Assembly: GCA_021324295.1 (NCBI GenBank)
Contig: JAJPJJ010000069.1
Span: 1-47,920, forward strand
From: Bacillota bacterium
Lineage (GTDB): Bacteria > Sysuimicrobiota > Sysuimicrobiia > Sysuimicrobiales > Segetimicrobiaceae
Reading direction: 5' to 3'
DNA length: 47,920 nt
The notes under the pieces: generated by a model
What the model saw: only the letters and a program-made list of their open reading frames with translations
What the model was told of the DNA's origin: nothing
Database searches by the model: none
Translations under genes and position numbers: made by a program
Part shown: piece by piece, positions 1-47,920 of the stretch
Layout: each line of letters begins with the position of its first letter
Numbering within the stretch: the stretch's first letter is position 1

Positions 1-276
1 CACCCGCGCACCGTGCACGAGCGGCACCAGACGATAGAAGGTGCCCACGACCATCAGCCCGAGGAAGCCGCCGAGCCCCAAGCTCAGGTGGACGAGGAGC
101 CCACGATCCGGGAGGATCTCCCGAAGACCTTTCAGGGGACGGCTCGGGGCCCCGACCGGAAGGCCTGCGCCCCCATCGGCCTCGTATTTCCACTGTTGCG
201 CGGGGCGCGCCGGGGCGGGACGCCAGCGCCCCAAGACCGTGGTGCCTCGCGGCGTCCGCCGCGACCGCGTCCGCAT
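1..276 (-). CDS. Partial membrane protein, N-terminal part only
   Basis: The minus strand is open from a stop at 316-318 to the window edge, with an ATG at 276 (a GTG lies directly before it at 279). About 92 residues are visible. The first ~55 are polar and basic; then comes a hydrophobic segment reading HLSLGLGGFLGLMVVGTFYR followed by LVPLVHG. This His-rich transmembrane pattern resembles the helices of cytochrome-oxidase-subunit-I-like or NnrS-like integral membrane proteins, but the fragment is too short to assign a family. A GGAGG lies only 2 nt before the ATG, so the true start may be slightly downstream. The gene is divergent from the P-loop gene at 347. Family assignment is inference. 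Confidence 0.45.
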   Translation of the reverse strand, partial: MRTRSRRTPRGTTVLGRWRPAPARPAQQWKYEADGGAGLPVGAPSRPLKGLREILPDRGLLVHLSLGLGGFLGLMVVGTFYRLVPLVHGARV

Positions 277-346
277 CACCTCCGCGAATTCGTGCGGGGC
301 CCCCCGCGAATCGCATCACCCCAGCGATTCGCCGGGGTGGAGTACG

Positions 347-1249
347 GTGGGCCAAGTGGATCGAGACCAGGCACCGGGAATCGATCTCGCGCGCGAGGAC
401 GCGGCGCTCGCGCGCGAGCTGCGGGCACTGGGCGCCGGGGCGCGCCTCGTGTTCGTCGCGGGGCTGCCCGGTACCGGCAAGACCCTCGTGGTCCGCGAGC
501 TCGCTGCGGCGGCGTGCGCGGCCGGCCGCGTGGTGCACCTCCTCCAGTGGGATACGCTGCGGCCCGCGCTCGAGGCCTCCCCGGCCGGACGGCCCTACCC
601 GCTCGTCGACGGCGTGACCCACATCGTGATTCGCAAGGCGGCCGGGGTATGGGCGCGGCGCGCGGTCGCGGCCTGGCAGGCCGCGCATCCGGACCCGCGG
701 CACCTTCTGATCGGCGAGGCGCCGCTGATCGGAGGCCGGCTCATCGAGCTCGCACGCCGGATGGACGACGGCGCCGAGCCGGCGCTCGGGGCACCGTCGT
801 GCCGGTTCGTGGTCCCGGTGCCCTCGAGGGCGGTGCGGGCCTTCATCGAAGCCGAGCGCGACCGCCGGATGGCCCGTCCGGCCCACCCCCGTGAGCGTGA
901 GGATGCGCCGTCCCACGTGCTGCGAGGCCTGTGGGCGGAGCTCGCCGACGTCGCGCGGCGCCTCGGGCTCGCCGGGGCGACGCCGGCCTCCGCCGGGACC
1001 GCGCCCTACGATCCCGCCGTCTACGAGGCCGTGTACCGCCACGTGCTGGCGCACCGTCACGCCACGACGTTGCCGCTCACCCGTGTGCTGCCGGTGGCCG
1101 GCGTGTCCGCCTACGATCTGCCCGTGGAGGCGCGCGAGTTGCTGCCGACGGACCGCGAGGCGGCCGCGAGCATCCGGGCCGTGGAAGCCGCGTACCCGGA
1201 CCGCGCGACGCTCGCCTCGGAGATCGAGCGGTGGTACCGCGGCCCCTGA
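347..1249 (+). CDS. P-loop NTPase/kinase-like protein of unknown function
   Basis: A 300-residue soluble protein. A Walker A motif GLPGTGKT sits near residue 43 at the end of a hydrophobic beta strand (RLVFVAG), as in P-loop kinases and ATPases. I see no recognisable substrate motif in the rest; the stretch LLIGEAPLIGGRLIELARR resembles a second core strand and helix. Upstream in-frame ATGs at 41 and elsewhere would add low-complexity arginine-rich sequence antisense to the partial gene at 1-276. I therefore chose GTG 347, which has GGTGGAG about 4 nt upstream; GTG 356 is the alternative. I do not recognise the family; it may phosphorylate a small molecule or be a regulatory ATPase. Confidence 0.6.
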   Translation: MGQVDRDQAPGIDLAREDAALARELRALGAGARLVFVAGLPGTGKTLVVRELAAAACAAGRVVHLLQWDTLRPALEASPAGRPYPLVDGVTHIVIRKAAGVWARRAVAAWQAAHPDPRHLLIGEAPLIGGRLIELARRMDDGAEPALGAPSCRFVVPVPSRAVRAFIEAERDRRMARPAHPREREDAPSHVLRGLWAELADVARRLGLAGATPASAGTAPYDPAVYEAVYRHVLAHRHATTLPLTRVLPVAGVSAYDLPVEARELLPTDREAAASIRAVEAAYPDRATLASEIERWYRGP

Positions 1250-1304
1250 TCGCCCGGTCGCAGGCCGCGCAGGAAGTTACCGTCACGGCCCGGAAGAACG
1301 CGTC

Positions 1305-1613
1305 ATGGTCCTGCGCCCGGGCGGCCCTGCGCCGGCGCGCGTGCCGCGCGCGGTGCTCGTCCTGATCAAGACCGTGCTCGTGGCCGTCGCCGCCGCGGTC
1401 GCGGTGGCGCTCTCCGTCGTCGCGAGCGTGGCGGGGTTCTCGCTCCCGCTGGCCGCGGCCGCGACCGGCGCGCTCACCGCCCTCAAGATCCGCCAGCGGT
1501 CCCGCAGCCGTCACATCCCGCGACGCTCCTGGGCGTCGCTGCTCGTCGCCGGCCTGGCGATCGCCGGGTTCTTCATCGTCGCGTCCGTCGTCGCCGCGTA
1601 CTGGCCGAGATAG
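1305..1613 (+). CDS. Small two-helix membrane protein, unknown
   Basis: A 102-residue protein starting at ATG 1305, with GGAAG about 8 nt upstream. A first long hydrophobic region (residues ~18-58, rich in Ala, Val and Leu) is followed by a basic loop (KIRQRSRSRH) and a second hydrophobic helix (~77-98) ending in AAYWPR. The basic loop suggests a cytoplasmic hairpin loop. The 3' end overlaps the end of the convergent prmA by 41 nt. No family recognised. Confidence 0.5.
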   Translation: MVLRPGGPAPARVPRAVLVLIKTVLVAVAAAVAVALSVVASVAGFSLPLAAAATGALTALKIRQRSRSRHIPRRSWASLLVAGLAIAGFFIVASVVAAYWPR

Positions 1614-2586
1614 GCGCGCGCAGGACCACGGCGCGCCACTCCCCCTCCACCAGGAGCCGGGCCGGCCCGAACCCCGCCGCGCGCGCCGCCCGCAGGACCT
1701 CCGGCACGCGGTCCGCGACGATCCCGGAGCCGACGAACACGCCGCCGGGCGCCAGGCGCTCTCGCGCGCGGGGAAGCAGCGGGACGATCTCCTCCGCGAT
1801 CAGGTTGGCCAGGATGAGATCGGCGGGGGCGGGCCCGCCGGCCAGCCCGCTGCCCCGCACCACCCGCACCCGCGGGACGACGCCGTTGACCCGCACGTTG
1901 CCCCTGGCGACCGCCACCGCCACCGCGTCGTGGTCCACCGCCCACACTCGGCCCGCGCCCAGCTTGGCCGCCGCGATCGCGAGGATTCCCGACCCTGTCC
2001 CGACGTCGAGGACGACAGGGCCGGCCCCCCGGGAGCCCCAGGACCGGCGCGGCAGCGGGAGGAAGCGCTGGAGCGCGCGCAGGCAGAGGCGCGTGGACGG
2101 GTGCATGCCCGTCCCGAACGCCATTCCGGGGTCGATCCTGACCACCACCGCCCGGCCGCCCCGCGGTGAGGTCGCCCACGAGGGGCGGATGAGGATGCGG
2201 CCGACCCTGACAGGACGCACGTGGGCGCGCCAAGCGGTGGTCCAGCGGCGCGAGGGGACCGCGCGGCGGGACACCCGAACCAGCCCCGGGTCGATGCCGT
2301 AGCGCCGCAGGCCGCGGATCCGCGCCCGCACGGACCGAAGGGTTGCGCCGACGAGCGGCGAGGGCGGCAGGTAGCACCGGAACCGCGCGAGCGCGCCGGC
2401 GGGACGCTCCTCGACCAGGCCGCCGGTGCCGAGGTCGTGGAGGATCGCCGCAACCGCCTCGGCGGCCGCGGACGAGACGGCGACGCGGATCTCCACCCAC
2501 GTGCGCCCCGCGCCTCGCAGCCGCCGGGAGCCGGCGCGGGGCGCGGTCCGGCGACCCCGCGATCGCGCGCGGCGCGACCGCGTCAC
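1573..2586 (-). CDS. prmA: Ribosomal protein L11 methyltransferase
   Basis: PrmA trimethylates ribosomal protein L11 using S-adenosylmethionine. The 337-residue protein has an N-terminal L11-recognition domain beginning at [10 protein letters not shown] and a class I methyltransferase domain. The substrate-proximal motif [18 protein letters not shown] is typical of PrmA; the SAM-binding motif I is [15 protein letters not shown], and motif IV reads [11 protein letters not shown] (PrmA normally has N-I-L/N-P-L here). The chosen GTG overlaps the dnaJ stop (GTGA), indicating translational coupling, although it adds a ~28-residue Arg-rich leader compared with usual PrmA. The hrcA-dnaJ-prmA order is familiar from Firmicutes. 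A start just before WVEIRV cannot be excluded. Confidence 0.9.
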
Positions 2587-3695
2587 GACAGGTGCTCGCG
2601 CAGCTTCCCGATGAGCGTCTTCCGGGCGGGCTTGACCTGCTCCCCGCGGAGCTTGGCGAACTGGAGCAGCAGCCGGGCCTCCTCCTTGCTGAGGTCCTCG
2701 GGGATCCGCACCCGGATGTGCACGATGAGGTCGCCTCGTCCCCCGCGCAGCCCCGGGAATCCCTGGCCACGCAGCGTGAGGGTATCGCCGGGTTGCGTCC
2801 CGGCCGGGAGGGCCGTGGGCACGGGGCCGTCGAGCGTCGGCACCCGGATCTCATCGCCGAGCGCTGCTTGGACCATCGATACCGGCACCTCGCAGTGCAG
2901 GTCGCGGCCGCGGCGCTCGAACACCGCGTGGGGCGCCAGCCGCACGTCGACGTACAGGTCGCCGCGCTCGCCGCCCCGTGCGCCGGCATCCCCCTCGCCG
3001 CGCAGGCGGAGCCGGGTGCCGTCCTCCGTGCCGGCGGGGATCGAGATGGTGATCTCGCGCTCGACCCGCGCGCGACCGCCACCCCGGCACTCGCGGCACG
3101 GACGGCCGATGACGCGGCCGCTCCCGCCGCACCGCGGGCACGTGGTGATCTGCGTGAACGAGCCGAACGCGGTCCGCCGGCTGTAGCGCACCTGACCGGC
3201 GCCGCGGCATCCCGGGCACTGCTCCGGGGCGCTGCCCTTCTCCGCCCCGGTGCCGAAGCACGCCGGGCAGGTTTCCTCCCGCTCCACGCGGATCGCCCGC
3301 TCGCCCCCGTGCGCGGCCTCCTCGAGGGTCACCTCGAGCTGAACCCGCAGGTCGCTGCCCCGCTCCGGTCCCGGCTCCTCGGCGCGCGCACGCTCCTGCC
3401 CGAACGCCCCGCCGAAGAACATATCGAAGAGGTCGTCGAAGGGCGTGGCGCCGAACGGGCTCGGTCCTCCGGTCCCGACCGCGGCGCGGCCGCCGCGATC
3501 GTACTGGGCCCGGCGCTGTGGATCGCCGAGGACCTGGTAGGCTTCGTTGATCTCCTTGAAGCGCTCGTCGGCGCGGGGGTCCTGGTTGACGTCGGGGTGG
3601 TACTCGCGGGCGAGCTGCCGGAACGCGCGCTTGATCTCGTCCGGGCTGGCGGTGCGCGGAACCCCTAGAATTTCGTAGTAGTCGCGTCGGGGCAT
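2583..3695 (-). CDS. dnaJ: Chaperone protein DnaJ
   Basis: The Hsp40 co-chaperone that delivers substrates to DnaK and stimulates its ATPase. The 370 residues begin [12 protein letters not shown] and contain the J domain with the diagnostic HPD tripeptide (YHPDVN), a Gly/Phe-rich linker ([14 protein letters not shown]), four zinc-finger repeats ([32 protein letters not shown]) and the C-terminal substrate-binding domains. Start at ATG 3695: the open frame continues upstream into hrcA but the J domain begins here. It lies 11 nt after hrcA and overlaps prmA by 4 nt, so the three are one transcription unit, presumably under CIRCE/HrcA control. No grpE or dnaK lies between them, unlike the classical hrcA-grpE-dnaK-dnaJ cluster. 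Confidence 0.95.
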
Positions 3696-3706
3696 CGAGG
3701 GTCGTG

Positions 3707-4729
3707 TCAGAACCGACCGAGGACGTCCTCGAGGCTGTCGGCGAGGAAGCGCACGAGGCTGATCACCCGGCCGTACCGCAGACGGGTGGGCCCGATCACC
3801 CCCACCACGCCCGCGCAGCGGCCGCCCACGTGGTAGGTGGCCGCGACGACGCTGCACCCCTTCATCTCCTCGTGCCGGTTCTCCATGCCGATCGTGATCC
3901 GCACCCGCTGTGCCCCGCTGTCCTCGAACAGCAGGTCCGCCACGACGTCCTCGCGCTCCAGCGCGGACAGCACCGGCTGTGCCCGCCGGATGTCCCGGAA
4001 CTCCGGCTGCTTCAAGATGTTGGCCGTCCCCTCGGTGTGGACGCGGGCCTGGGACCGCAGGATGTGCTCGCGCAGCATCCGGCCGATCTGGTCCAGCACC
4101 CGCTGGTGGAGCGTCGCCTCCCCGATCACCCGGTCGAGCACCGGGTCGGTCAGCTCGCTCAGGGGGCGGCCGGCGACCCGTCGGCTGATCTCCTGCGAGA
4201 GCCGCTCGTAGTCGTCCGCCGTCATCGGCACGTCGAACTCGACGGCCTTGGCTTCAAACACATCGGTATCGGCCATGATGACGGCGAGCGCGCGGCGGTC
4301 CGTGATCGGGACGAGGTGCAGGTGGCGGACGACCTGCTGGTGAGGCCGCGGCACCGCGGCCACGGATGCGCACTCCGTGATGCCGGCGAGAGCCCGCGCG
4401 GCCTGCTCGATCGCGCGGTCGGGCTCGCCCGCGACCAGCGTGCGCCGGATCCGCATCCGCTCCGCGGCCGGTACCTGCTCCTCCTGGAGCATCGAGTCGA
4501 CGTACACGCGGTATCCTTGATCGGTCGGCACGCGGCCGGCCGACGGGTGGGGCTGGTGGAGGAACCCGAGCTCCTCGAGCGCCGCCATCTCGTTCCGCAC
4601 GGTGGCAGGGCTGACCGCGAGCCGGTGGCGCTCCCGCACCGCCTCGCTACCCACCGGCTCCGCGGTCATGATATAGTCGTCGATGACGAGCCGAAGGATC
4701 TCCCGCCGACGCCCTTCGAGCTGCACCAT
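3707..4729 (-). CDS. hrcA: Heat-inducible transcription repressor HrcA
   Basis: HrcA represses class I heat-shock genes by binding CIRCE. The 340-residue protein starts [20 protein letters not shown] and shows the winged-helix N-terminus with [19 protein letters not shown], followed by [18 protein letters not shown], both typical of HrcA, and the central and C-terminal domains to about residue 340. The start at 4729 is chosen over an open frame reaching 4792 because that extension would run through the CIRCE element. The operator lies 12 nt upstream, so the gene is almost certainly autoregulated. It is first in the hrcA-dnaJ-prmA unit. Confidence 0.95.
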
Positions 4730-4740
4730 AGTGGCCTCGC

Positions 4741-4767
4741 TTAGCACTCTACTGCCACGAGTGCTAA
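4741..4767. promoter_or_regulatory. CIRCE operator
   Basis: A perfect inverted repeat TTAGCACTC (4741-4749), 9-nt spacer, GAGTGCTAA (4759-4767). This matches the CIRCE consensus exactly on both arms. It lies 11 nt before the hrcA ATG, so HrcA bound here would block the start of its own transcription unit. Confidence 0.97.
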
Positions 4768-4873
4768 GCTCTCCTGAGCCAAAGCCTACCATCCCCGGCG
4801 GAAAACTTCAACACGCCGATGATGCGACCCATGGCCGGCGGCCGCCCGCGGGGCGCCGCGCCCGGCAGGGCCG

Positions 4874-6484
4874 TCACGGCTCGCCGCGGCGCAGCACCCT
4901 GAGCAACGCCAGCTCGCGGACGCCGAGGAGCGCGCAGACGGCCAGGTACACGGTCCCGCCGGCGGCGAGGGCTACGACGAGCTCGGTCGCCGCGCCGCTC
5001 AGGTGCCCGGCCTCGAGGCGCGGGGCGAGCACGCGCCGCGCCGCGACCACGGTGGCGGCGAGGGCGGCCGCCGCGACCCCGGTGCGCGCGGCCGTGCCGA
5101 GGACCGCCCGGCCGCCGAGGCCGCGGAGGCGGGGCCCCAGGAGCCAGAGCAGCCACCCGACGTTGGCCGTCGCCACGAGGGAGGTCGAGAGCGCGATCCC
5201 GGTGTGCCCGAGCCACCGCATGAGCACGATGTCACCCGCGGCGTTGAGGAGGATCATGTAGGCGCCGATGCGCACCGGCGTGCGCGTGTCGTGGAGGGCG
5301 TAGTACGTGCGCGTCACGATGTAGTAGGCGGCGTACGGAACCGTCCCCACGGCGAACCCGACGAGGCCCCACGCGACGGCCGAGGTAGCCTGCGGCGCGA
5401 AAGCCCCCCTCTGGAAGATCACCCGGACGATCAGGTGGCTCATCGCGAGCATCGCCGCCATCACCGGCATCATCGTAAACAGCACGCCCCGCAGCCCCAG
5501 CGACGTCGTCTCGCGGAGCGCGGCGGGGCTGCTGCCGCTCGCGTGCCGGGCCATCGTCGGGAACAGCGCCGTGGCCAGAGACACGGCGAAGATGCTGACC
5601 GGGGCCTGCACAAGCTGGAACGCGTAGTCGAGGACGGCGACGTAATCGACGCCCGGCTGGGAGGGCAGGAACGACGCGAAGAACCGGTCCACGTTGGAGT
5701 TGATCTCGATGACGGCCAGGCCAAGCATCGCGGGGACCGCCAGCCGTCCCATCTCGCGGATGGCGGGATGGCTGAGGTCCACGCGGGGGCTGAAGCGTAG
5801 TCCCGCGCGCCGGGCGGCGGGCAACTGGACGAGGAACTGCGCGGTCCAGCCGAGCAGGAAGCTTACCGCCACGCCGAAGATCCCGATCCGGGGGCTGAGA
5901 GCGAGCACGCCGCCGATGATGACGAGGTTGAACAGGAGCGGGGCGGCCGCGGGGATCGTGAACTGTCGGTGGGCGTTCAGGTATCCCGTCGCGAACCCCG
6001 ACAGCGCCAGGAACACCATCGAGAGGAACATGACGCGGGTCAGCGCGGTCGCCGTCGCGAGGACCTGCGGGTTGGTCCTGAGGTAGCCGGGCGCAGCCAT
6101 CGGCACCAGCCCCGGCGCGGCCAGAACCCCGCAGACGACTACGGCCAGGCCGATCAGCAGCACCAGGGTGAACGTGCTGCTGACGACCCGGCGCGTCTCC
6201 TCCTCGTCGCCCCGGACCAGCACCTGCGTGATCGCCGGGATGAAGACGATGCTGAGCGTGCCGCCCAGGAACAGGCGCTGGATGAAGAACGGCAGGGAGT
6301 AGGCGATGACGAACGCGGACTTGGCCGAGGTGGCGCCAAACAACGCCGCGATCAGCACGTCGCGCACCAGACCGAGCAGCCGGCTCGCGACCGTCCCGAC
6401 GGCGATGACGCCGGCTGTCCTGGCGAGCCCCGACGCCGCGACCGCGGGCCGGGCGACGGCCAGCTCCGTCTCTGCGTCCGCCAT
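4874..6484 (-). CDS. murJ: Lipid II flippase MurJ
   Basis: An integral membrane flippase of the MviN/MurJ (MOP) family that moves lipid II across the cytoplasmic membrane for peptidoglycan synthesis. The 536 residues contain about 14 hydrophobic helices; the N-terminal signature is VGTVASRLLGLVRDVLIAAL followed by FGAT, and the family feature FFIQRLFLGGTLSIVFIPA is clear. Length is normal. ATG 6484 is only 9 nt from a perfect -10 box, so the mRNA may be leaderless. A 144-nt gap containing CIRCE separates its 3' end from hrcA, which is transcribed in the same direction. Confidence 0.93.
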   Translation of the reverse strand: MADAETELAVARPAVAASGLARTAGVIAVGTVASRLLGLVRDVLIAALFGATSAKSAFVIAYSLPFFIQRLFLGGTLSIVFIPAITQVLVRGDEEETRRVVSSTFTLVLLIGLAVVVCGVLAAPGLVPMAAPGYLRTNPQVLATATALTRVMFLSMVFLALSGFATGYLNAHRQFTIPAAAPLLFNLVIIGGVLALSPRIGIFGVAVSFLLGWTAQFLVQLPAARRAGLRFSPRVDLSHPAIREMGRLAVPAMLGLAVIEINSNVDRFFASFLPSQPGVDYVAVLDYAFQLVQAPVSIFAVSLATALFPTMARHASGSSPAALRETTSLGLRGVLFTMMPVMAAMLAMSHLIVRVIFQRGAFAPQATSAVAWGLVGFAVGTVPYAAYYIVTRTYYALHDTRTPVRIGAYMILLNAAGDIVLMRWLGHTGIALSTSLVATANVGWLLWLLGPRLRGLGGRAVLGTAARTGVAAAALAATVVAARRVLAPRLEAGHLSGAATELVVALAAGGTVYLAVCALLGVRELALLRVLRRGEP

Positions 6485-6493
6485 CTCCCCGCC

Positions 6494-6499
6494 ATTATA
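6494..6499 (-). promoter_or_regulatory. Extended -10 promoter of murJ, probably leaderless
   Basis: On the minus strand the sequence reads TGCTATAAT, a perfect -10 hexamer with an extended TGn motif. Only 9 nt (GGCGGGGAG) separate it from the murJ ATG, so transcription would start within about 3 nt of the start codon. No good -35 is visible. Confidence 0.65.
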
Positions 6500-6529
6500 G
6501 CATCAGGGGTGGGCGGCCTCGGCGGGCCG

Positions 6530-6559
6530 TTGAAGGCTCGGAGAACGCTGTGCTACAAT
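6530..6559 (+). promoter_or_regulatory. Sigma-70-type promoter of rpsT
   Basis: TTGAAG at 6530-6535 and TACAAT at 6554-6559 with an 18-nt spacer. Transcription would start near 6566, giving a ~60-nt leader before the rpsT GTG. It is divergent from the murJ promoter. Confidence 0.7.
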
Positions 6560-6626
6560 GAGCCCCGCTCGCTCCGGCCGCCCTTCGCGGCGCAGGCCCG
6601 GCCGGCAGCGACGGGGAGGTGCCGGA

Positions 6627-6899
6627 GTGGCAAAGCGCACAAAGTCCGCGCTGAAGCGTCAGCGGCAGACCCTGAGGCGCACGGCGAGGAACCAGGCCGT
6701 CCGGTCGCGGGTCAAGACGCTCATCAAGCGGGCCCGCGCGTCCGCGCACCCGGCGTCCGCCGATGCGCGCGCGGCGATCCAGGCGCTCGATGCAGCGGCG
6801 GGCAAGGGCATCCTGCATCGGAACGCCGCCGCGCGCAGGAAGTCCCGCCTGATGCGCCACCTGGCGCGCGCGCAGGCCGCTTCCCCCGCGCCGGCCTGA
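6627..6899 (+). CDS. rpsT: 30S ribosomal protein S20
   Basis: S20 binds 16S rRNA early in small-subunit assembly. The 90-residue, strongly basic protein reads AKRTKSALKRQRQTLRRTARN after the initiator and later GILHRNAAARRKSRLMRHL, the S20 signature. GTG 6627 is preceded by GGGGAGGT with a 6-nt spacer; an upstream in-frame ATG at 6558 overlaps the -10 box and is rejected. It is convergent with holA, 15 nt away. The rpsT-holA neighbourhood is common in bacteria. Confidence 0.95.
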   Translation: MAKRTKSALKRQRQTLRRTARNQAVRSRVKTLIKRARASAHPASADARAAIQALDAAAGKGILHRNAAARRKSRLMRHLARAQAASPAPA

Positions 6900-6914
6900 G
6901 GTCGCCCGCGCGCC

Positions 6915-7958
6915 TCAGCCCAGGCAGAGGCGCGCGATCAGCGTCTCGATCGCCAGACGGGGGGGCACCGCGCCGGTCTTGATCGTCGCGTCCGTCTCCA
7001 GCAGCAGCCCGAGGATCCCGTCGACGTCCATCCGCGCGAACCCCGCCGCCTGCTCGCGGTAGCGGGCGTAGAGCCAGGCGCGGGTCCCGAGGACCCGCCG
7101 GACCTCCGCCGCGGGCGCGCGGCGCTCCACGAGCGCCCGGGTGCGCAGGACCATCCGGAGCTGGTCTCCGAGCATGTAGAGGATTCGCACCGGAGGCTCG
7201 CCCATCGCGATGACCGCGTGCAGCAGCCCGAGCGCCCGGCCGGCCTGGCGCCGGCCGACCGCGTCCATCAGCTCGAACACCGTCGCCTCGGCGAGATGGC
7301 TGGCCGCCTCGTGCACGTCGTCCGCGGTGATCGTCTTCCGGTCGCCGACGTACGCCGCGAGCTTGGCGACCTCCAGGCCGAGCTCCCGCAGCCCGCCCCC
7401 CACGATGCCCACGAGCGCCCGGGCCGCCTCCGGCGTGATCGTCTTGCCCTCCTCCGCCGCGCGGGCCCGCACCCACGCCGGCAGGTCCTCCGCGGGCAAC
7501 CGGTCGCACAGGATCACGCGGCCGGCGCGCTCGAGCGCGGCGTACAGGCGCCGGCGCCGGTCCAGGCTCTCGGCCACGAGGATCAGCACGGACGGCGGCG
7601 GCCCCTGGTCCAGGTACGCCGCGAGGGCGTCCTGCGCCGGGGCCCGGAGCTCCTCGCCGTGGCGCACCACCACCACCCGGCGCGCGCCAAAGAACGGCAG
7701 CGTCTCGCACCGCGCGATGATCTCCTCCACGGGAGTCTCCCCGGCCTGGATCACGTCCAGGTTCAAGGCCCGCTCCGATGGGGGGAGCAGGGTGTCGAGC
7801 AGCGCCCCGAGCGCCTGGTCCACACGGACGTCCTCCTCGCCTACCAGCAGATAGACGCGGGGCTGCTCGCGCGCCGGGCCGGCGGAGGCGCGTCCGGACG
7901 CCACTACCGCCGGCCCCCCGCGGTGCCGTGACGCGGCGGATACGTTCCCGCGGTACAC
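6915..7958 (-). CDS. holA: DNA polymerase III subunit delta
   Basis: The clamp-loader delta subunit, which opens the beta sliding clamp. The protein of up to 347 residues has RVYLLVGEEDVRVDQAL (the degenerate P-loop region), LPFFGARRVVVVRHGEEL, LPAWVRARAAEEGKTITPEAA, and in domain II/III ATVFELMDAVGRRQAGRAL and the C-terminal PPRLAIETLIARLCLG. The GTG at 7958 gives ~30 extra residues before the usual start of homology, so a GTG near 7905 is also possible. It is divergent from the YceI gene, whose -10 box overlaps the 5' end. Confidence 0.88.
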   Translation of the reverse strand: MYRGNVSAASRHRGGPAVVASGRASAGPAREQPRVYLLVGEEDVRVDQALGALLDTLLPPSERALNLDVIQAGETPVEEIIARCETLPFFGARRVVVVRHGEELRAPAQDALAAYLDQGPPPSVLILVAESLDRRRRLYAALERAGRVILCDRLPAEDLPAWVRARAAEEGKTITPEAARALVGIVGGGLRELGLEVAKLAAYVGDRKTITADDVHEAASHLAEATVFELMDAVGRRQAGRALGLLHAVIAMGEPPVRILYMLGDQLRMVLRTRALVERRAPAAEVRRVLGTRAWLYARYREQAAGFARMDVDGILGLLLETDATIKTGAVPPRLAIETLIARLCLG

Positions 7959-7959
7959 T
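7954..7959 (+). promoter_or_regulatory. -10 box of the YceI gene, leaderless arrangement
   Basis: TACACT at 7954-7959 is followed by exactly 7 nt and then GTG 7967. The spacing places the transcription start at or next to the start codon. No -35 is evident. Confidence 0.45.
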
Positions 7960-7966
7960 CGAGACC

Positions 7967-8578
7967 GTGCGCCGGATGTGGATGCGAGCGCTGCCGGCCG
8001 CCCCGGTCCTCGCGGGCCTGCTCCTGGCCGCGGGAATGCCCGGCGGCGCGGAGGCCCTGCTGCCCACCGGGACGTTCACGATCGCCCCGGGAGACTCCAC
8101 CGTCACCTTCTTCGTGCCGGACAACCGCGGCGGCTTCACCGGCCATACGACCCGGGTCACGGGCCGCGTCATCGCGGAGCCCCCGGCCGGCGGGGAGATC
8201 TACACGGCCCGCGTCACGGCCCAGATCGATGCGCGGGCGATCACCACGGACAACGGCCTGCGGGACGGCGCGATGCGAGCGGTCTACCTTCGCACGGCGG
8301 AGTGGCCGGCGATCACCTTCAACGGCACCGTCACCGCGCGCCCCGGCCTCGGCGTCCGCCCGTTCCCCGCCACCGTGCGCGGCCGGCTGACGATCCGGGA
8401 CGTGACGCGGGAGCAGGAGTTTTCCGCGACGATCGTTGCGCTTGCTCACGAGTACCTCGCGGATGCCTCGACGTCCGTGCGCATGGCCGACTACGGCATC
8501 CCCTACCCGCGCGCGTTCATCTTCGTGGCGCGGGATCCGGTCACGGTCAAGCTGCATCTCCGCGCGCGCCAGCCCTAA
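7967..8578 (+). CDS. YceI family secreted lipid/isoprenoid-binding protein
   Basis: The N-terminus (MRRMWMRALPAAP then a Leu/Ala-rich helix ending GGAEA) is a signal peptide, so the protein is exported. The mature part shows the YceI lipocalin-like pattern: FTIAPGDSTVTFFV at the start, LRDGAMRAVYLRTAEWPAITF (YceI: ...F-D-x-x-x-P-x-x-x-F) in the middle, then VRGRLTIRDVTREQEF. Family members bind polyisoprenoids or other amphiphiles in a beta-barrel; the ligand here is unknown. GTG 7967 is chosen because of the -10 spacing; ATG 7976 and 7982 are alternatives within the same signal peptide. Confidence 0.85.
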   Translation: MRRMWMRALPAAPVLAGLLLAAGMPGGAEALLPTGTFTIAPGDSTVTFFVPDNRGGFTGHTTRVTGRVIAEPPAGGEIYTARVTAQIDARAITTDNGLRDGAMRAVYLRTAEWPAITFNGTVTARPGLGVRPFPATVRGRLTIRDVTREQEFSATIVALAHEYLADASTSVRMADYGIPYPRAFIFVARDPVTVKLHLRARQP

Positions 8579-8617
8579 CCCCCGGGGTCGGCACGGCGGG
8601 AGGAACTGCCCCGGGGG
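8579..8617 (+). terminator. Terminator-like hairpin after the YceI gene
   Basis: Perfect arms CCCCCGGGG (8579-8587) and CCCCGGGGG (8609-8617), starting directly after the stop codon. No T-tract follows, so termination is only probable. Nothing else is apparent up to the thrS stop at 8771. Confidence 0.4.
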
Positions 8618-8770
8618 CATATCCCCGTCGTCCCCACGAGCGCGGCTTCCCGGTGCTGCTCACGTAGGGTCACGCGCCCGAAGGACAGACCCACGCACGC
8701 CCGCTGCATCCGAGCGGCCGCCCCTTACCCTGGCCATTGCGCGCGGTCTGTGCCTGCGATTTGGAGCCCA

Positions 8771-10714
8771 TCACTCCTCGTCATGTCTGCGGGAGGCTAT
8801 CGCCTCGGTGACGCGGTCGATGAACGCGGCGAGGGGCTGGCTGCCCTCGTCCCCGCGGACGCGGCTCCGCACCGAGACCGCCTCCTGCGCCGCTTCGCGA
8901 TCGCCGACCACCAGCATGTACGGCACCTTCATGACCTCCGCCTCCCGGATCTTGCGGCCCGTCCGCTCGCTGCTCGCATCCACCTCCGCGCGCACGCCCC
9001 GGGCGCGCAGCGTCTCCTGCACGCGCCGCGCGTAGGAGAGGTGCCGGTCGGCGATCGGCAGCACGCGGACCTGCTCCGGGGCCAGCCACAACGGGAAGGC
9101 GCCGGCGTACTGCTCGATGAGGAACGCCACCATCCGCTCCATCGTGCTGAGGACGCCGCGGTGGATCATCACCGGCCGGCGCGGCCGGCTGTCCTCGCCG
9201 GTGTATTCCAGGCCGAACCGCTCCGGGAGGTAGAAGTCGATCTGCACCGTGGAGATCGTCTCGTCCTTGCCGAGCACGTTGGGCACCTGGACGTCGAGCT
9301 TGGGGCCGTAGAACGACGCCTCCCCTCGCGCTTCCACGCACGCCAGGCCCAGGGCCTGCATCGCCCGCCGCAGCTCTCCTTCGGCGTGGTCCCACATCTC
9401 GTCGTTGTGCACGAACTTCGCCCGATCGCGAGGATCGCGAAGCGACAGGCGGTACCAGAAGTCCCGGAGGCCGAGGTCCCGGTACGCCCGCTGGATCAGG
9501 CGCACGACGCCGATGAACTCGTCCGTCAACTGGTCGGGCCGGCAGAAGATGTGCGCGTCGTTGAGCGTCATCGCGCGCACCCGGGCGAGCCCCGAGAGCA
9601 CCCCGGACCGCTCGTATCGGTACATCGTTCCCAGCTCGGCGATCCGCACCGGCAGGTCCCGGTAGCTGCGCTGGTGGTGCTTGTAGACCATGATGTGGTG
9701 CGGGCAGTTCATCGGCCGGAGCACCAGCTCCTCGCTATCCACGCGGATCGGCGGGTACATGTTGTCCCGGTAGTGCTCCCAGTGCCCGCTGATCTTGTAC
9801 AGCTCGATGCTGGCGAGGTCGGGCGTGCGGACGTGCTGGTACCCGAGGCTCTCCTCGAGGTCGACGATGTACCGCTCGAGGATCCGCCGCACCGTCGCTC
9901 CCCGCGGCAGCCACAGCGGGAGGCCCTGCCCCACCTCCGGCGCGAACGTGAACAGCCCCAGCTCGCGGCCCAGCCTGCGGTGATCCCGGCGCCGGGCCTC
10001 CTCGAGGCGCGCCAGGTAGGCGTCCAGCTCCTCCTGCGAGGGAAACGAGATCCCGTAGATTCGCTGGAGCATCTCGCGGCGCTCGTCGCCCCGCCAGTAG
10101 GCACCCGACGTGCTCAGGAGCTTGATCGCCTTGATCCGCCCGGTCGAGGGCAGGTGCGGGCCCCGGCACATGTCCTCGAAGCCGTCCTGCCGGTAGAAGC
10201 TCACCGGGTCGTCGGGGATGCCCCGCAGCAGCTCGGCTTTGTACGTCTCTCCCCGTCCCTCGAAGCGGCGCATCGCCTCGTCCCGGGGCACGTAGATGCG
10301 CTCGATCGGCTGGTCGCGCGCGGCCAGCTCCCGCATCCGGTCCTCGATGCGCTGGAGGTCTTCCGGCAGAAACGGCCGACCGATGTCGAAGTCGTAGTAG
10401 AACCCGTCCTCGATCGGCGGGCCGATCGCAAGCCGGGCCTGGGGAAAGAGCTCCCGCACGGCCTGCGCCAGCAGGTGCGCGCTGCTGTGCCAGTACACGG
10501 ACCGGCCCGCCGGGTCCGCGAACGTGAGCCACTCCACGGTCGCGTCGGCCTCGAGGGGGGTCGCGAGATCCCGCTCCGCCCCATCGAGGCGGGCAGCCAG
10601 CGCGCCGTGCGCCCCCGCATCGCGCGCGATCTCCGCGAGCGTGATGCCCCGGCGATACGCCCGGACCGTCCCGTCCGGCAGCCTGACCAGCACCTGCTCC
10701 CCGACCTGCGCCAT
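8771..10714 (-). CDS. thrS: Threonine--tRNA ligase
   Basis: A class II synthetase charging tRNA-Thr with threonine. The 647 residues show the TGS domain (VRLPDGTVRAYRRGITLAEIA), the editing domain (HSSAHLLAQAV, which carries the editing HxxxH), the catalytic core with motif 2 (RYERSGVLSGLARVRAMTLN) and motif 3 (PVMIHRGVLSTMERMVAFLI), and the C-terminal anticodon-binding domain. ATG 10714 is preceded by GGAGGGAG. The gene has its own promoter and a T-box leader, so expression should rise when uncharged tRNA-Thr accumulates. Confidence 0.97.
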   Translation of the reverse strand: MAQVGEQVLVRLPDGTVRAYRRGITLAEIARDAGAHGALAARLDGAERDLATPLEADATVEWLTFADPAGRSVYWHSSAHLLAQAVRELFPQARLAIGPPIEDGFYYDFDIGRPFLPEDLQRIEDRMRELAARDQPIERIYVPRDEAMRRFEGRGETYKAELLRGIPDDPVSFYRQDGFEDMCRGPHLPSTGRIKAIKLLSTSGAYWRGDERREMLQRIYGISFPSQEELDAYLARLEEARRRDHRRLGRELGLFTFAPEVGQGLPLWLPRGATVRRILERYIVDLEESLGYQHVRTPDLASIELYKISGHWEHYRDNMYPPIRVDSEELVLRPMNCPHHIMVYKHHQRSYRDLPVRIAELGTMYRYERSGVLSGLARVRAMTLNDAHIFCRPDQLTDEFIGVVRLIQRAYRDLGLRDFWYRLSLRDPRDRAKFVHNDEMWDHAEGELRRAMQALGLACVEARGEASFYGPKLDVQVPNVLGKDETISTVQIDFYLPERFGLEYTGEDSRPRRPVMIHRGVLSTMERMVAFLIEQYAGAFPLWLAPEQVRVLPIADRHLSYARRVQETLRARGVRAEVDASSERTGRKIREAEVMKVPYMLVVGDREAAQEAVSVRSRVRGDEGSQPLAAFIDRVTEAIASRRHDEE

Positions 10715-10738
10715 CGTCTCCCTCCACACGTGCAAGCG

Positions 10739-10956
10739 CCCCCGTCCCGTGGGACGGGGGCAGCCGCGGTTCCACCCAGGTTCCCCCTCGCGGCGACGCC
10801 GCAAGAGAGCTCTTTGCCGCGCGCTCACGGGCGCACCCGGGAGGCTTCGCCCCGCCCGGCCGGGGACCGGGCGCGTGGCTCGCCTGCGGCTCGGGGGTGG
10901 TGTTCCGCCCGGCACCCGGCGGGGCTCTCAGCCCGGGACCCCGCCTCTCTTGCGGC
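10739..10956 (-). ncRNA. T-box leader of thrS
   Basis: Transcribed on the minus strand upstream of thrS. The conserved T-box GGGTGGAACCGCGG occupies 10777-10764. The base of the 5' domain is a perfect 12-bp pairing between GCCGCAAGAGAG (10956-10945) and CTCTCTTGCGGC (10809-10798). A specifier candidate ACC (10901-10899, Thr) is followed by A within GAACACCACC. The terminator hairpin is CCCCCGTCCC/GGGACGGGGG (10760-10739); its 5' CCCCC can alternatively pair with the GGGGG just upstream of the T-box, forming an antiterminator. There is no U-run after the hairpin, so it may act by blocking rather than classical termination. Confidence 0.9.
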
Positions 10957-11000
10957 TGCCTGTGGGCGTGCTCGTCCCCCTCATCGCCGATGCGCTGCCT

Positions 11001-11006
11001 ATTATA
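11001..11006 (-). promoter_or_regulatory. Extended -10 promoter of thrS
   Basis: The minus strand reads TGCTATAAT, the same extended -10 as murJ. Transcription would start near 10994, about 280 nt before the thrS ATG, which accommodates the whole T-box leader. Confidence 0.65.
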
Positions 11007-11114
11007 GCACGCCGGCGGGCGCAGGCCAGGCGGGGGCGCCCCGGAGGGCGGCGGCGGAACCGCCGGCCCAGCACGCACGTACTGCACTCAGGTCTGCGAC
11101 GGGAGGGTTAGGGG

Positions 11115-12002
11115 ATGCGGAGATGGGCCGGTGTCGTGCTTCTCGCGGCTGCCCTGGGCGCGGCGGTCCCGGCGGCAGCCCAGCAGTCCTGGGTGCTCGG
11201 CACGGTCCAGTTCGAAGGAGTCGTCACGGCCATCCAGCCCGCGGTCGGCGCGCTCACCGTCCAGGTCACGAAGAACGGATCCGGCCCGGCCACCGTCCTC
11301 ATCCAGCGCGCGACCACCCTCCGCGCGTACGCCGAGGGGAGCGCGATCGAGCGCGACAACTCCAAGGGCGAGACCCATATCATCCACCCCTCCACCCGGG
11401 TCTCGGTCCCGGCGACGATCGCCGATTTCCGCGACGGCGACCGGGTCGCCGTCGAGGGCTTCCGTCTGGACGCGAGCCGGGTCGTGGCCCTCACAGTCGA
11501 CGTGCTCAGCCGGACGATCACGGTCCCGCAGCCGTGGGTGCCGGGCGGCCTCGCCGTCCAGGGCATCGTCGTGGGCAGGAGCCGGGCGTCGCTGACCGTC
11601 GCGGATTCGAGCGGCAGCGCCCGGGTGGTGCGGGCGGCCCCGGCGACGCAGGTCACCGGGCAGCGCTCCTCGTTCGGTGCGATCGCCCTCGGCGATGTGG
11701 TGCAAGTGCAAGGCGTGGCCACCGCCGACGGCACCGTGGCGGCGCAGCAGATCGATGTCGTCTCCGTGAACGGCTACCAGGTAAGCGGGCGGATCACGGC
11801 CAAGAGCCCCGGCCTGCCGCGGTACCTGGTGCTGGACAACCGGCTCTCGGTGGGCGTCGGGCCGGAGGCGCAGATCCTCTCCGGGAGTCAGCCCCGGTCG
11901 TTTGCCGATCTCCAGCTCGGGCAGACCGTGACGGTGGTGGGGACGCCGGTCACCGTCGGCGGGCTCGTCGTCGGCGTGAACGCGCGGGTGATCACGTACT
12001 GA
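11115..12002 (+). CDS. Secreted DUF5666-type protein with repeated beta modules
   Basis: A 295-residue exported protein. Residues 1-22 form a signal peptide (MRRWAGVVLLAAALGAAVPA then AAQ-Q). The mature part has at least three similar ~70-residue modules, each with a Gly-Val-Val or I-x-G turn, a stretch of alternating Val/Thr and an F-x-D-L-x-x-G-D/Q-x-V ending (DFRDGDRVAVEG, AIALGDVVQVQG, DLQLGQTVTVVG). This is the pattern of DUF5666/OB-like repeats found in cell-surface proteins; no enzymatic motif is visible. RBS GGGAGG lies upstream of ATG 11115. It precedes the ABC importer genes but has its own 113-nt spacing. Confidence 0.65.
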   Translation: MRRWAGVVLLAAALGAAVPAAAQQSWVLGTVQFEGVVTAIQPAVGALTVQVTKNGSGPATVLIQRATTLRAYAEGSAIERDNSKGETHIIHPSTRVSVPATIADFRDGDRVAVEGFRLDASRVVALTVDVLSRTITVPQPWVPGGLAVQGIVVGRSRASLTVADSSGSARVVRAAPATQVTGQRSSFGAIALGDVVQVQGVATADGTVAAQQIDVVSVNGYQVSGRITAKSPGLPRYLVLDNRLSVGVGPEAQILSGSQPRSFADLQLGQTVTVVGTPVTVGGLVVGVNARVITY

Positions 12003-12115
12003 TCGCTGGCCCGGCCTGTGCCCGCGTATTCCGCTGTGCCGGAGGACTGCCGCAGCACCCGCCGAATATAGAGGGGCTTTTCCGACCCGGGCTCGGGAGA
12101 GGGGGAGGGACACGG

Positions 12116-13714
12116 ATGATCAAACCGCCGAGACGGACGCGGCATCCCGTAACGGCTGTCGTCATTGCAGTCATGCTGGTCGCCGGCGCGATCGTGGTCC
12201 CCGGCAGCGTCACGGGGTGGGCGGCCGGGCCGACGACGTTCATCTGGGGGAAGGCGGGGGACGCCGACACCCTCGACAACCAGGTGAGCTCGAACGGCGA
12301 GACCTCAGAAGTCACCACCCAGATCTTCAACCTGCTCGTCCGGGCCAAGCCCGGCCGGACCGAGATCGAGCCCGACCTAGCGACGAGCTGGTCGGTGTCG
12401 CCGGACGGGCTGGTGTGGACGTTCACGCTGCGGCGCGGGGTGACGTTCCACGACGGCACGCCGTGGAACGCCGAGGCGGCCAAGTTCAACTTCGACCGGA
12501 TGGCCGACGAGAAGAACCCCTACCACGCCGTGAAGGGCTTCGACTACGAGTACTGGGGCGACTTCATGGCCGACTCCTTCAAGGAGGCCAGGGCCGTCGA
12601 CCCGTACACGCTGCAGCTCGTGCTCAAGAAGCCCAACGCCCCGCTCCTCTACAACCTTTCGATCATCGCGTTCCAGTTCAACAGCCCGGCCGCGCTGAAG
12701 AAGTACGGGGCCCAGGGCTTCGGCCAGCACCCGGTGGGGACGGGCCCGTACAAGTTCGTGGAGTGGGTCCGGGACGACCACATCACGCTCGTCGCCAACC
12801 CCTCGTACTTCCGGAAGGGCCTGCCGAAGACGCAGCGCGTCATCATGCGGGTGATCAAGGACAACGCCGCCCGGTTCCTTGCGCTCAAGGCGGGCGAGGT
12901 GCACGCGATCGAGCTGCCCAACACGGACGATGTGAAGGCCGCCCAGTCCGATCCCAACCTCAAGGTCGGGTTCCGGCCGCCGTTCAACACCGGCTGGGTC
13001 CGGTTCAACATGAACAACACGTTGTTCAAGGACAAGCGCATCCGCGAGGCCGTGGCGCTCGCGATCAACCGGAAGGCGATCGTGCAGGGACTGTACGCCG
13101 GGTTCGGCGAGGTGGCCAACGAGCACATGCCGCCGACGATGTGGGGGCGCGCGAACGTGAAGCCGATCCCGTACGATCCGGACCGGGCCAAGAAGCTGCT
13201 CGCGGAGGCGATGTACCCCAACGGGTTCTCGTTCGACTTCTGGTACATCCCGGTGAGCCGGCCCTACTTCCCAAGCGGAAAGGAGATCGGCACCGCGATC
13301 GCGAGCGACCTGGGCAAGATCGGCATCCGGGCCCGCCTCCAGACGGAAGACTGGGCGGCCTACCTCAAGGACCGCAAGACCAACAAGTTCCCGATGTTCA
13401 TGATCGGCTGGATCGGGGACAACGGCGACCCCGACGACTGGCTGGGGTTCTTCTTCCCGAAGTACGATCCCGAGAACGCGTACCTCTCGTACAACAACCC
13501 GGCCGTGTTCGACCTGATCAACAAGGCCAAGGTCACCACGAGCCAGGCCGAGCGCGCGAAGATGTACGCGCAGGCCGAGGCGATGGTCATGGCCGACTAC
13601 CGGGACGTCCCGATCGCGCACGCGAAGGTGCCGATCCTGATGCGCAAGAACGTGGAGGGCCTGGTCGGACAGCCGGATGCCAACGAGTACATGGAGACGG
13701 TCGAGCTGAAGTAG
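12116..13714 (+). CDS. Peptide/nickel-type ABC transporter substrate-binding protein
   Basis: A 532-residue extracellular solute-binding protein of family 5 (DppA/OppA/NikA). A signal peptide covers residues ~1-40, ending near GWAAGP. Family features are the N-terminal DADTLDNQVSSNGE, the motif PDGLVWTFTLRRGVTFHDGT (~98-117), then GTGPYKFVEWVRDDHI and RIREAVALAINRKAIVQGLY. It would capture peptides or similar ligands outside the membrane for the permeases at 13770 and 14740. ATG 12116 has GGGGGAGGGA upstream; the frame is open for kilobases before it but that is antisense to thrS. The ligand cannot be told. Confidence 0.93.
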   Translation: MIKPPRRTRHPVTAVVIAVMLVAGAIVVPGSVTGWAAGPTTFIWGKAGDADTLDNQVSSNGETSEVTTQIFNLLVRAKPGRTEIEPDLATSWSVSPDGLVWTFTLRRGVTFHDGTPWNAEAAKFNFDRMADEKNPYHAVKGFDYEYWGDFMADSFKEARAVDPYTLQLVLKKPNAPLLYNLSIIAFQFNSPAALKKYGAQGFGQHPVGTGPYKFVEWVRDDHITLVANPSYFRKGLPKTQRVIMRVIKDNAARFLALKAGEVHAIELPNTDDVKAAQSDPNLKVGFRPPFNTGWVRFNMNNTLFKDKRIREAVALAINRKAIVQGLYAGFGEVANEHMPPTMWGRANVKPIPYDPDRAKKLLAEAMYPNGFSFDFWYIPVSRPYFPSGKEIGTAIASDLGKIGIRARLQTEDWAAYLKDRKTNKFPMFMIGWIGDNGDPDDWLGFFFPKYDPENAYLSYNNPAVFDLINKAKVTTSQAERAKMYAQAEAMVMADYRDVPIAHAKVPILMRKNVEGLVGQPDANEYMETVELK

Positions 13715-13732
13715 CCGGTCCCGGTGGCCTCG

Positions 13733-13758
13733 CGGCGGGGGCGCCTCCGCCCCCGCCG
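13733..13758 (+). terminator. Intercistronic hairpin between binding protein and permease
   Basis: Arms CGGCGGGGGCG (13733-13743) and CGCCCCCGCCG (13748-13758) with a 4-nt loop lie between the stop of the binding protein and the first permease. Such hairpins commonly raise binding-protein mRNA over permease mRNA by partial termination or 3' protection. No T-tract. Confidence 0.5.
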
Positions 13759-13769
13759 GGCACACCGCG

Positions 13770-14774
13770 ATGGGCCGTTACATCCTGCGCCGCGCGGCCG
13801 CTCTCATCCCGATCCTCTTCGGGGTGTCCGCGGCCGCGTTTCTCCTCATCCACCTGCTCCCCGGCGACCCGGCGACCGTCTACCTGGGCGAGCACGCCAC
13901 CGCCGAGTCGATCGCGCGCGTCCAGCACGAGTTCGGCCTGGATCGGCCGCTGCCGGTGCAGTACGGGATCTACCTGTGGCACGCGGTGCGCGGCGACTTC
14001 GGGGAGTCGCTGGACAGCCACCGGCCGGTGATCGCGGAGTTCCTGCCGCGGTTTCCGGCGACGGTCGAGCTGACGCTCGGCGCGATCACGGTGGCGCTCG
14101 TCGTCGGGATCCCGGTCGGCGTCCTCTCCGCGGCGCGGCCCAACTCGGTCCTCGACCGCCTGGGCATGGGCCTCGCGCTCACCGGGGTGTCGCTGCCGGT
14201 GTTCTGGCTCGGGCTGATGCTCGTCTACGTGTTCAGCGTCTACCTGCACGTCCTCCCCACCGCGGGCCAGCTCGGCGTGAACACCTCCCTCACCCCGCTG
14301 ACCCGCATCGTCGCTCTGGACGGGCTGCTCACGGGCAACCTCGCGGCGGCCGGCGACGCGCTGCGCCACCTCGTGCTGCCGAGCATCACGCTGTCGAGCT
14401 ACTCGCTTGCGATCATCGCGCGGATGACCCGCGCCGCGATGCTGGACGCCCTGCACCAGGACTACGTCCGCACCGCGTACGCGAAGGGGCTCGCCGGGCG
14501 CGCCGTGGTGATCGGCCACGGGCTGCGCAACGCCCTCCTGCCGGTGGTCACGGTCGTCGGCCTCCAGGTGGGCTCGCTCCTTACGGGGGCGATCCTGACC
14601 GAGACGATCTTCTCGTGGCCGGGCGTCGGGCGGTACATGTACGACTCGATCCTGTTCCGGGACTACCCCGTGATCCTGGCCGGCATCCTGCTGTTCTCGG
14701 TCGTGTTCGTCCTCGTCAACCTCGTGGTGGACGTCCTCTATGCTTTCCTCGACCCCCGAATCCGTTACGCCTAG
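13770..14774 (+). CDS. ABC transporter permease, DppB family
   Basis: A 334-residue inner-membrane permease starting MGRYILRRAAALIPILFGVS, the usual N-terminus of DppB/OppB proteins. It has about six helices. The cytoplasmic EAA loop that contacts the ATPase is visible as DYVRTAYAKGLAGRAVVIGH with GLRNALLP after it. C-terminal ILTETIFSWPGVGRYMYDSI is also family-typical. It overlaps the next permease by 35 nt, so the two are co-translated. No ATPase genes follow. Confidence 0.93.
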   Translation: MGRYILRRAAALIPILFGVSAAAFLLIHLLPGDPATVYLGEHATAESIARVQHEFGLDRPLPVQYGIYLWHAVRGDFGESLDSHRPVIAEFLPRFPATVELTLGAITVALVVGIPVGVLSAARPNSVLDRLGMGLALTGVSLPVFWLGLMLVYVFSVYLHVLPTAGQLGVNTSLTPLTRIVALDGLLTGNLAAAGDALRHLVLPSITLSSYSLAIIARMTRAAMLDALHQDYVRTAYAKGLAGRAVVIGHGLRNALLPVVTVVGLQVGSLLTGAILTETIFSWPGVGRYMYDSILFRDYPVILAGILLFSVVFVLVNLVVDVLYAFLDPRIRYA

Positions 14775-15654
14775 CGCCGTCGCGCGGCCGCGGGCGCGGG
14801 CGGCCGGCCGGTCCACGTGGCGGCTGGCCGCGCGGCGGTTCTGGCGCAACGCGAACGCGCGCGTGGGGTTCGCCCTCATCGTGTTCTTTGCGCTGGTCGC
14901 GGTGGCCGCGCCCCGGATCGCGCCGGAGGGCTACGATCAGGAGAACCTGCTCGGCCGGCTCAAGCCGCCCTCCGCCGCGCACTGGTTCGGCACAGACGAG
15001 CTCGGGCGGGACGTCTTCAGCCGGGTCATCTACGGGGCCCGGATCTCGATGACGGTGGGGCTGGTCGCGGTCGCCGGCGCGCTCGGCAGCGGCGCGGTGC
15101 TCGGGATCGCGGCCGGCTACACCGGCGGACGGCTGGACGGGTTCGTCATGCGGATCATGGATGTGATGCTGGCGTTCCCCTCCGTGATCCTCGCCATCGG
15201 GATCGTCGCCCTGCGCGGCCCCGGCCTCAACAACACGATCCTGGCCGTCAGCATCGTCAACATCCCGGTGTACGCGCGCGTGGCCCGGGCGTCGACGCTG
15301 GCGATCAAGGAGCACGAGTACGTCGTGGCCGCCCGGGCGGTGGGCGCCCGGCCGTGGCGGGTGCTGCTCCGGGCCATCCTCCCGAACGCGGCGTCTCCGC
15401 TCGTGGTGCAGGCGACCCTCGGGGTCGCGGGCGCGATCCTCGATGCGGCCGCGCTGGGCTTCCTCGGGCTGGGCGCGCAGCCGCCCACGCCCGAGTGGGG
15501 CGCGATGCTCTCCGACAGCTACAAGTACCTGCTGACCGCGTTCTGGGCCGCGCTGGCGCCGGGGGCGGCCATCGCCCTCATGGTGCTGAGCTTCAACCTG
15601 GCCGGGGACGGCCTCCACGATGCGCTCGACCCCCGGCTCTCCAGCCGCGCGTAG
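14740..15654 (+). CDS. ABC transporter permease, DppC family
   Basis: The partner permease, 304 residues. The N-terminal ~30 residues are polar; then come the DppC landmarks FGTDELGRDVFSRVIYGARI, the EAA loop (EYVVAARAVGARPWRVLLRA) and the C-terminal ALGFLGLGAQPPTPEWGAML. ATG 14740 lies inside the preceding gene; an initiator further in would remove only the disordered N-terminus. The operon ends here; a TPR gene on the opposite strand follows after 3 nt. Import needs DppD/DppF-type ATPases encoded elsewhere. Confidence 0.93.
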   Translation: MLSSTPESVTPSAVARPRARAAGRSTWRLAARRFWRNANARVGFALIVFFALVAVAAPRIAPEGYDQENLLGRLKPPSAAHWFGTDELGRDVFSRVIYGARISMTVGLVAVAGALGSGAVLGIAAGYTGGRLDGFVMRIMDVMLAFPSVILAIGIVALRGPGLNNTILAVSIVNIPVYARVARASTLAIKEHEYVVAARAVGARPWRVLLRAILPNAASPLVVQATLGVAGAILDAAALGFLGLGAQPPTPEWGAMLSDSYKYLLTAFWAALAPGAAIALMVLSFNLAGDGLHDALDPRLSSRA

Positions 15655-15657
15655 TCG

Positions 15658-16449
15658 CTACGAGCCGGCGCGGCGCTCCGCCTCGCGGATCAGGTCCGGC
15701 AGCGCCGGCTGCCCCGGGTTGAGCCGCAGGGCGGTCCTCCAGGTCGAGGCCGCGTTCGAGTAGCGGCGCCCGGTGAAGTACACCCAGCCGAGGTTGAAGT
15801 ACAGCCCCCACCAGCTCGGCTGGAGGTGGATCGCCTTGCGGTACGCGGCGATCGCCTCCTCCTGCATCCCCGCCTTCCACGCGTTGAACCCGAGGCCGTC
15901 CAGCAGCTTCGCCGAGCGGGGATACAGCGCGACGCCCCGCGTCAGGATGGTGACCGCGTCCTCGTAGGCGCCACGCTCCTGGTGCACCTGCGCGAGCCAC
16001 AGGAACCCCCCGTCCCCGCCCTGCGAGAGCAGGTCCACGAGCTGTGCGGCGACCTTCGTGTCCTGCTGGAAAGCGGGCAGCAGCCGGCGGCTCACGAGGA
16101 ACGCCGTCTCCCTGCCCTGCGGGTCCTGCCTGCGGAGCACGAACGCGTGGCGCATCGCCTGGAGCTTCTGCCCGTTGAGGTACAGGGCGAGCGCGAGCAG
16201 CCCGCGCAGCTCCAGATTCCGGGGGTCGGTGTCGACGAGCGGGGTGAGCGCGCCGATCGCGCGCGGGGCCTCCCCGGCGAGGATCGCCCCGGCGGCCGCG
16301 GACGCGGCGGCCGCGGCCGGGGACGCGGCCGACCCGGGCGGCAGCGCGGCGACCGGCGCCCTCCGGTGGAGGGCCGGCAGCGCGGTGCCGGCCGGGGAGG
16401 TCGCAGCGAGGAGCGCCGCAACGAGCATCGCAACGAGCACGTATCGCAT
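15658..16449 (-). CDS. Exported TPR-repeat protein
   Basis: A 263-residue protein with a signal peptide (MRYVLVAMLVAALLAATSPA). TPR-like helix pairs follow: DPRNLELRGLLALALYLNGQ, then KLLDGLGFNAWKAGMQEEAI, then PSWWGLYFNLGWVYFTGRRY. TPRs mediate protein contacts, so this is probably a periplasmic or cell-surface scaffold or assembly factor; no enzyme motif is present. ATG 16449 is chosen over the open frame to 16491 because the signal peptide begins here and AGGGGG precedes it. The 244 nt between it and the end of hemY show no gene. Confidence 0.7.
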   Translation of the reverse strand: MRYVLVAMLVAALLAATSPAGTALPALHRRAPVAALPPGSAASPAAAAASAAAGAILAGEAPRAIGALTPLVDTDPRNLELRGLLALALYLNGQKLQAMRHAFVLRRQDPQGRETAFLVSRRLLPAFQQDTKVAAQLVDLLSQGGDGGFLWLAQVHQERGAYEDAVTILTRGVALYPRSAKLLDGLGFNAWKAGMQEEAIAAYRKAIHLQPSWWGLYFNLGWVYFTGRRYSNAASTWRTALRLNPGQPALPDLIREAERRAGS

Positions 16450-16693
16450 CGGTCCCCCTGCGCATCCGTATGTCGTCGGCGCCGCATCCACGGTATGGCA
16501 CGGCGCGAGCGCCCGCCATCGTTCAGGAGGAGGGCATCCGTCGCCACGCGGAGGGCCGGGGGTCGCTCGAACGAGTTACCGGCCCCCTCTGCCTACCAGA
16601 GCGACGGGAGCCCCGCTCGAGTTCCCGCGCCGGCGCACGCGGTCAGGGAGTCGCGCTGCCGGTCCCCGGCGAGCCTGCGCCGCACCGGGCGCT

Positions 16694-18217
16694 CTACCGG
16701 TGCGGCCGGCCCGGGGGCGCGTGCGCTGCCGCCGGGGCGCCCTCGCCCGCCGGCCGGTCCCCCAGGCATGCCGCGAGCACCCGCTCCGCGGCCTCCTCCC
16801 CGGACCGGATGCAGTCGGGGATCCCGACCCCCCGGTACGCGGCGCCGGCGAGCGCGAGGCCGGGAAGTCGCGCGGCGCGCTGCTCGATCGCCGACACGCG
16901 ATCGAGGTGGCCGACGAGGTACTGCGGCATCGCGGCGGTGTGCCGGTGGACGCGCACGAGGTGCGGAGGCGCCGTAGCCCCGAGCAGCATCCGGAGCTCG
17001 TCCGCGGCCGTGCGCGCGAGATGGGCGTCGTCGCGCTCGAGCACGCCGGGATCCAGCGCACCGCCGAGGAACACCCGGAGCAGCACGCGCCCCTCGGGCG
17101 CGCGGCCGAGGAACTTCACGCTCGAGAACGTGCAGGCGATGATCGGCCGGCCCTCGACCTTCGGCACGACGAACCCGAACCCGTCCAGCGGATGGGCGAT
17201 CTCCTCTCGCCGGTAGGCCAGCGTCACCACCGCGGACGACGCGTACGGGATCCCGCGCAGCAGCCCGGCCAGGTCGGGATCGAGGTTGCCCACGAGGCGG
17301 GCCGCCTCGTGGGCGCCGCAGGCGAGGACGACCCCGCCGGCCCGCAGCGTGGATCCATCGTCCAGCGCGACGCGGTACGCGGGCGCGCCATCCCCGGCGC
17401 GCTCCGGGGAACGCTCCAGCGAGACGACCCGGCGGCGCAGCCGGAGCGCGCCGGGTGGAAGGCGCGAGGCGAGAGCGGCGACGAGCGCCGCCATCCCATC
17501 CGCGGGGGCGACGAAGAGGCTCCACCGCGGCCCCCCGGCGCCGTGCCCGTCCCGCGCGCGGCGCAGCCCGCGGATCACGCTCCCGTGGCGGCGCTCCATC
17601 GCGAGGAAGCGCGGCATCGTCGCCGCGAGGCTGAGGGCATCCGGGTCGGCCGTGTAGATGCCCGCGACCATCGGCTGCGCCGCGCGCTCGAGCGCCTCCC
17701 GTCCGAGCCGGCGGGTCACGAACCGGCCCAGGCTCTCGTCGCCGTCGGCGGGCCTCGCCGGGAGCACGAGGTCGAGCGCCATCCGCGCCTTGCCGCGCCA
17801 CGAGAACAGGCGCGATCGCAGCAGCGGCCCGAGCCGGGTCGGCGCGAGCAGCGCGAAGCCATCCGGCAGCGGGTGCAGCCGCCCGGCGCGCACGACGAAC
17901 GTCCGCCGGTGGATCGGGCGCGTGCCGACGAGGTGCGCGTCCAGCCCGATTCGCCGGCACAGATCGAGCGCCCACGGCTTCTCCGTCAGAAACGCGTCCG
18001 GGCCGGCCTCGATCAGGTACCCCTCGCGCTGCTCCGTGTCGATGGTGCCGCCGGGCCGCGGCCCGGCCTCGCACACCGTGACCTCGACCGGGATGACCCG
18101 CCGGGCGCCGAGCTCCACGAGCCGGTACGCGGCGGCGAGCCCGGTGACCCCGCCCCCGACGACGACCACCCGGACCGGGTGGCCGCCCCCCGGGGCGATG
18201 CGCGGGGGCTGTATCAT
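16694..18217 (-). CDS. hemY: Protoporphyrinogen/coproporphyrinogen oxidase (FAD-dependent, HemY type)
   Basis: An oxygen-dependent FAD enzyme oxidising porphyrinogen to porphyrin in haem synthesis. The 507 residues show the dinucleotide fold VRVVVVGGGVTGLAAAYRL, the second FAD motif GPRPGGTIDTEQREGYLIEA, the PPOX pattern GPDAFLTEKPWALDLCRRIG, and the C-terminal FAD contact LALAGAAYRGVGIPDCIRSG. ATG 18217 overlaps the hemH stop by 4 nt. In monoderm bacteria enzymes of this clade (CgoX) act on coproporphyrinogen III; which substrate is used here depends on whether a HemQ (ChdC) gene exists elsewhere. It is the last gene of hemE-hemH-hemY. Confidence 0.92.
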   Translation of the reverse strand: MIQPPRIAPGGGHPVRVVVVGGGVTGLAAAYRLVELGARRVIPVEVTVCEAGPRPGGTIDTEQREGYLIEAGPDAFLTEKPWALDLCRRIGLDAHLVGTRPIHRRTFVVRAGRLHPLPDGFALLAPTRLGPLLRSRLFSWRGKARMALDLVLPARPADGDESLGRFVTRRLGREALERAAQPMVAGIYTADPDALSLAATMPRFLAMERRHGSVIRGLRRARDGHGAGGPRWSLFVAPADGMAALVAALASRLPPGALRLRRRVVSLERSPERAGDGAPAYRVALDDGSTLRAGGVVLACGAHEAARLVGNLDPDLAGLLRGIPYASSAVVTLAYRREEIAHPLDGFGFVVPKVEGRPIIACTFSSVKFLGRAPEGRVLLRVFLGGALDPGVLERDDAHLARTAADELRMLLGATAPPHLVRVHRHTAAMPQYLVGHLDRVSAIEQRAARLPGLALAGAAYRGVGIPDCIRSGEEAAERVLAACLGDRPAGEGAPAAAHAPPGRPHR

Positions 18218-19215
18218 GCTCCTCCCCGCGCGTCCGCCGCCACGTGCGCGGCCACGCGCTCGCCCAGCATCCGGATGAACGCCGGGTGATCCATCACCGT
18301 GCCGGCGCGGTAGAAGGCGATGCCGGCGCGCGCCGCCGTCGCCCGCGCCTCGGTGTCCAGGTCGTACAGCACCTCGATGTGGTCGGACACGAAGCCCACG
18401 GGCACGACCACGGCCGCCGCATCCCCGCCCGCCGCGAGGCGCTCGATCGCCTCGTTGACGTCGGGCCCGAGCCACGGCTCGCGCGGGTCGCCGCTGCGGC
18501 TCTGGTACGCGACGAACCAGCGGGGGCAGCCGAGGCGCTCCGCGACGAGACGGGCCGATGTGCGGACCTGCGCGGCGTAGGGCGACCGTTCGGCCATCGC
18601 CACGGGGATGCTGTGCGCGGTGAAGAGGAGCGGGGCCTCCCGCTGCCCCGCGTCGCGCATCCGCGCGAGCGCCGCGGCCACGCGGTCCGCCTGCGCCTCG
18701 ACGAACCCGGGGGCGTCGAACCAGGGCGCCAGGTAGTCGACGCTCGGCGCGCCCGCACCGACGCGGGACCGTGCCTCCGCGACGTTCTCCTGGTACTGCT
18801 CCCAGCTCGCGTAGCTCTGGTGCGGGGCCATGATGATCGCGAGCACCCGCCGCGCGCCCTCGTCCCGCATGCGGGCCAGCGCCTCGTGCAGGTACGGCGT
18901 CCAGTTCCGCATGCCGACGCGCACGGGCAGGGCCTGCCCGCGGGCCCGCAGGTCCGCCTCGAGCGCGGCCGCCTGCCGGCGCGTGAGCGCGGCGAGCGGC
19001 GAGCGGCCTCCGAAGAGCTCGTAGTGGCGGGCCACCTCGTCGATGCGCGCCGGCGGGACCCGCCGGCCGCGCAGGATGTTCGCGAGGTACGGGCGCACGT
19101 CGTCCACGTGCTCGGGCCCGCCGTAGGCGACGAGCAGCACCCCGCCGTACGGCGCGCGGACGGGCGGCGCGGCCTGCGCCGGGCCGCTGCTCCCGCGCGG
19201 GCGGGCGGCCGTCAC
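18214..19215 (-). CDS. hemH: Ferrochelatase
   Basis: Inserts Fe2+ into a porphyrin. The 333-residue protein has [20 protein letters not shown] at the start, [11 protein letters not shown] (family R-Y-x-x-I-G-G-x-S-P-L), the catalytic His in [10 protein letters not shown], the YQSRSG motif, and the metal-channel region [16 protein letters not shown] with its conserved His and Glu. GTG 19215 overlaps the hemE TGA (GTGA) and so decides the start; the open frame further upstream is antisense-like sequence inside hemE. It may make coproporphyrin or protoporphyrin haem depending on the pathway. Confidence 0.94.
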
Positions 19216-20261
19216 AGGCAGCACCGGTCGCGGCTCATCTCGTGCACCGCCTCGACCATCGCCAGGACGTGCGTCCACGGGGTGTCCGGAAGGACGCCGT
19301 GCCCGAGGTTGAAGATGTGGCCCGGTCGGCCGCCGGCCGCAGCGAGGATCGCCCGGACCGCGCGGCGGATCTCGGCGGGCGTCGTGAGCAGGACGGCCGG
19401 ATCGAGATTGCCCTGCACCGCGACTCCCGGTCCCAGCCGGCGCCACGCCTCCCCCAGATCGACGCGCCAGTCGAGCCCGACCACGTCGCCCCCGGCCTCG
19501 CGCATCAGCTCCAGCAGACCGGCGGTCCCCGTCCCGAAATGGATCACGGGCACACCCGGCGGGAGGCCGGCGATGACGCGGCGCGTGTAGGGCAGGACGA
19601 ACCGCCGGTACGCGTCGGGGGACAGGCAGCCGACCCAGCTATCGAACAGCTGCACCGCGTCCGCGCCCGCGGCGATCTGCCCGGCCAGGTAGTCGACGGT
19701 CAGGCGCACCAGCCTCTCCATGAGCGCCTGCCAGGTGTCCGGATCCACGTGCATCAACCGCTTCGTGGCGGCAAAGTCCTGCGAGGGGCCGCCCTCGATG
19801 AGGTAGGACGCGAGCGTGAAGGGGGCGCCGGCAAATCCGATGAGCGGCGCCCGCCGGCCGAGCGCGCGGCGCGCCAGCCGGATCGCCTCGAAGACGAACG
19901 GCGCCGCTTCGGCCGCCGGCACCTCCCGCAGCCTCGCGACGTCGTCCCGGGCCCGCACCGGCCGCTCGATCACCGGCCCCTCCCCGCGGGCAAAGGCGAG
20001 CCCCACGCCCAACGGCTCCGCCACGAGCAGGATGTCCGCGAAGATGATCGCCGCGTCCACGCCGAGCTTCTCGACCGCGAGGACCGTCGCCTCGGCCGCC
20101 GCCTCGGGCGTCTTGCACAGCTCGAGGAGGCTGAGCCGCTCGCGCATCGTCCGGTATTCCGGCAGGTACCGGCCGACCTGGCGCATCAGCCAGACCGGCG
20201 TGTAGTCGGCGGGCTCGCGCCGGCAGGCCCGCAGGAACGGGTGGGAAGCCAACGACTCCAC
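19212..20261 (-). CDS. hemE: Uroporphyrinogen decarboxylase
   Basis: Converts uroporphyrinogen III to coproporphyrinogen III. The 349-residue protein carries the signature [17 protein letters not shown] near the N-terminus, [18 protein letters not shown] with the catalytic-site Asp, [17 protein letters not shown], and the C-terminal [14 protein letters not shown]. All are diagnostic. It is first in the hemE-hemH-hemY operon, the same order as in Bacillus. GTG 20261 lies 7 nt after a -10 box, so the operon mRNA is probably leaderless. Confidence 0.96.
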
Positions 20262-20268
20262 GGCCCCT

Positions 20269-20297
20269 AGTATAGCCGGCCGCGCCGGGCATGCCTA
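20269..20297 (-). promoter_or_regulatory. Promoter of hemEHY, leaderless arrangement
   Basis: On the minus strand, TATACT (20274-20269) is followed by 7 nt and then the hemE GTG. A -35 candidate TAGGCA (4 of 6 to TTGACA) sits 17 nt upstream. Transcription would begin at or next to the start codon. Confidence 0.6.
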
Positions 20298-20356
20298 CGG
20301 CCGCGCCGTTTCGGCCGTTTCGGGCCCGGGCACGCGGGGCAAAAGGAGGCGTGGCG

Positions 20357-20398
20357 ATGCGCGGCACCCGCCGTCATCGCGGGGCCTCGGCGCGATGA
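20357..20398 (+). CDS. 13-residue leader ORF coupled to the NRAMP gene
   Basis: A mini-ORF MRGTRRHRGASAR followed by TGA. It has a near-perfect Shine-Dalgarno AAAAGGAGG (20341-20349) with a 7-nt spacer, whereas the transporter ATG at 20395 has none of its own. The stop overlaps that ATG (ATGA). Five of 13 residues are Arg. It looks like a leader peptide that loads ribosomes for coupled translation, possibly sensitive to arginine or ribosome pausing; that role is inference. The alternative is chance. Confidence 0.5.
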   Translation: MRGTRRHRGASAR

Positions 20399-21759
20399 CT
20401 CCACGGTCTCCCGCGGGCGGGGAAGATCGGGGCGGGTCCCGGGCGGCGGCCCGGGCGCCGGGCACAGGCGCCCGCGAGCTGGCGGCGCGGCGTCACCGGC
20501 AGCCCGTGGCGCGCGCGCTCACGGTGCTGGGCCCCGGCGTCGTCAGCGGCGCCGGGGACATCGATCCCGCGAGCATCGGCACGTACGCGGTGGCCGGCGC
20601 GTCGCAGGGGTTCTCGCCCCTGTGGACGATCCTGATGACGATGCCGATGCTGACCGCGGCCCAGTACATCGCGGCCAAGATCGGCATCGTCACCGGGATG
20701 GGGCTCGCGGCCGTGCTCCGCCGCCACTACCCGCGCCCCCTCGTGTACGGCGCCGTGCTCGCGCTGGCGGTCGCGAACACGGTCAACGCCGGAGCGGACA
20801 TCGGCGCGGTCGCCGCGGCCCTCAACCTCCTCGTGCCCGTCCCCGCGACCGCGATGGTGGTCCCGATCGCGATCGCGGTCGTGTGCTTCGAGGTGTGGGG
20901 CTCCTACCGGCTGATCGCCGAGACCCTCAAGTGGCTCGCGCTCTCCCTGTTCGCGTACGTCGGCGCCGCGCTGCTCGCCCACCCGCACTGGCCCGCCGTG
21001 CTGCGGGGAACGTTCCTGCCGACGGTGATGGCACGCCCGGGCACCCTCGCCGTGGTCGTCGCGCTGCTCGGGACATCGCTGTCTCCCTACATGTGGTTCT
21101 GGCAGGCCAGCCAGGAGGAAGAAGAGAAGATCCAGCTCGGCGAGCGGAGGCTGTGGCAGCGCCAGGGCGCGAGCCGGAGGGAGCTGGCGTACGCGGCGTG
21201 GGACGTCGGCGTCGGCATGCTCTTCGCCCAGCTCGTCGGGTACTTCACGATCCTGGCGACGGCCGCGACCCTGTTCACCGCCGGCAGGACGGACATCACC
21301 TCCGCGGCGCAGGCCGCCGACGCCCTGCGCCCGCTCGCCGGCGACGCTGCGCGTCTGCTCTTCGCCCTCGGGTTGATCGGCTCCGGCGCCGTGGGCGTGC
21401 CCACCCTCACCGGGACGGCGGCGTACGCGCTGGCCGAGGCGTTCGGGTGGAAGCGCGGCCTGGGCGAGAGGCCGAGGCAGGCCCCGCAGTTCTACGCGCT
21501 CATCGCGGCCTCGACGCTGATCGGCATGGCCATCAACTTCGTCGGGATCAACCCGATCCACGCGCTGTTCTGGACCTCCGTGATGTTCGGGTTTCTCACG
21601 CCGCCTCTGCTCGCCCTGATGATGCTCGTCTCGAGCAACCGGACGATCATGGGCAACCGCGCGAACACCCCCGTCCTCACCGTGGCCGGCTGGGCCACGA
21701 CCGCCATCATGACGGCGGCCGCGGTTGGCCTCCTCGTCACGCTGGCACACGGCCTCTAG
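20395..21759 (+). CDS. NRAMP-family metal transporter with non-canonical motifs
   Basis: A 454-residue protein with a ~40-residue polar N-terminus and about 11 hydrophobic helices. Helix 1 reads GPGVVSGAGDIDPASIGTYA: the usual metal-binding DPGN is DPAS (residues 57-60). Helix 6 reads GTSLSPYMWFWQAS where classical Mn/Fe NRAMPs have a Met-Pro-His motif; an acidic cluster EEEE follows. Loss of the Met and His suggests a different substrate, as in NRAMP-related magnesium transporters, but the substrate is not known. Translation is probably coupled to the upstream mini-ORF. Confidence 0.85.
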   Translation: MTPRSPAGGEDRGGSRAAARAPGTGARELAARRHRQPVARALTVLGPGVVSGAGDIDPASIGTYAVAGASQGFSPLWTILMTMPMLTAAQYIAAKIGIVTGMGLAAVLRRHYPRPLVYGAVLALAVANTVNAGADIGAVAAALNLLVPVPATAMVVPIAIAVVCFEVWGSYRLIAETLKWLALSLFAYVGAALLAHPHWPAVLRGTFLPTVMARPGTLAVVVALLGTSLSPYMWFWQASQEEEEKIQLGERRLWQRQGASRRELAYAAWDVGVGMLFAQLVGYFTILATAATLFTAGRTDITSAAQAADALRPLAGDAARLLFALGLIGSGAVGVPTLTGTAAYALAEAFGWKRGLGERPRQAPQFYALIAASTLIGMAINFVGINPIHALFWTSVMFGFLTPPLLALMMLVSSNRTIMGNRANTPVLTVAGWATTAIMTAAAVGLLVTLAHGL

Positions 21760-21889
21760 ATCACAGGCATCGCGACGACGGGAGATGGCTTTGGAACCGA
21801 AGGGGGTCGCGTCGGTGAGGCGAAACGCCGCCGGCGGGGCGAAGGGAGGGCCGGGGTCGCCGCCAAATTGCACCGCGGAGGGGACGCCT

Positions 21890-23890
21890 GTGGCACAGCG
21901 TCGCTCGACACCCGGCCCGGTCGCGGAGGGCACGCTCCTGTGGGAGCCTGCCGCGGGCGATCGCGAGCGGGCCGCCATGACGCGCTACCTGCGGTGGCTC
22001 GAGGCGCACCGGGGCCTCACCTTCGACTCCTACGAGGCGCTCTGGCGGTGGTCCGTCACGGACCTGGAAGGCTTCTGGGCGACGGTATGGGAGTTCTGCG
22101 GGGTCCGGGCGCGGGCGCCGTACACCCGGGTCCTGCCGGAGCGCCGCGTGTTCAACGCCACGTGGTGCCCCGGGGCGGAGCTCAACTACGCCGAGCACGC
22201 GCTGGCGCGGCGCGACGCGCACCCGGCCATCCTCTTCCGGGCCGAGGACCGCCCGCTCGTCACGCTCACCTACGCCGAGCTGGCCCGCCGGGTCGCGGCG
22301 GTCGCCGGCGCGCTGCGACGCATGGGCGTGCGGCGCGGAGATCGCGTCGTGGCCTACATGCCCAACGTCCCCGAAACCGTCGTGGCGTTTCTCGCCACGG
22401 CGAGCCTCGGCGCCGTCTGGTCGAGCTGCCCGCCGGAGTTCGGGATCCGTAGCGTCGTCGACCGCTTCCGGCAGATCGAGCCGCGTATCCTGTTTGCCGT
22501 GGACGGCTACCGCTACCAGGGGAAGGCGTACGACCGGATCGGCGCCGTGGCGGAGATCCAGCGCGCGCTGCCCACGCTCGAGGCAACGGTGCTGGTGCCG
22601 TACCTCGCCGCCACGCCCGCCACGGCCGGCCTGCGGCACGTGCGGCTCTGGGGAGAGGCCGCCGCCCCCAGCGGGGCCGGCGAGCTCGCATGCGAGGCGG
22701 TGCCGTTCGACCATCCGCTCTGGGTGCTCTACTCGTCCGGCACGACCGGCCTGCCCAAGGCGATCGTCCAAGGGCACGGCGGCATCGTCCTGGAGCACCT
22801 GAAGGCGCTCACGCTGCATCTCGATCTGGGGCCGGACGACCGCTTCTTCTGGTACACGACGACCGGCTGGATGATGTGGAACTTCCTCGTCAGCGGCCTC
22901 CTCGTGGGCGCGACCGTGGTCCTCTACGACGGCAGCCCGACCTTCCCCGACATGCGGACGCTGTGGCGGCTCGCCGGGGAGACCGGGATGACGTACTTCG
23001 GCACGAGCGCGCCCTACCTGCTCGCCTGCATGAAGGCCGGGATCGAGCCGGGGCGGGAGTTCGCCCTCGGGCGCCTCCGGGCCGTGGGGTCGACGGGCGC
23101 GCCGCTGCCGCCCGAGGGCTTCCAGTGGGTGTACGACCACGTCAAGCGCGACCTGCTGCTGGGATCGGTCAGCGGCGGGACCGACGTCTGTACTGCGTTT
23201 GTCCTCTCCTGCCCCCTTCTTCCCGTGCACGCCGGCGAGATCCAGTGCCGCGGCTTGGGCGCCGCGGTCGAGGCGTTCGATGCGCACGGCCGCTCGGTCG
23301 TAGGCGAGGTCGGCGAGCTCGTCCTGACCGCGCCGCTGCCGTCGATGCCCCTGTTCTTCTGGAACGACCCCGGGATGCGGCGGTACCACGCCAGCTACTT
23401 CGAAACGTACCCGGGCGTGTGGCGGCACGGGGACTGGATCAAGATCACGCCCCGGGGCAGCTGCGTGATCTACGGGCGGTCCGACTCCACGCTGAACCGC
23501 GGGGGGGTACGCATCGGCACGAGCGAGCTTTACCGGGTCGTGGAGGAGATGCCCGAGGTCCTGGACAGCCTCGTGGTCGATACCGGCGAGCTCGGCCGGG
23601 AGGGACGGGTGCTCCTGTTCGTGGTGCTCCGCGCCGGCGTCGAGCTCGATGCCGCGCTCCGCGCCCGGATCACGCAGAGGCTGCGCGAGGCGCTCTCGCC
23701 GCGCCACTGCCCCGACGAGATCTACGCGATCGCCGAGGTGCCCCGCACCATCAACGGGAAGAAGCTGGAGGTCCCGGTCAAGCGCATCCTGAACGGGACG
23801 CCGGCAGAGGCGGCCGTCAGCCCCGATGCGATGAGCAACCCCCAGGCCCTGCGCTTTTTCGTGGAGCTGGCCGGGCGGCTCGCGCGGTGA
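21890..23890 (+). CDS. aacS: Acetoacetate--CoA ligase
   Basis: An AMP-forming acyl-CoA synthetase that activates acetoacetate. The 666 residues include the ACS-type N-terminus (FWATVWEFCGV, PGAELNYAEHAL), the P-loop-like A3 motif VLYSSGTTGLPKAIVQGHGG (~residue 281), the TTTGWMMWNFLVSGLLVG segment, A7 WRHGDWIKITPRG, A8 GRSDSTLNRGGVRIGTSELY and the C-terminal Lys motif VPRTINGKKLEVPVKRIL. Length and the SGTDVCTAF-like substrate region (SGGTDVCTAFVL) fit AacS better than acetyl-CoA synthetase. GTG 21890 has GGAGGGG upstream. The frame continues 5' but without homology. Confidence 0.9.
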   Translation: MAQRRSTPGPVAEGTLLWEPAAGDRERAAMTRYLRWLEAHRGLTFDSYEALWRWSVTDLEGFWATVWEFCGVRARAPYTRVLPERRVFNATWCPGAELNYAEHALARRDAHPAILFRAEDRPLVTLTYAELARRVAAVAGALRRMGVRRGDRVVAYMPNVPETVVAFLATASLGAVWSSCPPEFGIRSVVDRFRQIEPRILFAVDGYRYQGKAYDRIGAVAEIQRALPTLEATVLVPYLAATPATAGLRHVRLWGEAAAPSGAGELACEAVPFDHPLWVLYSSGTTGLPKAIVQGHGGIVLEHLKALTLHLDLGPDDRFFWYTTTGWMMWNFLVSGLLVGATVVLYDGSPTFPDMRTLWRLAGETGMTYFGTSAPYLLACMKAGIEPGREFALGRLRAVGSTGAPLPPEGFQWVYDHVKRDLLLGSVSGGTDVCTAFVLSCPLLPVHAGEIQCRGLGAAVEAFDAHGRSVVGEVGELVLTAPLPSMPLFFWNDPGMRRYHASYFETYPGVWRHGDWIKITPRGSCVIYGRSDSTLNRGGVRIGTSELYRVVEEMPEVLDSLVVDTGELGREGRVLLFVVLRAGVELDAALRARITQRLREALSPRHCPDEIYAIAEVPRTINGKKLEVPVKRILNGTPAEAAVSPDAMSNPQALRFFVELAGRLAR

Positions 23891-23936
23891 CCCCAGGAGC
23901 GGCCGCCGCCCGGCGCGAACTCCCTGCCGCAGGACG

Positions 23937-24785
23937 ATGAGGGTGCGCGTCGGGGACGTCGACCTCTTCTACGAGACGGCCGGCGAGGGGCCGCCGTGCA
24001 TCCTCGTCCACGGCGGACCGGGGATGAGCCATCCCGGCCGCCTCGTGCAGTTCGCCGCGCTCGGGGACCTCGTGCAGCTCGTGGCGTACGACCACCGCGG
24101 CCACGGCCGCTCATCGCGCGCCCCGGAGGAGACGTACACGCAGGATCAGCTCGCCGAGGACCTGGGCGGCCTGTGCCGCGCGCTCGGCCTCGACCGCCCG
24201 ATCCTCTGCGGGACATCGGCCGGGGGGTTCGTCTCGCTGCTCTACGCCGGGAGGTACCCCGACGCCGTCCGCGCGCTCATCCTCGTGGGCACGGCCGCCA
24301 GCAACAGCTTCATGGCGCGCGCGTCCGCGAACATGGAGCGGCTCGGGACGCCCCCGATGCGGGCCGCGTACCGCGCGCTGTGGGACGGATCGATCACCCG
24401 CCCGGATGAGTTCCGCCGCGCCTTCGAGACGATCCTGTCGATGTACTACTACGACAAGCGCCGGGTGCCCGCGCACCTCGCCGATCGGGAGTTCGACCCG
24501 GTCACGCGCCGGGCGCTCATCCGCGACTACAGCCGGTACGACGCCCGGCCCGGCCTCGCGCGGATCGCCGTCCCGACGTTCGTGGCCGTCGGGCGCCACG
24601 ACTGGATCTGCCCGGTCGAGGAATCGGAGGAGATCGCGCGCGCCATCCCCGGCGCCGAGCTGCACGTTTTCGAGCACAGCGGGCACTCACCGCACGTCGA
24701 GGAAGCCCAGGCCTTCATCGAGGCCGTACGGGAGTTCCTCAGGAGACGCGTGTTAGACCTGGAAGCGCAGGATCGCCCCCGCTGA
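23937..24785 (+). CDS. Alpha/beta hydrolase, proline-iminopeptidase-like
   Basis: A 282-residue hydrolase. The oxyanion motif is HGGPGMSHPG near residue 25, the nucleophile elbow CGTSAGG puts the catalytic Ser near residue 94, the acid is probably Asp in VGRHDWICPVEESEE, and the His lies in EHSGHSPHVEE. The HGGPG motif is typical of prolyl aminopeptidases and related hydrolases (peptidase family S33), but many lactonases and esterases share it. It sits 46 nt after aacS in the same direction, so it may be co-transcribed; a role in ketone or ester metabolism is only a guess. Confidence 0.8.
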   Translation: MRVRVGDVDLFYETAGEGPPCILVHGGPGMSHPGRLVQFAALGDLVQLVAYDHRGHGRSSRAPEETYTQDQLAEDLGGLCRALGLDRPILCGTSAGGFVSLLYAGRYPDAVRALILVGTAASNSFMARASANMERLGTPPMRAAYRALWDGSITRPDEFRRAFETILSMYYYDKRRVPAHLADREFDPVTRRALIRDYSRYDARPGLARIAVPTFVAVGRHDWICPVEESEEIARAIPGAELHVFEHSGHSPHVEEAQAFIEAVREFLRRRVLDLEAQDRPR

Positions 24786-24815
24786 CCCTGGACGCCCCGG
24801 CCGGGCGCCTTCCGG

Positions 24816-24830
24816 CCCCGAGGGTCGGGG
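24816..24830. terminator. Small hairpin between convergent genes
   Basis: CCCCGA-GGG-TCGGGG lies in the 141 nt between the hydrolase stop and the end of the convergent binding-protein gene. The surrounding sequence is very GC-rich and can extend the pairing. No T-tract. Confidence 0.3.
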
Positions 24831-24926
24831 GCGGGGACCGGCGCCGCCGCGCCCGCGCTCGCCCGTCCGGGGTCCGCGCCTGGCGCGGCGATGCGGCCTG
24901 CGCGGCCGCACGTGGCGCCAGGCCGG

Positions 24927-26498
24927 CTACTGGACCGACGTGCTGCGGAAGAAGAGGTAGAAGGTCGGTGAGAGCACGAATCCCTTCACCCGTCTCACCG
25001 CCGCCGCAGTTTGCATGGCGTTGTCGATGAAGATCCACGGTGCGTCGTCGGCAACGATCGCGCTGGCCTGCCGGTAGAGCGCACCGCGCTTCGCCTGATC
25101 GACCGTCAGCGTGGCATCGCGCAGCAGTCGATTCACCTTGGCGTTGTTGTAGTACCCGCTGTTAAACCCGTGTGGCGAGGCCGCCTGGCCGTCGATCACC
25201 AAGCTGAGCATGGGCGCCGGATCCCCCGGGTCGAGCATGAAGGACATGGCTCCCATGTCGGCTGTCCCCAGACCCTTGCCGTACTGGCCCAGGTAGGCGC
25301 CCCACTCGTAGGTCTGAATGGCCGCCTTGATGCCCACCGCCGCGAGGTCCGCTTGGATGGCCTCGGCCATGATCTTGGGAGACTGCATGCCCGATCCTGA
25401 CTCAGGCACCCAGAAGGTGGCACTGAATCCGTTGGGATAGCCGGCTTCCCGCAGCAAAGCCTTTGCCTTGGCCGGGTCGTAGCGGTAGCGCTTGACCTGC
25501 TCAGAGAACGCCCACGTGATCGCCGGCGGAACCGGGCCGGCAGCCGGCGTGCACGTCCCCTTCAGCACATCCCGGCAGATCGCCTCTTTGTTGACCGCGT
25601 AGTTCACGGCTTGACGCACGCGCACATCGTCGAACGGCTTCTTCTTGGTGTTCAGGGTAACCCACCAGATGTGCGGGCCGGGCTGCTCGTAGACTTGGAA
25701 TCGCTTGTCTCGCTTCAGTTGCGCGATGTTGTCCGGCGACACATCGACGATGAAATCGACCCCGCCGGAGAGAAGCTCGGTAACCCGTGTCTGATCGTCC
25801 GGAAGCGGCCGGAACACGAGACGGTCAAGCGCGGGCGCGCCGTTCCAGTAGCCGGTGTTCTTCTGAAGGACGACGCGGACGTTCTTCTCCCAGCTCACGA
25901 ACGTGAACGGCCCCGTGCCCACGGGATGGCTTGCGAACTCCTTGCCCCACTTCTTGATAGCGGCCGGGCTGACGATGCGGCCGGTATTGAGCGTGAAGTT
26001 GTGGAGCAGAGGAGAAAACGGCTGCTTGAGCACGAAACGTACCGTGTATGGATCGACGACCCGTGCTTCCTTGATCGCACCGTAGTAGAAGGGCGCGAAC
26101 GGGAACGGACCCGTGTTGTGATAGGGATGCCTGGGATCAAGGAGCCGATCGTACGTGAACTTCACCGCCGCAGCATCGACCGGCGTGCCATCGTGGAACC
26201 GCACACCTCTCCGCAGCTTGAACGTGTACGCCAGGCCGTCGGGCGAGATGCTCCAGGATGCCGCAAGCCCCGGGATCAGGTCGAACGTCCCGGGGGTGAA
26301 TTGGACCAGGGTATCGTACACGTTGGACAAGACGCGCATGGAGTTGATGTCCGTCAGTTGGCCCGGATCCAGCGACGTCGGCTCGGCCACCAGTCCGACG
26401 ACAAGGGTCCCCGGGGTGGTGGCTCCGCCGGGATGGACCCACCACGCTGCCCAGAGCAATGCGCAGATCGCCACTGCGACGCCCAGCATTCGTCGCAT
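24927..26498 (-). CDS. Peptide-type ABC substrate-binding protein (second system)
   Basis: A 523-residue family 5 solute-binding protein with a signal peptide (MRRMLGVAVAICALLWAAWW). Markers: LVVGLVAEPTSLDPGQLTDI at the mature N-terminus, SPDGLAYTFKLRRGVRFHDG (~90-110), VGTGPFTFVSWEKNVRVVL, and VRVRQAVNYAVNKEAICRDV. ATG 26498 has GAGGAGGC upstream. It is divergent from the GntR gene and the two permeases at 27358-29204, which presumably complete the transporter. Codon use is visibly less GC-extreme than in the first system, suggesting separate origin. Confidence 0.93.
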   Translation of the reverse strand: MRRMLGVAVAICALLWAAWWVHPGGATTPGTLVVGLVAEPTSLDPGQLTDINSMRVLSNVYDTLVQFTPGTFDLIPGLAASWSISPDGLAYTFKLRRGVRFHDGTPVDAAAVKFTYDRLLDPRHPYHNTGPFPFAPFYYGAIKEARVVDPYTVRFVLKQPFSPLLHNFTLNTGRIVSPAAIKKWGKEFASHPVGTGPFTFVSWEKNVRVVLQKNTGYWNGAPALDRLVFRPLPDDQTRVTELLSGGVDFIVDVSPDNIAQLKRDKRFQVYEQPGPHIWWVTLNTKKKPFDDVRVRQAVNYAVNKEAICRDVLKGTCTPAAGPVPPAITWAFSEQVKRYRYDPAKAKALLREAGYPNGFSATFWVPESGSGMQSPKIMAEAIQADLAAVGIKAAIQTYEWGAYLGQYGKGLGTADMGAMSFMLDPGDPAPMLSLVIDGQAASPHGFNSGYYNNAKVNRLLRDATLTVDQAKRGALYRQASAIVADDAPWIFIDNAMQTAAAVRRVKGFVLSPTFYLFFRSTSVQ

Positions 26499-26540
26499 GC
26501 CCGTTCGCCTCCTCGGCGCTCTTGAACGACGCAGAGCCGC

Positions 26541-26571
26541 CCGATATGATCGGGCTACTGGTTAGTCCAGT
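26541..26571. promoter_or_regulatory. Paired inverted repeats, candidate GntR operator
   Basis: Two adjacent perfect inverted repeats occur in the divergent intergenic region: CCGAT-ATG-ATCGG (26541-26553) and ACTGG-TTAGT-CCAGT (26557-26571). The second contains TGGTTAGTCCA, close to the TNGTNNNACNA pattern of FadR-type GntR operators. It lies between the binding-protein start and the regulator start, suited to controlling both directions. Confidence 0.5.
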
Positions 26572-26626
26572 TCTCCATAGGTTCGAGGAAGGCTCGTGCC
26601 TACCCTGCTGGCGTAGAGGCTGCATC

Positions 26627-27361
26627 GTGGAGATTCGGCCGATCCGCCGGTCAAGAGTCTATGAAGCCATCGTGGAGCAGCTCCAGGAGTTCATCCTCCA
26701 CGGGGAGCTGCATCCCGGGGACCGTCTGCCCCCTGAACGCGATCTCGCCGCACGCTTCGGCGTGAGCCGGGTGTCCGTCCGGCAGGCGCTGGCCGTGCTG
26801 CATTCGATGGGGCTCGTTGACGTCCGGTCGGGCGGCGGGACATTTGCCAGGGCAGACAGCGGCGGGGTATCCGCCGTGGCCGCCGCGCTCGCGGCGGGAC
26901 GCGAGATGACGCGGGCGCAAATGGAGGTCCGTCTCATCGTCGAGCCGAGCGCGGCCGCGCTCGCGGCACGGCGATCCCGGCCCGACGACCTTCAGGAGAT
27001 GGCCGGGGCGCTCGATGAACAGGCCCGAGGGATCCCCACGCCCGAGTTGGGCCTGAAAGGTGACGCCCGCTTCCACCTGGCCATTGCCAAAGCGACCAAG
27101 AATCCGCTCCTCGTGAAGATGGTGGAGGTCATCATGGATGCCCTGATGCCCAGCCGTGAAGCCTCGGCGCGAGCGCCCGGAGGGCCTCAAAGAGCGCTTC
27201 GGGACCACCGGCGCATCCTCCAGGCCATCCGGCATCGCGACCCGCGAACGGCGGAGCGCGCGATGCGCTCCCACCTCCTCACCGTCGAGCGGCTGGCCTT
27301 GGGGACGCGGCAGCCCGACCAGAAGGCTCATGGCGACGGCTTGGGCCGTCCCGCCTCGTGA
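26627..27361 (+). CDS. FadR-subfamily GntR transcriptional regulator
   Basis: A 244-residue regulator. The winged helix-turn-helix spans residues ~8-75 with YEAIVEQLQEFILHGELHPG, then RLPPERDLAARFGVSRVSVR and GLVDVRSGGGTF. The C-terminal FCD ligand domain has conserved His residues in RFHLAIAKATKNPL, RDHRRILQAIRHRD and AMRSHLL, which usually bind a metal plus a carboxylate effector. GTG 26627 is chosen because homology starts at once (VYEAIVEQL); upstream in-frame sequence has none. Its stop overlaps the permease GTG, so it is part of that operon and probably controls uptake in response to the imported ligand or its product. Confidence 0.9.
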   Translation: MEIRPIRRSRVYEAIVEQLQEFILHGELHPGDRLPPERDLAARFGVSRVSVRQALAVLHSMGLVDVRSGGGTFARADSGGVSAVAAALAAGREMTRAQMEVRLIVEPSAAALAARRSRPDDLQEMAGALDEQARGIPTPELGLKGDARFHLAIAKATKNPLLVKMVEVIMDALMPSREASARAPGGPQRALRDHRRILQAIRHRDPRTAERAMRSHLLTVERLALGTRQPDQKAHGDGLGRPAS

Positions 27362-28317
27362 GTGGGATGTCTCGATACATCGCTCAACGACTCACCTGGG
27401 TAGCGGTCGTGCTCTGGGGGGTCTCTGCCCTGACGTTCGTGATCCTACGCCTCACGCCGGGAGATCCTGCGCAAATCCTCCTCGGCCCTGTCGCCACAGC
27501 CCAGGATCTTGCACGCCTCCGGGGCGAACTGGGCCTGGACAAGCCTCTGCTTGTCCAGTACGCGCTCTGGCTGGCCCACGTGGTCCGCGGAGACCTGGGC
27601 CGCTCCATTACGCTCCACCGCCCGGTCCTCGAGGAGGTGCTCCGGCGCTTCGCCGCGACCCTCGTGCTGACAGCAGGCGCCGTGGTCCTGGCATTCGGTC
27701 CCGGGATTGCGCTGGGTGTCGTCGCGGCCAGAAGGCCGGGGCGCACCGCTGACCGGCTATCGACGGTCGTCACGATCGCGGGCGTGAGCATCCCTTCCTT
27801 CTGGCTGGGGATGCTCCTCATCATTCTGTTCTCCCTGCGGTTGGGCTGGTTGCCGGGCACGGGGATGTACTCCCCCGTGGGGCAGGGGACGATCCCCGAT
27901 CTGCTCGTACACCTCGTCTTGCCGGCGGTGACGCTCGGGGTCCTCCCCCTGGCCGTGATCGCGCGTGTGGCGCGTACCGGGATGATCGAGGCGCTCCGGG
28001 AGAACTACGTCACGACCGCGAGGGCGAAGGGCCTGGACGAGATCGCTGTCACGGTGCGTCACGCCTTCCGTAACACGCTGGTGGGCATCGTCACGGTGTT
28101 GGGCCTGGAGATGGGGTTCCTCCTCGCGGGGGCCGTCTATGTAGAAACGGTCTTCAGCTGGCCCGGGGTCGGCCTCATGCTGGTCAACGCTATCCTGACG
28201 AGGGATTTCCCGCTCGTCCAGGGAGCCATCCTCCTCGTCGCGACGACGTACGTGCTGATCAACCTTCTGACCGATCTGCTCTACGCATACCTCGATCCCC
28301 GGATCCGATTCGGATAA
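27358..28317 (+). CDS. ABC transporter permease, DppB family (second system)
   Basis: A 319-residue permease. N-terminal SRYIAQRLTWVAVVLWGVSA and ILRLTPGDPAQILLG are DppB-like; the EAA loop reads ENYVTTARAKGLDEIAVTVR and is followed by HAFRNTLVGIVTVLG; VYVETVFSWPGVGLMLVNAI closes the domain. The GTG at 27358 overlaps the regulator stop (GTGA); ATG 27367 is an alternative three codons on. The stop overlaps the next permease by one base. Confidence 0.93.
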   Translation: MSGMSRYIAQRLTWVAVVLWGVSALTFVILRLTPGDPAQILLGPVATAQDLARLRGELGLDKPLLVQYALWLAHVVRGDLGRSITLHRPVLEEVLRRFAATLVLTAGAVVLAFGPGIALGVVAARRPGRTADRLSTVVTIAGVSIPSFWLGMLLIILFSLRLGWLPGTGMYSPVGQGTIPDLLVHLVLPAVTLGVLPLAVIARVARTGMIEALRENYVTTARAKGLDEIAVTVRHAFRNTLVGIVTVLGLEMGFLLAGAVYVETVFSWPGVGLMLVNAILTRDFPLVQGAILLVATTYVLINLLTDLLYAYLDPRIRFG

Positions 28318-29204
28318 TGGAAGAGTCTCCGGTCGTATTGGGCGGCCCGGTCTCCGTGGTGAGCGCACGGCCGGTTGCCCGTGTGCTCGCGCACCTCCGT
28401 CGTCACCCAACGGTGCCGTGCGGCGTCGTGATCGTGGTCGCGATCGCCTCGCTAGGGATGCTTGCCCCGCTTCTGCCGATTGCTCCGCCGGACCTACCAC
28501 GCTTCTCACACCGGCTGGCACCGCCGCTGTCAGCGGGGTATCTCCTCGGATCCGATCAGCTCGGCAGGGACATCTTGAGCCGGCTGATCTGGGGCACGCG
28601 CACGTCCCTGGCGGCGGGCGTTTCAGCCGCTCTTCTGGCGCTGACGGTCGGATCTGCGCTTGGCATCAGCGCCGCCTACTATGGCGGAAGGCTGGACCAT
28701 TTCTTCATGCGCGCCATCGACATCCTGATGGGCTTTCCGGAGATCCTCCTGGCCATCGCGATCGTCGCGGCGCTGGGCCCGGGCCTGACCCATGCGATGC
28801 TCGGCGTGGCGCTGGCGAACGTCCCGTTCTACGCGCGAGGCATGCGAGGGGCGGTCCTCCTGCTCCGCGCGAACGAGTTTGTCGAGTCAGCCCGCGCGGC
28901 GGGAGCAACGGACCTGCGTATCATCGCGCGGCACCTGATGCCGAATATCGTCGCCCCCATGGTTGTCTTCGTCTCACTCAACATCGGCTGGATGATCACG
29001 GAGACGGCGGGGTTGAGCTTCATCGGCCTGGGAGCCCAGCCCCCGACCCCGGACTGGGGAACGATGCTGGCCGACGGCCGGACCGTCATCACCGTCGCCC
29101 CGCACGTCGCGACCGGCCCGGGGGTGATGATCTTTCTCGCCGTGTTGGCCTTGAACGTCCTCGGCGAGGGACTGCGGGAGGTCCTGGATCCGCGTGCCCG
29201 GTGA
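28317..29204 (+). CDS. ABC transporter permease, DppC family (second system)
   Basis: A 295-residue permease with LLGSDQLGRDILSRLIWGTR, the EAA loop NEFVESARAAGATDLRIIAR and the C-terminal GLSFIGLGAQPPTPDWGTML. ATG 28317 starts on the last base of the previous stop (TAATG). The proteins of the two ABC systems in this window are clearly related in family but differ in codon use, so this is not a recent duplication. No ATPase gene follows here either. Confidence 0.92.
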   Translation: MEESPVVLGGPVSVVSARPVARVLAHLRRHPTVPCGVVIVVAIASLGMLAPLLPIAPPDLPRFSHRLAPPLSAGYLLGSDQLGRDILSRLIWGTRTSLAAGVSAALLALTVGSALGISAAYYGGRLDHFFMRAIDILMGFPEILLAIAIVAALGPGLTHAMLGVALANVPFYARGMRGAVLLLRANEFVESARAAGATDLRIIARHLMPNIVAPMVVFVSLNIGWMITETAGLSFIGLGAQPPTPDWGTMLADGRTVITVAPHVATGPGVMIFLAVLALNVLGEGLREVLDPRAR

Positions 29205-29442
29205 GCTCGCGGCGCAGCGTCGCGCACCATCGACCGGGGGACGCGGCGGGCCTGCCCTGCGCCCCGCCCGGGGCCCGCAACGAATCGCCGTGCTCCCGCG
29301 ATGCGTTGGGGTGGGACGCCGTTCCTCGACCGGACGCGCGGGGCACCCCCGCGGCCGATCCTTCTCTGCACGCTGCGTCAGACTTCGGACCTCACGCACG
29401 AGGTGCCTGTGCGCGCACGCCGCCGCCGTCTGGAGGGGGCCG

Positions 29443-29565
29443 ATGTCGGGCATATCTGACGATCGAGACACCACGCTCCGTGATGGAGGACGAGCCATGC
29501 TGGTGGCCTTCCTGCTCCTCGCTGGGCTCCTGTTGTGGGCAACCGGCCATATGATCGTGCGGTAA
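29443..29565 (+). CDS. Small single-pass membrane protein
   Basis: A 40-residue ORF: a charged N-terminus (MSGISDDRDTTLRDGGRA) and one hydrophobic helix MLVAFLLLAGLLLWATGHMI ending in VR. GGAGGGGG precedes ATG 29443; a second start at ATG 29497, preceded by GGAGG, would give just the 22-residue helix. A strong hairpin follows the stop. Function unknown. The 238 nt upstream, after the permease, show no gene. Confidence 0.45.
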   Translation: MSGISDDRDTTLRDGGRAMLVAFLLLAGLLLWATGHMIVR

Positions 29566-29585
29566 CGCGCGGCGCCGCGATTCAC

Positions 29586-29619
29586 GCGCGGGGGGCCGGG
29601 TTGCCCCGGCCCCCCGCGC
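29586..29619 (+). terminator. Strong hairpin terminator
   Basis: Perfect 15-bp stem GCGCGGGGGGCCGGG / CCCGGCCCCCCGCGC with a TTGC tetraloop, 20 nt after the small ORF. There is no T-tract, as with other hairpins in this window. Confidence 0.6.
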
Positions 29620-29661
29620 CGGGTGTGCCGGCCCCGGCCGGCGCCGGGACGCGGTGACGCA

Positions 29662-29670
29662 TGATATACT
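29662..29670 (+). promoter_or_regulatory. Extended -10 promoter, leaderless arrangement
   Basis: TGATATACT contains an extended TGn motif and the -10 hexamer TATACT (29665-29670). The GTG of the next ORF lies 9 nt downstream. Confidence 0.5.
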
Positions 29671-29679
29671 CTGTATGCC

Positions 29680-29874
29680 GTGTCGTCGTTCCTCGACTCC
29701 CTCGGCCGCCTGTTCCTGGATCTCGTGCGCGCGTTCGCGTGTGCGTCCGCGACGTGGCTCGCGATCCAGCACCTCTCGCTCGCGGGAAAGCTCCTGTGGG
29801 GCATTCCGCTCCTCTGGATGCTGGTCGGCGTCGCCGAGGCCCTCGAAGACCGGCTGGGCGGGCTGTTGCGATAA
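29680..29874 (+). CDS. Small hydrophobic protein, unknown
   Basis: A 64-residue protein starting at GTG 29680, right after an extended -10 box with no room for an RBS. It has two hydrophobic stretches: FLDLVRAFACASATWLAIQH (~11-30) and LLWGIPLLWMLVGVAEAL (~38-55), with a charged tail EDRLGGLLR. It is probably a membrane or membrane-associated protein. No family recognised. Nothing recognisable lies in 29875-30138. Confidence 0.5.
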   Translation: MSSFLDSLGRLFLDLVRAFACASATWLAIQHLSLAGKLLWGIPLLWMLVGVAEALEDRLGGLLR

Positions 29875-30138
29875 CCGGGCCAGGGGGCGTGACGGCCGCC
29901 TGACCCCACCCGCGGCTGGTCGCGGCCTCCGGCGCGGGATCGCATCGGCCACCGCGATCCGGAGCCGACCGGCGCCTGCCGCGCGCAGACGACGCGGCGC
30001 GCAGGGGGCCGGACGGCGCCGGTGTCCTTCCCCGCACCGCGCATCCCGGTGAGCGCCCCCGTCCTGTAACCGCGCCCGGCCTGCCCGGGACCCGCATCAC
30101 GCAACCTCGCCGGCCGAGCGCGCGGGCCGCTGCGCCCC

Positions 30139-31061
30139 CTACCGGGCTGCGCCCCGCTTCGCGGTCCCGACGAACGCGAACAGCACGCGCGGGATCTGCT
30201 CCTGCAGGATCAACACGCGCTCGACGTCCCGGAACAGGCGCGCCGCCTCGGCGGCCGGCGGATCGACGGGGACACGCAACGCCTGGAGGACCTCCCAGTA
30301 CAGGTACGGATGCCACGCCCAGTGGGCTTGCTGGAACAGGCGCTCGAGGGGCGCGCGCATCGCGCCCAGCGTGTTGAGCCCCAGCTCGGCACGTCTGGCG
30401 TGCCACACGTGCACGACGTCCGTGATGAGCGCGTCGAGATGGCTGTCCTCCGCGCGGGAACCGAGCAGGATGGCCCAGGGCGGGCGGCGGGTGCGTCCGG
30501 GTCTGCCCATCCCGCGAGCCCGCAGAGGCGCGATGCTTGGTACAGCCACGCGGTGGCGCGCCGGTCGAACGGATCGTACGCAAACTCGACACACGCGAGC
30601 ACGCCCCCGGGCGCGAGCAGCTCGGTGACCTTCGCGAGGGTGCCGGCCGGGTCGGCGATGTGGTGCAGCGAGCGGCAGAACACGACCGCGTCGAACGACG
30701 CCGGCTCGGCGCGCCACTCGCGGAACGCCGTCGCGACGTACTCCAGGCGGCCGGACGGCGGCGCGGAGGACGTGTCCCGCAGCGCGCGTCGGGCGAGCGC
30801 GATCGCGGTCTCGTCGGCGTCGATCCCCACGACGTCGTGCCCGCGCCGCGCGAGCTCCAGGCTGAGGAACCCCGACCCACACCCCACGTCGAGCACCCGG
30901 TGCGCCCCCGGGGGCACGAGCGCCCCGGCGATGCGCGCCAGTTCTCCGTAGGTGGCCGCCGCGAGGGCGGGGTCCCGCCAGAGGCGCCAGCGCCCGGAGA
31001 GCGACGGCCAGCGCCGGAGACGGCGGACGTCCGGCGCGAAGTCGGGTGGAAACTCAGTCAT
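30139..31061 (-). pseudogene. SAM-dependent methyltransferase interrupted by a frameshift
   Basis: The N-terminal half, from ATG 31061 (MTEFPPDFAPDVRRLRRW), is a class I methyltransferase: motif I HRVLDVGCGSGFLSLELARR, then DVVGIDADE, ATAFREWRAEPASFDAVVFC and a motif near LLAPGGVLACVE. Coding continues to GLAGWADPDAP and then resumes in the next frame with WAILLGSRAEDSHLDALITD and ends FVGTAKRGAAR at 30139. The frame change falls in a GC-rich run at about 30476-30492 (CGCCGCCCGCCC on the coding strand); one extra C would restore a single reading frame. Either the gene is broken or the base call is wrong. A methylation role on a small molecule is likely but unassigned. ATG 31085 is an alternative start. 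Confidence 0.7.
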
Positions 31062-31215
31062 CGCCGCACCGCGCACCCTCATCATACAGCACGGGATCGC
31101 CGAAGGAGAGGGGCGCGCCCTCGCGGTGTTTCAGGGGCGTTACCCGCCGTTGACACAAGCGTGAAGCCGCGGGCGCATCGTGGGGTGCGAAGCCGATACC
31201 CCGGAGGTGTGGACG

Positions 31216-31713
31216 ATGCGACGGCGCGTGATCACCTGGCTCGCTGGCTGCGTGGGGCTCGGGCTCCTCGCGGCGCTCCCCGGGCCCCTGGTATATGGAG
31301 CCGGCTATACCGTGGACACGGCGACGATCATGGTCAAGGGCGCCTCGACGCGGGTGCTGACCGACGCCAAGGGCATGACGCTCTACTACCTCGACACCGA
31401 TACCCCCACCCGCAGCACCTGCACCGGCGGGTGCGCGAAAGTCTGGGCCCCGCTGCTCAGCGCCTCCGCGCCGACCTCGGAGGGCCGGCTCCCCGGCAAG
31501 CTCGCCCTCGTCAAGACGGAGCACGGCTCCCAGGTCAGCTACAACGGGCACCTGCTCTACACGTACTCGGGCGATACCGCGCCGCACCAGGCCAACGGCC
31601 AGGGCGTCGGCGGGAAGTGGTGGGTCGCGACGGTGGACCTCAAGCCGGCGGCCTCCGGCTCGGGCACGTCCACCACACAGAAGGGCGACTACGGCAGCGG
31701 AGGCGGGTGGTAA
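31216..31713 (+). CDS. Secreted COG4315-like protein
   Basis: A 165-residue exported protein. A signal peptide runs over MRRRVITWLAGCVGLGLLAA to about GAGY. The mature region has the pattern of the COG4315 lipoprotein-repeat family: LTDAKGMTLYYLDTDTPTRS followed by TCTGGCAKVWAPLL, then QVSYNGHLLYTYSGDTAPHQ and GKWWVATVDL. The two Cys of CTGGC may form a disulphide. The C-terminal 20 residues are Gly/Ser-rich. GGAGGT lies upstream of ATG 31216; a TTGACA (31150-31155) may be its -35, but no convincing -10 follows. Function of the family is unknown. Confidence 0.8.
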   Translation: MRRRVITWLAGCVGLGLLAALPGPLVYGAGYTVDTATIMVKGASTRVLTDAKGMTLYYLDTDTPTRSTCTGGCAKVWAPLLSASAPTSEGRLPGKLALVKTEHGSQVSYNGHLLYTYSGDTAPHQANGQGVGGKWWVATVDLKPAASGSGTSTTQKGDYGSGGGW

Positions 31714-31914
31714 CCCGGGGAGACCGCCACAACTGGGATGCGGTCGTTCTCCAGCGCGGAGGCGGTGGTCGCGCCACTGAAGGCCGGGGGCGACGCCGTG
31801 TCGTGGAGGCCACCGCCGTCGTGGCGCAGGTTGGGCAGGCGCTGCGGCGAGGCGAGCAACGAGCCTTCGTCGGCGCCGGCGACATGCCCCATCCGGGCCA
31901 CCCCTCTGCGCGCG

Positions 31915-33339
31915 CTATCGCGGCTCTGCGGCCGCGGCGTCGGGTTCGATGTTATGGTTCATCCGGAACAGATTCGTGGGATCGTACCTGTTCTTCAGTG
32001 CGACCAGCCGTTGGCGGACACGCGGCAGGTAGGCGCTCTTGAGGAGGTCGGCGCCCTGATCGCTCGTGTAGTTGATGTAGACGGCGTCCGCGAGGAACGG
32101 CCGCATGGCGCTCCAGAACTCCCGCGTCCACGCGACGTTGCGCTGATCGTCCGCGGCGTTGCCCCATGCGGACGTCACCAGGAAGTTGTACGTCCAGTCC
32201 CTGTGCCCGAAGGCCGTGTCCTCGGCGCCGACCCGGCCGATGGCCCCGCCGCCGTTGTGATCGATCACGATGACAGTCTGCGGCGACGGCACCCGCGCGA
32301 AGTGCTCGACGATGGTTCCGATCGCCCCGTCGCTCAGCTCCCGGAGAAAGCTCGACTTCCAGTAGTTCCGGTATCCCTTCGGCCACACGAAGTCGGCCAT
32401 CACCTGGACGGCGCTGTACGGCATCGGCTGCACGAGGTCGGCGAGCGGGGGGCCGAACTCCCGGATGGGGCGCAGGAACGCCTCCCCCGCCGGCAGCGGG
32501 CCGGCGTAGCAGATGGTCGCCACGACGACGGGAGCGCCGTGCAACTGCGGCGGGAAGGCCGGGAGCGCCGGGATCGTGAACAAGAGCACGCCCCAGGTCA
32601 GCTCCTCCGGCGCGTCCGGGGCGTACTCGCGGAACACCCGGAGCACGTCCTTCGCCCTATCGAGGGGATGGATGACCGGTCCCGCGAGGACCGTCCCGAC
32701 CGGATGCACCTTGAACTCGAAGTTGGTCACCACGCCGAAGTTCGCGCCGGCGCCGCGGACGCCCCAGAACAGATCGTCGTGTTCGTCGGCGCTGGCCCTC
32801 AGCAGCCGGCCGTCGGCCGTGACGATATCGACCGAGAGGAGGTTGTCAAGCGCCAGGCCGTGCTTGCGGACGAGCCATCCGAGGCCGCCCCCCAGGGTCA
32901 GGCCGGGCACGCCCGTGACGGAGATGTACCCGCCGGTCGCCCCGAGGCCGAACGCCTGAAGATCGTGATTGAGTTCGCCCCACGTGAGCCCGGGCTCGAC
33001 CCACGCCCGGCGCGCCACCGGATCGACCCGCAGCCCCTTCATCCGCGACAGATCGATCACGATGCCGCCGTCGCACATCGCGTTGCCGGTGACGCTGTGC
33101 CCGCCGCCGCGCACGGCCACGAGGAGGTCGTTGCGCCGGGCGAAGTTGACGGCACCGATGACGTCGGCGACGCCGGCACAGCGGACGATGAGGCCCGGCC
33201 GCCGGTCGATGAGGAGATTGTGCAGCCGGCGCGCATCGTCGTACCCACTGTCGCCGGGACGGATCAGGTCGCCGCGCAGCGTCGCCCTGAGCTCGTCGAT
33301 GACGCTTTCCCCGAGGTGCTGGATCTCCCGGCTCGTCAT
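31915..33339 (-). CDS. FAD-linked oxidoreductase, BBE-like (PCMH-type)
   Basis: A 474-residue flavin oxidase. The FAD-binding half has VRGGGHSVTGNAMCDGGIVI with His81 in the position of covalent FAD attachment, LTWGELNHDLQAFGLGATGG and GLTLGGGLGWLVRKHGLALD. The Cys used for bicovalent attachment in some members is absent (SVTGVPG at that place), so a single His bond is expected. The C-terminal BBE motif is YDPTNLFRMNHNI. Substrates of this family include sugars, alcohols and secondary metabolites; not predictable here. It lies 16 nt after the ABM gene, with GGGGAGGG as RBS, so the two form an operon. Confidence 0.9.
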   Translation of the reverse strand: MTSREIQHLGESVIDELRATLRGDLIRPGDSGYDDARRLHNLLIDRRPGLIVRCAGVADVIGAVNFARRNDLLVAVRGGGHSVTGNAMCDGGIVIDLSRMKGLRVDPVARRAWVEPGLTWGELNHDLQAFGLGATGGYISVTGVPGLTLGGGLGWLVRKHGLALDNLLSVDIVTADGRLLRASADEHDDLFWGVRGAGANFGVVTNFEFKVHPVGTVLAGPVIHPLDRAKDVLRVFREYAPDAPEELTWGVLLFTIPALPAFPPQLHGAPVVVATICYAGPLPAGEAFLRPIREFGPPLADLVQPMPYSAVQVMADFVWPKGYRNYWKSSFLRELSDGAIGTIVEHFARVPSPQTVIVIDHNGGGAIGRVGAEDTAFGHRDWTYNFLVTSAWGNAADDQRNVAWTREFWSAMRPFLADAVYINYTSDQGADLLKSAYLPRVRQRLVALKNRYDPTNLFRMNHNIEPDAAAAEPR

Positions 33340-33355
33340 GGACGTCCCTCCCCGG

Positions 33356-33634
33356 TCAAATCTCCACTTCGCCCCAGAGCGTCATCGTAGCGTCCGAGTA
33401 CAGCGAGTCGAGCTTCACGTCCCGGAAGTCGGGGTCGCCAGTCAAACTGTCAAAATGCGAGAACGTGTCGATCTCGTAGATGATCATGCGGTTGGGCGTT
33501 GCGGACGTCATCGACGCGTAGTATCGCAGGTTGCGGCCGCCGTGCTTCTGAATGACGGCCCTGAACTTGCGCACCTCCGCCTTGACCTTCTCCTTGTTAT
33601 CGGGGTGAATGTGAAATGCGGCGTGGACGATCAT
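33356..33634 (-). CDS. Small dimeric alpha/beta-barrel (ABM/NIPSNAP-like) protein
   Basis: A 92-residue protein starting MIVHAAFHIHPDNKEKVKAE, with a beta strand, a long helix (VKAEVRKFRAVIQKHGG), then LRYYASMTSATPNRMIIYEI and a helix after FSHFDSL. This is the topology of antibiotic-biosynthesis-monooxygenase/EthD/NIPSNAP ferredoxin-like folds, some of which act as small oxygenases or decarboxylases. Its coupling to a flavin oxidase suggests joint action on one substrate, which is inference. GGAGGAGG precedes ATG 33634. It is driven by a promoter with tandem direct repeats. Confidence 0.75.
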   Translation of the reverse strand: MIVHAAFHIHPDNKEKVKAEVRKFRAVIQKHGGRNLRYYASMTSATPNRMIIYEIDTFSHFDSLTGDPDFRDVKLDSLYSDATMTLWGEVEI

Positions 33635-33717
33635 CGCGGGCCTCCTCCGAGTGCCGTGGTGATGCCGCGAGCAGGATACCGCATCGTAGCGCGGGCCGAT
33701 GTCAAGGAAGTGTCAAA
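33620..33717 (-). repeat. Duplicated promoter-start module, copy A
   Basis: 98 bp covering the direct repeats, -10 box, leader and first five codons (ATGATCGTCCACGCC) of the ABM gene. It aligns without gaps to 34722-34819 (copy B). The repeats, -10, the leader blocks GCTCGC and CCCGCG, and the start codons all fall at identical spacing. Confidence 0.65.
33683..33717 (-). promoter_or_regulatory. Promoter with 11-bp-spaced TTGACA direct repeats (copy A)
   Basis: On the minus strand TTGACA occurs at 33716-33711 and at 33705-33700, exactly 11 bp apart, followed by 11 nt and a -10-like TACGAT (33688-33683). There is no -35 at 17 nt, as in PhoB-class activated promoters where repeats replace the -35. 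The -10 lies 48 nt before ATG 33634. Confidence 0.6.
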
Positions 33718-33832
33718 GATACCCCAGGGCGCGCGCGAGCACGTTCGGAGGGAGAGCACGTCCGCAGCCCGACCTCGGCTCGCCGAGCCGCAGGAAGGCG
33801 CGCCGCGGCCACCGAGCCGGGCGGGCGGCCCG

Positions 33833-34618
33833 CTAGCTGCGGCCCGCTCTCGCGCCGGCCGGCGTTCCTGCGCTTCGCGCCGCTGGCCGCCCCGGCGGGG
33901 CGGCCAGCGGCGGCCCCGAAGAGGCGGCCGAACGGTGGGGGCCGGACGCGGCGGCGAGCAGACCCTTCTTGAGGACGAAGACCGCCGCGTGGGCTCGGTT
34001 CCGCAGCCCCAGCTTCAGATACACGTACCGCAGCCGGCTCTTGACCGTGGACTCGGACAGGAAGAGCTGAGCCGCGATCTCCTTGTCGCTCAGGCCGCGC
34101 GCCACGCCGCGCAGCACCTCGATCTCGTGCTGGGTCAGCCCAGGATCCCGCCGCGGGACCGCCCCATCGCCCGCGCCGTCCCCGTCATCGCCGCCGGTAC
34201 GGAAATGACGCTCGACGATTTGCTTCGCGATCGTAGGGCTGAGGATCGCCCGGCCGCTGGACGCGGCCCGGATCGCGCTCACCAGGTTCTCCGGGGAGAT
34301 GTCCTTCAGGACGTACCCGACGGCTCCGGCCGCCGCCGCCTGGCCAAGCGCCTCCTGGTCTCCCTGCGCGCTCAGGACGAGAATCCGCGCGCCGGGACAG
34401 CGCTGTCTGATGGCCCGGATGGCCTCGACGCCGTCGCCGCGCGGCAACAGGGGCTCGATGAGCACAACATCCGGGGACAGGGCCGCGGCCCTGTCCACCG
34501 CCTCGCCGCCGTCGGCCGCCTCCGCGACGACCTCGATGTCGCGTGCCGACTGCAGGATGAGCTTCATGCCATGGCGGAGCAACGTCTGGCCCTCGACGAG
34601 CAGGACTCGAATGGGCAT
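33833..34618 (-). CDS. NarL/LuxR-family response regulator with degenerate receiver
   Basis: A 261-residue protein with an N-terminal receiver (1-120) and a LuxR helix-turn-helix (GLTQHEIEVLRGVARGLSDK, then EIAAQLFLSESTVKSRL). The receiver lacks key residues: the acidic pair is reduced to one Glu (LLVEGQTLLRHG) and the phospho-acceptor Asp is Glu55 (PDVVLIEPLLPRGDG); Lys105 (GYVLKD) is kept. It is therefore probably not switched by phosphorylation, and Glu may mimic the active state. The C-terminal ~50 residues are a Pro/Ala/Gly-rich tail. RBS GGAGGGA lies upstream of ATG 34618. Copy B of the repeat promoter lies upstream. Confidence 0.88.
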   Translation of the reverse strand: MPIRVLLVEGQTLLRHGMKLILQSARDIEVVAEAADGGEAVDRAAALSPDVVLIEPLLPRGDGVEAIRAIRQRCPGARILVLSAQGDQEALGQAAAAGAVGYVLKDISPENLVSAIRAASSGRAILSPTIAKQIVERHFRTGGDDGDGAGDGAVPRRDPGLTQHEIEVLRGVARGLSDKEIAAQLFLSESTVKSRLRYVYLKLGLRNRAHAAVFVLKKGLLAAASGPHRSAASSGPPLAAPPGRPAARSAGTPAGARAGRS

Positions 34619-34721
34619 ACCACCACGTCCCTCCAGGCCTCTCCCGGGTCCGGTAGCCCGTGGACGAGCGTGCGCAGCCCAGCCGCGACGGCCTCCATGG
34701 CGTCAGGACGGATGTGACGAG

Positions 34722-34819
34722 GGCGTGCACGATCATCGCGGGTCTCCGTCGCGATCGCCGATCACGCGGCGAGCCCGGCACTTCATTCTAGCCGGCGAAT
34801 GTATCAAGCGGGTATCAAG
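34722..34819 (-). repeat. Duplicated promoter-start module, copy B, with remnant start
   Basis: 98 bp matching copy A (33620-33717). It contains an ATG at 34736 beginning MIVHA, as in the ABM protein, but the frame then diverges (LVTSVLTPWRPS) and runs out of frame into the response-regulator gene. It looks like a promoter duplication that carried along the 5' end of the ABM gene. The 101 nt between this ATG and the regulator ATG show no other gene. Confidence 0.6.
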
Positions 34820-34851
34820 GATACCGCGCGGGGCGTCAAGGGCACGTCAAA
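34785..34851 (-). promoter_or_regulatory. Promoter with two pairs of 11-bp direct repeats (copy B)
   Basis: On the minus strand CTTGATA occurs at 34819-34813 and 34808-34802 (11 bp apart), followed by 11 nt and TAGAAT (34790-34785), a good -10. A second pair, read as TTGACG, begins 34851 and 34840 and is again 11 bp apart, about 23 bp upstream of the first. Tandem 11-bp repeats are the signature of OmpR/PhoB-family regulators binding head-to-tail; the KdpE-like regulator next door is the obvious candidate. Confidence 0.6.
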
Positions 34852-34884
34852 AGGACCGGGGCTTGCTTGCTCGCCGACCCTCGG

Positions 34885-35586
34885 CTACTCGTCGAGCCGC
34901 AGGCGATACCCGATGCGCGGCTCCGTCAAGATGATCGCGGCGCGCAGAGGAGGCCGCTCGAGCTTCCGCCGGAGGTTGCTGATGTTCACGCGCAGCAGGT
35001 GGCCTTCCGCCTCGTATCCCGGCCCCCACACCTGGCGCAGGAGTTGCTGGTGGGTGAGCACCCTGCCGTCCGCTTGCACGAGGCTCTTGAGCAGGTCATA
35101 TTCCGTCGGGGTGAGCTGCACCGCCTCGCCCGCGACCCGGACTTGCCGACGCGTCAGGTCCACCTCCAGGTCGCCGGCTCGAAACGGCGCGCCCGCCTGG
35201 GTTGGCGCGATACGCCGCAGCATGGCCCGGAGCCGCGCATGCAGCTCCCCGATCCCGAACGGCTTGGTCAGGTAGTCATCGGCGCCGGCCTCGAGGGCCT
35301 CGATCTTCTCCTCTTCCTGGTCCCTGACCGAGAGGACGAGGATCCGCGACCGCCCGGCCTGCTGGAGCTGCCGGATCACCTCGAGGCCGTCCCGGTCCGG
35401 CAGGCCCAGATCGAGGATGACGACGTCCGGCCGGACGCAAGGAGCGGCGTCCAACGCCGCCTGGGCTGTGCCAGCCCCGAAGACGCGATAGCCCCGGGCG
35501 CGCAGCGCGATATCGAGAAAGCGCCGGATCGACTGATCGTCGTCGACCACCAGCACCCGCGGCCCGGGAACGCTCAGGCCTCTCAC
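34885..35586 (-). CDS. OmpR/PhoB-family response regulator, KdpE-like
   Basis: A 233-residue regulator with an intact receiver: acidic Asp15-Asp17 (VLVVDDDQSIRRFL), phospho-acceptor Asp59 (DVVILDLGLPDRDGLEVI), Lys108 (DYLTKPFGIGELHARL). The winged-helix DNA-binding domain (~140-230) contains LEVDLTRRQVRVAGEAVQLT and LRVNISNLRRKLE. The run SVRDQEEEKIEALEAGADDY is characteristic of KdpE proteins. GTG 35586 overlaps the kinase stop (GTGA), so kinase and regulator are co-translated. No kdpFABC potassium pump genes are in the window. The 11-bp repeats at 33700-33716 and 34802-34851 are plausible targets. Confidence 0.9.
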   Translation of the reverse strand: MRGLSVPGPRVLVVDDDQSIRRFLDIALRARGYRVFGAGTAQAALDAAPCVRPDVVILDLGLPDRDGLEVIRQLQQAGRSRILVLSVRDQEEEKIEALEAGADDYLTKPFGIGELHARLRAMLRRIAPTQAGAPFRAGDLEVDLTRRQVRVAGEAVQLTPTEYDLLKSLVQADGRVLTHQQLLRQVWGPGYEAEGHLLRVNISNLRRKLERPPLRAAIILTEPRIGYRLRLDE

Positions 35587-36656
35587 CTCACGGGGAGGCT
35601 CAGTTTGATGATCGTTCCCCCTCCCCCACGCTGCTCGGCCCAAATCCGGCCCCCGTGCGCCTCCACGATGCCCTTGGCGATGGCGAGGCCCAGCCCGGTT
35701 CCCTCGGGCGTGCCCAGGGCAGCGGTCGGCTGCTTGAGCCGATAGAATTTCTCGAAGATGCGGCGGAGATGCTCGGCGGGGACCCCGACCCCCCGGTCGG
35801 CGATCGACACCACGACGCGGTTCCGGTCGGCGCGAGCCTCCACCTCGATGGGAGCGCCGGGCGGTGAGTACTTGACCGCGTTGTCGAGAACGTTGGCCAG
35901 CGCGTGTGAGAGCAGCGTGGTGTCCATCGGCGTCATCGGGAGGTCGTCCGGTAGGCGCACCCGACACCGCCCGTCGAGGCCGTCGCCGAGTTGGCTGCAG
36001 GCCATGCGCAGCGCGCCCGCCAGGTGTCCCGATTCGCGCCGCAACCGCAGGGCCCCCGCCTCCAGCCGCGCCATCTCAAGCAGCTGCGCCATCGAGCGGT
36101 CCAGCCGTTCCGTCCCGTCGTAGGCGATCGTGATGAGCTCCTGGCGCATTGCGTCGTCGAGCTGCTGCCACTCCACCAGCAGGGTGCTCAGGCTTCCCAT
36201 GACGGCGGTCAGCGGGGTCCGGAGATCGTGCGAGATGCAGTTCAAGAGGGTCTTCTGCAGCCGCTCGCTGGCGGCCCACTCCCTGGCCTCCTCCCGGGCG
36301 GCGCGCATCCGCTCCGTGAGCGACCCCAGGACGCCGGCGACCCCGAGCATGACGGCGAGGAGCGTCCATTCCTCCAGGCTCGGGACCGAGAACGCGTTGG
36401 ACGGGGGCACGGTGGCATAGTTGAAGGCGATCGAGCCGACGAGGGCGGCGACGACGGCCGGCGCCCGGCCGCCGGTGAGGGCGATGAGGAGCACCGCGGA
36501 CAGGAACGGCATGGCCACGAGGAGTTCCCTGTCGGCGAGGCCCACGTAGCGCACGGCAAGCGCCACGAGGAGGATGGCGACGGCGCTCACCACGCACAAG
36601 AGCCAGCCCGCCGGTCGGGACGTCCGCTGGGGGCGCCGGCTCGCGGCCTGCGCCAT
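35583..36656 (-). CDS. Sensor histidine kinase, short KdpD-like with DUF4118
   Basis: A 357-residue kinase. The four-helix DUF4118 membrane domain occupies ~18-113 (FNYATVPPSNAFSVPS is typical of KdpD); then a helical linker, the HisKA motif LLNCISHDLRTPLTAVMGSL with His143, and the ATPase domain with N box LSHALANVLDNAVKYSPPG, G1 VVSIADRGVGVP and G2 GLGLAIAKGIVEAHGG. It lacks the ~400-residue cytoplasmic KdpD and Usp domains that sense potassium or c-di-AMP in full KdpD, so the signal may differ. ATG 36656 has GGAGGAGGGG just upstream. Confidence 0.9.
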   Translation of the reverse strand: MAQAASRRPQRTSRPAGWLLCVVSAVAILLVALAVRYVGLADRELLVAMPFLSAVLLIALTGGRAPAVVAALVGSIAFNYATVPPSNAFSVPSLEEWTLLAVMLGVAGVLGSLTERMRAAREEAREWAASERLQKTLLNCISHDLRTPLTAVMGSLSTLLVEWQQLDDAMRQELITIAYDGTERLDRSMAQLLEMARLEAGALRLRRESGHLAGALRMACSQLGDGLDGRCRVRLPDDLPMTPMDTTLLSHALANVLDNAVKYSPPGAPIEVEARADRNRVVVSIADRGVGVPAEHLRRIFEKFYRLKQPTAALGTPEGTGLGLAIAKGIVEAHGGRIWAEQRGGGGTIIKLSLPVR

Positions 36657-37028
36657 TCCCCCTCCTCCACCGCACCGCGTTTCGGCCGCTACAGTGCGAT
36701 CTCGACCCGGTCGCCCTCGACGATCACCGCATCTCTCCCCGGGCACTCCTCATCGCCCCGGCGCAGACGGCACCACGCCGCGGCTTGACCGAGATTTCCG
36801 TCTGGCTCTCTGAACTCCTCTCGTCGGGGGAACCAGCGCGGTTTCCCGTTCGGAGGGTGCCCGGCAGTCCTACGAAAGCCCGTTCGCCCGGGACGTCCCT
36901 TGCCCTACCAGGCTACCGGCTTGGACGCGCCTTCTCGGTGCGCGCCGGACGGATCGGGCGCGTGCATCGCCGACGCGCCTGCCGAGCGTTGATCGTCCCG
37001 TGCGCAGCCCTACCGCGTCCCGACCCTC
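36657..37028. other. Intergenic region without a gene
   Basis: 372 nt between the kinase start and the HAD gene. A hairpin of type GGGAACC/GGTTTCCC is visible around 36828-36850 (plus strand GGGGGAACCAGCGCGG). The segment GGGGGAACCA recalls part of the ydaO c-di-AMP riboswitch core but the other conserved blocks are missing and no gene lies downstream on that strand. An ORF on the plus strand runs into the HAD gene and has no coding character. Confidence 0.4.
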
Positions 37029-37658
37029 TCAGGCGTCCATCGAGAGGCCCAGCGCTGCCAGCCCCGCCCGCGTGGACGCATACCCGGTGTGATGGATCCC
37101 GTGCATCCCGAGGCCGCGGGCGACCTCGACGAGCGGCTCGCGGTCGTCAAGGTACGCGACCTGCGCCACCGGGACCTGGGAGATGTCCAGCGCGGCCCGG
37201 TAGATCTCCGGCGCCGGCTTGCGGGAGCCGATGAAGCAGGACGATACGAACGCGTCGATCAGCTCGGCCAGCCGGAACGTCCGGATGCGGTACTCGTTCA
37301 GCTCGCGCCCCTCGTTGTTCACCGCAACGAGCTTGAGGCGGTGGCGGGCCTTGAGCGCACGGACCAGGTCCAGCATCTCCGGATAGGGCCGCGACTGCGC
37401 GAACATGAACGCTTTGAAGTCATCGGGCGTGAACGGCCGGCCGGCGTGGAACACGACGCGCGCGAGGTACTCGTCCAGGCTCATCTTGCCGTCCTCGAAC
37501 GCGCCGGCGAAGAGGCTGTGCCGCTCGTCCAGCTCGGCGAGATCCAGGCCGAACCGCTCCGCCGCCTGCCGGCGCATCGTCCGGTCCCACCCGTTCGTCA
37601 GCACCACGCCGCCGATGTCCAGGAACAGGGCGGTCACACGGACCGGCGCGGACGTCAC
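37029..37658 (-). CDS. HAD-superfamily phosphatase
   Basis: A 209-residue hydrolase. Motif I is TALFLDIGGVVL (D-x-G-G-V variant of DxDxT, common in YihX-like HADs), motif II is probably the KLVAVNNEG strand, motif III Lys is in GSRKPAPEIY, and motif IV acidic residues are in VAYLDDREP. The helical cap lies between motifs I and II. Members dephosphorylate sugar phosphates or related small molecules; substrate unknown. GTG 37658 is preceded by GGAGGG. It seems monocistronic. Confidence 0.85.
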   Translation of the reverse strand: MTSAPVRVTALFLDIGGVVLTNGWDRTMRRQAAERFGLDLAELDERHSLFAGAFEDGKMSLDEYLARVVFHAGRPFTPDDFKAFMFAQSRPYPEMLDLVRALKARHRLKLVAVNNEGRELNEYRIRTFRLAELIDAFVSSCFIGSRKPAPEIYRAALDISQVPVAQVAYLDDREPLVEVARGLGMHGIHHTGYASTRAGLAALGLSMDA

Positions 37659-37804
37659 GCAGTCCCTCCCAGCACGGCTGCGATCGCGGAGCCTCTCCTC
37701 TGACGCAGACCCCTCTGGCGCTCCAGCTTACCCGACCGCTGGCCACGCCTCATCGACCCAGACGCAGCGGTGCGGGAGAGGCGTGCACCCCGCCCAGCAA
37801 AGCA

Positions 37805-37832
37805 GGAGCGCCCCGGATCCGAGGCGCCCCTG
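37805..37832. terminator. Hairpin downstream of tRNA-Val
   Basis: AGGAGCGCCC (37805-37814) pairs with GGCGCCCCT (37824-37832) with one wobble; a short T-rich stretch follows on either side (ATTTTG on the plus strand). Lies 80 nt downstream of the tRNA on the minus strand. Confidence 0.4.
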
Positions 37833-37913
37833 GCAGTTGCAATTTTGTCCTGAGCAAGCGATCATCATCACCGGCCGGTCGCCCGGAGATCGTGTCTGGC
37901 AACGCCTGGCGTG

Positions 37914-37989
37914 TGGTGGGCACGCGAGGACTTGAACCTCGGACCTCTTCCGTGTCAAGGAAGCGCTCTGACCCCTGAGCTACGCGCCC
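37914..37989 (-). tRNA. tRNA-Val (GAC)
   Basis: On the minus strand: acceptor GGGCGCG / CGTGCCC (one G-U), D stem GCTC/GAGC, anticodon stem CTTCC/GGAAG with loop TTGACAC (anticodon GAC), variable loop AGGTC, T stem CGAGG/CCTCG with loop TTCAAGT. Discriminator A and an encoded CCA end at 37914. The body is 73 nt. It has its own consensus promoter. Confidence 0.97.
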
Positions 37990-38005
37990 CGGCGTTTGCA
38001 CCCGG

Positions 38006-38034
38006 ATTCTACGGTATTGCCCTACCACCGTCAA
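38006..38034 (-). promoter_or_regulatory. Promoter of tRNA-Val
   Basis: TTGACG (38034-38029) and TAGAAT (38011-38006) with a 17-nt spacer, about 17 nt before the mature tRNA 5' end. This is one of the best sigma-70-type promoters in the window. Confidence 0.8.
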
Positions 38035-38093
38035 GGTGACATGCCCGCCGCGCGACAAGGCTTCTCGCCCCGCTCCCTCGAATGAGGTCTAAA

Positions 38094-38107
38094 CCGTCCC
38101 GGGACGG
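38094..38107. promoter_or_regulatory. Palindrome upstream of the muramidase gene
   Basis: CCGTCCCGGGACGG is a perfect 14-bp palindrome 58 nt before ATG 38166. It could be an operator or part of a leader hairpin; nothing in the sequence decides. Confidence 0.35.
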
Positions 38108-38165
38108 CCCATACATACGGATGACGCGCACCGACGCCACCACACCTGCAGCAGGGGGACGACAG

Positions 38166-39431
38166 ATGCACGCGCTCGCCCGGCGGCTGGCTGCCGCGCT
38201 CGCGTTGCTGCTCCTCGGACCGATCACCGCCTCCTCCCAGCAGGCCCCGCCCACGCCGGCGGAGCCGACCGGCCGCGTGCGCACCGGCCTCGAGGTGTTC
38301 CTCCAGAGCCCGCCGGAGGCGCTCCGCGGCAAGCGCATCGGCCTGATCACGAACCCCACCGGGGTGGACGCCGACCTCCGCAGCGACGTCGATCTGCTGG
38401 CGGCGCGGCAGGACGTGCGCCTCGTCGCGCTGTTCGGGCCGGAGCACGGCGTGCGGGGCGATGCCGGCGCCGGGAGCGACGTGGCGAACGGCAGGGATCC
38501 CAAGACCGGCCTGCCCGTCTACAGCCTCTACGGCGCGACCCGGAAGCCCACGCCGGCGATGCTGCGGGGGCTCGACGCGCTGGTGTTCGACATCCAGGAC
38601 GTGGGGGCGCGGTTCTACACGTACACCTCCACGCTCGCGCTGGCGATGCAGGCCGCCGCCGCGGCCGGCATCCCGTTCGTGGTCCTCGACAGGCCCAACC
38701 CGCTCGGAGGCCAGATGGTCGCCGGCCCCGTGCTCGACCCCCGGTGGAGCTCGTTCATCGGGATGTACCCGATCTCGATCGTGCACGGGATGACGATCGG
38801 GGAGCTCGCCGGGATGTTCAACGAGGAGTACCGCATCGGCGCGCGGCTGCTCGTGGTCCGCATGGAGGGGTGGCACCGGTCGATGTGGTTCGACGCCACC
38901 GGCCTCCCGTGGGTGATGACCTCGCCGGGGATCCCCCACTTCGAGACCGCGGTGCTCTACCCGGCGATGGGGCCCATCGGGGACACGAACCTGTCGGTGG
39001 GCGTGCTGACGACGAAGCCGTTCGAGTTCGTGGGAGCCACCTTCATCCAGCCCTGGCGGCTGCGCGAGGCGCTGGCAGCGCGTCACCTCGGCGGCGTGGC
39101 GTTCCGCGAGGTCTACTGGCGGGGGGAGCCCTGGACATCCTCAGGAGGGCCGGAGTACGGGGGCGTCGAGGTCCGGGTCACCGACCGCAGCGCGTACCGC
39201 CCGGTGGACCTCTGCCTGCAGATCCTGGACGTGGTCCACCGCCTCTACCCCGGCCGGTTCCGCTGGGGGCCGAGGTGGGGCGACCGCTACGTCTTCGACA
39301 TCGACATGGGCACCGACCGGGTCCGGCGGGGCATCATGGCCGGGAAGTCGCCGCGGCAGATCGAAGAGGAATGGCAGCCCGCCCTGGCCCGGTTCCTCCA
39401 GGTCCGGGAGAGGTACCTGCTGTACCACTGA
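38166..39431 (+). CDS. DUF1343 protein, NamZ-like exo-beta-N-acetylmuramidase
   Basis: A 421-residue exported protein with a signal peptide (MHALARRLAAALALLLLGPI, then TASSQQ). The DUF1343 signature is clear: GKRIGLITNPTGVDADLRSD, LVALFGPEHGVRGDAGAG, PVYSLYGATRKPTPAMLRGL, LVFDIQDVGARFYTYTSTL, VVLDRPNPLGGQMVAGPVLD and TTKPFEFVGATFIQPWRL. Members related to Bacillus NamZ (glycoside hydrolase family 171) remove terminal MurNAc from peptidoglycan fragments, which suggests wall recycling here. The conserved N-P-T-G and G-P-E-H-G blocks are intact. ATG 38166 has AGGGGG upstream; the in-frame ATG at 38082 is less likely. Confidence 0.9.
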   Translation: MHALARRLAAALALLLLGPITASSQQAPPTPAEPTGRVRTGLEVFLQSPPEALRGKRIGLITNPTGVDADLRSDVDLLAARQDVRLVALFGPEHGVRGDAGAGSDVANGRDPKTGLPVYSLYGATRKPTPAMLRGLDALVFDIQDVGARFYTYTSTLALAMQAAAAAGIPFVVLDRPNPLGGQMVAGPVLDPRWSSFIGMYPISIVHGMTIGELAGMFNEEYRIGARLLVVRMEGWHRSMWFDATGLPWVMTSPGIPHFETAVLYPAMGPIGDTNLSVGVLTTKPFEFVGATFIQPWRLREALAARHLGGVAFREVYWRGEPWTSSGGPEYGGVEVRVTDRSAYRPVDLCLQILDVVHRLYPGRFRWGPRWGDRYVFDIDMGTDRVRRGIMAGKSPRQIEEEWQPALARFLQVRERYLLYH

Positions 39432-39447
39432 CGCGCCGGGGAAAGAG

Positions 39448-39484
39448 CGCCGCGCGGCCGGAGCCGGGCTCCGGCCGCGCGGCG
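39448..39484 (+). terminator. Large hairpin terminator after the muramidase gene
   Basis: GCCGCGCGGCCGGAGCC (39449-39465) and its reverse complement (39467-39483) form an almost continuous palindrome, extended by one pair at 39448/39484. No T-tract. It also separates this gene from the convergent small lipoprotein. Confidence 0.6.
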
Positions 39485-39511
39485 GTGTCGAGCGGGCCGG
39501 TCTGGCGCCGG

Positions 39512-39664
39512 TCAGCTCGATCCGGTCGGTTGCTGCGGCTGCTGGACCAGAGGCGCGTTGGGCGGCTGACCGGTGTTGTAGGCGTCATCGTTGCAGGCCA
39601 GCGCCGCCGTCGCGAGGACGCCCAGCGCCAGCCCGACGATGATGATCGCGAGAAGGCCCCGCAT
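39512..39664 (-). CDS. Small lipoprotein
   Basis: A 50-residue ORF on the minus strand: MRGLLAIIIVGLALGVLATA followed by ALAC, a lipobox with Cys24, then NDDAYNTGQPPNAPLVQQPQ and a short QPTGSS tail. GAAAGGAG lies 8 nt before ATG 39664, an excellent RBS. The Pro/Gln-rich mature part is short and probably unstructured, anchored to the outer face of the membrane by the lipidated Cys. It is divergent from the acyltransferase gene. Small lipoproteins of this type (entericidin-like) have no single function; unknown here. Confidence 0.65.
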   Translation of the reverse strand: MRGLLAIIIVGLALGVLATAALACNDDAYNTGQPPNAPLVQQPQQPTGSS

Positions 39665-39720
39665 CTGCCCGCTCCTTTCCCCCGGCCCCTCCCCGGGCCG
39701 GGCCTCTCAGGCAGGGCCTT

Positions 39721-39759
39721 CGCCGTCCCCCGAGAATTCCCTGCACGAGGGGGACGGCG
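39721..39759 (+). promoter_or_regulatory. Hairpin sequestering the acyltransferase RBS
   Basis: CGCCGTCCCCC (39721-39731) is the exact reverse complement of GGGGGACGGCG (39749-39759), giving an 11-bp stem with a 17-nt loop. The 3' arm contains the Shine-Dalgarno (GAGGGGG) and ends at the base before ATG 39760. If formed in the mRNA it would block initiation. Confidence 0.6.
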
Positions 39760-41061
39760 ATGGCGGACTACCTCACCTCGAACCCGCATGGGTGCGCGTC
39801 CGGGATCGCGGAGCGCGGGGCGCCAGCGGAGTCCCGTGCCCGGGCCGGGCCGCCGGCCGCGGTCTCGCCCGCCTGGGGCGCGGTCATCCGCGGCTGCATC
39901 ATGCTGGTCCTGGGCCCCTATATGCACGCGGCGTACCGCATCCGGGGGTGGGGACGCCTCCCGTTCCGGCGTGGCCCCACGCTGGTCGTCTCCAACCATC
40001 TTCACGACCTCGATATCGTGACGCTCGCGCTGCGCCTCTCCCTCCGAGGGCCGTGGCGCCATCCGGTCTTCATCGCTGCCCGACGACGACACTTCGAGCC
40101 CGGGTTCATGGCGACGCGAGCGCCGCGCCTGGAGCGGTGGCTGCGCCGGTCCGATTGGTCCTCCTTCTTCCGGCTCCTCGGGATGCTGCCGATCGAGAGC
40201 GACCTGCGGACGCGTCCGATCGCGAGCTGGGCGTGGTCGGTGTCCAGCACGCACGGCGACCTGCGCATCGCCGAGGTCTTCGAGGATGCTGCTCGCCAGG
40301 TCCTGGGGATCGACCGGACGGATGCGCTGCTCAGCGACGTCTTCGCCTCCCCGCTCTTCCGGCGGGCGCAGGCGCGGATCGGGCTCGAGGCCCTGCGGGA
40401 GCCCTATCGCACCGAGGTGTGGCGCCACACGCGCCGGCAGATCGAGGAAGACCTCGCCCTCCTGCAGGACGTGGTCCGCTCGGGCGGGACGCTGCTCATC
40501 ACGCCCGAAGGGGCCTGCAGCCCGGACGGCCGGCTCCAGCGGCTCCGGGCTGCGCTGTGGCGGCTGCTCCCCCTGGGCCGCGTGTACCTCGCCCCGATCA
40601 GCTATGACCCGTTCGTCGGCCGGCGCCTGTCGATCCTGTACCGCGTGCTCCCGGCACCGGAGGGTACGGATGTCGCCACCGCCCTGAGCGCTGCCCGCCC
40701 TGTGACGACCAGCCAAGTCGTCGCTCGATGGGTCTCGGGGATGGATCCGGGCGAGGCGTTCTCCGCCGTGGACTTGGCCCAGGCCGCGTCCGCGCAGGTC
40801 GCGTCGCTGCGCGGACACGCGTTCGTCGACCCGCTCCTCTGCCGCCATCCCTCGCGAATGACCGCCGCGGCGCTCGCCGGCCTCGTCCGCATCGGCGTGC
40901 TCCGGCCGGAGCGCGGACGGTACGTGCTCCGCGGCCGCCGGGCGCACCCGAAGTTTCCCTGGGTGACGGATATCATCGCGCACCAGGCCAACCTCATCGC
41001 CGAGACGTGCGACGCGCTCACCGCAGTGACGCCGGGCGTGGCGGCGGGTGGACGGAGTTAG
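39760..41061 (+). CDS. PlsC-like acyltransferase (LPLAT family)
   Basis: A 433-residue protein. A hydrophobic segment (~42-58, GAVIRGCIMLVLGPYMHAAY) precedes the LPLAT catalytic motif LVVSNHLHDLDIVTL, which carries the H-x4-D dyad. The glycerol-phosphate-binding motif appears much later as LLITPEGACSPDG (cf. F-P-E-G-T-R-S). The ~130-residue insertion between them and the ~150-residue C-terminal region (DVATALSAARPVTTSQVVAR onward) are longer than classical PlsC, so the acceptor may not be lysophosphatidic acid. It precedes the hopanoid operon by 191 nt and may supply membrane lipids alongside it. Confidence 0.75.
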   Translation: MADYLTSNPHGCASGIAERGAPAESRARAGPPAAVSPAWGAVIRGCIMLVLGPYMHAAYRIRGWGRLPFRRGPTLVVSNHLHDLDIVTLALRLSLRGPWRHPVFIAARRRHFEPGFMATRAPRLERWLRRSDWSSFFRLLGMLPIESDLRTRPIASWAWSVSSTHGDLRIAEVFEDAARQVLGIDRTDALLSDVFASPLFRRAQARIGLEALREPYRTEVWRHTRRQIEEDLALLQDVVRSGGTLLITPEGACSPDGRLQRLRAALWRLLPLGRVYLAPISYDPFVGRRLSILYRVLPAPEGTDVATALSAARPVTTSQVVARWVSGMDPGEAFSAVDLAQAASAQVASLRGHAFVDPLLCRHPSRMTAAALAGLVRIGVLRPERGRYVLRGRRAHPKFPWVTDIIAHQANLIAETCDALTAVTPGVAAGGRS

Positions 41062-41252
41062 CGCTCCTTGGGGAACGGTCGTTCGCATCGACGGCACTGA
41101 GTAGCCTGAAGGGATAGAGCCACCAACGCGCGTAGACCGGTGGGGGCATCCTCCAAAGGAAGGAAGGGGGAGAGAGCCCTCATCGAAGAAGCGGCGCCGC
41201 AGGGGAGATCTTTGCCCAGGCCCCGGGGCGGCCTATCGAGGGTGACACCGCG

Positions 41253-42791
41253 ATGTGGGGAGCGGATCTCGGCCACCGCATTGAAGGAAGCGGCCACTGC
41301 CCACCCCTCGCCGGGGGTGGCATAGCGTCCCGGAAGGCCGACCACGTCCGCATCAACCTCGAGGAAGACGTCGGGGCGAAGGGGGTCGCCAGCGGCTTCG
41401 AGGACTACTATTTTCTCCACTGCGCCCTCCCCGAGCTGGACCTGGACCAGGTGGACCCGTCGACCGAGCTCTTTGGCCGGCGGCTCGCCGCCCCGCTGCT
41501 GATCTCCTGCATGGTCGGCGGCACAGAGCAGGCCGCCTCCATCAACCGCCTCCTCGCGCAGGTCGCCCAGGAACTGGGGCTGGCGATGGGGCTCGGGTCC
41601 GGGCGCATCCTGCTGGAGCGGCCCTCGGTCCTCAAGACCTTCGACGTCCGCCCCGTCGCCCCGGACATCCTGCTCTTCGCCAACCTGGGTGCGGTGCAGC
41701 TCAACAAGGGCTACGGGGTCGAGGAGTGCCGGCGGCTCGTCGACGCGCTCGGCGCGGATGCGCTCGTACTGCACCTCAACGCGCTCCAGGAGGCGGTGCA
41801 GCCGGAAGGCGATACCTGCTTTGCCGGGCTGCTGGGCAAGATCGGCGAGCTCTGCCGCCGGCTCGAGGTGCCCGTCATCGTGAAGGAGGTCGGGTGGGGC
41901 ATCGCCCCGGACGTGGCCCGGTCTCTCGCCGCTGCCGGCGTGGCGGCGGTGGACGTCGCGGGCGCCGGGGGCACGTCGTGGACCGAAGTGGAGCGCCGGA
42001 GGATCTCCGAGCCCTGGCGGGCGCGCGTCGCGGCGGCGTTCGCCGGGTGGGGTATCCCCACCGCTGAGTGCGTCCGGCACGCCGTGCGCGCGGCCCCGGG
42101 GATCCGCATCTTCGCGAGCGGCGGCGTGCGCAACGGGGTCGATGCCGCGAAGGCGATCGCGCTGGGGGCGGAGCTCGTCGGGATCGCGGGGCCGTTCCTG
42201 CGCGCGGCGGCCGCCGGCCGGGAGGCCGCCCGGGAGCTCGGCCGGGAGTTCACCGAGACGCTGCGGATCGCGATGTTCAGCCTGGGGGCTCGCACGCTCG
42301 CCGACCTCCGGTTCAGCCCCCGGCTGCGCCGACGGGACGAGGATCTCGGCGAGCCCCCGATCGCGCGGCTGACGTACCGCACCGGCGGCGCGGGTCAGTT
42401 CCTCGACATCACCGACGACGTCTCCGCCGTCGTACGCTCGTCGGGGGTGCGCCGGGGGCTCGTCCACGTCTACTCGGCCCATACGACCGCGGCGGTCCGC
42501 ATCAACGAGAACGAGCAGTTCCTCCTCCAGGACTTCCGGCGCTTCCTCGACCGGATCGCGCCGGCCGGGGCGGGCGCGTACGAGCACGACGACATCGCGC
42601 GACGCGTCGACGTCCCGCCGGACGAGCCGATGAACGGCCACTCCCACTGCCAGCACCTGGTGCTGTCATCGAGCGAAACCGTGCCCATCGTGGATGGCGA
42701 GTTGGAGCTCGGCCGGTGGCAGCGCATCTTCCTCGTGGAGCTGTGCGCCGCCCGGGAGCGGCGCGTAATCGTCCAGGTCCTGGGACGGTGA
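41253..42791 (+). CDS. fni: Fusion: type 2 isopentenyl-diphosphate isomerase + YjbQ/UPF0047 domain
   Basis: A 512-residue single reading frame. Residues ~26-358 are FMN-dependent IDI-2: RKADHVRINLEEDVGAKGV, SCMVGGTEQAASINR, HLNALQEAVQPEGD (substrate/Mg residues), DVAGAGGTSWTEVE and FASGGVRNGVDAAKAI. Residues ~371-512 are a complete YjbQ/UPF0047 domain: GGAGQFLDITDDV, LVHVYSAHTTAAVRINENE, MNGHSHCQHLVLSSS and LGRWQRIFLVEL. No stop or usable internal start lies at the junction (residues 359-370, RRRDEDLGEPPI). IDI-2 interconverts IPP and DMAPP; YjbQ proteins are reported to have side thiamine-phosphate-synthase activity but their role is unclear. The first ~25 residues are unrelated to known IDI-2, and the ATG 41253 lacks a good RBS. 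hpnC follows with a GTGA overlap. Confidence 0.92.
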   Translation: MWGADLGHRIEGSGHCPPLAGGGIASRKADHVRINLEEDVGAKGVASGFEDYYFLHCALPELDLDQVDPSTELFGRRLAAPLLISCMVGGTEQAASINRLLAQVAQELGLAMGLGSGRILLERPSVLKTFDVRPVAPDILLFANLGAVQLNKGYGVEECRRLVDALGADALVLHLNALQEAVQPEGDTCFAGLLGKIGELCRRLEVPVIVKEVGWGIAPDVARSLAAAGVAAVDVAGAGGTSWTEVERRRISEPWRARVAAAFAGWGIPTAECVRHAVRAAPGIRIFASGGVRNGVDAAKAIALGAELVGIAGPFLRAAAAGREAARELGREFTETLRIAMFSLGARTLADLRFSPRLRRRDEDLGEPPIARLTYRTGGAGQFLDITDDVSAVVRSSGVRRGLVHVYSAHTTAAVRINENEQFLLQDFRRFLDRIAPAGAGAYEHDDIARRVDVPPDEPMNGHSHCQHLVLSSSETVPIVDGELELGRWQRIFLVELCAARERRVIVQVLGR

Positions 42792-43636
42792 CGACGCCGC
42801 CGGACGTCAGCGCTGCGGACGCGTACTGCTGGCGCCTCGCGTGCCGGCACTACGAGAACTTCACCGTCGCCGCCGGGTTCGTCCGCGGCCGGCTCCGCCG
42901 GGACCTGGCCCGCGTCTACGCGTACTGCCGCACCACCGATGACCTCGGTGACGAGAGCGGGACGGCCGCCCGCGCGCGGCTCGAGCGCTGGCGGGAGGAG
43001 GTCCTCGAGCTGTTCGCGGGCCGGCGACCCGCGCACCCCGTGCTGCTCGCCGTCCGGGACACGATCGCCCACTACCGACTCCCGCCGGAGCCGTTCCTCG
43101 ACCTCATCCAGGCCAACGTCCAGGATCAGGAGGTCTCGCGCTACGCGACCTGGCCGGAGCTGCGGGCGTACTGCATGCTGTCCGCCGCCCCCGTGGGCCG
43201 CATCGTGCTCCGCCTCTTCGGGATCGCCGACCCGGGGGCGACGCCCCTGTCCGACGACGTGTGCATCGGCCTCCAGCTCGCCAACTTCGCGCAGGACGTG
43301 AGCGTGGACGCCGCCAAGGGCAGGACGTACCTGCTCCAGGCAGACCTGGACGCCGGGGGCACCGCGGCCGCGACGCGCGCCCACTGCGAGCGGGCGCGGA
43401 CGCTGCTCGCGTCCGGACGCCGGCTGGAGGCGATGGCCCCGTGGCCGCTGCGGCTCCAGCTCGCCCTCTACCGCCTGGGGGGCCTCGCGATCATCGATGC
43501 GATCGCGCGGCTCGGGTACCGCACGGAGCTCCAGCGCCCGCGCGTCTCCACGTCGGCGAAGCTGCTCGTGCTCGCGCGGGCGGCCCGGCAGTCGCTAGAG
43601 AGGAATGGCGATGCCCGCACTGCGGAGATCGCGTGA
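42788..43636 (+). CDS. hpnC: Hydroxysqualene synthase HpnC
   Basis: HpnC converts presqualene diphosphate to hydroxysqualene. The 282-residue protein is of the squalene/phytoene synthase fold: ACRHYENFTVAAGFVRGRLR, the first Asp-rich motif VYAYCRTTDDLGDES, NVQDQEVSRYATWPELRAYC, and LQLANFAQDVSVDAAKGRTY, where the second Asp motif is QDVSVD (canonical D-x-x-x-D). Y-E-N-F near the start separates HpnC from HpnD. GTG 42788 overlaps the isomerase stop; a 282-residue length is normal. Confidence 0.93.
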   Translation: MTTPPDVSAADAYCWRLACRHYENFTVAAGFVRGRLRRDLARVYAYCRTTDDLGDESGTAARARLERWREEVLELFAGRRPAHPVLLAVRDTIAHYRLPPEPFLDLIQANVQDQEVSRYATWPELRAYCMLSAAPVGRIVLRLFGIADPGATPLSDDVCIGLQLANFAQDVSVDAAKGRTYLLQADLDAGGTAAATRAHCERARTLLASGRRLEAMAPWPLRLQLALYRLGGLAIIDAIARLGYRTELQRPRVSTSAKLLVLARAARQSLERNGDARTAEIA

Positions 43637-43646
43637 GGAGACCGCC

Positions 43647-44519
43647 GTGTCCAACGACGCTGCCGTACCCACCGTGCTCGACCTGCGGGAGTCCGAGGGG
43701 TTCTGCCAGCGCATGGCCCGCCGCGAGGCGAGGAACTTCTACTGGGGGTTCATCACCCTTCCCCGCGAGGAGCGGGTGGCGATCTACGCCCTCTACGGCT
43801 TCGCGCGCCAGGTCGACGACGAGGCCGACCGGGCGGGGATCGCCCGCCTGCCCGAGCGCCTGGCGGCCCACCGGGAGCGCGTCCGCCGCTGCATGCGGGG
43901 CGAGTACTCCGACCCGGTGATGCAGGTCCTGGCCCACGCGGTGCGCCGCTACGCGATCCCGGAGTCGGAGCTGCAGGCCGTGATCGACGGCGTGGAGATG
44001 GACTTCTACCGGACGCGATACCAAACGTGGGAGGAGCTGCAGCGCTACTTCCGGCTGGTGGCGTCCGTGATCGGTCGGCTGTGCGTCCGTGTCTTTGGCT
44101 TCACCGATCCTGCGGCCTTCGACCGGGCCGACGAGCTGGGTCTCGCGATGCAGCTCACGAACTGTCTGCGCGATGTCCGCGAGGACGCGCAGATGGGACG
44201 CCTGTACCTGCCGCAGGAGGACCTGCAGCGGTTCGGCGTGACCGAGCAGGAGGTGCTGGACGGGTGCCCCGGGCCGGGGTGGCGGCGGCTCGTGGCGTTC
44301 GAGGCGCAGCGGGCGCGGGCCCTGTTTGCCTCGGGCCTCGACGTCGTGTCGCTGATCCCGCGCCGCCCCGCCGTGTGCGTCCGCACGATGGCCGGCATCT
44401 ACCAGCGGATCCTGGAGCGGATCGACCGGTACCCCGACCTCCCTTTCCGGGAGCGGGCCTCGCTGTCGCCGGCAGAGAAGCTGCAGGTCGTACTGGAGTC
44501 GTGGCTGAGCATCGCGTAG
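43647..44519 (+). CDS. hpnD: Presqualene diphosphate synthase HpnD
   Basis: HpnD condenses two farnesyl diphosphates to presqualene diphosphate. The 290 residues include NFYWGFITLPREERVAIYAL, Asp-rich motif I ARQVDDEADR, GVEMDFYRTRYQTWEELQRY and motif II AMQLTNCLRDVREDAQMGRL followed by YLPQEDL, all diagnostic. GTG 43647 is preceded by GAGGAG with 6-nt spacing; ATG 43605 or 43611, inside the end of hpnC, would add 12-14 residues. Overlaps hpnE by 19 nt. Confidence 0.93.
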   Translation: MSNDAAVPTVLDLRESEGFCQRMARREARNFYWGFITLPREERVAIYALYGFARQVDDEADRAGIARLPERLAAHRERVRRCMRGEYSDPVMQVLAHAVRRYAIPESELQAVIDGVEMDFYRTRYQTWEELQRYFRLVASVIGRLCVRVFGFTDPAAFDRADELGLAMQLTNCLRDVREDAQMGRLYLPQEDLQRFGVTEQEVLDGCPGPGWRRLVAFEAQRARALFASGLDVVSLIPRRPAVCVRTMAGIYQRILERIDRYPDLPFRERASLSPAEKLQVVLESWLSIA

Positions 44520-45793
44520 CGGTCGTGGGGGCCGGACTGGCCGGCCTCGCCGCCGCGGTGGACCTCGCGGCGGCGGGGTGCGCGGTCACGCTGTTCGAGC
44601 GGAGCCGGCTCCTCGGCGGCCGGGCGACGTCGTTCCAGGTGGACGGCGTCGAGGTCGACAACGGCCAGCACGTCTTCCTGGCCTGCTTTACGGAGTTCAT
44701 CGCGTTCGCCCACCGGCTCGGCATGGGCGGCTCCCTGCGCCTGCAGGACCGGTTCGACGTCCTCGCCCTGTCGCGCCGCGGGGTCGCCAGCCGCCTCCGC
44801 ACGGCCGCGCTGCCCGCTCCCTGGCACCTGCTCGTATCGTTCCTCGCGTACCGGCACCTCGGGTGGGGTGCGAAGCTCGACGTGGCGCGGGCCCTGGCGC
44901 GCGCGCGCGAGGCGCGGACGGCCAGCGGGACGTTCGGCGAGTGGCTGGCCCGCCTGGGCCAGCGCGAGGAGGCGCTCCGCGGCTTCTGGCGGCCGCTCTT
45001 CGTGCCCGCGCTCAACGCGCCGCTGGATCGGGTCAGCGCGGTGGACGCGGCGTTCGTGCTCCTCACGGCGTTCCTGGAGGACCGGGGCGCGGCGCGGCTG
45101 GGATACGCGACGGTGCCGCTGGCCCGCCTCGCCGAGGCGGCCGCGGCCCGCCTGGGGAGCGCGCGCCTGTCCACGCCGGTCGTCGGGCTCGAGGTGCCCT
45201 CGGACGATCGGGCGGTGCTCGTGCTGGACGGCGGCGAGCGCGTCACGGTCGAGGCCGTGGTGGCGGCTGTGCCGCCGCCGCAGCTCGCCCGGATTCTCGG
45301 CCGCGCGGACCGGTACGGGCTGCCCCCGCTCGAGGGCTACGAGCCGCGTCCCATCGTGGACGTCCACCTGTGGCACGACCGGGGCTCGCTCGGGTTCGAC
45401 CTCGCCGCCCTGCTCGATTCCCCGGTGCAGTGGGTCTTCGAGAAGGCGCCGGGGTACCTGTGCTGCAGCCTCAGCGCGGCGGACCGCCACATCCGCCAGC
45501 CAACCGCGGAGCTGGTGCGGCTCTGCTGGGACGAGGTGACCGGCGCGATCCCACCGCTCGCGCGGGCGACCCTGGTGCGGGGTGCGGCGACCCGGAGCCC
45601 GGAGGCCACGTTCCTGGCGCCCGCGGGTGCGAGACGACCCGGTCCGGCCACGCTGCGCCCGAACCTGGCGATCGCCGGCTCCTGGACGGACACGGGATGG
45701 CCGGACACGCTGGAGTCGGCGGTGCGCAGCGGCCGGGCGGCGGCGGCCCACCTGCTGCGCTCGCTCGGGAGGACCCCATGCGCGACGCGCTGA
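44501..45793 (+). CDS. hpnE: Hydroxysqualene dehydroxylase HpnE
   Basis: HpnE is an FAD-dependent amine-oxidase-fold enzyme that reduces hydroxysqualene to squalene. The 430 residues start VAEHRVAVVGAGLAGLAAAV (dinucleotide fold), then TLFERSRLLGGRATSFQVDG and VEVDNGQHVFLACFTEFIAF. Later HpnE-type motifs are FWRPLFVPALNAPLDRVSAV and, at the C-terminus, LAIAGSWTDTGWPDTLESAV (FAD contact). GTG 44501 lies within the end of hpnD; a start at later GTGs would cut into the Rossmann fold. Overlaps the cyclase by 16 nt. Confidence 0.92.
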   Translation: MAEHRVAVVGAGLAGLAAAVDLAAAGCAVTLFERSRLLGGRATSFQVDGVEVDNGQHVFLACFTEFIAFAHRLGMGGSLRLQDRFDVLALSRRGVASRLRTAALPAPWHLLVSFLAYRHLGWGAKLDVARALARAREARTASGTFGEWLARLGQREEALRGFWRPLFVPALNAPLDRVSAVDAAFVLLTAFLEDRGAARLGYATVPLARLAEAAAARLGSARLSTPVVGLEVPSDDRAVLVLDGGERVTVEAVVAAVPPPQLARILGRADRYGLPPLEGYEPRPIVDVHLWHDRGSLGFDLAALLDSPVQWVFEKAPGYLCCSLSAADRHIRQPTAELVRLCWDEVTGAIPPLARATLVRGAATRSPEATFLAPAGARRPGPATLRPNLAIAGSWTDTGWPDTLESAVRSGRAAAAHLLRSLGRTPCATR

Positions 45794-47709
45794 CGCCCGC
45801 GGTAGGGTGGCTGCTCGACCACCAGCATCCGGATGGGTGGTGGGTGGGCGAGCTCGAGACCAACGTGACGATGACCGCCGAGCACGTGCTCCTCCTGCGA
45901 TTTCTCGGCGTCGACCCCGAGCCGATCCGGGCGGGCGCGGTCCGCCACATCCTGGGGGCCCAGCGGGACGATGGGTCCTGGGCGCTGTACCACGACGGCC
46001 CCGCGGATCTCAGCACCACCATCGAGGCGTACGCGGCGCTGCGGGTCCTCGGGGTGGACCCGTCCGCTCCCCCGATGCGGGCGGCGCTTGCGGTGATCCG
46101 CGCGCTCGGCGGCGTGGCGCACGCGCGCGTCTTCACGAAGATCTGGCTCGCGCTCTTCGGCCAGTACCCGTGGAGCGGCATCCCGACCGTGCCGCCGGAG
46201 ATCGTCTACCTGCCGCCGTGGGCGCCGTTCAACCTGTACGACTTTGCCTGCTGGGCCCGGGGAACGATCGCGCCCATGACGATCGTGCTGTCCCGCAGGC
46301 CGGTGCGCCCGCTCGGGGTCGACCTCCCGGAGCTCGTGCTGGAGGGGACCGAGCGCGCCCTCACCCGCGTGCCCGGCGCCGGACCGCTGTGGTGGGCTGA
46401 CCAGCTGCTTCGCCTCTACGAGCGCCTGCCCTGGAAGCCGGGCCGGGGCCGCGCCCGGCGCCGGCTCGTGGACTGGATCGTCCAGCACCAGGAGGCCGAC
46501 GGGAGCTGGGGCGGGATCCAGCCGCCCTGGGTGTACTCGCTGATCGCGCTCAACCTCGAGGGGATGCGCCTGGACCATCCGGTGATGCGCAAGGGGCTCG
46601 CAGGCCTCGACCGGTTCGCGCTCGCGGACGAGAAGGGGTGGCGGCTGCAGGCCTGCATGTCGCCGGTGTGGGACACCGCCTGGGCCCTCCGCGCCCTCGC
46701 GGCGGCGGGGCTCGGCCCGGAGCACCCGGCGGTCCGGCGGGCGGTGCGCTGGCTGCTGCGCGAGCAGATCACGGTCCCCGGGGACTGGTGCGTCCGCTGC
46801 CGGGGCGTCCCGTGCGGCGGCTGGGCCTTCGAGTTCGACAACGACCTCTACCCGGACATCGACGACACGGCGGTCGTCGTGGTCGCGTTGTGGGAAGCGC
46901 ACGCCCGCGAGGAGGCGCGCGAGGCCATCGAGCGCGCTCGCCGGTGGATCATCGCGATGCGGTCGCGCAACGGCGGCTGGGGCGCCTTCGACAAGGACAA
47001 CACGCGCGAGCTGCTCTACCGCCTGCCGTTCTGCGACTTCGGGGCGGTCATCGACCCGCCCTCCGAGGACGTCACCGCGCACTGCCTGGAGATGCTCGCC
47101 GCGATCGGCGCGGACGAGCGCGACCCGTACGTCGCCGACGGCCTGGCGTACCTGCGCCGGACGCAGACGCCGCGCGGCTCATGGTTCGGCCGCTGGGGGG
47201 TCAATCACATCTACGGGACCTGGTGCGTGCTCGACGCGCTCGCCGCCCTGCGCGCGGAGACGCTGATGGCCGAGCGGGCGGCCGCGTGGGTGCTCCGGGC
47301 GCAGAACCCCGACGGCGGGTGGGGGGAGACCTGCCACTCGTACGTGGACGAGTCCTTCGCGGGCGCCGGACGCAGCACGCCCTCGCAAACGGCGTGGGCC
47401 GTGCTGGCCCTCCAGGCGGCCGGGTTGGGCGACCACCCGGCCTGCCGGCGCGGCCTGGCGTTCCTGGGGGATACCCAAAGAGGGGGGACGTGGGAGGAGC
47501 CGGAATACACCGGCACGGGCTTCCCGCGCGACTTCTACATCAACTACCATCTCTATCGTCACGTGTTTCCGACGCTCGCGCTGGCCCGGGCGCGGCGCCG
47601 GGACGTCGCCGGCGCGCCGGCGGAGCGGCCCGAGGCCGCCCGCCCCGGCGCCGCCCTGGCGCGAGGTGCCGGGCCGGGGACACCGGCTCCCCCGGGCGGG
47701 CGCTCCTGA
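45778..47709 (+). CDS. shc: Squalene-hopene cyclase
   Basis: The membrane-associated terpene cyclase that folds squalene into hopene. The 643 residues include the catalytic DIDD motif (360-363, in [18 protein letters not shown]), several QW repeats such as [45 protein letters not shown] and [20 protein letters not shown], and the conserved [13 protein letters not shown] 45778 has GGGAGGA upstream. The C-terminal ~50 residues after [20 protein letters not shown] are Ala/Pro/Arg-rich and not part of the family. It sits between hpnE and hpnH, as in typical hopanoid operons. Confidence 0.96.
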
Positions 47710-47764
47710 GACGCGCGCTGCGAGGCGGGCGCGCGATCCCGGGCCACAGGGAGGCGATGCACAG

Positions 47765-47920
47765 ATGGGCGTCCCGCTGCGGCAGAAGCTGACCGTCGGG
47801 GCCTACGTGCTCCGGAACCGGCTGCGGGGCCGGGAGAAGTTCCCGCTCGTGCTGCAGCTCGAGCCGCTGTTCCGCTGCAACCTCGCCTGCGCGGGATGCG
47901 GCAAGATCCAGCACCCGGAA
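47765..47920 (+). CDS. hpnH: Adenosylhopane synthase HpnH (partial, 5' end)
   Basis: The first 52 codons, running off the window. [20 protein letters not shown] then [20 protein letters not shown] and CGKIQHPE contain the radical-SAM cluster motif C-x3-C-x2-C (CNLACAGC) in the HpnH context. The enzyme joins the 5'-deoxyadenosyl group to diploptene, the first step of side-chain extension to C35 hopanoids. GGGAGG lies about 11 nt upstream of ATG 47765. It is 55 nt after the cyclase stop. Confidence 0.93.

Follow-up and report, generated by a model that had tools for sequence, protein, structure and literature searches.

In the window, the 47,920-nucleotide stretch of DNA analyzed here, the hopanoid operon begins with a gene that joins a type 2 isopentenyl-diphosphate isomerase (IDI-2) to a YjbQ/UPF0047 domain in one reading frame. 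The YjbQ part groups with YjbQ proteins that are fused to isoprenoid enzymes or encoded next to them. We infer as the best explanation, with about an even chance of being right, that the fused YjbQ is a working accessory enzyme at the node of isopentenyl and dimethylallyl diphosphate (IPP and DMAPP), probably acting on an allylic prenyl diphosphate. The features of the fusion gene and its operon, in window coordinates, are as follows.

41253–42791, forward strand: idi2-yjbQ fusion gene, 512 amino acids, ATG start
41331–42326, forward strand: type 2 isopentenyl-diphosphate isomerase domain, TIM-barrel, residues 27–358 (TIGR02151, 387.8 bits)
42327–42368, forward strand: charged linker RRRDEDLGEPPIAR, about residues 359–372, with no in-frame start codon
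42378–42785, forward strand: YjbQ/UPF0047 domain, residues 376–511 (TIGR00149, PF01894), signature NGHSHCQH at 461–468
42788–43636, forward strand: hpnC-like squalene synthase gene, GTG start (TIGR03464, 230.6 bits, under the cut-off of 250.45)
43605–44519, forward strand: hpnD, presqualene diphosphate synthase (TIGR03465, 276.6 bits, just under the cut-off of 278.6)
44516–45793, forward strand: hpnE, hydroxysqualene dehydroxylase (TIGR03467, 346.3 bits)
45784–47709, forward strand: shc, squalene-hopene cyclase (TIGR01507, 735.8 bits)
47768–47920, forward strand: putative hpnH-like radical SAM gene, 5′ part, cut by the window end

The frame from 41253 to 42791 has no internal stop in its 512 residues, and its ATG is the only canonical start in frame ahead of the conserved region. 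In profile searches the IDI-2 part exceeds the TIGR02151 cut-off of 281.3 bits and covers profile positions 2–335 of 338, and the YjbQ part (residues 376–511) scores 105.0 bits against TIGR00149 (cut-off 67.75) and 117.4 bits against PF01894 (cut-off 27). Both domains named by the first-pass annotation are therefore present in full in a single open reading frame. The IDI-2 motifs HLNxxQExxQPEGD and GGTSW are kept, this part aligns with 1VCF and 2ZRU, and the YjbQ part matches 1VE0, 2P6H, and others by sequence. The linker, already described as charged and free of start codons, lies in a wider stretch, from residue 342 to residue 385, with no ATG, GTG, or TTG in frame; it is the least conserved part of the protein (dN/dS 0.2–0.6) and is modelled as a loop. 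The predicted structure comprises a confident TIM barrel and a separate β-rich YjbQ part of lower confidence, and the best 21 Foldseek matches of the predicted fold are all IDI-2 (TM score by target 0.82–0.93). By profile and predicted fold the first domain is a type 2 IPP isomerase, for which FMN-dependent isomerization of IPP and DMAPP is predicted. It resembles the known IDI-2 proteins (TIGR02151; 1VCF, 2ZRU/3B03, 1P0K) in its full-length domain, fold, and motifs but differs from them in the C-terminal YjbQ, in standing at the head of an hpnCDE-shc operon, and in having a second, unfused IDI-2 in the same genome, 49% identical over residues 20–358. Because that genome also encodes IDI-2 and a generic YjbQ as separate proteins, the fusion is a dedicated copy that comes in addition to them.

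The TGA of the fusion gene overlaps the GTG of hpnC (GTGA), an arrangement that points to translational coupling of the fusion to hpnC-hpnD-hpnE-shc. The four downstream genes are co-directional and overlapping and follow the fusion directly, which bears out its earlier placement at the head of a hopanoid operon. HpnC and HpnD of the window lie slightly below the NCBIfam equivalog cut-offs, with their best matches in the right order, and HpnE and SHC lie well above them.

The fusion was recovered in 19 genomes from three or more phyla, one of them a complete chromosome. In the window's family, four other genomes carry it at 72–82% identity over the full length, and the order idi2yjbQ-hpnC-hpnD-hpnE-shc is constant in the fusion-bearing genomes. 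There SHC is present in all five fusion-bearing genomes versus none of the seven others. Both domains have dN/dS of about 0.12–0.25, which indicates purifying selection. Further copies come from four genomes in the phylum of G063, an Eremiobacterota record, from seven of the Chloroflexota/Dormibacterota group (one interrupted by a frameshift and another truncated where its contig ends), and from Sphaerobacter-like genomes, including a complete 2.74-Mb chromosome (G177); its presence on that chromosome makes cloning and assay feasible. Either hpnC or shc lies directly 3′ of the fusion in 16 of the 18 copies with readable downstream DNA, and the exceptions, in G061 and G779, have no adjoining hpn gene. 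Among 386 broadly sampled genomes, 40 from outside the window's phylum matched at E ≤ 1e-40; IDI-2 accounted for nearly all of these matches, and none of the 40 was fused. A scan of viral contigs also found nothing. In one genome (G750, locus L120, 7630–9149) the IDI-2 part of the fusion lies in two frames, through either an assembly error or a real frameshift. Judged from its sequence distribution, the fusion is a genuine and old architecture. The view of the two domains as usually separate proteins stands for generic YjbQ, but the fusion is not isolated, occurring in at least three phyla, and a lineage-only oddity was rejected because other phyla have it.

Many genomes of Dormibacterota, Eremiobacterota, and Chloroflexota have the same operon, which there starts with an unfused IDI-2 and contains no YjbQ gene, and in three of those with such an IDI-2 (G062, G063, and G064) a whole-genome search gave no YjbQ match. 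Because these close relatives have idi2-hpnCDE-shc operons without YjbQ, the YjbQ part is accessory and not obligatory for hopene, and a role as an obligatory step of hopene synthesis was rejected. The unfused hopanoid-operon IDI-2 copies (L048–L069) are often from cold soils (palsa, fen, bog, and Antarctica), and Centralia soil or Sphaerobacter is the source of the fused copies; YjbQ may be linked to growth temperature. IspH was found in all 22 genomes tested and HMG-CoA reductase in one, and these organisms therefore use the MEP pathway, to which IDI is an optional addition that affects flux. The single HMG-CoA reductase (G570, contig C81, 1897–3003) is in a fusion-bearing genome that also has IspH, and contamination or a dual pathway is possible.

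YjbQ is widespread in bacteria and archaea and, to our knowledge, has no settled native function. The YjbQ domains fused to IDI-2, those linked to ispH, those fused to polyprenyl synthetase, and a standalone member in G837 form a clade apart from generic YjbQ (support 98/91). The core residues His410, Asn418, Glu419, Asp427, His445, Asn461, His465, Trp489, Gln490, and Glu496 (window numbering) are identical in the 19 fused and 31 operon copies, and His410, Asp427, His445, Asn461, His465, Gly487, and Glu496 are identical across all groups compared. The clade has in addition His463 and Cys466 (NxHxHC) and mostly also His468; among 24 generic YjbQ proteins, His463 occurs in two and Cys466 in none. 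Since the core is kept and NxHxHC is added, the YjbQ domain is likely to be catalytically active, its active site being modified, and one may speculate that a metal is bound there. A degenerate YjbQ was rejected, all of the family core residues being intact. The window protein resembles the known YjbQ/UPF0047 proteins, annotated as "secondary thiamine-phosphate synthase" (TIGR00149, PF01894; 1VE0, 2P6H, 2P6C, 1VPH, 1XBF, 1VMJ), in profile and core residues. Generic YjbQ proteins are separate and have no isoprenoid linkage, whereas the window YjbQ is fused and belongs to the NxHxHC clade; it lacks the single-domain form of the known proteins, a difference of architecture and not of homology. 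We propose to delimit the clade by its supported position in the tree, NxHxHC, and linkage to ispH, IDI-2, or polyprenyl synthetase, all of which the window domain has. Outside the IDI-2 fusions, the clade occurs in the following contexts.

L110, 6555–11500, and L131–L170: hopanoid cluster ispG-shc-ispH-yjbQ-hpnC-hpnD-hpnE, phylum of G441
L123, 7034–8428: YjbQ-polyprenyl synthetase fusion
L124, 5778–7160, reverse strand: YjbQ-polyprenyl synthetase fusion
L125, 6266–7633: YjbQ-polyprenyl synthetase fusion
L191, 6209–7585: YjbQ-polyprenyl synthetase fusion
L192, 6804–8195: YjbQ-polyprenyl synthetase fusion
L193, 6077–7486: YjbQ-polyprenyl synthetase fusion

In the phylum of G441, whose genomes are small, the genes run ispG-shc-ispH-yjbQ, in many loci with hpnC-hpnD-hpnE next; where loci were read in detail, hpnH, hpnG, hpnA, and a polyprenyl synthetase gene lie 5′ of this series. 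In all 31 distinct loci yjbQ is directly 3′ of ispH, the end of which it often overlaps by a few bases, and in 10 of them it is directly 5′ of hpnC. Three loci (L161, L166, and L167) have ispH-yjbQ without shc, and L161 is also without hpn genes. The standalone yjbQ occupies the slot of the fused domain, after a DMAPP-making enzyme and before squalene synthase. Six Chloroflexota-group genomes have YjbQ joined, through its C-terminal side, to a polyprenyl synthetase (PF00348, 187–197 bits) in one frame; these fusions lie outside hopanoid clusters, and one of the genomes that carry them, G779, also has a contig-truncated IDI-2-YjbQ. In G837 a standalone YjbQ lies just 5′ of a phytoene/squalene-synthase-type (crtB-like) gene, with an amine-oxidase-type (crtI-like) desaturase gene. 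At L122 (2938–4801), a standalone IDI-2 (41% identical) and a standalone YjbQ of the clade are arranged tail to tail. Some clade members of the Chloroflexota group have no isoprenoid gene nearby, and one standalone member (L129) was seen by eye to lie near a thiE-like gene.

Among generic YjbQ genes of the phylum of G441, none of 20 adjoins ispH, shc, or hpn genes, and elsewhere one of 22 loci, viewed with short flanks only, has a weak amine-oxidase-type match. Since the clade is linked and generic YjbQ is not, the isoprenoid linkage belongs to the clade and not to YjbQ generally. Genomes with a fusion or operon copy often have a generic YjbQ elsewhere. Four of the 20 generic genes (L172, L176, L179, and L188, from two genera) are divergent beside ispG, and the hopanoid cluster of those genomes showed no ispG next to it. 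The first-pass annotation had read the fusion as a strong hint of an isoprenoid role, and the second fusion, the ispH operon, the co-occurrence with SHC, and the clade signature reinforce that reading; the mechanisms suggested with it, handling of diphosphates, channelling, or regulation of flux, are candidates. Taken together, gene order and phylogeny argue strongly that the clade very probably works in isoprenoid synthesis.

In the IDI-2 tree, unfused and fused proteins interleave, whereas the YjbQ domains fused to IDI-2 and to polyprenyl synthetase form one group (support 99/91), and the topology test does not reject a single clade for the copies fused to IDI-2 (p-AU 0.20). The simplest reading of these trees would be a single fusion event followed by losses or transfers, between which the tree, with many weak forks, has no power to discriminate. 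Repeated independent IDI-2-YjbQ fusions are not needed, given the 99/91 group and the p-AU value.

IspH makes both IPP and DMAPP, and polyprenyl diphosphate synthase uses both. The partners of the clade are IspH, polyprenyl diphosphate synthase, and IDI-2, which converts IPP to DMAPP, and they are encoded mostly inside squalene/hopanoid clusters. The C5 diphosphates IPP and DMAPP are all that the three have in common, and the proposed substrates lie at that node. The IDI-2 domain would supply DMAPP for farnesyl diphosphate (FPP), squalene, and hopene in a cell that, as IspH is present and HMG-CoA reductase was not found, appears to use the MEP pathway. The YjbQ domain may then bind prenyl diphosphates, C5 or short allylic ones, that its partner produces, a substrate class that we reason to be about as likely as not, and the fusion would place YjbQ beside the source of its substrate. 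In the reaction of thiamin phosphate synthase, diphosphate is displaced from an allylic-type carbon, as in enzymes that act on DMAPP. We know of no YjbQ with activity on a prenyl diphosphate. YjbQ of Escherichia coli is a weak thiamin phosphate synthase according to Morett 2008, as that work is cited in PMC11551756 and PMC3091646. By analogy with this activity, the most likely chemistry of the fused domain would be a substitution in which water or another nucleophile takes the place of the diphosphate; YjbQ might in this way protect or tune the DMAPP/IPP pool or yield a prenylated by-product. A bolder and rather doubtful proposal makes the clade a previously undescribed IPP/DMAPP-node enzyme, such as a hydrolase or transferase of allylic prenyl diphosphates. 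If so, this hydrolase or transferase would set the DMAPP/IPP pool from which squalene, polyprenyl compounds, and carotenoids are made, and it would reveal what type of reaction is native to YjbQ/UPF0047 as a family, with thiamin phosphate synthesis as a side reaction of the same chemistry.

The same arrangement might arise if the fused YjbQ were a non-catalytic scaffold or regulator that builds a larger assembly or senses prenyl diphosphates and controls IDI-2 flux. Its partners have oligomeric states of their own, with YjbQ crystallizing as trimers and IDI-2 forming tetramers or octamers. Several YjbQ entries have 3 or 6 chains and one IDI-2 entry is octameric, which suggests that their symmetries differ; YjbQ is, moreover, dispensable in relatives of the fusion-bearing organisms. 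We nevertheless consider a scaffold or regulator unlikely, because the family core residues are 100% intact in the fused and operon copies, purifying selection on YjbQ is as strong as on IDI-2, and the clade is found on its own, too, in a gene coupled to ispH, an arrangement for which a pure tether would have no use. Another account, also improbable, takes the fusion as a neutral outcome of co-transcription in which YjbQ keeps an ordinary housekeeping or thiamin-related job and rides on the operon. The wide occurrence of YjbQ, the thiamin phosphate synthase reaction as its sole reported activity, and the thiE-like neighbor at L129 accord with such a job, but the frequent presence of a generic YjbQ elsewhere in genomes with a fusion or operon copy speaks against it. 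So do the exact tracking of SHC by the fusion within the family and the convergence on one node of the fusion to IDI-2, the fusion to polyprenyl synthetase, and the ispH operon, which are three separate links.

Action at a later stage, on squalene, hopene, or side-chain chemistry in place of C5 diphosphates, is very improbable. The linked genes do come mostly from hopanoid clusters (hpnC–H and shc), but at L161 the pair ispH-yjbQ stands with neither shc nor hpn genes, at L166 and L167 it lacks shc, the polyprenyl synthetase fusions are apart from such clusters, and YjbQ also stands beside a phytoene-synthase-type gene. An artefact of assembly or annotation has a negligible chance of explaining the fusion: the window is from a draft genome and the G750 copy is frameshifted inside IDI-2, but 17 intact copies are known from independent genomes, one a complete chromosome. 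The stop codon or frameshift at the junction that would undo the fusion was not found, the frame being open in the window and across the junction in G177; with the architecture so conserved, an assembly artefact or missed stop was rejected. An accessory enzyme at the IPP/DMAPP node remains the reading that we prefer.

Both domains are of known families; what appears to be undescribed is the way in which they are joined, along with the second fusion and the clade linked to isoprenoids. A literature search whose scope took in few subscription journals gave no paper that connects YjbQ to isoprenoids or hopanoids and nothing relevant on YjbQ and Sphaerobacter, which is weak evidence. The two fusions and the place after ispH give one YjbQ clade a concrete pathway, with IPP, DMAPP, 4-hydroxy-3-methylbut-2-enyl diphosphate (HMBPP), geranyl diphosphate (GPP), and FPP as candidate substrates, and, if the proposed function is correct, an unrecognized accessory part is added to hopanoid synthesis. 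The window operon shares the gene content and the order of the squalene route with the hopanoid cluster hpnC-hpnD-hpnE-shc-hpnH but starts with IDI-2-YjbQ instead, and as far as we know the described hpn nomenclature includes no YjbQ. The window operon is similar to carotenoid gene clusters that contain IDI-2, for example in Pantoea, in that an IPP isomerase sits within a terpenoid cluster, where it would raise DMAPP supply; these clusters are without YjbQ, and their product is a carotenoid and not a hopanoid.

At the 3′ end of the operon, the hpnH-like fragment (47768–47920) is too short to give a profile match; its start agrees in N-terminal sequence and position with an intact open reading frame 3′ of shc in L036 (11029–12051). 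Directly 5′ of the operon, on the same strand, there is an acyltransferase-like gene (39760–41061, weak PF01553 match), and a complete gene for a NamZ-type exo-β-N-acetylmuramidase (PF07075 and PF20732) is found at 38082–39431.
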